The position numbers were made by a program, and so were the translations under genes. Shown here piece after piece: positions 1 through 38,373 of a DNA stretch of 38,373 nucleotides. Location of the stretch: positions 1 to 38,373 of the IMG/VR virus record IMGVR_UViG_3300047678_000019. One strand, written 5' to 3'. The stretch comes from a virus. The notes under the pieces were generated by a model that saw nothing but the letters and a program-made list of their open reading frames with translations, was not told the origin of the DNA and did no database searches. Within the stretch, counting starts at the first letter, position 1; each line of letters opens with the position of its first letter.

Positions 1-44
1 ATGCGCCCCCATTGGTTGTGACAGGCTGGCTTGGGCGGGATCAT
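1..44 (-). CDS. 5' end of the unknown early protein, duplicated by the end repeat (partial)
   Basis: This is the first 14 codons of the gene that is complete at 37940-38260, cut by the window edge. Its start codon overlaps the stop of the CII-like gene (ATGA). The one mismatch between the repeat copies changes codon 5: Lys here, Arg in the complete copy. Confidence 0.6.
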   Translation of the reverse strand, partial: MIPPKPACHNQWGR

Positions 45-157
45 TCATCACCGCCCGAAAGCAGATGCGGCGCGTTCTCAAGAACGTGCGAATAAACGTG
101 GCGCAGGAATTTCAATTCTGCGGGATCAACGCAAATCTTTTCGATAGCGACCAGCTT
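1..157. repeat. Left copy of terminal direct repeat (circular junction)
   Basis: These 157 bases recur at the right end (38217-38373) with a single mismatch: T at 31 versus C at 38247. A repeat this short and this exact is what an assembler leaves when a circular genome is opened. It is too short for typical headful terminal redundancy, although a true terminal repeat cannot be excluded. The repeat contains most of the CII-like gene 3' end and the start of the next gene. Confidence 0.95.
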
Positions 158-337
158 GAGGCCAGCGTGCGCGGCGATGCGTAGAACGCGCTCTGCGTGT
201 TCGCTGTCTCTGGATATTGTCGAAGGGTTTACTTCGAGAGCCGCAGCGATGTGGACGCCCTGCCCTTGCAGTTTTGCAAGGTAGCTCGAATATGATTTGC
301 GGGCTATTGAGTCGCGGTCGTGATTTGATGTGGTCAT
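41..337 (-). CDS. CII-like transcriptional activator
   Basis: A 98-residue protein, the size of lambda CII, with a helix-turn-helix at about residues 28-45 (GVHIAAALEVNPSTISR) followed by a helical C-terminal part. In lambda, CII activates repressor and integrase promoters to establish lysogeny. Its place fits: second gene of the rightward early operon, directly after the Cro-like gene and before the replication genes. I prefer the ATG at 337; a TTG at 379 is in frame but adds an unlikely leader. The Shine-Dalgarno is weak. Its stop overlaps the next gene's start. The family call rests on the HTH and gene position, so another small phage HTH regulator is possible. Confidence 0.6.
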   Translation of the reverse strand: MTTSNHDRDSIARKSYSSYLAKLQGQGVHIAAALEVNPSTISRDSEHAERVLRIAAHAGLKLVAIEKICVDPAELKFLRHVYSHVLENAPHLLSGGDE

Positions 338-431
338 GGTTAAGCCACACACAGCGAATAAAAGAGCGCCGAAGCGCAATCACCCAGCCAATCGGAGGGA
401 GTCCGAACTGCCTGCTGGGTGCGAGGGTTCA

Positions 432-617
432 TTAAGCTGCCTTTCGCGCTTTAGGGACGGGGCCGAAAACGTCAGGGCGAATCACCTTGAGGTACATGAG
501 CCGCGCTCTAGGGATTCCCTTGGATTTCCACTCGGAAACCGATGGCGTTTTTACTTGGCAAAGCCTTGCGACTTCGCTTGTCCCGCCGAGGCGATCAATG
601 ATTTCTGAATCAGTCAT
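432..617 (-). CDS. Cro-like repressor (YdaS/Cro family HTH)
   Basis: A 61-residue protein whose body is almost entirely a helix-turn-helix: IIDRLGGTSEVARLCQV, then the recognition helix TPSVSEWKSKG. This is typical of the YdaS/Cro-like family. It is divergent from the S24 repressor and would be the first gene transcribed from the rightward early promoter, where it should oppose the lysogenic repressor by binding the shared operators. The ATG at 617 is chosen because the protein begins there as in relatives. The predicted transcription start from the -10 at 625-630 falls on or within two bases of this ATG, so the message would be leaderless. Confidence 0.75.
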   Translation of the reverse strand: MTDSEIIDRLGGTSEVARLCQVKTPSVSEWKSKGIPRARLMYLKVIRPDVFGPVPKARKAA

Positions 618-624
618 GCCGCCG

Positions 625-653
625 ATATTAGGTGCACCTATTCCATATGTCAA
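625..653 (-). promoter_or_regulatory. Early rightward promoter (PR-like) for the cro operon
   Basis: On the minus strand, TTGACA (653-648) is followed after exactly 17 bases by TAATAT (630-625), close to a consensus sigma-70 promoter. Both hexamers match those of the left early promoter at 1909-1937. The operator at 628-641 covers the -10 and that at 651-664 overlaps the -35, so repressor binding would block it. Confidence 0.85.
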
Positions 654-689
654 GGCCCGCCTAATCGTTCAAGGCTTAGGATTGCCTAA
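628..689. promoter_or_regulatory. Three tandem repressor/Cro operators (OR-like)
   Basis: Three copies of a 14-bp dyad, TTAGG-N4-CCTAA, lie at 628-641 (TTAGG TGCA CCTAT), 651-664 (CAAGG CCCG CCTAA, the weakest match) and 676-689 (TTAGG ATTG CCTAA, perfect). Their centres are 23 and 25 bp apart, close to the spacing of lambda OR1-OR3. The first two overlap the cro promoter; the third abuts the repressor start codon and overlaps the likely repressor promoter (a possible -10, TAGGAT, at 677-682). Two more copies sit at the left promoter, which supports these being the phage's own operators. Confidence 0.85.
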
Positions 690-690
690 T

Positions 691-1377
691 ATGAAAACAC
701 TGTCCGAAAGAGTGCTGGCCGCGATGGCTCACGCAAGAATTAACCAAGTGCAGTTAGCCGAGAGGATCGGTAAAGCCGCGCCGTCTGTGAATAATTGGGT
801 CACAGGAAAGACGCAATCACTCAAAGCAGATACGGCAATAGCAGCCGCGCAAGTTATGGGCGTATCGGTTGATTGGCTGGCTAACGGCAAAGGCCAAATG
901 CTAACCAACTCGGATGAGATTCGTGAGTCATTGGCCGAATACCAAGTAGCCCCCGCCCTTCACAAAATTCCGCTGTATTCATCCCGCGCAGCAATGGGAA
1001 CGGGCTTCGATTTGCAGGATCACGTTGACGTTGTAAAAATGATTGGCGTGAGTCTCGAAGGGCTACGCAAGCAAGCGAGATTCACTAAGCCTAACAACCT
1101 GGCCTTTATCACCGGCTTTGGCGATTCGATGCGCCCGACCTATGAGGATGGCGACGTATTGCTGATTGACCGAGGCGTGAACAACTGTGATGTTGACGGC
1201 ATCTATGCCTTCACCTGGAATCAAAAGTTTTTCATTAAGACGCTACAACGTAGGGCAAACGACCGAATATTGATTATCTCTGACAATAAAAAGTATGAGC
1301 CTGAATTGTTGCCAGATGGCGATGAGCTTATGATCGAGGGTAGAATTATTCTGGCTTGGAATGCGAGGAGACTTTGA
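691..1377 (+). CDS. CI-type repressor (XRE HTH plus S24 peptidase-like domain)
   Basis: A 228-residue lysogeny repressor. The N-terminal HTH spans about residues 5-63 (QLAERIGKAAPSVNNWV), and the S24/LexA-like domain about 93-225. The catalytic dyad is visible: Ser146 in GDSMRPT and Lys183 in FFIKTLQ. The linker reads SRAAMGTG at 98-105, so the usual Ala-Gly or Cys-Gly cleavage pair is not present. The ATG at 691 matches the N-terminus of relatives. It has no Shine-Dalgarno and directly follows an operator, suggesting a leaderless message as in lambda PRM. It should bind the TTAGG-N4-CCTAA operators on both sides. Its stop overlaps the lipoprotein start (TGATG). Confidence 0.92.
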   Translation: MKTLSERVLAAMAHARINQVQLAERIGKAAPSVNNWVTGKTQSLKADTAIAAAQVMGVSVDWLANGKGQMLTNSDEIRESLAEYQVAPALHKIPLYSSRAAMGTGFDLQDHVDVVKMIGVSLEGLRKQARFTKPNNLAFITGFGDSMRPTYEDGDVLLIDRGVNNCDVDGIYAFTWNQKFFIKTLQRRANDRILIISDNKKYEPELLPDGDELMIEGRIILAWNARRL

Positions 1378-1811
1378 TGAGAATTATTTTAGCCGCGCTG
1401 GTGTTGTCTGTTTCGGCCTGCGCCACTACGCAAACGCCATTCAATGAAGCCAAGAACGTGCCTGCGGATCGGCTGCTTGCGTATCAAACGAATATCTCCA
1501 GCAAGTCGGCAACAATCATCGTTACGAGAGACAGCGGATTCGTTGCCAGTGCTTGCTATCTAGCTCTAAATATCAATGGGAAGCTAGCTGCTAGATTGGC
1601 GACTGCTGAGACTGCACGATTCTATTTGCCTGCGGGAGAGCATACGTTGCGCGTTGATCGTGACCCCAGCGGCAACGGGCTTTGTGGGGTTGATGCAGAG
1701 TTCAATTCCACTAGGGAAACGAACCTAAAAAGTGGCGATGTAAAATATTTCCGCATAATGATTCCTGACGCGGAAGGATCGCCGGACATACAGAGAGTTG
1801 ATTCCCCGTAA
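1377..1811 (+). CDS. Lysogenic-conversion lipoprotein (DUF2846-like)
   Basis: A 144-residue lipoprotein. A short signal peptide ends in the lipobox VSAC, with Cys15 as the lipidated residue; Ala at +2 predicts sorting to the outer membrane in gammaproteobacteria. The rest resembles DUF2846-type domains: a beta strand with IIVTRDSG, then INGKLAARL and a PAGEHTLRV strand. Its start overlaps the repressor stop and has a strong GAGGAG Shine-Dalgarno, and a terminator follows. It should therefore be made together with the repressor in the lysogen. Prophage lipoproteins in this position often alter the host surface or block superinfection; that role is inferred here. Confidence 0.75.
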   Translation: MRIILAALVLSVSACATTQTPFNEAKNVPADRLLAYQTNISSKSATIIVTRDSGFVASACYLALNINGKLAARLATAETARFYLPAGEHTLRVDRDPSGNGLCGVDAEFNSTRETNLKSGDVKYFRIMIPDAEGSPDIQRVDSP

Positions 1812-1829
1812 AAAGCGAAGACACCGACA

Positions 1830-1854
1830 AAAGCCCGCCTAGAGCGGGTTTTTT
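1830..1854 (+). terminator. Terminator of the repressor-lipoprotein operon
   Basis: The stem CCCGC (1834-1838) and GCGGG (1844-1848), extended by flanking A-T pairs, has a 5-base loop and is followed by a T run at 1849-1854. It lies 19 bases after the lipoprotein stop and separates the lysogenic transcript from the left early promoter. Confidence 0.85.
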
Positions 1855-1895
1855 GTTGGGCGCAGCTAACCCATTGAATAACCGCACATCATTTA

Positions 1896-1937
1896 TTAGG
1901 CAAGCCTATTGACATAGATATTAGGAGCGCCTAATAT
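1896..1937 (+). promoter_or_regulatory. Early leftward-type promoter (PL-like) with two operators
   Basis: TTGACA (1909-1914), 17 bases, then TAATAT (1932-1937): the same hexamers as the cro promoter. Two operators overlap it: TTAGG CAAG CCTAT (1896-1909) touches the -35, and TTAGG AGCG CCTAA (1921-1934, perfect dyad) covers the spacer and -10. Their centres are 25 bp apart. Transcription should start near 1944 and read the recombination/integration operon when the repressor is absent. Confidence 0.88.
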
Positions 1938-1978
1938 ATCCCCATCGCCTCACTACAGAGGCATGACGGGAAGGAAAC

Positions 1979-2272
1979 ATGAGTTCACAGAACGCAATGG
2001 TCATCGGAGCCGCGCCAGCCTACGCAGCTCGGTTCATCCAAGAGGATGCGCTTGAAGCGGCGATAGACGCGCAGTTCGATGGCGTCACCGAGTCGGACGA
2101 AACGCTCGACAGCATCTTCAACGCGAAGGGCGAAGCGAACGATCTGATTCGCGCCTCACTCGCCACGCTCATCAATCCCAACTCGAACGACATTGACGCG
2201 ATGCGCGCAGCGGCGCGAGTGCGTTTCTACGCGGGGAAGTTGGTCAACGAATTCGCACAGGGGAAATTCTGA
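1979..2272 (+). CDS. Unknown early protein (first gene of left operon)
   Basis: I do not recognise this 97-residue protein. It is acidic in its first two thirds, predicted mainly helical, with no membrane segment and no clear motif. It has a good AAGGA Shine-Dalgarno and lies about 35 bases after the predicted start of the left early transcript. That is the position of lambda N, but it lacks an arginine-rich N-terminus, so I do not propose antitermination. Its stop overlaps the next start codon (TGATG). Confidence 0.7.
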   Translation: MSSQNAMVIGAAPAYAARFIQEDALEAAIDAQFDGVTESDETLDSIFNAKGEANDLIRASLATLINPNSNDIDAMRAAARVRFYAGKLVNEFAQGKF

Positions 2273-2424
2273 TGACCCGCCTCGACTACGCGCCACGCGA
2301 GCGCCGCATCCACATCAATCTCGAAACCATCAAGCGGGGCATCGCCACGTTCGTCCTGTCTGCCTTCGCCATGTTTGTGCCGACTGTTCTGGTCGTCGAG
2401 ATCATCCGCTGGGTGCTGGCATGA
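2272..2424 (+). CDS. Small single-span membrane protein
   Basis: A 50-residue protein beginning MTRLDYAPRERRIHINL, with an Arg-rich N-terminus (likely cytoplasmic), then a hydrophobic helix at about residues 25-47 rich in Phe, Val, Leu and Ile. It is coupled on both sides: its ATG overlaps the previous stop and its stop overlaps the next ATG (ATGA). The function is unknown; small early membrane proteins of phages often affect superinfection or the host membrane. Confidence 0.6.
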   Translation: MTRLDYAPRERRIHINLETIKRGIATFVLSAFAMFVPTVLVVEIIRWVLA

Positions 2425-2708
2425 CCGCCCTCGCCCGTCGCACCGATCCGCAGAGCAGCCATGAGGCCGCACGGCAGATGACCCTGACAGGCATGGGCTT
2501 CAAGCAGCGCGAAGAAGTGCTGGATTTGGTGCGGCGCTTTCCGGGCCACACCAGCTTGGAGCTTGCCGCCCTGCCCTGCGCCACGCTCGATCGCTACCAG
2601 ATCGCACGCAGAACCGCCGAGCTTGCTAAGACCAATCAGATACGCGCCGGAGCCACGCGAACCGATTACGCAACCGGAAGGCCGAGCGTCACTTGGTATC
2701 CCATTTAA
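2421..2708 (+). CDS. Winged-helix-like phage protein
   Basis: A 95-residue protein with a pattern typical of a winged-helix domain: an HTSLELA helix, then LDRYQIARRTAELAKTNQIRAG as recognition helix and turn, and ATGRPSVTWYPI as the wing and end. Similar small proteins occur in many proteobacterial phages without a known role. The start ATG overlaps the upstream stop. Alternative starts upstream are in frame but lie inside the previous genes. It may be a regulator of early genes; this is inference from fold only. Confidence 0.6.
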   Translation: MTALARRTDPQSSHEAARQMTLTGMGFKQREEVLDLVRRFPGHTSLELAALPCATLDRYQIARRTAELAKTNQIRAGATRTDYATGRPSVTWYPI

Positions 2709-2718
2709 CGGAGGTTTT

Positions 2719-3462
2719 ATGAACGCAATTGCACAGATTCAACCCGCGACACGCGGCAACGTAGCGTCCAAGCTGGCGGCCCGCTTCGGGCTGGACGAAA
2801 ACATTTTTATGTCCACCATCAAGGCGACGGTATTCAAGAACGCCAGCGACGCGCAGATGGCTGCGCTGATGGTCGTGTCAGATCAGTACGGATTAAACCC
2901 GTTCACCAAGGAAATCTACGCATTCCCCGACAAGAACAACGGCATCGTGCCGGTGGTCGGCGTGGACGGGTGGAGTCGCATCATCAACTCGCATCCGCAG
3001 TTCGATGGCATGTCATTTGAAGAATCGAACGAGTCCTGCAAGTGCATCATTTTCCGCAAAGATCGGGCGCACCCAATCAGCGTCACCGAGTATATGGCCG
3101 AGTGCAAGCGCGAAGCTGGCCCTTGGAAGTCTCACCCGCGCCGGATGCTGCGCCACAAGGCGATGATCCAGTGCGCCCGCCTCGCCTTCGGGTTTGCGGG
3201 CATCTATGACCCTGACGAAGCCGAACGAATCATTGAGGCCACTGGCGGCGACGAACCGCGCGTCATCGCAACCGTCGAGCCGCAGACAAAACCCTTCTAT
3301 CCGCAAGACCAGTTCGATACCAACTTCCCTGCATGGGAGAAGTTAATCAAGGCCGGCAAGAAAACAGCCGACGCACTGATTGCAATGGTTGAGAGCAAAG
3401 CGCCTCTCACCGTAGACCAAAAGCAAATCATCAAGGACATCAAAGTGGAGAACGCGCAATGA
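2719..3462 (+). CDS. bet: Single-strand annealing recombinase, Bet/RecT family
   Basis: A 247-residue protein of the lambda Bet/RecT family. Family-typical blocks include QMAALMVVSDQYGLNPFTKEIYAFP near residues 53-77, a GVDGWSRIIN segment and the MLRHKAMIQCARLAFGF segment. It anneals complementary single strands made by the exonuclease encoded next. The ATG at 2719 is chosen because it has an excellent GGAGG Shine-Dalgarno and gives the normal Bet length; the open frame upstream overlaps another gene. Its stop overlaps the exonuclease start (ATGA), and SSB follows, giving a complete Red-like module. Confidence 0.93.
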   Translation: MNAIAQIQPATRGNVASKLAARFGLDENIFMSTIKATVFKNASDAQMAALMVVSDQYGLNPFTKEIYAFPDKNNGIVPVVGVDGWSRIINSHPQFDGMSFEESNESCKCIIFRKDRAHPISVTEYMAECKREAGPWKSHPRRMLRHKAMIQCARLAFGFAGIYDPDEAERIIEATGGDEPRVIATVEPQTKPFYPQDQFDTNFPAWEKLIKAGKKTADALIAMVESKAPLTVDQKQIIKDIKVENAQ

Positions 3463-5012
3463 AAACGATTGACCTAGTACAAGGCTCTGCGGAATGGCAC
3501 GCGCACCGCGCCAAGGCGCACAACGCCAGCGATGCGCCGATCATCATGGGTGTATCGCCATACGTTACACGCACGGCCCTAGTCAAACAAAAGGCTGTAG
3601 GCACAGAACGGGAGATTGATGCGGCGACTCAGAAGGTTTTTGACAAAGGCCACGAAGTCGAGCCGCTGCTGCGCGCAATGGCCGAGACGATCATCGGGCA
3701 AGACCTGTTTCCGATTGTCGGGGTGAGCGATGACGGCTTTTTCAGCGCCTCCTTCGATGGTGTGGTGATGGACGAAACCGTCATCTTTGAGGCGAAGCAA
3801 TACAACGCTGAAAAGATGGTCGAGGTTCACGAAGGCAGAATCCCGAAGGTTGATTACTGGCAGGTCGTGCATCAGTTCGCCGCCAACGAGTCGGCTGAAA
3901 AGTGTCTCTACATGGTGGGCGACGGAACGGAATCGGGTACGAATCACATCTGGATCAATCGTTCGGACATCGCCGCCGACATTCCGAAGCTGCGGGCCGC
4001 ATGGGTTCAATTCGATGCAGACGTTGCCGCCTACCAGCCGGAGGCCGCGAAGGTCGAGGCTGTTGGCCGCGCCCCTGGCGACTTGCCCGCGCTGTTCGTG
4101 CAATTGGCTGGCGGCGTACAAGCCACCAATCTGCCGGAGTTCAAGTCTGCAGCGATTGAAGTATTCCGCAGCATCAGAACCGATCTGAACACCGATGCCG
4201 ACTTTGCCGATGCTGAAAAAGCGGTTGGCTGGTGCAAGAAGGTCGAAGACAAGCTCAAGGCCGCGAAGGAAAACGCACAGGGCCAGATGGCTAGTGTGGA
4301 TGAGTTGTTCCGCGCCATTGATGAAATCAGCGCCGAGGCCCGCGCCAAGCGGCTAGAACTGGACAAGCTGGTAACGAATCGCAAAGAGGCGCTGCGCGTC
4401 GAGATCGTCAACAAGGCAAAGGCCGATGTTATCGCCCACGTAACAACACTAAACGAGTCGCTGCAAGGATTATTGTCGGCCCCTGCATCATTGGTTGGCG
4501 ATCTAACTCTCGCAATGAAGGGTAAGAAAACCCTGTCGAGCCTCAACGACGCCGCCGCGCAGGTTGTGGCAAATAACAAGATCATCGCCAGCCAGCAAGC
4601 GGAGCAGGTACGCGCCTCGCTGAAAATACTGGCCGACGCTGGACGCTCTGAATTGTTCCCTGACCGACAGACTTTAGCGTTCAAGAACGGAGACGATCTA
4701 CGCAACCTGATTGCCGCCCGCATTGCGGATGCCGATGCCAGAGAAAAGCAGCGTGCCGAAGACGCGCGCAAGGCCGATGCAGACAAGCTGGCCGCACAGA
4801 ATGCCGCGCCATTTGCACCCGCCCCGCCGCCTAGCGCCGTTGTTCAGCCGATGCCGGTCAAGGGCAAGAAGAAGCCCACGCGACCAACGGACGACGAAAT
4901 CATCGCGGCGCTTGCCCTGCACTTCCGTCAGCACGAAATGACCGTGATCGGCTGGCTGCTGGAAGTAAACCTTAACGACGCATCAACCCGCTATTCAAAG
5001 GAGTTCGCATAA
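3459..5012 (+). CDS. YqaJ/lambda-Exo-type exonuclease with long C-terminal extension
   Basis: A 517-residue protein. Residues 1-190 form a YqaJ nuclease: GSAEWHAHR near the N-terminus, FDKGHEVEP (61-69), Asp100 in SFDG, Glu111-Ala-Lys113 in FEAKQ, and the YWQVVHQ helix (133-139). These are the metal-binding and catalytic residues of the family, which degrades one strand of double-stranded DNA ends. Lambda Exo has only 226 residues. Here about 300 more follow: a helical, coiled-coil-like region (about 230-430), a proline-rich linker near 450, and a lysine-rich patch with an end domain (470-517). It overlaps bet by 4 bases and abuts SSB. Confidence 0.9.
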   Translation: MKTIDLVQGSAEWHAHRAKAHNASDAPIIMGVSPYVTRTALVKQKAVGTEREIDAATQKVFDKGHEVEPLLRAMAETIIGQDLFPIVGVSDDGFFSASFDGVVMDETVIFEAKQYNAEKMVEVHEGRIPKVDYWQVVHQFAANESAEKCLYMVGDGTESGTNHIWINRSDIAADIPKLRAAWVQFDADVAAYQPEAAKVEAVGRAPGDLPALFVQLAGGVQATNLPEFKSAAIEVFRSIRTDLNTDADFADAEKAVGWCKKVEDKLKAAKENAQGQMASVDELFRAIDEISAEARAKRLELDKLVTNRKEALRVEIVNKAKADVIAHVTTLNESLQGLLSAPASLVGDLTLAMKGKKTLSSLNDAAAQVVANNKIIASQQAEQVRASLKILADAGRSELFPDRQTLAFKNGDDLRNLIAARIADADAREKQRAEDARKADADKLAAQNAAPFAPAPPPSAVVQPMPVKGKKKPTRPTDDEIIAALALHFRQHEMTVIGWLLEVNLNDASTRYSKEFA

Positions 5013-5444
5013 ATGAAAGGCATCAACAAAGTGATTCTTGTCGGCAATGTCGGCAAAGACCCCGAAACCCGCTACCTGCCGTCAGGCGAGGCCGTCACGA
5101 ATATCAGCATAGCGACATCGGAATCGTGGACAGATAAAACCACCAACGAGAAGAAAGAAAAAACCGAATGGCACAAGGTCGTTTTCTTCAAGAAGCTGGC
5201 CGAGATTGCGGGCCAGTATCTCAAGAAGGGTTCGCAGGTCTATGTCGAAGGCGCGCTGCGTACTCGTAAGTGGGAAAAAGACGGTGTTGACCATTACTCC
5301 ACTGAGATCGTCGCCAGCGAAATGCAGATGTTGGGCGGCAAGCCCGATGGTAATTCTAGTGAGCAGCGTAGCACCCGCCCAGCGCGTCAAGCCGAGCAGA
5401 CGAGCAACGAAACCAGCTTTGAAGATGACGCGATCCCGTTCTGA
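5013..5444 (+). CDS. ssb: Single-stranded DNA-binding protein
   Basis: A 143-residue SSB with the OB-fold N-terminus ([21 protein letters not shown]), the EWHKVVFF strand, [20 protein letters not shown], and the acidic C-terminal tail ending DDAIPF that recruits replication and repair partners. Its start directly follows the exonuclease stop. It should coat single strands produced during Red-type recombination and phage replication. Confidence 0.95.
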
Positions 5445-5445
5445 C

Positions 5446-5601
5446 ATGAACACGATCCGCACCATCACCCTGCCGCTGCTCTTGCTCTCGCTGATTCTTG
5501 GCTACCTAGGCGCGCACCTATCCTCCGGCGCGTGTGTACTCATGGCGATCCTCATCAGCGCCTGTGCTGCTGTTAGCTATCAAGATCAGGAGAGGAAGTG
5601 A
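5446..5601 (+). CDS. Small hydrophobic membrane protein
   Basis: A 51-residue protein with two close hydrophobic stretches, about residues 7-24 (ITLPLLLLSLILGYLGAH) and 28-44 (GACVLMAILISACAAVS), and a charged C-terminus (YQDQERK). It starts one base after the SSB stop codon. No family is recognised; a two-span inner-membrane peptide is the simplest reading. Confidence 0.55.
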   Translation: MNTIRTITLPLLLLSLILGYLGAHLSSGACVLMAILISACAAVSYQDQERK

Positions 5602-5602
5602 G

Positions 5603-6151
5603 GTGAGCACTTACATTGAAGGAATCGAATTCGTCATCGAGTATTGCTGCAACTGTCATATTCCTTTTGCGATGTCGCGCAGCTTTAAAGATGCGAGGCT
5701 CAAAGATCGGAAGTCGTTTCATTGTCCGGCTGGGCACGGCCAGTATTACACCGGAAAATCTGAGGAACAAAAACTTCGCGAAGAATTAGAGCGCAAGCAG
5801 GGTTTGCTAGATGCCGAGCGCGGAAAAGCCATCTTGCTCAAAAACGAGCGCGACGAAATCACCAAAGCCCACAAGCGGATGCGTACCCGCGTGATGAACG
5901 GCGTATGTCCTTGCTGCAATCGCACGTTCCAGAATCTCATGCAACACATGAAGACCGAGCACGCAGACTTCGGAGAACTGGATTTGAAAACGCTGCGCAC
6001 GGCTTACGGGCTAACGCAGGGAGCGGTAGCCAAGGAAATCGGCATCAAACCCGTTTATGTATCGCTTCTAGAGAATAAAAAACCAGTCCCAACTTATGCG
6101 AAACAGCGCGTTGATCTGTGGCTCGAAATAAATACCAAGGTCAAGCCATGA
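5603..6151 (+). CDS. Zinc-finger, coiled-coil and HTH protein
   Basis: A 182-residue protein with three parts. Residues 15-45 carry clustered Cys and His (CCNC at 15-18, then HC and H at 40-45), suggesting a zinc ribbon. Residues 53-97 are a charged coiled coil. Residues 102-120 form a C2H2-like finger (C102, C105, H115, H120), followed by an XRE-type helix-turn-helix (131-160: LRTAYGLTQGAVAKEIGIKP). The GTG at 5603 is chosen because it has an AGGAAG-type Shine-Dalgarno and directly follows the previous stop. It is likely DNA-binding, perhaps an early regulator; its target is unknown. Confidence 0.65.
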   Translation: MSTYIEGIEFVIEYCCNCHIPFAMSRSFKDARLKDRKSFHCPAGHGQYYTGKSEEQKLREELERKQGLLDAERGKAILLKNERDEITKAHKRMRTRVMNGVCPCCNRTFQNLMQHMKTEHADFGELDLKTLRTAYGLTQGAVAKEIGIKPVYVSLLENKKPVPTYAKQRVDLWLEINTKVKP

Positions 6152-6549
6152 CCCTAGAACAACAGATACGCGAGAAGTTGAAGCTGCGGGATGCGGCGAC
6201 GAAGGGGCCGTGGCACACCGACCATGACGGGCTATATGTAGATGCGGAAATCACGCACCCATTAGATTGGATTGTCGAATGTACAGACGCAGTACATAGC
6301 CGGGATGAGCGTCAGCAGCACAAGAATAATTGCGCCTTCATCGCCAGCGCACATGAAATGGCCGACCTGTTGGAACAGTGCCTTGGATTGGTGAGGGATA
6401 AGGAGCGTTTGGATTTCCTAGAAAGCGAGATGCAGCGTGAAGGTGGCGCTGCTGTGGCTGGCGTCCCCTTCCCGCGCTCATTGTTCCGACAGAACATGCC
6501 AATCACTCGCGCCGCCATTGACGCAGCAATAGGTGAATCCAATGGCTGA
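6148..6549 (+). CDS. Ead/Ea22-like protein
   Basis: A 133-residue protein with the recurring Ead/Ea22 phage pattern: LRDAATKGPWHTDHDG near the N-terminus, and CAFIASAHEMADLLEQCL in the middle. Lambda Ea22 lies in the same early-left region and is non-essential, with no defined activity. The start overlaps the previous stop (ATGA), so an earlier in-frame start is not used. The C-terminal 60 residues (RLDFLESEMQ...RAAIDAAIGE) resemble extensions found in some relatives. Confidence 0.65.
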   Translation: MTLEQQIREKLKLRDAATKGPWHTDHDGLYVDAEITHPLDWIVECTDAVHSRDERQQHKNNCAFIASAHEMADLLEQCLGLVRDKERLDFLESEMQREGGAAVAGVPFPRSLFRQNMPITRAAIDAAIGESNG

Positions 6550-6757
6550 ACACTTCACCTTCAACGGCATCACTCGCCTAGACCTGCCAGCAGACCGCGT
6601 GCTTGATAACGCTCCGCGCGGCATGGAGGGTGTGGTCATCATGGGCTATGACAAGGACGGCAACGAATACTTCGCGTCATCGTGGGCCGATGGCGGGACT
6701 CCGCTGTGGTTAATCGAGCGATTCAAACACCAGTTAATTTTCGGAGCGCAGGCATGA
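6542..6757 (+). CDS. Unknown small phage protein
   Basis: A 71-residue protein that I cannot assign. It contains GMEGVVIMGYDKDGNEYFASSWADGG, predicted as beta strands around a turn, followed by a helix (LWLIERFKHQLI). It overlaps the preceding gene by 8 bases and the following one by 4. It is soluble, slightly acidic and has no Cys or membrane segment. Confidence 0.6.
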   Translation: MAEHFTFNGITRLDLPADRVLDNAPRGMEGVVIMGYDKDGNEYFASSWADGGTPLWLIERFKHQLIFGAQA

Positions 6758-6963
6758 CCCCTCACACCAAGCGCAAGCTCGTTAAGCGGCTGAGTGAGTT
6801 GTCTGATGGGAAGGGCATCCGATCACGTGTAGCCATATATGAACTGTGCATCCTGCTTGGCTTTGACTGGGTAGAAGTGTTCTCATTTTTGATTCAGTCG
6901 AGCATCGAAGAAGAACGCACCCTCGCAGGCTTTGCCGCTGCGTATTTGGAGACAGAGACTTAA
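6754..6963 (+). CDS. Unknown small helical protein
   Basis: A 69-residue protein of unknown function, predicted mostly helical, with a basic N-terminus (MTPHTKRKLVKRLSEL) and an acidic C-terminus. Its ATG overlaps the upstream stop (ATGA), which supports it being translated. Confidence 0.55.
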   Translation: MTPHTKRKLVKRLSELSDGKGIRSRVAIYELCILLGFDWVEVFSFLIQSSIEEERTLAGFAAAYLETET

Positions 6964-6974
6964 CGGAGATGAAA

Positions 6975-7538
6975 ATGGAAGAAGAATGGGTTTCAGATTC
7001 ACGCGGTAATAAATGCAGCGTGCAGTATTTCGGTTCAAGGGAGGCCGCGCAAAAGGCGCTGGATTCGCTGGTTGATTGCGACAACTGTACCAACTGCTCG
7101 CGCTGCGCGCGCTGCGCGGACTGTTCTAGATGCTGGGTCTGCGAGAGATGCTCGCGCTGCGCGAGCTGCTCGGGCTGCTCGAATATCGCCAACCTTGACG
7201 ATAAGAAGAATCTAAAAGGCGACCCGACAAGTGAATGGACGGGCGCTCCTGCTATTCCGTTTATCGAGAACATTCACGCCAAGATTTATGAGGCTGTGTC
7301 ACAGCCTAAATCTCTCAAAATGGGCAATTGGCACACTTGCGACACAACGCACTGTCGCGCTGGTTGGGTTGTTCATCTAGCCGGTGAAGCTGGCTATGCT
7401 TTGCAGAAATTCCACAACACTCCGTTAGCCGCACAGCTTATCTACGAGGCCAGCGGCTACAAGATTAATCCGTGTCGGTTCTATGATGACAACGAAGCTG
7501 CGATGGCTGACATCAAGAAATTGGCGGGTGTCGAATGA
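6975..7538 (+). CDS. Cys-x-x ladder protein with conserved phage C-terminal domain
   Basis: A 187-residue protein of unknown function. Residues 35-68 have a cysteine at every third position, 12 in a row (C35, C38 ... C68), with Ser, Arg, Ala, Asp and Asn between. The N-terminal 34 residues include GNKCSVQYFGSREAAQKAL. The C-terminal part (about 90-187) has GNWHTCDTTHCRAGWVVHLAGEAG and a helical end, a domain I have seen alone in other proteobacterial phage proteins. I choose the ATG at 6975 because CGGAG lies 6 bases upstream; the ATG at 6969 would leave no spacing. The ladder could bind metals or stack as a repeat solenoid; neither is shown. Confidence 0.7.
   Translation: MEEEWVSDSRGNKCSVQYFGSREAAQKALDSLVDCDNCTNCSRCARCADCSRCWVCERCSRCASCSGCSNIANLDDKKNLKGDPTSEWTGAPAIPFIENIHAKIYEAVSQPKSLKMGNWHTCDTTHCRAGWVVHLAGEAGYALQKFHNTPLAAQLIYEASGYKINPCRFYDDNEAAMADIKKLAGVE
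7077..7178 (+). repeat. Tandem repeat encoding twelve Cys-x-x triplets
   Basis: This 102-base tract has TGC/TGT at every ninth base. A 15-base unit (TGCTCGCGCTGCGCG) occurs exactly at 7095-7109 and 7149-7163. Such a repeat can change length by slippage in multiples of 9 bases without breaking the frame. Confidence 0.85.
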
Positions 7539-7807
7539 ACGTAGAGAAGATAAAGGATTTCTCGCAACTGATGCTTAGCGAGTCCAAGAAAACTACTTCC
7601 TGCTATACCTGCTACACAGATTTAGCTGGCTGGGTTCACCGCACACTAGAATCAGCCATCTCCGAACCATCACCAACCACAGCACAGCCCGACAACCGCA
7701 ACGAGCTACTGCTTGAGGCTGTAGAGTTCATTGAGCGCATGGCCCCGCCTTGGTCAGTGCGAGGCAAAGAATTCGCCAAACGACTCCGCGAGGCGGTGAA
7801 GGGATGA
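7535..7807 (+). CDS. Unknown small phage protein
   Basis: A 90-residue protein without a recognised domain. A CYTCY pair of cysteines lies near residue 24, a Pro/Ser/Thr-rich linker near 45-52, and a helix FIERMAPPWSVRGKEFAKRLREAVKG at the end. It is coupled by ATGA to the Cys-ladder gene before it and to a tiny ORF after it. The function is unknown. Confidence 0.55.
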   Translation: MNVEKIKDFSQLMLSESKKTTSCYTCYTDLAGWVHRTLESAISEPSPTTAQPDNRNELLLEAVEFIERMAPPWSVRGKEFAKRLREAVKG

Positions 7808-7872
7808 GCCGCAAGTCCACACAACGCCGTCAGGCTCGGAAACTCAAGGATCGGATGCGGGGCAAAGCCTAA
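7804..7872 (+). CDS. Possible 22-residue basic peptide
   Basis: The ORF MSRKSTQRRQARKLKDRMRG plus two residues fills the gap between two overlapping neighbours: its ATG overlaps the previous stop (ATGA) and its TAA overlaps the next ATG (TAATG). Ten of its 22 residues are Lys or Arg. The tight coupling suggests translation; the composition could also simply reflect a spacer. The function is unknown. Confidence 0.4.
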   Translation: MSRKSTQRRQARKLKDRMRGKA

Positions 7873-8084
7873 TGTTCCTCACCATCGAAGAACTGGCCGA
7901 GCTTACTGGATGCAAGCGGGCGCAGAATCAGATCCGCTGGCTAGTCCAGAACGGGTACAAGTTCGAGCGCAATGTCTGCGGCAAGCCAAAGGTATTACGG
8001 GCGGCTGTCGAGAAACGCCTAGGCGCAATGGCCGCCAAGCCTGCCCGTCAGCCCTGCTTTGAGCCTGTCCTAAAGGTGGGCTAG
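7872..8084 (+). CDS. DUF4224 protein, possible excisionase
   Basis: A 70-residue protein matching the DUF4224 pattern: MFLTIEELAELTGCKRAQNQIRWLVQNGYKF, then a beta wing and VLRAAVEKRLG. These small HTH-like proteins are commonly found directly before tyrosine integrase genes, as here (3 bases before). The location and MerR/Xis-like HTH suggest recombination directionality control, but that has not been shown for the family to my knowledge. Confidence 0.7.
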   Translation: MFLTIEELAELTGCKRAQNQIRWLVQNGYKFERNVCGKPKVLRAAVEKRLGAMAAKPARQPCFEPVLKVG

Positions 8085-8087
8085 TCT

Positions 8088-9098
8088 ATGGACATGGGCC
8101 GAACCCGCACGAATAGCCGCCTGCCGCCGCGTATGCACTTGAAGGCGGGCCGTTACTACCATGTGACCTATGTGGGCGGGAAGCGCGTCTGGACGAAGCT
8201 GGGCGCGGATTACGGGGCCGCATTGGGGCTTTGGGCGAATCGGGAAAAGGAATCGCTGACGAAGGGCGAAACCTTCGACGATCTGGCGCGGGAGTTCACC
8301 GCCAGGGCAATGCCGAAGTTCCGCAAGAACACGCAGGAATCCTTCACAATCTGGCTCGGCCATCTGATGCGGACATTCGCAGGCGTGAAATTGGCCGAGA
8401 TCAAGCCAGCCCACGTTTACGCGCACATCGAGAAACGAGAAAAGGAAGGCGCGAAGGTATCGGGGAAGCGTGAAAAGACCCTGCTTTCGATCATGTTCAG
8501 CCGCGCAGTCGAGTGGGATTGGGTAACGGCGAACCCCGTAAAACAAGTCAGGGTTGCGAGAGAGAAACCGCGCACAAGGTATGTGACGGACGCCGAGTTT
8601 GCGGCGGTTTACGGGGCATCAAGACCCATCATTCAACTGATTATGGAGGTCGGCTACATCACCGGCCTGCGGATCGGTGACATCCTCGCGCTCAAGCTGT
8701 CGAATCTGAGCGACGACGGCATCCGGCTTTATCAGGAAAAGAACGAGGTGAAGGCCCATTACAAGATGACGCCAGCACTCCGGTCAGTGATTGACCGCGC
8801 CAAGGCCATCAGGAGGCGGCGTGGCACGTTCTACCTATTCCCCAACCGCGAGGGCCATGCCTACACCTACAGCGGTTTCAGGGCCGTTTTCCGGCGCACC
8901 GTGATTGAATCTGGCGTCGCTGATTTCCACTTCCACGACATCAGGGCCAAGGCGACGACGGACGCTCACAACCTAGGCCGTGACGCGCAGTCGTTCTCGC
9001 TGCACAAGACGCGGGAGCAGGCCGAAGCCTACGTCAAAGCGCGCAACTTCCAGAGCGTTGAACCGCTTGAATTCTTATCTACAATGGCTCGTAAGTAA
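8088..9098 (+). CDS. int: Tyrosine-recombinase integrase
   Basis: A 336-residue lambda-type integrase. The N-terminal arm-binding region is about 1-60, the SAM-like core-binding domain about 62-150, and the catalytic domain about 160-325. Catalytic residues are Arg195 (TGLRIGD), a Lys in the beta hairpin near 218-226, His283 and Arg286 (HDIR), His306 (LHK) and the nucleophile Tyr315 (AEAY). It should recombine attP (9203-9248) with a host tRNA-Pro gene. It ends the left operon, 100 bases before attP. A second ATG lies at codon 3. The 3' end itself contains one arm-like repeat (9076-9085). Confidence 0.95.
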   Translation: MDMGRTRTNSRLPPRMHLKAGRYYHVTYVGGKRVWTKLGADYGAALGLWANREKESLTKGETFDDLAREFTARAMPKFRKNTQESFTIWLGHLMRTFAGVKLAEIKPAHVYAHIEKREKEGAKVSGKREKTLLSIMFSRAVEWDWVTANPVKQVRVAREKPRTRYVTDAEFAAVYGASRPIIQLIMEVGYITGLRIGDILALKLSNLSDDGIRLYQEKNEVKAHYKMTPALRSVIDRAKAIRRRRGTFYLFPNREGHAYTYSGFRAVFRRTVIESGVADFHFHDIRAKATTDAHNLGRDAQSFSLHKTREQAEAYVKARNFQSVEPLEFLSTMARK

Positions 9099-9202
9099 TT
9101 GATTTATAGTGGCGAATTTTTAGCCACAGGCCCAAAATTGTAGAAATCAGAAACGCTGGTATTGTTTTTATAATCAGCGGCTTCCAGAACAGAATCGGGT
9201 TA

Positions 9203-9248
9203 CTTCGGGAGCAAGAGGTCGCAGGTTCGAATCCTGTCGCCCCGACCA
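9203..9248 (+). other. attP: attP core: 3' half of a tRNA-Pro(CGG) gene
   Basis: The sequence from CTTCGGGA (anticodon CGG at 9206-9208) runs through the 3' anticodon stem, variable loop, a full T-arm with the GTTCGAAT loop, the 3' acceptor strand CGCCCCG, a discriminator A and CCA (9246-9248). The 5' half is absent: upstream of 9203 the bases do not pair as an anticodon stem. This is the standard arrangement in which integration rebuilds the tRNA 3' end. The left limit of identity with the host gene cannot be fixed without attB. Confidence 0.88.
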
Positions 9249-9278
9249 AAATCAAAGACTTACGAGGGAATAAATAGA

Positions 9279-9306
9279 GGCCTATTTCTACAATAGGCCC
9301 ATTTTT
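9279..9306. terminator. Terminator between converging operons
   Basis: A perfect 8-bp stem GGCCTATT (9279-9286) and AATAGGCC (9292-9299) with a 5-base loop is followed on the plus strand by CATTTTTC. On the minus strand a looser T-rich run follows. It lies between the end of the integrase operon and the end of the minus-strand late operon, so it may act in both directions. It overlaps the candidate arm site at 9285-9294. Confidence 0.65.
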
Positions 9307-9312
9307 CTACAA

Positions 9313-9894
9313 TCACGCCGGTCTGAACGGGTTGAAGTGATCCGCGAACACGGCGCGTTGCCCGACTCCGAGCTTCCAGCCGATACGCACGCGCAGGAAT
9401 CGGGAGGCCGACCAATGCCACTGAGCCTGATACTGGAAAGCGTAGCGGTTCAGGATCGAATTGTTCGGGCTATTGACGATAGTGAACTCGTAATTATTCG
9501 AGCCGCTATCCCACACGCCTGCGGATCGCCGGAATACTTCAACGCCATAATCGAAGCCGAGCAAGAAGTACCCGAAGCCATAGCCCGGATTACGCACCAG
9601 CCACATCACACGCGCGACATAGCGCCACCATGCCCAAGCGTGGAAGTCGGCATCCGTGAGCTTCGCAGACCAATCGAAGGCGGACTTGTAGTAACCGCCT
9701 ATCCACCACTCATCAACAGGCGCATCGAAGGTCTGGAACCAATACAGCGGCTTGATGAGGTATTCGCGTCCGTCTTTGACCGTGTAGCACAAAGCCAGCA
9801 AAGGCGAGAGCAGAACCGTTGTGATGGTGGCCGTGAGCGATAGCGGAAAGAACAGCAGCCAGCGGATTGCCGCGATAGTGGTTTTGGCAATCAT
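9313..9894 (-). CDS. Phage membrane protein of unknown function (tail end of late operon)
   Basis: A 193-residue protein. A hydrophobic region at about residues 5-40 (IAAIRWLLFFPLSLTATITTVLLSPLLALCY) forms one or two membrane helices. The rest is rich in Trp, Tyr and Phe (FDAPVDEWWIGGYYKSAFDW, AWAWWRYVARVMWLV), a pattern known from unassigned phage proteins. The ATG at 9894 overlaps the previous stop (ATGA); a GTG at 9927 would extend into the upstream gene. It is the last gene of the late operon. The role is unknown; terminal late genes are often non-essential. Confidence 0.65.
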   Translation of the reverse strand: MIAKTTIAAIRWLLFFPLSLTATITTVLLSPLLALCYTVKDGREYLIKPLYWFQTFDAPVDEWWIGGYYKSAFDWSAKLTDADFHAWAWWRYVARVMWLVRNPGYGFGYFLLGFDYGVEVFRRSAGVWDSGSNNYEFTIVNSPNNSILNRYAFQYQAQWHWSASRFLRVRIGWKLGVGQRAVFADHFNPFRPA

Positions 9895-10175
9895 GGCTTC
9901 GGATACCGCGCCTTTACCGCCTGACACGCGGAGATATACGCATTGATCTGCGCCTGGTTGCCCTTGACCATTCCGTCCATATAGTCAGAAGTCGGTGGGT
10001 ATGCTTCACGTCGAAGTTCTGCGTAATGTTCAAGTTCATATGCTGAAGAATCATCCACCCACTGTTCGCCATCCCATGTGTGCATGATGCTGGGGCGTTC
10101 TGGCACTTCTGTATCTCGTGGGTCGGCTTTGTCGCCACGATAATAATTTCCGGTTTGGTTCAAATAAAATTTCAT
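9891..10175 (-). CDS. Putative tail-fibre accessory protein
   Basis: A 94-residue protein starting MKFYLNQTGNYYRGD, with a strong GGAGGGGG Shine-Dalgarno; its ATG overlaps the fibre gene stop. The C-terminal half (RREAYPPTSDYMDGMVKGN, then ISACQAVKARYPKP) resembles the helical segment common in small proteins encoded just after phage fibres, some of them fibre-assembly chaperones. The specific role is inferred from sequence pattern and place. Confidence 0.55.
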   Translation of the reverse strand: MKFYLNQTGNYYRGDKADPRDTEVPERPSIMHTWDGEQWVDDSSAYELEHYAELRREAYPPTSDYMDGMVKGNQAQINAYISACQAVKARYPKP

Positions 10176-11605
10176 TAGAACCCCCTCCGCACATCTATCT
10201 TGAAACTCCAATTCGCGGGGGTTATGGAATTAAATGCCGCAAAAGTCGAAGCGTTTATGATTGCCAACGCACCGCCAGAGCCATTGGAGCGCAGTTTAGT
10301 GGTCGTGTTTCGTGTCAGCTTCGCCGCCGCAATATCTGCGTTGTATCCGGCGTAATAATCCGACCAGTAATTGATTTCCTCTCCGGCTGTATAGCCCGCT
10401 TCAGCAGTCACGTTAATCATCTTGGCGGTGACTCGTTTTGCCGTCGTGCCGATGTTGTCATTGAAGACCGTCGCGCTAGAGGCGGCTGGGAGCGACACCG
10501 CTGCTGGCGAGTAGATGCCCTGATATGCATACGCAATGGTGCTGGTGATGGTAGATGCGCCCGCTACCACCTCGCCAACGATCACATGATTCACCGCTGG
10601 AGCCGTTGTCCCGTTGCCCTTATACATCGTCATCTGCGAGATGTTGAAGGTGTACTGGCCGTTGGTGACGGAAGGCGTGCCGCCCATCTGATATATTGGC
10701 GCGAGAATGACGGGAGTGACAGTTGTAATGACGCCGCCGGAAATAGAAACTGGCAGGTAGTTCGTGTTGCTGGCGGTGCAACCTGTCCATGTGAGGTTAG
10801 ATGTGCTGACTCCAATCGTGTCGCTCGCATACCCCGTTGAATTGCTAGAACCGCCAGCCGCCGTCACAGCGAATGGCGCACTTGAACTAATGTTCTGCGA
10901 TGTGATGTTGAGGTTTGCCGAAGTTGACGGCAAGAACGTCGGTAGACCAGCGGTGTCCACTGGGCCAGCGGATACGGTTTGGCGAATGGCCGAAACCGTC
11001 GTGCTGACCGATGCTGAAAGCGCAGTTCCGTCCGCTCGCGTGTAGTTCACGCACTTCCAGTTACCAGACCCGCGCGAACGGAAAATTGCGGTGTCGCCCG
11101 CCGCCGTAGTGATGTTCGCGGCAGTTGGCAGAATCAGCGAAGTCGCATTGTGAGTCAGCGTCAGGATGCCGGTGAACGTCACCGTGCGTTCAGTGCCTGC
11201 CTGAATCGTGCCGAGACCAGTGATCGTCGTTGTGCCGGTCACATCGCCGTAATTGCCGTTGGCCGCGCCCAGGTCGGTTGTAGTCGCAGATGCAATATCC
11301 GTCCACTTAGCTTCGTTGATAGCGGCGGAGTTCAACGCTAGTAGGCCCGTAATCGTGCCACCGGACAGCGGTAGCAAGCCGAGGTTCGCAGCGGCCAATG
11401 TGCCGAGCGTCACCCATGCAGAGTTCGCGGCATTGCGAATCTTGAGTAGGCCGGTTGTTGTGTCGGCCCACCATTGATAAGCGAACTTGGTTGAAGGCTC
11501 AGTCGCGCCGCTGTTCTGACTGACAATCGCGGCAAGTGCGGAATTGATGTCTGCTCTGACGGTGACGCCTGGTGCATTGTCAATGACGTAATCGTGCTGA
11601 CTCAT
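10175..11605 (-). CDS. Tail fibre / distal receptor-binding protein
   Basis: A 476-residue protein rich in Thr, Ser, Ala, Asn and Gly, as expected for a trimeric fibre. The N-terminal part has the FAYQWWADTTTGLLKIRNAANSAW motif often seen in phage fibre proteins, followed by repeated short beta segments (LPLSGGTITGLL, TGTTTITGLGTIQAG) and a C-terminal region ending in WSFKIDVRRGF. It has its own AAGGA Shine-Dalgarno and lies just after a terminator that follows the J-like gene, so it may be expressed at a different level from the tail core. It is the likely host-range determinant together with the J-like protein. Confidence 0.75.
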   Translation of the reverse strand: MSQHDYVIDNAPGVTVRADINSALAAIVSQNSGATEPSTKFAYQWWADTTTGLLKIRNAANSAWVTLGTLAAANLGLLPLSGGTITGLLALNSAAINEAKWTDIASATTTDLGAANGNYGDVTGTTTITGLGTIQAGTERTVTFTGILTLTHNATSLILPTAANITTAAGDTAIFRSRGSGNWKCVNYTRADGTALSASVSTTVSAIRQTVSAGPVDTAGLPTFLPSTSANLNITSQNISSSAPFAVTAAGGSSNSTGYASDTIGVSTSNLTWTGCTASNTNYLPVSISGGVITTVTPVILAPIYQMGGTPSVTNGQYTFNISQMTMYKGNGTTAPAVNHVIVGEVVAGASTITSTIAYAYQGIYSPAAVSLPAASSATVFNDNIGTTAKRVTAKMINVTAEAGYTAGEEINYWSDYYAGYNADIAAAKLTRNTTTKLRSNGSGGALAIINASTFAAFNSITPANWSFKIDVRRGF

Positions 11606-11626
11606 TTTGTTTTTCCTTTAGGCAAT

Positions 11627-11647
11627 AAAAAACCCGCCGAAGCGGGT
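11627..11647 (-). terminator. Terminator after the J-like gene
   Basis: The stem ACCCGC (11632-11637) and GCGGGT (11642-11647) has a CGAA tetraloop as read on the plus strand (TTCG on the RNA), followed on the minus strand by six Ts (11632-11627). It lies between the J-like gene and the fibre gene. A 22-base stretch here is identical to the terminator at 25152-25173. Confidence 0.85.
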
Positions 11648-11666
11648 CATGGGTGATGCGTGATAA

Positions 11667-14600
11667 TCAGTGGAGGTATCCGTATCCCTTGGCGATCCAA
11701 TCAATCGTTTTCGATACGCCGGTTCCGGCTGCGTTCTTAAATTGAACCGTGAAGCCCGTCGCACTCTCTGCGGTCTTCACTAGGTAATCGCCCGTCGCCA
11801 AATCCCTGCCGGTGATCCCGATGGCGGGAGTTGCGCGGAAAGCGTTGGTGAAAGTGACGGAAGACCCGCCAGCGGCCACAACGATGCCGTTCTGCGCTTC
11901 TACGCGATCAGGCATATCAATCGTCACTGAGAGCGAACTGACTTTGATGTTGCTGGTCGTCTGAGTTCTATAAAGATCAATTCGGAACTCAAAGGCGCGG
12001 GCCGTGTAATCGCCGATTAAGAAAGGACTCCACGCCGACCACGTTGGAGCGCCGGAGGGGTCATCATTTGTCTTTCGCACAAAGAGTGTTGCCGTCGCGT
12101 CATTGATAACCGCACCGTCGAAGCTGTCCCATGAATCAATGTCGTTCAGACGAAGATCAATCAAGTCCGCGTCGTTGTATGCAAGGGCAGTAATCGCAGC
12201 GGTGATGCGAGAGGTGTAAACCGCGCCGAGGTCTAGGCTGTTATCAAAATAATATGTACCAGACGAGACCAGCCCGCCTTCAAAATCCATCGTTGACCAA
12301 TCATCCATATCGGTCAGGATGTCGTCTATATCGAGCAATCCAGCGAGCTTGATGAAACCGGAGTCATACCCGACACCATCTTTGACGCCTGCGAATGTTG
12401 GGCTTTCCGTGAGAGTGGCGACTGCGTTGAACTGTAGAACCCCTGCAAGCGTTGTTGTCACAAGGTCGGCGTTCTCTGAATAGTTGCCGGATGAATCCAC
12501 AGCCTTGATGAGATACGTTCCGTTCAGCAACGGGCCAAGCCCTCTCGTAGAGCTGCCGGAGAATGTCGCAACGTCCACCGCATCATTCCAAGTCGCGCCG
12601 CTGGTCATGCTGGAATATCGGATGATGAATTTGCCGCCGACGCGCACGTCTAGGTCGGGGTGTTCGTCGAAGCTGAACTGTGCGGCTCCATTGAAGGCGG
12701 TCACATCAAAGCCGGTGACGTCCTGCGGGGCCGCTGACTTGCCGTAGACGGTTCCAGATCCGAAGGCAGGCAAACTGCGAATGCCAGCAGCGTTCAGGGT
12801 ATAGACGCGGAAAGTATAAAGACCCGTCGCCGCGCCTCTGATTTCGATTTGGTTTGATGGGCTTTCCAGCGTGATTTCATTGCCGTCAGCAACCGAATAG
12901 ACGATGCGATATTTTTTAGCCGTAGGGACTGAGTTCCACGCAATGACCGCCGCAACGTCAACGCCGCCAAGGGTCTGATAAAGATATTCCGATACCTGAG
13001 CGCCGGAAGGTGCGTCAGGGACGGTCTTCACGTTGCTGATGATGGGAATATCTAAAACCAGCCCCTGCTCGATTGTTGCGTACTTCGATTCGTTGTGAGC
13101 AAGAGCGCTGATCTCATACGTTCCCTTGTCGGTTTCCGATACGCCGATGACGCGGAACGTCTGCGCTTCGAGTGCATCGCTCGAAAGCACCCAGATGGAC
13201 ATTCTCTCGGGCGCAGATGAGAAAGCAGAGGAAACCGTCAAGCTGGTGTAAGTTCCTGCCGAATTCGTGACCGTGCGTTCCTCAAAACTTCCGGCTTCCA
13301 GCATCACGGCCAGCGTATAAGTCACGCCAGCGGCAAGCGTTACCGATGAATCCAATTCGATCACGGTATTCGTGCAATCTTTGACACGCCCGCCAAGCCT
13401 AGAGCCTGCGCGTGTGGGGTCGGCGACTTTGATGATCTGCCCCGGCCTTCCCACTGCTCCTTCGAGTCCCGTTTTAAACGTGACGGTTTCCGTCTGTAGT
13501 TTCTCGCTGAACAGCAGCCAGCGGCCCATGCGATTCGCCTGCCCGCGTGAGGTGCAGCCGAACGCCAATGCTTCGGCTTGGACAACGCCGTAAAGTGCAA
13601 TGCCCTCTACGTCCTCGACGTACTCCACCTTTTGACGGTAGAAGTCGGCGGGGTCGCTCCATGTAATCAGGGCGACGGTGTGCCGCGCCTTGATGCTCGA
13701 CCCCTGATAGGTGAAAAGACCGTCCTCAACGTTGGCGGGCGTGTAGAGGTGAACCGCGTCCGACGGCGCATCTTGCGACGCCAGAATAGAGCCGCCCGCC
13801 CAATACAACATCGCCCTGAATATCGAGGCCATGTCGTTGAGCATCTTGTAGGCTTCCTGTCGCGTCTGGAAATAGACGTTACAGGTGAAGCGCGGCTCGA
13901 CGCCGCCGAATCCGTCTGAAACCAATTCATCGCAATACTGCGCGATGTCGTACAGCGCCCACTTGTCCACTTGATCTTCGGATATGAAATTACCCAATCC
14001 ATAACGGGCATTCGTCACCAAATCATAAAAACACCACGCGGGGTTGTCCGTCCACGCAACGCTAAAAGTGCCGTCCCAGATTCCCGTATATGCGCGAGTC
14101 GTTGGGTTGTAGTTGGAGGGAATTTTTACCCGAATCAGTTTCAGGTCATATCCTCTCGTTGGGATATTCTGGAACTGCGCCGAGTCCACGACGACGCCGA
14201 TCAATGCGCTGTTGGGATAACGGAGTTTTGCATCCACGATTTCCGTGATGCTTTCGAGATATGAGCGATTCTGCACCAGCGATGAATAAGTGTCGCCGCT
14301 GACCCTACGCACGCGGACATCCCAAGGGCCGTTGCCGGTCAATTCAATGCGGTGGGCGATCTCATACTTGCGCGAGGACTTGCCTGAAACGGTGTTGGAA
14401 ACCTGCTCGACGAAGCCGCCGCCGTTGTTTTGTAGGTCAATAGCATAAGTCACCGATGAGCCTTGAATGGCTCCGGTGGATTGAACGACTTCGCTCAACG
14501 CTGGGAAGCTGATACGCACACGGAGCGCGTCTACTTCGGAATTCGTAAAGGATCGAGTGACCGAGTTTAGGTTTGTGAATTCCTGCTGGTAGAGGTTTTC

Positions 14601-14882
14601 ACTCTCGACACCCTGCGCACCGGCAACATAGGTTTGCCCCTGGGTGCCGTTTCGGGTTTCGACGTAAACCGAGTTGAAGTTGTAGCTGCCATCTGAGTTT
14701 TGCAGCGGCGTTTCGTCTAGGTAAATGGACTTGTCGCCGTCCACCAGCCCTTCAATTTCACCCTCGCAAACCAAATCCAGAACGCGAGCAAACGCCTGCG
14801 AACTAATGGTATCGGGCGATTCTCCGCCGCCACCACCGCCGCCGCCATCTTTTCCGCCACCGCCGTATCCGATTATTTTCAT
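11667..14882 (-). CDS. J: Lambda J-like tail tip / central hub protein
   Basis: A 1071-residue protein of the lambda gpJ family, close to lambda J in length (1132). The N-terminus has a poly-glycine stretch (about residues 6-20), then the family-typical FARVLDLVCEGEIEGLVDGDKSIYLDETPLQN. The middle forms the hub domains; around residues 630-830 are fibronectin-III-like segments (PDAPSGAQVSEYLYQ, then APQDVTGFDVTAFNG). The C-terminal third carries the more variable tip. It forms the tail tip and contacts the receptor. The ATG overlaps the I-like gene stop (ATGA). Confidence 0.92.
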   Translation of the reverse strand: MKIIGYGGGGKDGGGGGGGGESPDTISSQAFARVLDLVCEGEIEGLVDGDKSIYLDETPLQNSDGSYNFNSVYVETRNGTQGQTYVAGAQGVESENLYQQEFTNLNSVTRSFTNSEVDALRVRISFPALSEVVQSTGAIQGSSVTYAIDLQNNGGGFVEQVSNTVSGKSSRKYEIAHRIELTGNGPWDVRVRRVSGDTYSSLVQNRSYLESITEIVDAKLRYPNSALIGVVVDSAQFQNIPTRGYDLKLIRVKIPSNYNPTTRAYTGIWDGTFSVAWTDNPAWCFYDLVTNARYGLGNFISEDQVDKWALYDIAQYCDELVSDGFGGVEPRFTCNVYFQTRQEAYKMLNDMASIFRAMLYWAGGSILASQDAPSDAVHLYTPANVEDGLFTYQGSSIKARHTVALITWSDPADFYRQKVEYVEDVEGIALYGVVQAEALAFGCTSRGQANRMGRWLLFSEKLQTETVTFKTGLEGAVGRPGQIIKVADPTRAGSRLGGRVKDCTNTVIELDSSVTLAAGVTYTLAVMLEAGSFEERTVTNSAGTYTSLTVSSAFSSAPERMSIWVLSSDALEAQTFRVIGVSETDKGTYEISALAHNESKYATIEQGLVLDIPIISNVKTVPDAPSGAQVSEYLYQTLGGVDVAAVIAWNSVPTAKKYRIVYSVADGNEITLESPSNQIEIRGAATGLYTFRVYTLNAAGIRSLPAFGSGTVYGKSAAPQDVTGFDVTAFNGAAQFSFDEHPDLDVRVGGKFIIRYSSMTSGATWNDAVDVATFSGSSTRGLGPLLNGTYLIKAVDSSGNYSENADLVTTTLAGVLQFNAVATLTESPTFAGVKDGVGYDSGFIKLAGLLDIDDILTDMDDWSTMDFEGGLVSSGTYYFDNSLDLGAVYTSRITAAITALAYNDADLIDLRLNDIDSWDSFDGAVINDATATLFVRKTNDDPSGAPTWSAWSPFLIGDYTARAFEFRIDLYRTQTTSNIKVSSLSVTIDMPDRVEAQNGIVVAAGGSSVTFTNAFRATPAIGITGRDLATGDYLVKTAESATGFTVQFKNAAGTGVSKTIDWIAKGYGYLH

Positions 14883-15457
14883 ACGGGTGAGTGCAGCACG
14901 ATACCGGCGCTAATCACGGCAGAGCCGACGATAAGACGGCCATATCCCACTGGGACAGGATGGCCCTGTGCGGTAGTGTTGACCGCGCCTCTGAAATTAT
15001 TATTTGGGCGATTGCTCTCAGATTCTTGTGGGCCTCCTCCAACGCTTGGCACTGGCGTAAGCAACTGCACGACGCCGCCAACAGCAACGGCAATACCGAG
15101 CTTGATTAGCGGCGCAGAAAACGCAGCAGTTGCCGGAAAATAGGCCAACACAACGCCCACAACAATCAGCACAGCGCCCAGAATGACTTGCAAAACGCCC
15201 TGCTTCGCACCTTGGATGACGGGCGCAAAAACAATCTTGCCGGTCTTTTGCACCGTCAACTGATCCGCGCCGATATTCTCGCGTCCGTTGAACACGGCAA
15301 ACGTCGTTCCGGCCTTGTCCATATCGAGAATGGTTTTCTCGAAGTCTTTAAAGTTCGCACGCAAGGCGCGCACAGCTTCGGCGGGCGACTTGACGGCGAA
15401 CCGATGGCGACGCCCGTACTTCTTTCCGAGTTCGCCGGTCAGGATGATTTCACGCAT
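14879..15457 (-). CDS. I: Lambda I-like tail tip assembly protein
   Basis: A 192-residue protein with the gpI layout: an N-terminal ubiquitin-like domain (MREIILTGELGKKYG, AVKSPAEAVRALRANF), a hydrophobic glycine-rich middle (about 85-135: VILGAVLIVVGVVLAYFP), and a C-terminal end near VGYGRLIVGSAVISAGI. In lambda, gpI is needed for tail-tip assembly with gpK but is not in the finished virion. It sits between the K-like and J-like genes, overlapping each. Confidence 0.88.
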   Translation of the reverse strand: MREIILTGELGKKYGRRHRFAVKSPAEAVRALRANFKDFEKTILDMDKAGTTFAVFNGRENIGADQLTVQKTGKIVFAPVIQGAKQGVLQVILGAVLIVVGVVLAYFPATAAFSAPLIKLGIAVAVGGVVQLLTPVPSVGGGPQESESNRPNNNFRGAVNTTAQGHPVPVGYGRLIVGSAVISAGIVLHSPV

Positions 15458-16145
15458 GGTTTTCGTGCCTCAGATAGCAACTTTTATGCTTGAGCCAATA
15501 ACCACCAAAAATATCCCTGCATGACAAGCGGCCATACAGGTGATGAAGCATCTTGTTATGCCCCAGATAAATCGCGGCATGGTTAGGCACGTTGGAAAGC
15601 ACTTGCATCAGAATCACATCGTGCAAAGCTGGTTCGTCAACTTTGCGGAAACCTGCGGCGGCGAAATTATCCAGATATAGATTGCCGCCCTTTTTCCACC
15701 AGTTATCGTCGCGGTCAAAATCAGGGATGGTGATGCCGAGTTCTTGGGCGTAGTAATCGCGCACAAGGGCGTAACAATCTAAGACGCCATGCGAGAACGT
15801 GCGCCCTATCAGCGGAGCCTTGAACCCGCAAGGCTGACAGCAGCCCCACACATTGGCGGGTAGCGCGAGGATGTGCCAAGGCAGGCCCGATGCCTCACAA
15901 GATGTTTTGTCAGCCTCTGACGGATGACAAGGCGCGTCAGGGTGCGAATGAAACACAGCCACGATCTCGCCGCGTTCTTCGGCGTCGGCGTAGTCCTGCG
16001 GGCTTAGAATGAAGTGGTCGCCATTGCCGGATTTATTTTCGCAGCGGTGATAAATCTCATCATCGCCAACCCGAACAACGAGGCCACAGGCTTCGCGTGG
16101 ATAGGCTTCGCGCGCGTGTGAGGTGGCATCATGTTGCCAAGTCAC
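15450..16145 (-). CDS. K: Lambda K-like tail protein (JAMM plus NlpC/P60)
   Basis: A 231-residue protein with two peptidase domains. The N-terminal JAB/MPN domain has a Glu in REACGL and the zinc signature HSHPDAPCHPSEAD (HxHx7Sx2D). The C-terminal NlpC/P60 domain has its Cys in GVLDCYALVRDYY and a His in PNHAAIYLG. In lambda, gpK acts in tail-tip assembly and probably peptidoglycan cleavage. It starts with GTG at 16145, overlapping the L-like stop (GTGA), and overlaps the I-like gene by 8 bases. Confidence 0.9.
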   Translation of the reverse strand: MTWQHDATSHAREAYPREACGLVVRVGDDEIYHRCENKSGNGDHFILSPQDYADAEERGEIVAVFHSHPDAPCHPSEADKTSCEASGLPWHILALPANVWGCCQPCGFKAPLIGRTFSHGVLDCYALVRDYYAQELGITIPDFDRDDNWWKKGGNLYLDNFAAAGFRKVDEPALHDVILMQVLSNVPNHAAIYLGHNKMLHHLYGRLSCRDIFGGYWLKHKSCYLRHENHA

Positions 16146-17329
16146 CTGACTAGACCCGCAGCAGGAAACCCGCCGAACGATATAGGAACAGATTGGCCGG
16201 TCAGGTCTTGTCCGAATCTCAGCTTGCAGGAATTAATGCGTTTCGGGCATTTGTCCTGCGTGTAGAGAGGATCATCCGAAGGCAGGGCGAGGATAGCGGC
16301 ATCAAGCGTGTCGGATGCTGTAGCGCGTGCGGTGATGGCGTTGTCGCGTGTCGTCAGTGCGGTGTTATAGGCTGTTGTTGCAGCCGCGCAGCCTGCGGGG
16401 ATCCCCCAAACTTCGATTTTGTAAAAGCTGCCGGTAACGGTCTGCCGATAACCAACGCCACCCGTCGCAACAAAGTCGCCGCGCCGATAGACCGAGCCTA
16501 GTGAAACCGTCGCCCCGTTATATAACGCTACGTTATACGAAGTATTTTGGCCTGCGATGAAAACATAATACTCAGCGGCGACTGTTGCAGAATAGGAAGA
16601 TGAAAGCAGGCCATATAAGCAGGCCGATTCCATGTTGCTCGAAGCAGTAACCAGCGCGGCCTCTGCATTCATCAATTCTGTTTTGCGCGCCTGTAAAGCG
16701 TTATACGCGGCGATGACGGCATTCCCCTCTGCGCTGCTGGCCGATGAGATAAACGTGTCGTTGGCGTCCCATATTGGCGCGCCAGTAAAGCCGCATTCCG
16801 GCCCACGATAGGCCCATGAGCATAGGTTGCGGATGATCTGCCGACGTGGAAGCTGTACGCCCTGCACATCGAACGCCGCCGCTAGTTCAAACTCCACCGC
16901 GTTCTTGTTTTCCGCGCTCTTTCTGTCTATCGAATAAACGTCATCGGCCAGATGCGAGTCAGGGTCAGCCGTTGGGTTCGTGCCGCCTGGGAAGTTCACG
17001 GCATCCAGATATTTGACCAGCGTCCGCTTGCGGGTGATCTTCGCGCCGAGCAAATCGTTAAAGCTGAGAACGAATGCCGATATAAGTCCGGTGACGTTCG
17101 CAACGGTCATCTTCGGGCGCGGGATCGTTCCGGTTCCGGTGATTGCAAAGCCAGTCGCTTGTACGGGGAACGCAGAATAGATGTTGCCCTGCCAGGTCAC
17201 GTCGCCGCCGATCTGATTCGTTCCCGCGTGGAAACGCACCAGTTCACCGCCAAGCGGGGTCAGGTCTAGCTCGAACAGTTCCACCAACGCGCTCGGACTG
17301 AGCGCGGCAATGTCGGCTTCGATGGTCAT
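16142..17329 (-). CDS. L: Lambda L-like minor tail protein with large insertion
   Basis: A 395-residue protein; lambda gpL has about 232. The N-terminal domain (1-165) is typical (VELFELDLTPLGG, RFHAGTNQIGGDVTWQGN). The four family cysteines that bind an iron-sulfur cluster in lambda gpL are present: C170 and C179 (LCSWAYRGPECG), and C361 and C368 (CPKRINSCKLRFG). Between the second and third are 181 residues, including a helical segment (205-235), a beta-rich domain (about 236-312) and a second helical segment (315-350), where lambda has only about 20. The insertion is in frame and flanked by normal family sequence. It ends overlapping the K-like gene. Confidence 0.88.
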   Translation of the reverse strand: MTIEADIAALSPSALVELFELDLTPLGGELVRFHAGTNQIGGDVTWQGNIYSAFPVQATGFAITGTGTIPRPKMTVANVTGLISAFVLSFNDLLGAKITRKRTLVKYLDAVNFPGGTNPTADPDSHLADDVYSIDRKSAENKNAVEFELAAAFDVQGVQLPRRQIIRNLCSWAYRGPECGFTGAPIWDANDTFISSASSAEGNAVIAAYNALQARKTELMNAEAALVTASSNMESACLYGLLSSSYSATVAAEYYVFIAGQNTSYNVALYNGATVSLGSVYRRGDFVATGGVGYRQTVTGSFYKIEVWGIPAGCAAATTAYNTALTTRDNAITARATASDTLDAAILALPSDDPLYTQDKCPKRINSCKLRFGQDLTGQSVPISFGGFPAAGLVR

Positions 17330-17658
17330 TCAAAGACCTGTTCAAACTGCGCGGTTAGTTGGTAGGAATCGAATTGATCCACCTTCAAGCCGTATTCTTG
17401 GCACTTGAATTTGCCAGTGGTTCCGGCGGGTGAAGTCCAATCAAATGAATCCACGCCGTTCAGGGCTTTCACGAACGCGAGAATTGCCGCTATGCGCCCC
17501 GATAGGGTTCCGCTAAATGTGAGACTCCATTTTTCAGGATTGGTATTGATTCCGTCCGCAATACGCTGCTCGTAACCGTCACCAAACTTGACCGAGATCG
17601 TGCGCGGCTTCGCGGTGAGGTCTATGCCGTAATCTGGCGCGTATGAAAACGTACTCAT
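17326..17658 (-). CDS. M: Lambda M-like minor tail protein
   Basis: A 110-residue distal-tail protein of the gpM family: FSYAPDYGIDLTAKPRTISVKFGDGYEQRIADGIN, then WSLTFSGTL and FDWTSPAG, ending in a beta strand. In lambda it joins the tail tube to the tip. It overlaps the tape measure stop and the L-like start by ATGA. Confidence 0.9.
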   Translation of the reverse strand: MSTFSYAPDYGIDLTAKPRTISVKFGDGYEQRIADGINTNPEKWSLTFSGTLSGRIAAILAFVKALNGVDSFDWTSPAGTTGKFKCQEYGLKVDQFDSYQLTAQFEQVFE

Positions 17659-19739
17659 GCCAGCAGACCCCCGTTGCGTTTCTGGTCTATCAATTCAGCG
17701 CGGACGATTGCGGAGATTCGGTTGCCGAGTTCGCGGGCGTCCTTATCGCTCGTGCCTTGCGAACTTTGCTGACCTTTTTCGACGCTGACATTCACGGTCA
17801 CGTTATTCGTGCCGCCGCCGTTCCCGAATTGACCGTTAGGCGTAACCGTTCCAGCCGATGAAGGCGTGAACAACTCAGGGCCACGTTCGCCAACTAGGTA
17901 TGGCATCCCTCTATTCAAGCCGCCGCCGTCTGCGTTGCCCGATACAGCGCCACCAAAGGCAGCGCCAAGAGCAGAGAGGAATCCGTTGTCGCTACTCGCC
18001 AAGCCACCAAATACTGATTTCAGAATTTTAGCAGATGCGGCCTGTGCCGCAGCCTTTGCCAAGAACGTGACGAAGTTTTTAAGCAGGCCGTCCAACCCAT
18101 TTTTGAATGGGTCAAACAGAAAGTCAGCGAATGCACTCTGGATGTTCTGAGCCGCAGCTTTGGCGAACTCCGTCATTTGGTCGGTGTCGTCGCCGAATGA
18201 GGTTTTTAATCCGTGAAGTTTGTCCTGCGCTTCTTGAGTTGCGCGTGAGTAAGTCTCAGGGTCAATCAATGGCTTGCCATTGACGAAGGTATCTCGCAGT
18301 TCATTCAGCCTTGCAATCTCAGCGTTGAACTTTTCCAGCGGCGTGCGGGTTTCCTCGAATATGTCACCCGCCTCCTTCTGCTTGTCGTTCAATTCTTTCT
18401 GCTTGTCGTACTCGGCCGCGAGTGATTGCAAATGTTTTGACTGCGCTGGGGTGACTACGCCGTAATACTTGTTGGCAAGGCCAATCTGAACCTGTTGTAG
18501 CTTGGTCAGGTCGCCGTATAGAGCGTTCTGCTTCGAGAGAGCAAGGATTTCACGGTCAATGTCGCTCAGTCTTTCCTTTGAAGCCTTGGAGCCTGAATCA
18601 GTATCCGTGTTGATGATGCTGCGAGCGTTTAGCCCCTGCCTGAACGGTATCGCTTGGCCTGCATTGTCAGCGGCCAGTGGTTTCGGTTTGAGATAATCCA
18701 AACCGTCAACGATTCTCTGAGCCTCAGAATTAAATGCAGATGCGGGAGTTTTCTGGCTGTTGTTAAAAAACGTGTACGCGCCATAAGCAGGGATGAGCGT
18801 GCCGATCAATCTTTGCGTGGTTGTCGTGTTGAGTTGGAACTTTGCAACCATTTCACCGACGGCTTGCGCCCCACCTACTGCGCCTGCGATCACCTTCGCC
18901 AATGCGCCCGCGAAGTCCAAAGCGCCCGCCGTAAGTTTTGCGAATGCCTCCTGCGTTTCAGGGTCTTGCAGCGTGTGGGTCAGGTCTTTGACAGAAGAAG
19001 TTGCTTCGTCAAGATTGCCGCCGCTGCCTTCGAGTAAATCCCCGAACGCTTCTTTTAATTGCTTGAGAGAACCGCCGAAAGTATTGGCGGCAGCGCGTGC
19101 AGAATTGCCGAATTCAGTCTCAAGTTCTTTTAGGATGACTTGTTGAGCTTCGGCCTGCCTCCCTGTATCAATCAGGGATTGAATGACATCCTTTTGTGCA
19201 TCGCTGAAAGTTACGCCGACGCGCTTCAAAGCGGTGATGCCTTGAACCGGATCGTTCAACGCTTTGCCGAGTTGGATGGCCGAGGATTTCAAATCCTGAC
19301 CCAGAGCAACACTCATGTTCAGAACGGCTTCGGTGGCCGTCGGCAATATGTCTTTGCCGATATTCGTAAACGTCAGCAGCAGCGATTGCGCGTTGGTGAT
19401 CGCCTCATCGCCGAATGTCGTTACAGCTTCCAGCGATTTTGACAATCCAAGAACTTCGTCAGCAGTAACGCCAGCAATGCCGCCTGTGGATTTCAGGACA
19501 GCATTTAGCTGGCTTATCGCGTGTTCTGACTCAATCGTGTTCTGAATGATTGCGCCGAAGAACGCGCCCGCTGAAAGCCCTGCGAACAGCCCGCCGAACG
19601 CTTGACGAATGTTGCCCGTCGCTGTTTTAAGCTGCTTTTCCGTCGCCTCGCCCTGCTGCCCCAGCTTTTTTACGTCCTCCGTCGCGGTCTTGGCCTGCGA
19701 TGAATCAACGGCCAGTATTAGCTTGGCGTATTCGAGCAT
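17655..19739 (-). CDS. H: Tape measure protein (lambda H-like)
   Basis: A 694-residue tape measure. The N-terminal coiled coil (KTATEDVKKLGQQGEATEKQLKTA) is followed by a hydrophobic, glycine-rich segment (GGLFAGLSAGAFFGAIIQ) and long helices with LTFTNIGKDILPTATEAVLNMSVALG and RVGVTFSDAQKDVI, typical of the family. The C-terminal region (FADFLFDPFKNGLDGLLKNFVTFLAKAA and a Gly-rich end with PYLVGERGPELF) matches the lambda-type C-terminal domain. Its length sets the tail length. The ATG at 19739 gives MLEYAKLILAVDSSQ; it overlaps the GT frameshift product by 22 bases. Confidence 0.92.
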   Translation of the reverse strand: MLEYAKLILAVDSSQAKTATEDVKKLGQQGEATEKQLKTATGNIRQAFGGLFAGLSAGAFFGAIIQNTIESEHAISQLNAVLKSTGGIAGVTADEVLGLSKSLEAVTTFGDEAITNAQSLLLTFTNIGKDILPTATEAVLNMSVALGQDLKSSAIQLGKALNDPVQGITALKRVGVTFSDAQKDVIQSLIDTGRQAEAQQVILKELETEFGNSARAAANTFGGSLKQLKEAFGDLLEGSGGNLDEATSSVKDLTHTLQDPETQEAFAKLTAGALDFAGALAKVIAGAVGGAQAVGEMVAKFQLNTTTTQRLIGTLIPAYGAYTFFNNSQKTPASAFNSEAQRIVDGLDYLKPKPLAADNAGQAIPFRQGLNARSIINTDTDSGSKASKERLSDIDREILALSKQNALYGDLTKLQQVQIGLANKYYGVVTPAQSKHLQSLAAEYDKQKELNDKQKEAGDIFEETRTPLEKFNAEIARLNELRDTFVNGKPLIDPETYSRATQEAQDKLHGLKTSFGDDTDQMTEFAKAAAQNIQSAFADFLFDPFKNGLDGLLKNFVTFLAKAAAQAASAKILKSVFGGLASSDNGFLSALGAAFGGAVSGNADGGGLNRGMPYLVGERGPELFTPSSAGTVTPNGQFGNGGGTNNVTVNVSVEKGQQSSQGTSDKDARELGNRISAIVRAELIDQKRNGGLLA

Positions 19740-20394
19740 CGGATGGCATCCAGTTTGATGAGTACGTCTAATTCCCACCGATCAAGTGAACGGCGGGTCA
19801 TTAGCGACCAGTGATAAATTTCAGAGTAAGTAAGCGGCTGCTTAATCTGCGAAAACCACTCAATGAGATAAGCGAACTCATCGGGGAATTCGACTACAGT
19901 GAGTTCGGGCGGTTTCTTTCCGGTGGCGGCTTGTACCGCCAGCAAATGCTCTTTGAGGCTTTTGCCGGTGTCGCCTATTCGCTCACTGAGCTTTCTTTCG
20001 TTTCTGGCCCACTCGTAGAGGTGGGCGATTCGACGAAAAAACGGCGGTCATCCGCTGCAAGCTGGTCAATGCGTTCCGCGATCTGTGGCGCGTTCTTCAA
20101 CAGATTGACCACGTTCTCTCCGGTGCATGGGAGGTCGAAACTCCAAGCCGATACAAGCGCGGCCTTGAGTTGCAGCAGTTCAGATTCGGCGCGAACCTTA
20201 CGAGCCGCTTCGTCTAGCCCTGCGATCTCTTTAGCCGCCGCGCGCATTGCCGCGTCCCTGCGCGACAGGAACGCATCTGACCACTGACTCAGGATGACCA
20301 ACCAATGTTCAGTCGCCTTGCCATCGGGAGTAAACAAGGGCAATTTCTTGCCCTCGTTCGCCTTTTCGCGGATGAAGAATTGCTCAATGCTCAT
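19718..20394 (-). CDS. GT: GT tail assembly chaperone (-1 frameshift fusion)
   Basis: Predicted product of a -1 ribosomal frameshift. The ribosome reads 120 codons of the G frame, slips back one base on TTTTTTC (20041-20035), and continues in the T frame for 105 residues to the stop at 19718-19720, giving about 225 residues. The T frame is open all the way from the slip site and reads RRIAHLYEWARNERKLSERI, then the segment with TVVEFPDEFAYLIEWF. In lambda, gpG and gpGT bind the tape measure and recruit tube subunits in a fixed ratio. The T part has no strong start of its own, supporting expression as a fusion. Confidence 0.85.
19975..20394 (-). CDS. G: G tail assembly chaperone (unshifted product)
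   Basis: A 139-residue lambda G-like protein: MSIEQFFIREKANEGKKLPLFTPDGKATEHWLVI, then a long helical region and an acidic, Ser/Thr-rich tail (VESPTSTSGPETKESSVSE) beyond the slip site. It lies between the tube and tape measure genes, as in lambda. Its start overlaps the tube gene stop (TAATG). Confidence 0.88.
   Translation of the reverse strand: MSIEQFFIREKANEGKKLPLFTPDGKATEHWLVILSQWSDAFLSRRDAAMRAAAKEIAGLDEAARKVRAESELLQLKAALVSAWSFDLPCTGENVVNLLKNAPQIAERIDQLAADDRRFFVESPTSTSGPETKESSVSE
20035..20041 (-). promoter_or_regulatory. Programmed -1 frameshift slippery site TTTTTTC
   Basis: In the G frame the codons are CGT TTT TTC, giving the heptamer T TTT TTC, a standard X-XXY-YYZ slip site on which both tRNAs can re-pair after moving back one base. 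The -1 frame downstream has no stop until 19720, past the G stop at 19975. The position, 19 codons before the G stop, fits the lambda G-T system. Confidence 0.85.
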
Positions 20395-21560
20395 TACGGG
20401 CTAGTCCGTGTGACGGTCAGGGTTTGGCTGCTCGTATCCAGCCCCGCCGAGTAGGTGTATTGCGGGATGATGGCGCCGGGGCCGCTGACGCCTTTCGTCG
20501 CGTTGGTGTAAATAACCTTGCCGAGATCGAACTTGATACTGTTGCTGCCGTCCGTGCCGGTGATGCTCACGCTGGTGTCGGTTTCGTCCAGATGCTTGTC
20601 GTACAGCGTGCCGTCAGTGAGATAGGCGCTCAACTGGCCCGATACGGTAGCGATGCCGTTGCCGACGCAATACGCCTGCCGCGTGCCGACCGCGAAGGCT
20701 GGCGTCATGCCGTTGTCGAGTTTCAGTGACAGGTCGGTGGCGATCCCCAGCGCAGAGCCGCCTTCGGTGATGGCGGCATCGGTGGTCACAAACGGATCGG
20801 TGGAGCCTGCGGCGGTGAAAGTATCGCTGCCGACAGTGTAGGTTTCCGCAGCCTTGCCGATGATGCCGAAGGTGATGGCGAAGCGAGCGTTCAGAGCCGC
20901 GTTGACATCCATCGTCGTGACTTCGCAGCCTCGATAGATGTAATCCAGCGACTTGTCGGTGTGACGCTCAAGAACCGAGAACGTGCGGCGCGTGCTGCCG
21001 ATGGTCAGTTTGTCGGATTTGGAAACAATGGTCACGGACTCGCCTGCGGCGTCATCCACAATCACATCTCCATCAGTGCCGCCGATGGTGATTTTGCCAG
21101 CGGTCACAGCGGTGATGACGAAGCTGCTGTTGTTGACCACGACACCTGCGCCAGTGAAGCCGCTGACATTAATCGTTTGACCAACAGCAAAACCTGCGGT
21201 CACAAAACCGTTGCCGGAATCATTGAAGCTGTTGTCCGACGCGGCGGCGCTGATAGTGGATGCGGTTTTCGTAGCAACTGCCGCCCAAGTGCCTTGCAAT
21301 GCCGCTTCAATCAAATCGTCATGGCTGGCGATGCTGAGTTCACCGGCAATCGTGCCTTGCGTCGAGTAAGTGCCTTGACGCGCGACTTCGCGCTGACGAT
21401 CTGCGCGGATTTCGTTGGAAAGAATCTGCGCGGTGTTGCGGGCGATGTTTTCCGATACGAAACGAATCGGTAGCCATGCAGGAGTTCCAGGCAAAGAGCC
21501 TGACCCATCTTCCATACAGTAATAAAGTTTGGTGGCAATGCCATTTGCGAAACAAGTCAT
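20394..21560 (-). CDS. V: Major tail tube protein (V-like)
   Basis: A 388-residue tail tube subunit. The ends carry the tube fold (WLPIRFVSENIARNTAQILSNEIRADRQ near the N-terminus; GVGTRQAYCVGNGIATVSGQLSAYL-like segment and IKFDLGKVIYTNA toward the C-terminus). Residues about 105-185 form a beta-rich segment (NGFVTAGFAVGQTINVSGF, KITIGGTDGDVIVDDAAG) that looks like an Ig-like or beta-sandwich insertion exposed on the tube. It has a strong AAGGAG Shine-Dalgarno, as expected for a highly expressed structural protein, and lies directly before the G/GT genes. Confidence 0.85.
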   Translation of the reverse strand: MTCFANGIATKLYYCMEDGSGSLPGTPAWLPIRFVSENIARNTAQILSNEIRADRQREVARQGTYSTQGTIAGELSIASHDDLIEAALQGTWAAVATKTASTISAAASDNSFNDSGNGFVTAGFAVGQTINVSGFTGAGVVVNNSSFVITAVTAGKITIGGTDGDVIVDDAAGESVTIVSKSDKLTIGSTRRTFSVLERHTDKSLDYIYRGCEVTTMDVNAALNARFAITFGIIGKAAETYTVGSDTFTAAGSTDPFVTTDAAITEGGSALGIATDLSLKLDNGMTPAFAVGTRQAYCVGNGIATVSGQLSAYLTDGTLYDKHLDETDTSVSITGTDGSNSIKFDLGKVIYTNATKGVSGPGAIIPQYTYSAGLDTSSQTLTVTRTSP

Positions 21561-21570
21561 GTGTATCTCC

Positions 21571-21990
21571 TTAGCGCGTGGTCAGTGCGACCCATGTAAT
21601 TGAAATAGAAAGGCGCAGCCAGCCGTCCTCGTTGCGAATGCGCCCACGCTCGCAAGAACGAACCAGCACACACTGGCCCATGTAGGTGAAACGAGTCCCA
21701 GCCTTGAACGCGGTTCCGATGCTGTCAGCAGCGGCCAGATGCGGTTGTGTGCCGCCGTTCAATGGATAGTTGAGGTCAATTTGCAGAATGCCGAGGTGTT
21801 CATCCTGCCCGCCCTCGCCTAGCGAACTGGGCGGCGATGACGCGGGGAGATTGAAAACAGCGGCCCACTTCGTATTCGCAGCGGGCGGCGTGAAGTCGCG
21901 GCCCTCGTAGGCGATGTTGCTGATGGACAGCGAAGAAAGCGCCGCCGCCGCCGCCGTAATAAGGGCAGCGTTGATATTAATTTCGCTCAT
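21571..21990 (-). CDS. U: Tail terminator protein (U-like, DUF4128)
   Basis: A 139-residue protein with NIAYEGRDFTPPAANTKWAAVFNLP, then HLGILQIDLNYPLNGGT and a C-terminal ISITWVALTTR. The pattern matches DUF4128/gpU-type terminators, which cap the tail tube and join it to the head. It sits between the gp10-like protein and the tube gene, the usual place. Confidence 0.78.
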   Translation of the reverse strand: MSEININAALITAAAAALSSLSISNIAYEGRDFTPPAANTKWAAVFNLPASSPPSSLGEGGQDEHLGILQIDLNYPLNGGTQPHLAAADSIGTAFKAGTRFTYMGQCVLVRSCERGRIRNEDGWLRLSISITWVALTTR

Positions 21991-22367
21991 CGGGCTTTGT
22001 CTTTCAGGATTTGTTCGACGCGGGCGAAGTTCGTGCGAACCATGCCTGCGGGCGCTTGGCGCGAGTAGCCTTCCTCTAGCCGTTCTGCATAAGGGAGATT
22101 GTTTGCCATGTAGACCGTATCTCCGAGCTGTCCAAGATTGCTTTCGAGTTCAGCGCCCGCTGCGCGGCCCGATGGATCAAGCCGCCCGATTGCGCTGTCC
22201 TTTGGAGTATTGATGCTGGTTTGCCAGTTGCCGCGTGCGCGGCCCGTATCCACTGGCGTGCCTTCGATGACGGAGCCGAACAGTTCCAACACAACGGCTT
22301 GGCGCGTTTTCTCTAGCCCCTGTCCTATTCTGTTAGCGACATTGGCGAGGTCAACGGCGAAACTCAT
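21987..22367 (-). CDS. Tail completion / HK97 gp10-like protein
   Basis: A 126-residue protein with the gp10-like signature TPVDTGRARGNWQTSIN and the later NNLPYAERLEEGYSRQAPAGMVR. These proteins (HK97 gp10, lambda Z-like) act in head-tail joining or tail completion. ATGA overlaps link it to the genes on both sides. Confidence 0.82.
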   Translation of the reverse strand: MSFAVDLANVANRIGQGLEKTRQAVVLELFGSVIEGTPVDTGRARGNWQTSINTPKDSAIGRLDPSGRAAGAELESNLGQLGDTVYMANNLPYAERLEEGYSRQAPAGMVRTNFARVEQILKDKAR

Positions 22368-22723
22368 TTTCTGACTTGAGCTTTGTAGAGCAAGGCAGTC
22401 GCGCCGGGGTTTATTTCAACCACGTTGACGATCTGCCAAATATCCGAACCCACGATGAGTAAGTCCGACAGCGTAGGAGCCACAGCGCCATCCACAATTG
22501 CGATTCTGTCGCCCTGCTGGATTTCAGCCTCGGAAACGTAATCTTTCGTGATGTTGGTGATAACGGCCCTGACATTCGTGTCAGCCGTCGAGCCGCCGCT
22601 GACGATTCCCGTTACGGGGTCATAACTACCGCCCGTCACCTTACGCAGCGATGCGTCTAGGCCAAAGCGATCCACCAGCCTCTTGCTCGTCGCATAGAGA
22701 CTTGAATAATCGAAGGCGGTCAT
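22364..22723 (-). CDS. Head-tail connector (head closure-like)
   Basis: A 119-residue beta-rich protein (VRAVITNITKDYVSEAEIQQGDRIAIV, then LIVGSDIWQIVNVVEINPG). Its size, composition and place between the adaptor and the gp10-like protein fit a head-closure/stopper protein. No individual residues identify it firmly. Confidence 0.65.
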   Translation of the reverse strand: MTAFDYSSLYATSKRLVDRFGLDASLRKVTGGSYDPVTGIVSGGSTADTNVRAVITNITKDYVSEAEIQQGDRIAIVDGAVAPTLSDLLIVGSDIWQIVNVVEINPGATALLYKAQVRK

Positions 22724-23217
22724 GCGCGGACTAGAAAGAGGCCGCGTGTTTGTAGGTAGTCCGCGAACTGTGCGCGAGATTGGCGTTCGGCGGCGGCTGG
22801 CAATAACCGTTCAGTGACTTTCAAAGTTCCGTAAGTCACGGCGATTACGTCCACCTTTTCGCTGCTGACCGGCCCTTTCATGGTTTCGACGGGGTTGCTG
22901 TCATCCGCGTAAATCTCAGCGGCAAGGGCCATCTGTCCGTATTGAATGCGGGCAGGAATGTAATTGTCTGGGAGATATTCCCAATCTATTTTCACGTTGT
23001 AGCGCGGCCAAGAAAGAGCCTGCTGTGCGTGTACTTTTGTTCCTTTCCATTGCATGTTCTGCATGGTCAGCGCAGCGCGGCGCAGCAGTGCTTCTTGAGC
23101 GGATGTATCCGATGGGATACTAAAGCCGTATTTGGCTGCGTATGACACAAGATCAGCCGCAGACGCAAACGAGTCCGCGCCAGTGACGTTCGAGCCATCT
23201 TCAATAATTAGCGCCAT
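22720..23217 (-). CDS. Head-tail adaptor (DnaT-like annotated family)
   Basis: A 165-residue protein: MALIIEDGSNVTGADSFAS, then YAAKYGFSIP, LRRAALTMQNMQWKGTKVHAQQALSWPR, and AALAAEIY-type helices. Members are often labelled DnaT-like single-strand binding proteins, but their constant place after the coat gene and the helical fold argue for a head-completion adaptor (P22 gp4-like). I favour the adaptor role. Confidence 0.7.
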   Translation of the reverse strand: MALIIEDGSNVTGADSFASAADLVSYAAKYGFSIPSDTSAQEALLRRAALTMQNMQWKGTKVHAQQALSWPRYNVKIDWEYLPDNYIPARIQYGQMALAAEIYADDSNPVETMKGPVSSEKVDVIAVTYGTLKVTERLLPAAAERQSRAQFADYLQTRGLFLVRA

Positions 23218-23228
23218 CTGTTCCCCTC

Positions 23229-23260
23229 AAAAAAAGGGGCAAGCCCATGCCTGCCCCTTT
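23229..23260 (-). terminator. Terminator after the coat gene
   Basis: A 9-bp stem AAAGGGGCA (23233-23241) and TGCCCCTTT (23252-23260), with a 10-base loop, is followed on the minus strand by seven Ts (23235-23229). It is placed directly after the coat gene stop, so it should leave coat mRNA more abundant than the connector and tail messages downstream. Confidence 0.82.
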
Positions 23261-23270
23261 ATTTTACGCC

Positions 23271-24437
23271 TTAACCCAGCAGGATTGCTGCGTGTTCAGC
23301 TTTCACCATCTTCACGCCCCAAGCCGCCGAGATTTCATACTGCATCTGGCGGTATTGAGCGTACATGGCGACTTCAAAGCTCATGCCGCTGCGCGGGTCG
23401 GTGATGGTCGTGCGATCAATCGCAAGGTCGCCGCCGTCCGGCAGGGCAGGCATACGAGTTGCCAGCACAATGGCTGACTTAGCGAAGCCCAAGTTGCGGG
23501 TCGAAGCGGCCACAACCGTGATCGCTCGCGTTGCCACGCCCTGTGCTTTTTGAAGGCCAGGAGCAGCCAGCGTGATCGAGTCACCCGACGCAGGGTTTGC
23601 ACCAGCGAAGGACACCGAAGCCACCACATACTTATTCGTGTCGTTGGCAAAGGTGATGATGTCGCCGGCCGACACAACACCAGTGCCTGCGGTTGCCAAC
23701 GGAATCACGGTCTGACCGACGGTGAATGCGGCGCTGCTGCTGGTGGCCGAGGCCATCGCGCCCGCTGCAACCGCCTGCTTCACCTGAGCCGACTCACGGA
23801 TGTTGAAACCGTGAATGTTGTGCAGGATGCCTTGACGCAGCAGGTCGGTGTCAGCCGCTTCGTTGGCTTTGGTGAGCTGCGTCAGAGTACGCATATTCGC
23901 GCCAGCAGCGGTATCAATCACCATCTGCAAGTCGGACAGCGGCGCGCCGTTGTCGCTCAGAATCTTGCGAATCTGAGCCGGATCACCGAGCGTGCTTGCA
24001 AATGGAGTTGCAGCAGCCGTGCCGTATGCACGCGAAGCACTGATGTGCAGAGCAGCGAGGTCGGATTCCATTTCGTTGCACAGAGTACGCATAGCTTGCG
24101 CCATCTGATTCACGCGAATGGCAGCAACGCCGGGGCCGTTATTGTTGAGGCCAAGCGACTGCTCGCCGTTCCAGCGAATCGGAACGCGACGGGCTTTTGT
24201 GATGCTCAGGCTGACGTTGCCAATGGTCTGGTCGCCATCATCCGGCGGGGTGACGCCAGGGGTGATGTCGCCAGCGGTGGAGGCAGGAGCCACGAAGCTG
24301 CGAACCGTCTGGTTCAACGCGGCGCGGTCAGTGGTGCTGTCACGAGTGACGGCGGGGAGGAAGCCGACCAGTTCACGGCTCACTACATCGAGTGCGCTGT
24401 AAAGGTCGGGGATGAGGTTGGTAATCGTGTTTGCCAT
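23271..24437 (-). CDS. Major capsid protein (P22 coat family)
   Basis: A 388-residue coat protein of the P22 gp5 type: MANTITNLIPDLYSALDVVSRELVGFLPAVTRDS, then DITPGVTPPDDGDQTIGNVSLSITKARRVPIRWNGEQ, NEMESDLAALHISASRAYGTA and a C-terminal TDPRSGMSFEVAMYAQYRQMQYEISAAWGVK. These match the P22 coat family on the HK97 fold. A beta-rich segment near 225-300 corresponds to the inserted domain region. The scaffold gene lies directly upstream, as required for P22-type assembly. It is somewhat shorter than P22 coat (430). Confidence 0.9.
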   Translation of the reverse strand: MANTITNLIPDLYSALDVVSRELVGFLPAVTRDSTTDRAALNQTVRSFVAPASTAGDITPGVTPPDDGDQTIGNVSLSITKARRVPIRWNGEQSLGLNNNGPGVAAIRVNQMAQAMRTLCNEMESDLAALHISASRAYGTAAATPFASTLGDPAQIRKILSDNGAPLSDLQMVIDTAAGANMRTLTQLTKANEAADTDLLRQGILHNIHGFNIRESAQVKQAVAAGAMASATSSSAAFTVGQTVIPLATAGTGVVSAGDIITFANDTNKYVVASVSFAGANPASGDSITLAAPGLQKAQGVATRAITVVAASTRNLGFAKSAIVLATRMPALPDGGDLAIDRTTITDPRSGMSFEVAMYAQYRQMQYEISAAWGVKMVKAEHAAILLG

Positions 24438-24449
24438 GTTTGGTTTCTC

Positions 24450-25112
24450 TTAGTCGGTAACGAGGCCGCCGCTTTTGACGTGATCCATGCGGGATGCATC
24501 GGTCATCGCTTCAAAAGCTGTTCGGGTAACGCTTTGTTTTGCGGCCCCGCCGCCCTTGCCACCGGAAGCCCCGCCACCGGATGCCTTGCTTGCAACGATC
24601 AGTGGCGCAAACGCTGCGTCACCTGATATTTCTTTTTTGAGTTCATCCACCGTCGCAGCGGATGGTTTGCCGTTCACATCAAGGACGACCACAACGGGCT
24701 TGCCGTCACGGATGTCCATGCTTAGACGACGTTCGATGTGCGGGAGCAGCGCCTTCGCACTACCCTGCACAGCGAGTTCCGCTGCCAGATCCGTCGCGGT
24801 ACGGCCAACGGTGAGGCTGCGAACTTGTCCGGTCAGCCCTTCGGTCTGATCGAGCAATTCTTTTTCGCGCTTCGCCATCTTTTCCTGCCAGCTTTTTTCA
24901 AGCGCCTGCACATCGCCGGACTTGCGGGCCAGTTCTTCGGCCTCTTTCTTCGCGGCTTCCTCGGCTTCACGACGGGCGGCTTTCGCTGCCTTGGTTTCGC
25001 CAAGCAATTCCTCGTTCTTCGCCTTCAGAGCCTCAAGCCCCTTGGTCGCTTCTGCGAGTTGTGCCTTTACTGTTTCCAGTTCCTTCGATACATCCTTGGT
25101 TTCATCAGTCAT
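24450..25112 (-). CDS. Capsid scaffolding protein
   Basis: A 220-residue protein with a long charged coiled coil (residues 5-95, rich in Lys, Glu and Ala), a compact middle (ALLPHIERRLSMDIRDGKPVVVVLDVNGKP), a Gly-rich linker (about 177-192) and a short helical C-terminus (AFEAMTDASRMDHVKSG). It immediately precedes the coat gene. This is the layout of scaffold proteins in phages with P22-type coats; the C-terminal helix would contact coat subunits. An AGAGG Shine-Dalgarno precedes the ATG. Confidence 0.82.
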   Translation of the reverse strand: MTDETKDVSKELETVKAQLAEATKGLEALKAKNEELLGETKAAKAARREAEEAAKKEAEELARKSGDVQALEKSWQEKMAKREKELLDQTEGLTGQVRSLTVGRTATDLAAELAVQGSAKALLPHIERRLSMDIRDGKPVVVVLDVNGKPSAATVDELKKEISGDAAFAPLIVASKASGGGASGGKGGGAAKQSVTRTAFEAMTDASRMDHVKSGGLVTD

Positions 25113-25151
25113 GGTGGCCTCTGGCCGGTTTGCGTCACAGACGCGGAAACG

Positions 25152-25172
25152 AAAAAACCCGCCGAAGCGGGT
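25152..25172 (-). terminator. Terminator between F-like protein and scaffold genes
   Basis: The stem ACCCGC (25157-25162) and GCGGGT (25167-25172) has the same tetraloop as the hairpin at 11632-11647 and is followed on the minus strand by six Ts. The 22 bases at 25152-25173 are identical to 11627-11648. It lies between the portal/F-like genes and the scaffold/coat pair, so scaffold and coat may need their own promoter or antitermination. Confidence 0.83.
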
Positions 25173-25192
25173 CTTGTTAAATCGTGGTTTTT

Positions 25193-26260
25193 TTAGATTC
25201 CGGCTCGCTCGAAAGCGAGTGGCTCAAGTCGTTTCATTTCATCCAGCGTCAACGGCTGGAAATTGCGGTCAAGCTGCAGCGCTGCGAATCGTTCCGCACT
25301 CAAGCCGCCGTCACGGAATAACTGCGCGCGAGACTTACCAAGCACTTCATTCTGAAACGCTGCTGGTTGGCCCTTGAGCCATGAGTAATACGTTTCCGAG
25401 GCTGGAACGGGGCCGTCTTGTGAAGCCCTTTCAGCCCCTTTGCGTAAGAAGCTGAACGAATCATCAAGAACCGGCGTCGTCGTGCTGCGGCAATTCACAT
25501 GCGCGGGAGGCACTGGCCCGCCGCCTAACTCGAACACGCGGCCATCGAGCGATTGACAGATGACCGTCGTTCGGCTGTCCAGCGTGGACACCCATTCGTA
25601 ACCCTTCACGATGTCGGTGTTGGCCTGCCATGTCTCGAATCTCGCCACGCCTGCGACATGCTGAATGGAAGTCCTGACGATGGCATTGGCGTGACGCGAG
25701 GTCACATCCAGTAAGCCGTCGGCGTATTTCAGCGCCTTCGTGCCGCGAATCCTCTGCACAATTTGAGCGTTGGTCTGTCCCTCGAAGTAACCCTGACGGA
25801 TTGCGCCGGTCAGCGTGTCGCGTTCCGACTTGCTCCAATCGCTGATGAAGGCTTGCAACAACTTGCCGCCGCCAACGCCGCGCACCGATAGAGGCTGACT
25901 CAGGATCGCCGCTTTGATTTGAGTGTCGCTCGGTATATTGGGAACGTAGCTTGCAACTGCGTTTCCGATAGACCGAGCCTCAAGCCCGGACTGATAGTCT
26001 GCGACTTGAAGCAGGTCGGCCTGCAACTGTTGCGTGTAGCGGCCAAAGATCGTGCCGAGCAATGAATCCACTTCACGAAGTAACGATTCGAGCCGCGTGC
26101 GTTGAAACGTGCTGAGTTCCTGCAGCGCCAGCTTGTCCCGCAACATGCGGTCAATCTCTCTGAGGAATGGCTCGAACTTGCGAACCTCGCCGGACTTCAA
26201 TCGTTCCAGCAATACCTGCGAACGAATGTTGGCTTCGAGTAGTGCGACTGAAACCGACAT
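25193..26260 (-). CDS. Minor head protein (Mu F / SPP1 gp7-like)
   Basis: A 355-residue protein. The N-terminal 150 residues are helical. The family motif follows at about 215-255: SRTTVICQSLDGRVFELGG, then PVPPAHVNCRSTTTPV, with the Cys, His and Cys that likely bind zinc. The C-terminus (YYSWLKGQPAAFQNEVLGKSRAQLFRDGGLS) is also typical. Such proteins bind the portal and enter the head in few copies. Its start overlaps the portal stop. Confidence 0.87.
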   Translation of the reverse strand: MSVSVALLEANIRSQVLLERLKSGEVRKFEPFLREIDRMLRDKLALQELSTFQRTRLESLLREVDSLLGTIFGRYTQQLQADLLQVADYQSGLEARSIGNAVASYVPNIPSDTQIKAAILSQPLSVRGVGGGKLLQAFISDWSKSERDTLTGAIRQGYFEGQTNAQIVQRIRGTKALKYADGLLDVTSRHANAIVRTSIQHVAGVARFETWQANTDIVKGYEWVSTLDSRTTVICQSLDGRVFELGGGPVPPAHVNCRSTTTPVLDDSFSFLRKGAERASQDGPVPASETYYSWLKGQPAAFQNEVLGKSRAQLFRDGGLSAERFAALQLDRNFQPLTLDEMKRLEPLAFERAGI

Positions 26261-27777
26261 TATTGATTCAGGAGTCTAGCGGCGATTTCTTGACGGGCCG
26301 CGTCCTGATTCACATTGTCCGGCACGCTCTCGGCGTCGGTGCTGTCCAAGCTCAAGCCTGCGGTGTTGGCGCTGATCTCATCAAGCGCGGTTTCGTCTGT
26401 CTTGGTCGCGTCAATCAGACCGATGCGGCGCAGATAGTTCAGGCCGTCGGCATCCGGTAGTTTTCCGGCCTGCCATGTCGCCACAACAGCGGTGAGCGCC
26501 TGCGAATCAATCTTGGCGTCAATGAACTCGGTGTCAATGTCGAATTCAGATGCGCCGGTCACGTTCATGAACTGGCAGGCCCACTCGATTGCATGTTCGT
26601 ATCCTTCGCTTACGTTGTCGCAGCACAGCGACAGAACCGAGTAGGCGCTGGCGTCGTCGCTGCTCACCTCGCGGGCCGTCTTGATGACTTCACCCGGCTT
26701 GATGAGTCGCGCACCAAGCGCCTGCATCTGCTTTTCTTTCTCGGCCATCGCCGCACCGACAAGGGTGTTGGCAGTGGCCTGTAGCAATCCGATGCTCGAT
26801 CCCGCTGGGCCGGTCATCACTGCGCGAGATCCGAAGAACACTTTTTCCTTCATCAGCGTGTCGCGCCACTCAACATCGAGGCCGGTGATATACGGCGTCG
26901 GCTGGCCCGTCAGAAACGCGGCGTCCTCATAATCTGCGCTGTTGCGGTAGTGCGCGAGATTCAACACGGCCAAGTCATACAGCGGTGACTTGTCGGGCAA
27001 ATAGTCGTTATTTTTTGAGCCGACGAACTGAAACGGGATTTCTTCCCAAGGCTGACCGCTGCCGTCTACCGGCTGGAAGTTCTCGACCAAAACCCACTGA
27101 TTCAGCTTGGCATCCTTGCGCCAGATTTCGACGACGTAGCGAATCGGGGCGCCATCTTTCTCGGACTGCAGCTTGCCGAGTCGTAACACGCGGAACTGAG
27201 CCTGCGACTGACTATCAAACTGGCCCTCGATCTCATGCTTTTCTGAAAGCACGATAAGCGACAGTACGTTGCGACTGCCGACCTTCGATGTTTTCCAGTT
27301 GGTGATGCAGGTCGGGTCATACAGCGTGATAGTGGCGCGGATGCCCTTTGCCACCATGTCGGCCTTGCTGACTTGAGCCTGTGACATCGGGTAATCAACA
27401 AGCAGCCCGACGCGCCCGAACTGCAGGATGTGTGACAGCGACATCTGCGCGTGGCCGAGTAGTCCGACGCCAGAACCGTCGGCGTCATCCATCAAATAAT
27501 CCATGCCCGAAGGCAAGGTGATCTGCGGCGTTTTCTTGAACGCAATCCCGATCAGCCCTTCATGCGTTCGCCCGACGAAGTTTGAATACACGGCGCGCAG
27601 CTTGTACTGAGCGTATCGAGCAAGCGCCTCTGCTGACTTGTCCTCTGGATTCGGACGCGGCAGATAGACCTCACCCTTTTCCTTGACCGCGCGCTCACCC
27701 GCGACGGCATCCGCAATCATCGTCCAATCGGGAAGGTAGTGCTTGTATTGGTCGTGCTGGTAGTCAACCGTATCCAT
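26260..27777 (-). CDS. Portal protein (DUF4055 family)
   Basis: A 505-residue portal of the DUF4055 type: an N-terminal YLPRPNPEDKSAEALARYAQYKLRAVYSNFVGRTHEGLIGIAFKK, then HILQFGRVGLLVDYP, EEIPFQFVGSKNNDYLPDKSPLYDLAVLNLAHYRNSADYED, and a helical C-terminus (IGLLQATANTLVGAAMAEKEKQMQALGARLI). It forms the dodecameric ring for DNA entry and exit, between the terminase and the F-like protein. Its start overlaps the terminase stop by one base. Confidence 0.9.
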   Translation of the reverse strand: MDTVDYQHDQYKHYLPDWTMIADAVAGERAVKEKGEVYLPRPNPEDKSAEALARYAQYKLRAVYSNFVGRTHEGLIGIAFKKTPQITLPSGMDYLMDDADGSGVGLLGHAQMSLSHILQFGRVGLLVDYPMSQAQVSKADMVAKGIRATITLYDPTCITNWKTSKVGSRNVLSLIVLSEKHEIEGQFDSQSQAQFRVLRLGKLQSEKDGAPIRYVVEIWRKDAKLNQWVLVENFQPVDGSGQPWEEIPFQFVGSKNNDYLPDKSPLYDLAVLNLAHYRNSADYEDAAFLTGQPTPYITGLDVEWRDTLMKEKVFFGSRAVMTGPAGSSIGLLQATANTLVGAAMAEKEKQMQALGARLIKPGEVIKTAREVSSDDASAYSVLSLCCDNVSEGYEHAIEWACQFMNVTGASEFDIDTEFIDAKIDSQALTAVVATWQAGKLPDADGLNYLRRIGLIDATKTDETALDEISANTAGLSLDSTDAESVPDNVNQDAARQEIAARLLNQ

Positions 27778-29012
27778 CAGTATGCAGTCCTCATATCAAT
27801 ACGCATCACTGGACGCGAAACGGGGAATTTGTAAGAGATAAAGTAACCAGCGGCATCGAGTAAGTGATCCAGCCCTGCGGCCTTGTCGGGTTCGCCGTTC
27901 TTGTCATACGCCTGTTTCTCCAATGACTCGACCAGCTCAGGGCAGGCATCTGGATTCACTCTAAAGTCGCGTGTCCGTATCTGGTTGTTCATCGTCAGTA
28001 CGCGATCCTTAACCGCTGGATTGGTAGAAGGCACGCAAACCGTGAACCCTGACGCTCTTAATATCTGCAAGTCTGTAACGCTGGCATTGCTACTCTTGCG
28101 GCTTCCACCTGATGCGTCTGGATAGATGATGACCGCGTGTCCTTTATGTCGAGACTTGAGCAACTCACACATCGCGGGCGTATCGAATACCTTGGTGTAT
28201 TCCTTGACCGCGTGCGGCTTGCCATCGCGCAATACAAAGACAACAGCGGCCATTTTCGTGACGTTGAAGTCGAGTCCGATGTGCAGCGGTTCGTTGTCTT
28301 TTATGGTTTCCGCACTGGCGTTCAGTTTGCGGTCGAAGTCCGGATAGACACTTCCAGCGGTCAGGTTGACGAATTCGCCATCCAGATACGCGGCGAGCAG
28401 TTGCGATGGGTACGTTGCAGATAGTGACTCGATATACCCAGCGGGAAGATTCTTTGCGTTGCTTTGTGTGGTGGCCTTAATCAGCCGATACCCTTGAACT
28501 GGGTTCTTTTTCCATCTTTCGTAAACGAAGCGGAACCCTTCCGGGGTCGTTGCAACGCCTACCGTATTGAGTGACCCGTCAGGTTTCTTTTGGCGGTTGC
28601 GTGATATGACCTTGTTCCAAACGTCAGCAGCCTTTGCCGTGACCAGCGTATCCAGCTCATCTACGAGACTGTCAGCGACTTCATACGAAACGATGCGTGC
28701 CGGGTTATCCATTGTCCTAAAGATGACGGCTCCCATCCCCCTGATATTGATGACAGCATCATTCTTGTTGACGACATGCCGAACCTTGAGTGCGTCTAGT
28801 ATTTCTCCGAATCTTGGGTAGCCGGTGCGCGTGACCAAATCGTATGTCGGCAGGTAATAGGCAACATCCTGCTTTGGGTAAGCAAATTTCTTAACCAGTG
28901 AGCGCCATACTGCGGCATGGGTCTTGCCAGCGCCGAACCCAGCCACCATAGCGGGGAATTGATCGGTTGCGTGTACGAAGTCCCATTGCGGCCCACTAAG
29001 CCTCAGATTCAT
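27777..29012 (-). CDS. terL: Terminase large subunit
   Basis: A 411-residue packaging motor. The ATPase domain has Walker A GFGAGKT (25-31) and Walker B SLVDE (115-119). The RNase H-like nuclease domain has Asp248 (GLDFN), Asp299 (YPDAS) and Asp382/Asp386 (LDHLLDAAGY). It is short for the family, mainly through a compact linker, but all expected motifs are present. It pumps DNA through the DUF4055 portal. The gene overlaps the small subunit by 17 bases. The sequence alone does not tell me whether packaging is cos or headful. Confidence 0.93.
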   Translation of the reverse strand: MNLRLSGPQWDFVHATDQFPAMVAGFGAGKTHAAVWRSLVKKFAYPKQDVAYYLPTYDLVTRTGYPRFGEILDALKVRHVVNKNDAVINIRGMGAVIFRTMDNPARIVSYEVADSLVDELDTLVTAKAADVWNKVISRNRQKKPDGSLNTVGVATTPEGFRFVYERWKKNPVQGYRLIKATTQSNAKNLPAGYIESLSATYPSQLLAAYLDGEFVNLTAGSVYPDFDRKLNASAETIKDNEPLHIGLDFNVTKMAAVVFVLRDGKPHAVKEYTKVFDTPAMCELLKSRHKGHAVIIYPDASGGSRKSSNASVTDLQILRASGFTVCVPSTNPAVKDRVLTMNNQIRTRDFRVNPDACPELVESLEKQAYDKNGEPDKAAGLDHLLDAAGYFISYKFPVSRPVMRIDMRTAY

Positions 29013-29349
29013 CGCGTATCAAATTAATAATCGGCGCAAACAATGGTTCGTCGCCCGCGCCTGTATGCTGAATTGCGTTTAATTTCGGATGCACATAAGG
29101 CGCTGCAGCGCACGCAGCATCCATTCGCCGCTTGTGCCAGCCGGACAACAGGATCGCTATCTCTGCGACGTTCTTTTCATCCTCGTCTAGCTTTTCTTGC
29201 AACTCTGGAGGCATCGGGGCGCGCATGACGCCCAAAAGATAATCAAGCGGTGTCAATCCAGACGCGGCAATCTCTGCGGCCTTGGCTGCAGATGCTTTGT
29301 TCGGCTTGCCCTTGCGGGAGCCGCCGCCAGTCTTTACGCCCTTAGCCAT
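28996..29349 (-). CDS. terS: Terminase small subunit
   Basis: A 117-residue protein with a basic Gly/Lys N-terminus (MAKGVKTGGGSRKGKPNKASAAKAAEIAASG), then LTPLDYLLGVMRAP and helices ending near PKLNAIQHTG, matching a common small-terminase family. It recognises the phage packaging site. The ATG at 29349 is preferred over a GTG at 29415 because the protein then begins as relatives do; its Shine-Dalgarno is weak. Confidence 0.82.
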   Translation of the reverse strand: MAKGVKTGGGSRKGKPNKASAAKAAEIAASGLTPLDYLLGVMRAPMPPELQEKLDEDEKNVAEIAILLSGWHKRRMDAACAAAPYVHPKLNAIQHTGAGDEPLFAPIINLIRDESEA

Positions 29350-29426
29350 CGCACTTTCGTCGCAGTTTGCGATAAATGATTGTTCATAGTTTCGGCCTCT
29401 GGCCAGCACAGCCACAGGCTGCGTTA

Positions 29427-29666
29427 CTAGTTACGCGGCGCAGCTTGCAGCGCAGTCGTTGCCTCAAGTCTTGCCACGCGCAGACTCAAATCGGTGACAG
29501 TGGTTTGCATAAACGTCATCCGTTCTTCCATGCGGATCATGCTTTCGTTTGTCGCCACTGTGAGTTTGGCGAGATACAGCAGCACGAGGCCGATACAGGT
29601 CAGGGCGATTGGGTTCACGAATGTATTGATGCCGTCTGTGATGCGCGCGCGTTGCTGGTCGGTCAT
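29427..29666 (-). CDS. Small membrane protein, possible second holin-like component
   Basis: A 79-residue protein with one membrane helix (about 14-34: NPIALTCIGLVLLYLAKLTV) followed by a coiled coil (MIRMEERMTFMQTTVTDLSLRVARLE). It lies between the spanin genes and the small terminase, and its start overlaps the Rz1-like stop (ATGA). Location and topology suggest a lysis-related or holin-like role, but the holin candidate at 30118-30336 is better. Confidence 0.55.
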   Translation of the reverse strand: MTDQQRARITDGINTFVNPIALTCIGLVLLYLAKLTVATNESMIRMEERMTFMQTTVTDLSLRVARLEATTALQAAPRN

Positions 29667-29908
29667 TTCACGGCCTCGACTAGCCGCCGCTGACGGTTCG
29701 CACAATCCTTGTACTGATGGATGATGTCGAGGTGGTTGGCGAGGACGGTATCCACATCGTCACTCTTTATCTTTTGTATCTTTTGACACGGTGCCGTCAG
29801 ATTCGCTGGGATCAGCGATGGCGTCATTGAGGACGCGCAGCCGGTCAGGGCCAATGTTGCAAGTAAGAGGATGGCTGCGAGAAATAGCGGCCAATCGGCC
29901 CTGAGCAT
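29663..29908 (-). CDS. Rz1: Outer-membrane spanin lipoprotein (Rz1-like), partly nested in Rz
   Basis: An open frame in another reading frame overlaps the Rz-like gene. From the ATG at 29908 it encodes 81 residues with a signal peptide and lipobox (ILLLATLALTGC); the Cys would be lipidated and the protein sent to the outer membrane. It would pair with the Rz-like protein to fuse the membranes at lysis. Upstream in-frame ATGs at 29947 and 29977 are also possible; none has a clear Shine-Dalgarno. It extends about 100 bases past the Rz stop. Confidence 0.72.
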   Translation of the reverse strand: MLRADWPLFLAAILLLATLALTGCASSMTPSLIPANLTAPCQKIQKIKSDDVDTVLANHLDIIHQYKDCANRQRRLVEAVK

Positions 29909-30128
29909 CGGCCAGCTTTGCCACCATCTGACCGCGTTCTGCCTCATACGATTGTGATACTTCGTTCGCGTGTTCATTCTTGGCCTGCACTTTTAGATTG
30001 ATTTCGGCAATCGCAGAGTCGTAGCCCTGCATGTAGATGTGGTGATGCAAGCCCCACAGCGCGAGGCTGATGGCGATGGCGGCGTATGCGTACAGCGCCG
30101 GTTTAGACCACAACAGGCTAAGTGCCAT
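29760..30128 (-). CDS. Rz: Inner-membrane spanin (Rz-like)
   Basis: A 122-residue protein with an N-terminal membrane anchor (about 8-30: KPALYAYAAIAISLALWGLHHHIY) and a periplasmic coiled coil (IAEINLKVQAKNEHANEVSQSYEAERGQMVAKLADAQGRL), the Rz layout. The nested Rz1-like lipoprotein supports the call. It overlaps the holin gene by 11 bases. Confidence 0.82.
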   Translation of the reverse strand: MALSLLWSKPALYAYAAIAISLALWGLHHHIYMQGYDSAIAEINLKVQAKNEHANEVSQSYEAERGQMVAKLADAQGRLAAISRSHPLTCNIGPDRLRVLNDAIADPSESDGTVSKDTKDKE

Positions 30129-30336
30129 CGGCCTTGTCCTTTGGCGTCTGGTCAATCACGCGGCCCACAACGGTACTGAGCGCGAGAAACGTAAACGCCA
30201 GCACAGCCCAGCGCGGAACAGCGGATTTCCAATCATCGGGCAGGCCAAGCCATGCCGGCGCAATCGCCGCCGACACCAGCGGGATGCGAACCGACAGCCA
30301 CTTGTGGGCTTGCTTCCAATCTTCGACAAGTTTCAT
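30118..30336 (-). CDS. Holin (DUF7940-like)
   Basis: A 72-residue protein: MKLVEDWKQAHKWLSVRIPLVSAAIAPAWLG, then a Pro/Asp turn, and PRWAVLAFTFLALSTVVGRVI with a charged C-terminus. Two membrane segments fit a class II holin, and the sequence resembles small holins of proteobacterial phages. The start overlaps the endolysin stop (ATGA). It would release the endolysin at a set time. Confidence 0.75.
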   Translation of the reverse strand: MKLVEDWKQAHKWLSVRIPLVSAAIAPAWLGLPDDWKSAVPRWAVLAFTFLALSTVVGRVIDQTPKDKADGT

Positions 30337-30719
30337 GGCGGGAAAACCCTGTTGCCGCTTGCAGGCGGGATGATCTGAACGTGACACCACTTCGGCGTGC
30401 TGTCTGGATGCTCAAGCCATAAGCCGATCTGTGCGAGCAATCCTTGATTCGCCATGCAGTACGCATCCAGACTTCCATCGTCATCGTTCAGGTCTATGGC
30501 CTGACAGATCATGTGCTTGGACTTCTTGGATGCGTTTGGCACTTGCGCGTTGATTGCTGCAGGTCGCCAGCCAGAATTTACCGAGCGAAGGTGGCCGAAT
30601 GCCGCGAGCAAGCGGTTAGCCTTGGCTACAGTCTCGTCAGCGTTGCGACGAAGCTCAACGGTGAGTTCTGAACTGTATTTCGCATCGCGGCCCATGTAGT
30701 AGTCAGCGAGGGTAATCAT
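30333..30719 (-). CDS. Endolysin, M15-type peptidase
   Basis: A 128-residue zinc peptidase of the M15_3 type. The core is SGWRPAAINAQVPNASKKSKHMICQAIDL; zinc ligands are likely His69, Asp76 and His113 (WCHVQ). It would cut peptide cross-links in the cell wall. The usual SxHxxGxAxD motif has Cys72 in place of Gly. There is no signal peptide, so it depends on the holin encoded next. Its start is linked through a 9-codon ORF to a small membrane protein gene upstream. Confidence 0.88.
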   Translation of the reverse strand: MITLADYYMGRDAKYSSELTVELRRNADETVAKANRLLAAFGHLRSVNSGWRPAAINAQVPNASKKSKHMICQAIDLNDDDGSLDAYCMANQGLLAQIGLWLEHPDSTPKWCHVQIIPPASGNRVFPP

Positions 30720-30745
30720 GGGTATCCGACCACGCCTTGTTTCAT
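30716..30745 (-). CDS. Possible 9-codon coupling ORF before the endolysin
   Basis: MKQGVVGYP is read from 30745. Its ATG overlaps the stop of the 36-residue membrane protein and its TGA overlaps the endolysin ATG (ATGA at both ends). It may serve only to hand ribosomes to the endolysin start, which has no strong Shine-Dalgarno of its own. Confidence 0.35.
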   Translation of the reverse strand: MKQGVVGYP

Positions 30746-30852
30746 GGCCGCACCTTGTAGAACTGTGTCTTGATGTAGAAATAACCGGCGATCAGCAACA
30801 GCATTGATTCGGCGCATACGCCAAGGCCCAACCCAATTAGAAAATAGGTCAT
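30742..30852 (-). CDS. 36-residue membrane peptide
   Basis: MTYFLIGLGLGVCAESMLLL is followed by IAGYFYIKTQFYKVRP: one hydrophobic helix with a basic C-terminus. A good Shine-Dalgarno (AAGGGTG) lies upstream. Its place just before the endolysin suggests a lysis-linked membrane peptide, but I cannot assign a function. Confidence 0.5.
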   Translation of the reverse strand: MTYFLIGLGLGVCAESMLLLIAGYFYIKTQFYKVRP

Positions 30853-30911
30853 GACGTCACCCTTGTTAGACGCCGCTTACGGCGGCGATTCGGTCACTCG
30901 AAGCGAAGAAT

Positions 30912-31115
30912 TCAGCTAGTCCGGCGCTTGGCCGGGGAGGTGGCTACTCGCTTATGTGACTGACGAGGTTTGCCGACCTTCGCCTGCGGTTGTGCCTTTG
31001 GCGGCACGGTTGGTTCTTTCAGGTGCTTGAGGCTGGTTTTGTATGCGTCGTCTTTGCCGCCGTGGAGAATCCAGATGAGCAGGATTGCGGCAGCGAAAAT
31101 TAGGGTTCCGATCAT
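30912..31115 (-). CDS. Small membrane-anchored basic protein
   Basis: A 67-residue protein: an N-terminal membrane helix (MIGTLIFAAAILLIWILHGG) and a long Lys/Arg/Pro-rich cytoplasmic tail (KAQPQAKVGKPRQSHKRVATSPAKRR). The ATG overlaps the HNH gene stop (ATGA). The basic tail could touch nucleic acid or the membrane surface; the function is unknown. Confidence 0.55.
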   Translation of the reverse strand: MIGTLIFAAAILLIWILHGGKDDAYKTSLKHLKEPTVPPKAQPQAKVGKPRQSHKRVATSPAKRRTS

Positions 31116-31729
31116 GGCGTGCCTCCAAGCATTTCAGGGCAGACCCTGAGATTTTTTTCGATCCATTTATCCGGCAGTGTTTGGCTCTTGTGCAGATTGC
31201 AGGCCGCGCATGCGATTCTTAAATTTGTGAGAACGTGCGCGCCGCCTTTTGATAGCGGGAAGAAATGATCCACATGATATTTTTTGGCGCAGTCATCGCC
31301 GCAATAAAAACAAACTTTCGGCTGCATAGAAGCCCAAGCCAACAGCATGCTGCCGCTTATGCCGTTATCCTCTATCGCGCGCCGCCTCGATTTATAAGAA
31401 TTGCTAATAGCCGTGCGTTTTTCAGGATTTAACTTCGACCATTTCGCGGCCCGTTCACTAATCAGCGCCAGCCTTGGTTTTGCATATTCAGATTGCTTCG
31501 CCAGTATGCGTTCGGAGTTATTTTGGTAATGAGATTTGAAATAACCGGATGCAACTTTTGCTGTTGTTTTCGCTTTGGCACAGATAACGCACGCACCCGA
31601 TCGGGTGTATCGCTCGCCCACATGCCCGTTTGGACAATGCGAAAGGCTAAAATATTTATTTAAACCTAACCCGATCGCTTCTTTACGCGCTATGCCAGCC
31701 GCTTTGAGTTTTAGCGTTCTTTCTTTCAA
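31112..31729 (-). CDS. HNH endonuclease
   Basis: A 205-residue nuclease. The N-terminal zinc finger has HCPNGHVGERYTRSGACVICAKAK. The C-terminal HNH domain reads CFYCGDD, then YHVDHFFPLSKGGAHVLTNLRIACAACNLHKSQTLP, with the HNH His pair, the Asn and two CxxC knuckles for structural zinc. The middle is Lys/Arg/Ser-rich. The DNA looks more AT-rich than its neighbours. It is set between the metallophosphoesterase and lysis genes with ATGA overlaps. It could be a free-standing homing-type endonuclease or take part in DNA packaging; the latter is less likely as it is far from the terminase. Confidence 0.88.
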   Translation of the reverse strand: MKERTLKLKAAGIARKEAIGLGLNKYFSLSHCPNGHVGERYTRSGACVICAKAKTTAKVASGYFKSHYQNNSERILAKQSEYAKPRLALISERAAKWSKLNPEKRTAISNSYKSRRRAIEDNGISGSMLLAWASMQPKVCFYCGDDCAKKYHVDHFFPLSKGGAHVLTNLRIACAACNLHKSQTLPDKWIEKNLRVCPEMLGGTP

Positions 31730-32907
31730 GCAGATGCCAGCATCTTGCTTGATACACGGACTCGGCCAACCTCACCGAACCTTTTTGAATAGGTGATGAC
31801 CTGTGCCGACCTGTCACTGATCCAGCCGCCGCGCGAGGAATACGCATCAGGCGCAGCGAGCGTTTGGTGCTGCTCGACAATCATCAGATTGTTTTCTTTG
31901 ATGTCCTGATGGTGCATGTGGCCCATGTGGGCGTATGCGTATTTCGTGCGCCCGAACACCTCGCGGAACTTCGCAGCGAATACCGTTTCAATGTTCGCGG
32001 GCTTGCGTTTGTGGCCGTGATGGAAGAACAGGGCCGTCGAGCCATGCTCAACGCAGTAATACGGATCGGGCGATAAATCCACGGTGATTCGTGGCTCGTC
32101 GCTGTATAGCGATGAAAGCAGTTCACGCATCCAGACCGAAGATGCGGGGTCGTGATTGCCTTCGGCTGCGATGACATGCACTTTCTTGTGCTTGGCGAGG
32201 AGCATTGCAATGACCCGGCGCATGACGCGAATCTGTACGCGGACTAATTTTTGGAATCTTGTATCGGCGTCGAGCAGATGCTTCGAGGCCGGTGTCACCG
32301 CGTCCATGCCGTCCCAATGTCCCATGTCTCCGAGTTGGCAGAAAACAGCCAGTTCGGAATCAGGGCTTTGTGCAATCGCGGCAGAGAACCAATCCACCAG
32401 CATGTTCTCGGCAATCTTTACGTCCCAATCAGCGCCGGTTTCTTCGCCCCAGCTCAACATCCCCAAATGGAAATCGGTGATAACGTAGACGTTTACCAAG
32501 TCGCTTAATGTCGTTGATGGCGCACGTTGGGCCTTAACTGGCTTGATGGACTCAGCCATCGCAGCAACAACTTCCCGCATCATCGCTTCGCGCTGAACAT
32601 CGTCCTCGCGGGTCTTGACCCACTGGCCTTTGATCTCGCCGTCTTCGCCGTACAGCGTTGACACGCCCTTGACGGTGAAGCCTGGCGCTACGGGATGCGT
32701 GAGGCCGTGAGCCGGCGCATCGCCTTGAAGCGCCGCCCTGCGTTTCAGGATCAGCAGGCCATTTTGTAGAACGCGAAGCTGGATGCCGAGTGACTTGGCC
32801 GCTTGGTCGAGTGTGGTGGTTTTCTTTACCGCGTCGAGATACCGGATCTGACCCTGCGATGTTGCGTATGGCCGGAGTGTTTCGTAATCGGTTTGACGCA
32901 GAGCCAC
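31726..32907 (-). CDS. Metallophosphoesterase with N-terminal HTH
   Basis: A 393-residue protein. Residues 1-60 contain a homeodomain-like HTH (TTTLDQAAKSLGIQLRVLQNGLLILKRRA). From about 138 is a calcineurin-type phosphoesterase with the full metal set: DFHLG, QLGDMGHWDG, AEGNHDP, FFHHGHKRK and HMGHMHH. The substrate is unknown; the DNA-binding-like N-terminus suggests a nucleic-acid or nucleotide substrate. It starts with GTG at 32907, overlapping the previous stop (TAGTG), and has a GAGGCT Shine-Dalgarno. Confidence 0.87.
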   Translation of the reverse strand: MALRQTDYETLRPYATSQGQIRYLDAVKKTTTLDQAAKSLGIQLRVLQNGLLILKRRAALQGDAPAHGLTHPVAPGFTVKGVSTLYGEDGEIKGQWVKTREDDVQREAMMREVVAAMAESIKPVKAQRAPSTTLSDLVNVYVITDFHLGMLSWGEETGADWDVKIAENMLVDWFSAAIAQSPDSELAVFCQLGDMGHWDGMDAVTPASKHLLDADTRFQKLVRVQIRVMRRVIAMLLAKHKKVHVIAAEGNHDPASSVWMRELLSSLYSDEPRITVDLSPDPYYCVEHGSTALFFHHGHKRKPANIETVFAAKFREVFGRTKYAYAHMGHMHHQDIKENNLMIVEQHQTLAAPDAYSSRGGWISDRSAQVITYSKRFGEVGRVRVSSKMLASA

Positions 32908-33320
32908 TACAGCCTCAGCGTCCGAATCTTGCCGCCGCAGTTCGGGTCGAACTGACAGGCGATGTCTACGGCTTTCTTGGCCGTAGCGCCTGCCGACATC
33001 GCGCCGATGGCGTAACGGCTGCCGCAGCCAATCGCGGCGGGGTGTGTGATGTGCAGGGTTTGCTGTTCATCCCACAAGTGCGCCATGCCGTCCGGCGTGA
33101 CAATCAGAATATGGCAATCCGTGATCGGTGGAGCCTTGCCGATGCTCCCCGCCTTGAACCACTTTAGAAAATCCGCGCATTGATTCGACGCGCCCGATGC
33201 GCCGATGAGGTGGCCGCGCATCCGGTGGATTTTTATATCCTCGGTGGCGACGATGCCCTCATCCAACATCACCCGACTTTCTGCCGCCATCACGCCGTCC
33301 TTGTAAGCGATACAAGTCAT
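32907..33320 (-). CDS. Ntn-hydrolase (HslV/proteasome-beta-like)
   Basis: A 137-residue protein that begins MTCIAYKDGVMAAESR. After Met removal the N-terminal Thr would be the nucleophile, as in HslV and proteasome beta subunits. By alignment by eye, the position of HslV Asp17 is Glu13 here (AAESR, counted from Thr1) and that of Lys33 is Lys29 (DIKIHR). The GASGASNQCADFLKWF segment matches the Gly-rich strand and helix of the fold. Similar proteins occur in other proteobacterial phages, with no clear role. It is the first late gene after the terminator-rich spacer. Confidence 0.72.
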   Translation of the reverse strand: MTCIAYKDGVMAAESRVMLDEGIVATEDIKIHRMRGHLIGASGASNQCADFLKWFKAGSIGKAPPITDCHILIVTPDGMAHLWDEQQTLHITHPAAIGCGSRYAIGAMSAGATAKKAVDIACQFDPNCGGKIRTLRL

Positions 33321-33335
33321 AGAGCCTCGGCGCGA

Positions 33336-33364
33336 TTGAAAATAAAGACCGCTGTGGGCGGTCT
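33336..33364 (-). terminator. Terminator hairpin before the Ntn-hydrolase gene
   Basis: A perfect 7-bp stem AGACCGC (33346-33352) and GCGGTCT (33358-33364) with a 5-base loop is followed on the minus strand by TTTATTTTC (33345-33337). It sits 16 bases before the Ntn-hydrolase start, so late transcription must read through it or begin nearby. Confidence 0.75.
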
Positions 33365-33520
33365 GCCCCTGTTCGATAAATCGAAACGTGAGAGGCGTGG
33401 TGATACATGTCCCAGCCCTTTAACCGACGCGGGTGGGTGGCGTGCCGCGCTATGGCGGTCTGTGTGGGCGCGTGAGCGCCAGTGCGGGACTCAGCCGGAC
33501 AACCGGCGAATCTTCGCAAA

Positions 33521-33551
33521 TAGAAAAGCCGCCCCATGATTCGAGGCGGCT
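33521..33551 (-). terminator. Second hairpin in the late-control region
   Basis: A perfect 7-bp stem AGCCGCC (33527-33533) and GGCGGCT (33545-33551) with an 11-base loop is followed on the minus strand by TTTCTATTT. It is a weaker terminator candidate than its two neighbours. Confidence 0.6.
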
Positions 33552-33598
33552 CGTGTGCCGTTAAGATTCGCGAAATCATCCTGTGCGGCGGCAAAACG

Positions 33599-33624
33599 AA
33601 AAAACCCGCCACTTGGACGGGTTC
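33599..33624 (-). terminator. Terminator after the HTH gene
   Basis: On the minus strand AACCCGTCC pairs with GGCGGGTT across a short loop (8 pairs with one G-T), followed by six Ts (33604-33599). It lies just after the HTH gene stop at 33636 and would end early rightward transcription unless antiterminated. Confidence 0.78.
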
Positions 33625-33635
33625 TTCTGCTATTC

Positions 33636-33917
33636 CTATGAGTCGGAATTGGCAGGATGAGAATTTATACCATGCTTTCCGGCACGAATACCTATCGTTT
33701 TCTGTGTTTGCGCATGTGCCAGCATTTCCAAGCAATATTGTGCGGTATACGGGATCGGACGCCTGCCGCTGAACCATTCGAGAATCGCCGTTTCACTCTT
33801 GCCGATACGGTGTGCAAATTGTTTCTTTTGTAACCCCGAAGCTCTCAGCAATCGGTGGAGGTAGCCGCATTCTGGATTGTGGCGGCTCGACTCAGGCGTA
33901 TGCAAAGTCGCGCTCAT
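33636..33917 (-). CDS. XRE-type HTH protein
   Basis: A 93-residue protein with a central helix-turn-helix (LHRLLRASGLQKKQFAHRIGKSETAILEWFSGRRPIP, about residues 20-56) and a helical C-terminus. The ATG at 33917 gives MSATLHTPESSRHNP; it overlaps the upstream gene by 26 bases. Longer in-frame starts exist but lie deeper in that gene. As the last gene before the terminator cluster and late operon, it may regulate the early-late switch; this is inferred from place. Confidence 0.65.
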   Translation of the reverse strand: MSATLHTPESSRHNPECGYLHRLLRASGLQKKQFAHRIGKSETAILEWFSGRRPIPYTAQYCLEMLAHAQTQKTIGIRAGKHGINSHPANSDS

Positions 33918-34332
33918 ATTCTTGGGCGGCATAGTCGAAGATGATTTCATCAATGTACTGCTTCACTTCCTTTCGCATGGCGCGGATCATGGCTTCATGG
34001 GTGAGTTCCATTTCGTCCAAGTGCCAATCCAGAAAATCAGCGATACGTTGCCACGTTGCCATTTTCTCGTATCGGGCCAGCATCATCTGCTGGCGTCGGC
34101 GGTTGTGGATCGCAACAAGTCCTTCGATGAAAATATAAATGCCCTGCCCGTCTGCAATCACAGCCGACACTTCTGCATAGGTCGGGTCGCTATGAGTGCC
34201 GGGGTCACGCGCCAGCCGGACGGCGTTCTCAAAATCCACCGAGCCGCCCCAGCCCTGCCCTTGTTTCTTCGTCCTGCGCCAGCCGCCCCAATCCTGCAAA
34301 AGCCGAATCATCGGGTTCTCGGTCTTACGCAC
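33892..34332 (-). CDS. Possible Q-like late antitermination regulator
   Basis: A 146-residue protein starting at GTG 34332, chosen because GGAGG lies 6 bases upstream and the frame upstream only shadows the VRR-NUC gene. It reads MRKTENPMIRLLQDWGGWRRTKKQ, then a helical body (EVSAVIADGQGIYIFIEGLVAIHNRRRQQMMLARYEKMATWQRIADFLDW). The N-terminal LLQDWGGW and helical repeats recall Q/ArpU-type antiterminators, and it stands where lambda Q stands, before the terminator-rich late region. The match is by pattern only. Confidence 0.5.
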   Translation of the reverse strand: MRKTENPMIRLLQDWGGWRRTKKQGQGWGGSVDFENAVRLARDPGTHSDPTYAEVSAVIADGQGIYIFIEGLVAIHNRRRQQMMLARYEKMATWQRIADFLDWHLDEMELTHEAMIRAMRKEVKQYIDEIIFDYAAQEYERDFAYA

Positions 34333-34603
34333 GGACTGCCTCCAATGCCTGTTCTGGACTCTCGACAACGGCAACGTGGCCGCGCCATGCGTCATGCCAT
34401 TTCCATTCATCATCAGTGAGCTTCCTCGCGCTTGGTGGTTTTGATCCATCTTTAACTTCGAGCAGCCAAACTTTTCCATGTTTTCCAACCGTCAAATCTG
34501 GAAATCCTTTTCCGACCATATGCGTTGGCGTCACCGAGTAACCCGCCTTGCGGAGCATCGCCACGATTTCAGATTGATTGGCGTCGGTTCTCGCTGCCCT
34601 CAT
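34325..34603 (-). CDS. VRR-NUC-type nuclease
   Basis: A 92-residue PD-(D/E)xK nuclease of the VRR-NUC type: NQSEIVAMLRKAGYSVTPTHMVGKGFPDLTVG, then VWLLEVKDG. The Asp of FPDL and Glu-Val-Lys form the metal site. Such stand-alone domains in phages process branched DNA and often replace RusA-type resolvases in the nin-like region. It is coupled to the Ref-like nuclease gene upstream by ATGA. Confidence 0.85.
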   Translation of the reverse strand: MRAARTDANQSEIVAMLRKAGYSVTPTHMVGKGFPDLTVGKHGKVWLLEVKDGSKPPSARKLTDDEWKWHDAWRGHVAVVESPEQALEAVRA

Positions 34604-34950
34604 GCGCGCCTCGGCACGAGCTTGGCGCTGCGCTTGTATCCGCGAACCGCTTTTCGCTTAACAGATAGCGCCCACAGGTCGAGGCCGAGGGCCTTGGCGA
34701 TAGCGTCTACAAAGCTGCGCTGCTTTCCGTAGGCGGCTTCCCAACCGCGAACGCCGACGCTATGAATGCCAGCTTTGCCGGTGTGGTGATAGATGCACAG
34801 CGGGATCGCCAGCCAATCAGAATTTTTCTGCGCCATGCCCGCATGAATTCCCATGTCAGCGATGGAGCCGCCGCGAACGTGGTGCGCTTGCGCTGGCTGG
34901 CCGCAGACGCAGCAACCGAGGTCGCGCACACGGTCTAGGTGCGGGATCAT
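34600..34950 (-). CDS. Ref-like RecA-dependent nuclease (HNH)
   Basis: A 116-residue protein with the Ref/RecA-dependent nuclease pattern: CCVCGQPAQAHHVRGG, then MAQKNSDWLAIPLCIYHHTGKAGIHSVGVRGWEAAYGKQ. The CxxC, HH and later C-HH form an HNH-like zinc/metal site. In phage P1, Ref cuts DNA at RecA-made displacement loops. It lies between DUF3310 and VRR-NUC in the nin-like recombination segment. Confidence 0.82.
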   Translation of the reverse strand: MIPHLDRVRDLGCCVCGQPAQAHHVRGGSIADMGIHAGMAQKNSDWLAIPLCIYHHTGKAGIHSVGVRGWEAAYGKQRSFVDAIAKALGLDLWALSVKRKAVRGYKRSAKLVPRRA

Positions 34951-35165
34951 GGTTCACCCCCAAGCCGTTTTATTTCGTCAGCGATGTACCAACGAGCTTT
35001 CTGCAAATCCTCAATCAGCTTGGCGTCGCCGTCTTTCAACCCTGCACGCCAGAGATACTTGATGGCGTTGCCGATGTTGAAATTGCGATGACGGGTAATC
35101 TGAATGCACTCAACGCCGCTAGGGTCGCTGGTGTAATGTTTCGGATGGTCAACGGCTTCGGTCAT
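34947..35165 (-). CDS. DUF3310 protein
   Basis: A 72-residue DUF3310 protein, recognised from HPKHYTSDPSGVECIQITRHRNFNIGNAIKYLWRAGLKDGDAKLIEDLQKARWYI. Family members are common in phages and are sometimes labelled nucleotide-kinase-like; the activity is not established. ATGA overlaps join it to NinB and the Ref-like gene. Confidence 0.85.
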   Translation of the reverse strand: MTEAVDHPKHYTSDPSGVECIQITRHRNFNIGNAIKYLWRAGLKDGDAKLIEDLQKARWYIADEIKRLGGEP

Positions 35166-35521
35166 GCAGCCTCCTTGTATTGCTCATACGCTTTGAGTTT
35201 TGGATCAGTCCAGCGAACGCCCTTGGAGTCTCCAAAGAACTGGATGACTTCGATCAGCGAGGCCATCTTGCGAACGCCCATTTTTCGCGTGCGCGTGCCA
35301 AGCAGCACATAGCCGCCATCAATGCCCTGCGCCATTCGCTGTGATTTTTCGAGGCTGGCCGTGAACACGTTTTTCCAGCTTTCGGTGTCCATCTTCACAA
35401 CGTCCATTCGGCCATCAAACATCACCGGCCAGAGGACTTGCTTCGATACGTCGCCCAACATCGCCCACATGCGGGCGTTCTGTTCTAGGCTGCGGATCTC
35501 GGCTTCTGTGGGTTCGGTCAT
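35162..35521 (-). CDS. ninB: NinB-like recombination protein
   Basis: A 119-residue NinB relative: IRSLEQNARMWAMLGDVSKQV, then ESWKNVFTASLEKSQRMAQGIDGGYVLLGTRTRKM and LIEVIQFFGDSKGVRW. Lambda NinB (Orf) is a single-strand DNA-binding recombination mediator that helps load strands past SSB. Here it directly follows the helicase gene with an ATGA overlap, as in lambda-like nin regions. Confidence 0.88.
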   Translation of the reverse strand: MTEPTEAEIRSLEQNARMWAMLGDVSKQVLWPVMFDGRMDVVKMDTESWKNVFTASLEKSQRMAQGIDGGYVLLGTRTRKMGVRKMASLIEVIQFFGDSKGVRWTDPKLKAYEQYKEAA

Positions 35522-36843
35522 GCGACGTCCTGCCAGTGCTGAGGCACATCACGCGCTTGTGCAATCTCGCGTATCCGCTGGTTCTGCCCGTTGAATTCGA
35601 TCTGTTCGCTGAACCAACCGACTCGGCCATTGCGATTTTTCAGCAGGCCCACCTGCAACTGCTTGACGGTTTCGTCGCGCTTGTCGGCGTCAACGTGCAG
35701 GAACAATGCGGCATCTAGGTCTTGCTCGATATTGCCGCTGTCTCTGAGGTCGTGAAGCCCCGGCTTGCGGCCCTGCGTCTCGCTGTTGCGCGAGAGCTGC
35801 GAGAGTGCAATCACCGCAATGCCGAGTCGCTTGGCGGCTTGCTTGAGGCTGCGCGTGATGAATCCGATTTGATCGTTGCGGCTGTTGAATTTCTGAGTCT
35901 CGATAAGGCCGATGTGATCCACCGCAGCCCACTCAATGCCGTACTTGTGTTTGTGCGCGGCCATCTGCGCGATGATTCCGTTGAGGCTGTACGTTTCTGT
36001 ATCCACCCACAGCGGAATGCCTGAGAGAGAATCTGAGGCGTTCATGGCATCGTTGATGTCAGGCTCTAGGCCCATGCTGATTTTGGTCAAGTTGCCGCCG
36101 GATGCGTTCGCCAGCGCGCGCAGGATGAGTTCATCGCCGCCCATTTCGAGTGAGCAAATCAAACCGGCGTGGCCCTTGCTGGCGGCGTGGACTCCGATCT
36201 GATTTAGCAGCGCGGTCTTGCCGCATCCCGGCCTTGCGGCGATGCCGTACAGCCGTTGTTTTTGCAGCCCGCCGGTTCTGCTGTCGAGTGCGGGTATTCC
36301 CGTAGAAACCCCAGAGATACCGCCCGACGCGCGCCGAGCTTTTGCCGCTTCGATGCTGGCCTCTGCTTCGGCGTAGAGTTCCACGAATCGCTTGGACTTG
36401 GCCGATACGCTGCGCGTGATCTGTTCGACGCCCTGAGCCAGAGTTGCGGCGAGAGTTTCGGCGTCATCCGTCCATGCCGACGTTCCGATTTGTCCGGCCA
36501 GTGCAATCAGAGCGCGGCGCTGCGATTGTTCGCGGACGATCTTGGCGTGGCTGAGAATGTTCACCGCGCTCGGCGTGTCGTTCGCCAGAGTGCCGATGTA
36601 GCTCAAGCCGCCAGCGTTTTCCAGCGTACCGGCATCACGCAAAGCGTCTGCGAGTGTGACGAAACCGATGGGCTTGCGGGCAACGTGCAGCGAAACGATA
36701 GCGGAGAAAATCAACTGGTGATCGTGCCGGTAGAAATCTTCGGCGGTGATTTGTCCGAACACTTCGTCAGCGGCGTTGGCGTCGAGCATCAGGCCACCAA
36801 GAACCCACTGCTCTGCTTCGTTGCTGTGAGGTGGGGTTTTCAT
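35518..36843 (-). CDS. DnaB-type replicative helicase
   Basis: A 441-residue helicase. The N-terminal primase/loader-interacting domain reads NEAEQWVLGGLMLDANAADEVFGQITAEDFYRHDHQLIF. The RecA-like motor has Walker A ARPGCGKT (about 203-210), SLEMGGDE (motif 1a), AVDHIGLIE (Walker B-like) and the H3/H4-type IALSQLSRNSETQGRKPGLHDLRDSGNIEQDLDAALFL. The phage therefore brings its own helicase, as P22 does with gp12, instead of a lambda P loader. It is coupled to the initiator gene before it. Confidence 0.95.
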   Translation of the reverse strand: MKTPPHSNEAEQWVLGGLMLDANAADEVFGQITAEDFYRHDHQLIFSAIVSLHVARKPIGFVTLADALRDAGTLENAGGLSYIGTLANDTPSAVNILSHAKIVREQSQRRALIALAGQIGTSAWTDDAETLAATLAQGVEQITRSVSAKSKRFVELYAEAEASIEAAKARRASGGISGVSTGIPALDSRTGGLQKQRLYGIAARPGCGKTALLNQIGVHAASKGHAGLICSLEMGGDELILRALANASGGNLTKISMGLEPDINDAMNASDSLSGIPLWVDTETYSLNGIIAQMAAHKHKYGIEWAAVDHIGLIETQKFNSRNDQIGFITRSLKQAAKRLGIAVIALSQLSRNSETQGRKPGLHDLRDSGNIEQDLDAALFLHVDADKRDETVKQLQVGLLKNRNGRVGWFSEQIEFNGQNQRIREIAQARDVPQHWQDVA

Positions 36844-37673
36844 CAGTAGTATTCCCCGACAGCTAGGCGGGTTTCGTGAACCGGAGCCGACTTAGGCTTA
36901 GGCTCTGCCGCCGCATCCCATGCGTTTTTGAATGGCTCATCGGGGCCAAAGAATCGCTTGGCCTGCATGATGAATTCAGTTCCAATCTTTCCGTCCTGTT
37001 CGCAGCGCACGGCATAGCGGGCAACCCCGGCCAGCATTTCAAGCTCAGAGCGCCCAGCCTTGAGGCGAGCGTTCCACGCTTGGAAGGCGGTGCGCTTAGG
37101 GTTATCGCCGTGCCGCTTCGGGTAGCGATCCCATGCTTTCAAGAAAGTTTCCGAGTAGGCGTGGTCGTCAGACCCGCCAATAGCTTTTTCTTCTTCTTGG
37201 TTATTGGTTATTGTTTCTTGGTTCTGTTTGCCTTTCGTTTGGGTTTCGTTATTTTCATATTCCAACAACCCACTGGGTTCTGAAATTAAACCCACTGGGT
37301 TTTCTATAACTAACCCACTGGGTTTTGTTCCTTGTGGAACTTTTAATGAATTAGCTGGCCGTCCACCCTTCTTGCCGTTGGCTTTATTTTTCTCAGCGTT
37401 GTGCTGGTATTTGAGGATTTCTTCATCGCAGCGGATCTGTCGCAGCGTGTCACCGTCATGCGTGAAGAATTCATCTGCTACTGCTTTGACTGCGGCCCTC
37501 TCTGGCATGGTAGTTGCGCGAACCAATCGGCATAGTTTGTTGATGTCGGCTGGCAGCGGTTCTTCGCTGAGGTAATAGCGATCCAACATGCGGCGATAAA
37601 CCGCATCCTCTAGCAAACTCAGGTGAGAGGTTGCCGCGCTGTAGTCGCCTATGTTGTGTGGGTAGTAGTTCAT
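36843..37673 (-). CDS. Replication initiator (DUF1376, O-like) containing the origin
   Basis: A 276-residue protein. The N-terminal DUF1376 domain reads NYYPHNIGDYSAATSHLSLLEDAVYRRMLDRYYLSEEPLP. The middle (about 105-165) is a low-complexity linker whose DNA carries three iterons and an AT-rich tract. The C-terminal helical domain (TFLKAWDRYPKRHGDNPKRTAFQAWNARLKAG) resembles other phage replication proteins that contact the helicase. The layout, an initiator with the origin inside its own gene, matches lambda O. It is followed at once by the helicase. A GAGG Shine-Dalgarno lies 5 bases before the ATG. Confidence 0.85.
   Translation of the reverse strand: MNYYPHNIGDYSAATSHLSLLEDAVYRRMLDRYYLSEEPLPADINKLCRLVRATTMPERAAVKAVADEFFTHDGDTLRQIRCDEEILKYQHNAEKNKANGKKGGRPANSLKVPQGTKPSGLVIENPVGLISEPSGLLEYENNETQTKGKQNQETITNNQEEEKAIGGSDDHAYSETFLKAWDRYPKRHGDNPKRTAFQAWNARLKAGRSELEMLAGVARYAVRCEQDGKIGTEFIMQAKRFFGPDEPFKNAWDAAAEPKPKSAPVHETRLAVGEYY
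37183..37324. other. ori: Candidate replication origin: three iterons and AT-rich tract
   Basis: The 13-base dyad AACCCACTGGGTT occurs exactly at 37267-37279, 37289-37301 and 37312-37324, spaced 22 and 23 bases, so all lie on one face of the helix. An A/T-rich, pyrimidine/purine-skewed stretch lies beside them at about 37183-37265. Another dyad, GTTCC-TTGT-GGAAC, follows at 37327-37340. All are inside the initiator gene, as in lambda. Confidence 0.85.
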
Positions 37674-37680
37674 GCGATCC

Positions 37681-37773
37681 TCATGGACTCAAATAGCCCG
37701 CACGCCCAACCAGTGAGTCTCTGGCTGTCTCGCCGGTTGCAGACCGGCAATAAGGGCGGGGGTTAAAAATCAT
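37681..37773 (-). CDS. Possible 30-residue peptide
   Basis: MIFNPRPYCRSATGETARDS and ten more residues. Its ATG overlaps the stop of the gene before it (ATGA); the next real start is the initiator at 37673. No family is recognised. It could be a real peptide or only a coupling frame. Confidence 0.4.
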   Translation of the reverse strand: MIFNPRPYCRSATGETARDSLVGRAGYLSP

Positions 37774-37943
37774 GCCCGCCTGCACCTTTCCAACCGGCGC
37801 AGGTCTAGGGCTTGTTTGCGTGCGTCTGAGCGCGATTTCTTGAGCGCAATGCAGTCACGGACGCGGTTCATGTATTCGGGATGCGCCACTGGCGTATAGC
37901 GGCGCAGTAGGTCGGCCACGAAGATGCGGAGTTCTAGGATCAT
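37770..37943 (-). CDS. Unknown 57-residue basic protein
   Basis: A 57-residue helical, Arg/Lys-rich protein (MILELRIFVADLLRRYTPVA, ending RRLERCRRA). Its ATG overlaps the stop of the preceding gene. It lies in the short segment between the CII-like and replication genes, where lambda-like phages carry small accessory proteins. The function is unknown. Confidence 0.55.
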   Translation of the reverse strand: MILELRIFVADLLRRYTPVAHPEYMNRVRDCIALKKSRSDARKQALDLRRLERCRRA

Positions 37944-38260
37944 GCAAACCCCAATGTGGCCTGTCGCACCGACGAATCGGAATTGGCGGGTGATAATGTG
38001 CAGGGCGATTCTTGTCCGGCGTTCGCAGACAAATTTTTTATGATCTGCATAGCAATCGCCCGAATCGTTGGCATGTGCGGTTGATATGCGCTCGGAAGGC
38101 CGTTTGTGTATGCACGACGAGCCGCGTTATCCGGCAGGTCAGCGATGTGCTGGCCGTGCATCCACAAGATTCGATTTCCAGCGCACTCAATGCCGTTGCG
38201 GAAACAGTCGCAGGTGATGCGCCCCCATTGGTTGTGACAGGCTGGCCTGGGCGGGATCAT
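37940..38260 (-). CDS. Unknown early protein after CII
   Basis: A 106-residue protein, not recognised. It has four Cys in its first 31 residues (CHNQWGRITCDCFRNGIEC), which could bind a metal, and a Ser/Ala-rich C-terminal tail (ANSDSSVRQATLGFA). Its ATG overlaps the CII-like stop once the circle is closed. The first 44 bases are repeated at the window start, with a Lys/Arg difference at codon 5. Confidence 0.6.
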   Translation of the reverse strand: MIPPRPACHNQWGRITCDCFRNGIECAGNRILWMHGQHIADLPDNAARRAYTNGLPSAYQPHMPTIRAIAMQIIKNLSANAGQESPCTLSPANSDSSVRQATLGFA

Positions 38261-38373
38261 TCATCACCGCCCGAAAGCAGATGCGGCGCGTTCTCAAGAA
38301 CGTGCGAATAAACGTGGCGCAGGAATTTCAATTCTGCGGGATCAACGCAAATCTTTTCGATAGCGACCAGCTT
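38217..38373. repeat. Right copy of terminal direct repeat
   Basis: This is the second copy of the 157-base end repeat. Joining the ends here gives a circle of about 38,216 bp and makes the minus-strand early operon continuous: the CII-like gene stop (41-43, equivalent to 38257-38259) overlaps the start codon of the gene at 37940-38260. Confidence 0.95.

Follow-up and report, generated by a model that had tools for sequence, protein, structure and literature searches.

A cysteine ladder exchanged with pentapeptide repeats in a phage protein, a candidate tripeptide-repeat solenoid

Pentapeptide repeats, with five residues per face, are well studied, and leucine-rich-repeat (LRR) solenoids with stacked cysteines are known in which the unit is ~21 residues long and supplies one Cys per turn. 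In the Tenebrio antifreeze protein (TmAFP) the repeat TCTxSxNCxxAx turns C2, S5, C8 and A11, that is, each third position, inwards in a right-handed coil of 12 residues (PMC8038014), and Cys-Xaa-Xaa repeats of polymorphic length are found in heterocycloanthracin-type precursors (TIGR03601; Haft 2009; PMC2674419). A literature search for Cys-triplet solenoids returned only the latter bacteriocin paper and unrelated texts. Here we analyse a phage gene whose product contains twelve consecutive Cys-x-x triplets, referred to below as the ladder, together with its relatives.

The window analysed is a single IMG/VR record of 38,373 bases. The open reading frame with the ladder (6969/6975–7538, plus strand) can be read from an ATG at 6969 as well as from the one at 6975, but the latter has a good Shine-Dalgarno sequence, and hence the start at 6975 and the numbering C35–C68 are right (Table 1). 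The first-pass annotation had described, from this same start, twelve Cys at an exact spacing of three residues, which we find in the sequence from position 7077; it had also quoted the sequence of the C-terminal domain as we read it, and had known of no function for the protein, in which we agree. In order, the triplets are CDN, CTN, CSR, CAR, CAD, CSR, CWV, CER, CSR, CAS, CSG and CSN. The longest C-x-x run in any of the six frames was 2–5 steps, never 12, in 200 first-order Markov simulations with the composition of the window, so that the ladder is not a product of chance; in the window itself it is the sole C-x-x run of six or more steps. It is internal, lying between an N-terminal cap (N-cap type A, consensus E-W-V-x-D-x-R-G-N-x-x-S-x-x-Y-F-G-S-x-E-A-A-x-x-A-L-x-S-L) and a conserved C-terminal domain of ~95 residues, which we call THC from the motif WHTCxTTHCRAGW (consensus W-H-T-C-x-T-T-H-C-R-A-G-W ... 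IY.AS...RFY..NE.A.AD). The window protein has no match in Pfam or NCBIfam, and PADLOC returned none.

Table 1. Coordinates of the ladder gene, its parts and its neighbours in the window.
Feature	Position	Strand	Basis or remark
RecT (PF03837), YqaJ exonuclease (PF09588), single-strand-binding-like protein	2563..5444	+	SSB by sequence only
Shine-Dalgarno GGAG	6965..6968	+	6 nt ahead of ATG 6975; read in sequence
Gene, 187-aa protein	6975..7538	+	ATG 6975 start
N-cap type A, residues 1–34	6975..7076	+	AF2, profile search, phrog_15341 match
12-step Cys-x-x ladder, C35–C68	7077..7184	+	register conserved in relatives
Linker, ladder to C-terminal domain	7185..7253	+	alignments
C-terminal THC domain, mostly helical	7254..7535	+	matches phrog_31265
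Next gene, start overlaps stop codon (ATGA)	7535..7807	+	probably translationally coupled
Excisionase-like (DUF4224) and tyrosine integrase	7872..9098	+	downstream

Scans with the C-terminal domain yielded 179 relatives in viral contigs, of which 80 were kept, and 35 in GTDB genomes (Alphaproteobacteria, Bacteroidota, Gammaproteobacteria, Patescibacteria and others), most of the relatives being on metagenomic contigs. In nearly all those with intact upstream sequence a repeat module precedes the THC domain, usually a Cys ladder of 4–53 steps, otherwise pentapeptide repeats and once an LRR-like repeat (L230), some of these class labels having been set by regular expressions. The exceptions are fragments at contig edges and two distant members (L240 and the third copy in L144). 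The joining of the ladder to a conserved phage domain is borne out by the relatives; that domain, which had been described as a stand-alone phage protein, is not usually one. Profiles divide the window protein in the same way: phrog_31265 matches over the C-terminal domain (E 1e-24, model positions 148–245) and phrog_15341 over the N-cap and ladder (E 7e-9, and E 2.6e-27 for the long-ladder relative L140, both scores being partly due to composition). Since phrog_31265 itself consists of pentapeptide repeats and THC, the window protein is, by PHROG profile, the front of phrog_15341 fused to the end of phrog_31265. No ladder protein, the window protein included, matches the pentapeptide model PF00805, while L199, a sibling with the same C-terminal domain, does. 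The core Leu of the sibling pentapeptide proteins is as invariant (322/325) as the ladder Cys. A tree of 89 C-terminal domains places the pentapeptide proteins in one deep group and in another that sits within the ladder proteins, and on its well supported branches no fewer than two changes between pentapeptide repeats and ladder are needed, many other forks of this short-domain tree being unresolved. Cys ladders and pentapeptide repeats are thus swapped before the same C-terminal domain.

Other arrangements accompany these proteins. In L144 a distant THC domain (7829, plus strand) stands behind a repeat of the GYTxxDLRxAGY type, possibly a further kind of repeat in the same slot. Tandem paralogous ladder or pentapeptide genes occur within one phage in L195 (three copies) and L144 (two and the distant third), with further tandem paralogues in L017, L045, L082 and L094; repeat lengths differ between copies, which suggests diversification by duplication. 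A pattern scan of viral contigs for 12-step ladders, from whose listed matches many antisense or simple-repeat translations were discarded by eye, contained among the matches listed N-cap and ladder units like that of the window but ending in other domains, sometimes as tandem paralogues. A second C-terminal domain, 'GSRN...VxCGCF' (VxCGCFxG), follows Cys ladders in at least L048, L067, L078 and L114, and an 'RLExxL' tail does so in at least L017, L082, L094, L107 and L111; the L114 protein has no Pfam match, and its GSRN domain gave no match in tblastn against phage records. Several contigs end inside a ladder (L004, L005, L027, L047, L053, L112, L127 and others); the repeat seems to break assemblies, and ladder genes are probably under-counted. 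Among annotated phage records, only that of Flavobacterium phage FL-1 (L002, KY421186.2; 3482–4313) has a clear relative; in it the 36-step ladder is annotated in the wrong frame (CDS 3609–3953 reads APVAPIAPVAP...) and the C-terminal domain is a separate CDS in a different frame; this locus combines an annotation error with a frameshift or sequencing error.

Triplets were counted in 70 non-duplicate ladder-THC proteins, in which 1951 of 1954 begin with Cys (the other three begin with A, A and S) and the register never shifts. Ladder length, a comparison that the first-pass annotation had proposed, spans 4–53 steps among these 70 and is not quantised modulo 3 or 4. In a wider set of 43 other ladder proteins, the Cys–Cys spacing is 3 in 1063 cases, 6 in 18 and 9 in one; true register breaks are few, and the in-register substitutes for Cys are S (10), L (4), A (2) and F, N, R and G (one each). 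The first x is mostly Ser and the second mostly D, G, R, Y or N. Loss of the ladder, or its survival only as variable low-complexity sequence, had been named beforehand as the sign of a ladder probably without function; what the relatives have is a free length with a nearly absolute Cys register, and another solenoid repeat in the slot where the Cys ladder is missing. At the DNA level, third codon positions are homogeneous inside a ladder and different between ladders, with TGC or TGT for Cys and TCG, TCA, TCT, TCC or AGY for Ser. The homogenised synonymous positions point to active slippage or conversion and, with the labile length, would suit a microsatellite with a 9-bp unit that is tolerated in frame without function, selection acting on the end domains only. 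We consider this very improbable, since the same C-S-x pattern is encoded in different ladders by codons that are not readily interconvertible, non-Cys or shifted steps are almost absent, and nearly every relative whose upstream sequence is intact has a ladder or other solenoid. The use of TCN Ser codons in some ladders and AGY in others argues that the protein pattern was reached independently, selected and re-expanded. The codons thus point to two forces, 9-bp expansion or conversion within ladders and protein-level selection across them. The Cys register is under selection, and the ladder is a real protein module, not junk sequence.

In the THC relatives the second-x codon, positions 7–9 of the 9-bp unit, is nearly confined to NRY (D, G, R, Y, N, S, H), and the synonymous GGA/GGG and CGA/CGG are absent from it. 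Homogenisation and avoidance of TAR stops may lie behind this bias, yet not fully.

Structure prediction, likewise proposed beforehand, succeeded for the end domains but not for the ladder. AF2 models the N-cap (pLDDT ~86–93 in the window protein) and the C-terminal domain confidently in both the window protein and a relative with 43 steps, but gives the ladder a pLDDT of only ~30–50 (~38–40 in the last steps of the window protein, ~30–40 in the 43-step relative); this program is known to predict beta-solenoids too readily when repeats are perfect (PMC11795689). Foldseek found nothing significant in the PDB; its only match in BFVD was the FL-1 fragment of this C-terminal domain. The low confidence over the ladder, its free length variation and its polar x residues are all compatible with a flexible or polyproline-like chain whose dense thiols take up oxidants or electrophiles or form cross-linking disulfides, the C-terminal domain being the real effector. 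We regard this as improbable, because an unstructured chain needs neither an exact three-residue register nor avoidance of shifts by one or two residues, the dedicated type A N-cap runs directly into the ladder wherever its gene is intact, and the ladder is exchanged with a folded solenoid.

In profile and single-sequence searches the sole convincing solved match was TmAFP (1EZG), with E 3e-4 for the profile and 3e-5 and 6.5e-4 for single ladders. Shuffled ladders matched nothing and lost 1EZG, and a period-4 control missed it and gave E 0.002–0.03 to unrelated proteins. Since the match is composition-biased (bias ~40 bits), with E-values that are rough on such sequence, we take from it a likeness in geometry and not in descent. 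The ladder has, as TmAFP does, a small residue at every third position, which would here be an inward Cys; a four-triplet (12-residue) super-period was not seen in diverse ladders. The module exchange with pentapeptide beta-helices is a stronger argument for a coil than the 1EZG match. In-register substitutes are mostly small or apolar, which fits a core position. Their being mainly S, L and A, together with the beta-helical fold of the nearest solved match, makes it likelier that the thiols lie inside a coil than that they line one face of an extended helix, as had been proposed earlier. Against a rod, ladders of 4–6 steps exist (L172, L218), which are too short to form one. We reject ice binding given the phage setting and the lack of a TxT face, the x residues being those listed above.

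The near-exclusive use of Cys goes well beyond what a generic small core residue would require and is a hint of additional thiol chemistry. The first-pass annotation had, as its other option, a multinuclear metal site, which the ladder may form. C-x-x-C is a classic metal-binding spacing, and steps of this kind could be ligands along the chain for Zn(II), Cu(I) or Fe-S clusters, making the ladder metallothionein-like or electron-carrying and not a bare rod; this would account for a use of Cys beyond structural-core need, and a ladder without its metal might well be left unfolded by AF2. Such a metal-thiolate ladder is nevertheless unlikely in our judgement: the slot holds pentapeptide repeats without such ligands in siblings, the substitutes include L, A and F, length varies from 4 to 53 steps with no preferred multiple, and the best PDB match was never a metal protein.

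Our preferred reading, to which we give an even chance, is that the ladder is a tripeptide-repeat Cys-core solenoid rod, swappable with pentapeptide solenoids, in an early phage accessory protein; that it is a thin rod with a Cys core is probable. Each Cys-x-x triplet would point its Cys inwards and the two x residues outwards, in a chain coiled into a thin rod with a stack of cysteines as its core and, by analogy with TmAFP, four triplets (12 residues) to the turn. The rod would be one exchangeable module of an accessory protein composed of N-cap, rod and C-terminal domain, and would serve as the pentapeptide beta-helix may in the siblings, by holding the end domains rigidly apart, or by presenting them and a repetitive outer surface. 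A bolder version, which we hold to be quite unlikely, is that this is a new solenoid class whose continuous thiol column carries, within the bacterial cytoplasm, either a chain of metal ions or a stack of disulfides, and which phages swap with pentapeptide rods in an early host-takeover protein.

The window has a lambda-like layout, with terminase, portal, capsid and tail genes (named from sequence) on the minus strand and, on the plus strand, RecT, YqaJ and SSB-like genes, a short run of unassigned genes, excisionase and integrase, which bears out the location among early genes given in the first-pass annotation. The gene that follows is probably translationally coupled to the ladder gene. 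YqaJ, RecT or ERF was present in 26 of the 50 records tested, and in 22 of these 26 the THC gene lies no more than 5 kb from one of them, nearly always on the same strand, against 6.6 expected from random placement; two further records look permuted. This proximity holds for the ladder versions and for the sole pentapeptide version among the matches (L205). When conserved neighbours were sought from the window's own genes, few were shared and the recombination genes alone recurred. The context is thus that of a recombination operon. In lambda, the equivalent neighbourhood contains gam, kil and ral, whose products target host enzymes; from the recombination-gene context and this parallel, we infer an early accessory protein that acts on host DNA handling or defence, in which a rod would provide a spacer or a repetitive binding surface. 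The protein would probably be made early, together with the recombination genes, and act in the cytoplasm of the host, where defences or DNA-handling enzymes of the host may be its targets. Elsewhere in the window, near the terminase region, positions 31112–31729 (minus strand) encode a protein that resembles HNH endonucleases and weakly matches the HNH models of PtuB and type IV restriction; it is probably a phage HNH and not a defence system.

A three-residue, Cys-only counterpart of pentapeptide repeats in the same proteins would, if true, rank with the thinnest of solenoids and establish a new class of repeat. It would offer a clean system for solenoid module swapping and for the tuning of repeat length by 9-bp expansion, and it bears on whether a cytoplasmic protein keeps dozens of core thiols reduced or metal-loaded; the link with recombination operons makes a role in phage–host conflict testable. 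The window protein lies outside all Pfam and NCBIfam models, and the FL-1 ladder is annotated out of frame.

Of the described systems, the heterocycloanthracin-type precursors have the same Cys-Xaa-Xaa repeat and the same length polymorphism (PMC2674419), as would be expected if the ladder were a substrate for cyclodehydration in a thiazole/oxazole-modified peptide, like the Bacillus bacteriocin of Haft 2009. We give this scarcely any credence: those precursors are short peptides, each a leader and a core, from genomes that encode cyclodehydratases, whereas the phage ladder lies inside its protein, ahead of a conserved folded domain, and is not a C-terminal core behind a leader; YcaO was found in none of 47 ladder-carrying phage records (phage records only, so that a host enzyme is possible); and the ladder is exchanged with pentapeptide repeats. 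Cys-stacked LRR solenoids are a precedent for a Cys stack inside a solenoid, but not for Cys at every third residue. TmAFP and the ladder are both Cys-rich tandem repeats with an inward residue, presumed for the ladder, at every third position; TmAFP, however, spaces its Cys six residues apart with S or A between them, has disulfides and a Thr ice-binding face and is secreted, in contrast to the Cys at each step, the end domains, the lack of a visible signal peptide and the presumed cytoplasmic setting of the phage ladder, and we do not claim common descent. The N-cap and ladder of phrog_15341 are common to the window protein and other ladder proteins, although some proteins matching this profile (e.g. 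L114, L017) end in other C-terminal domains. Pentapeptide repeat proteins (PF00805; Qnr/MfpA-type beta-helix) occupy the same slot before the same C-terminal domain in siblings such as phrog_31265 and share with the ladder a face repeat with an invariant core residue and a variable length, but are built on A-(D/N)-L-x-x instead of a three-residue Cys triplet and carry different N-caps.
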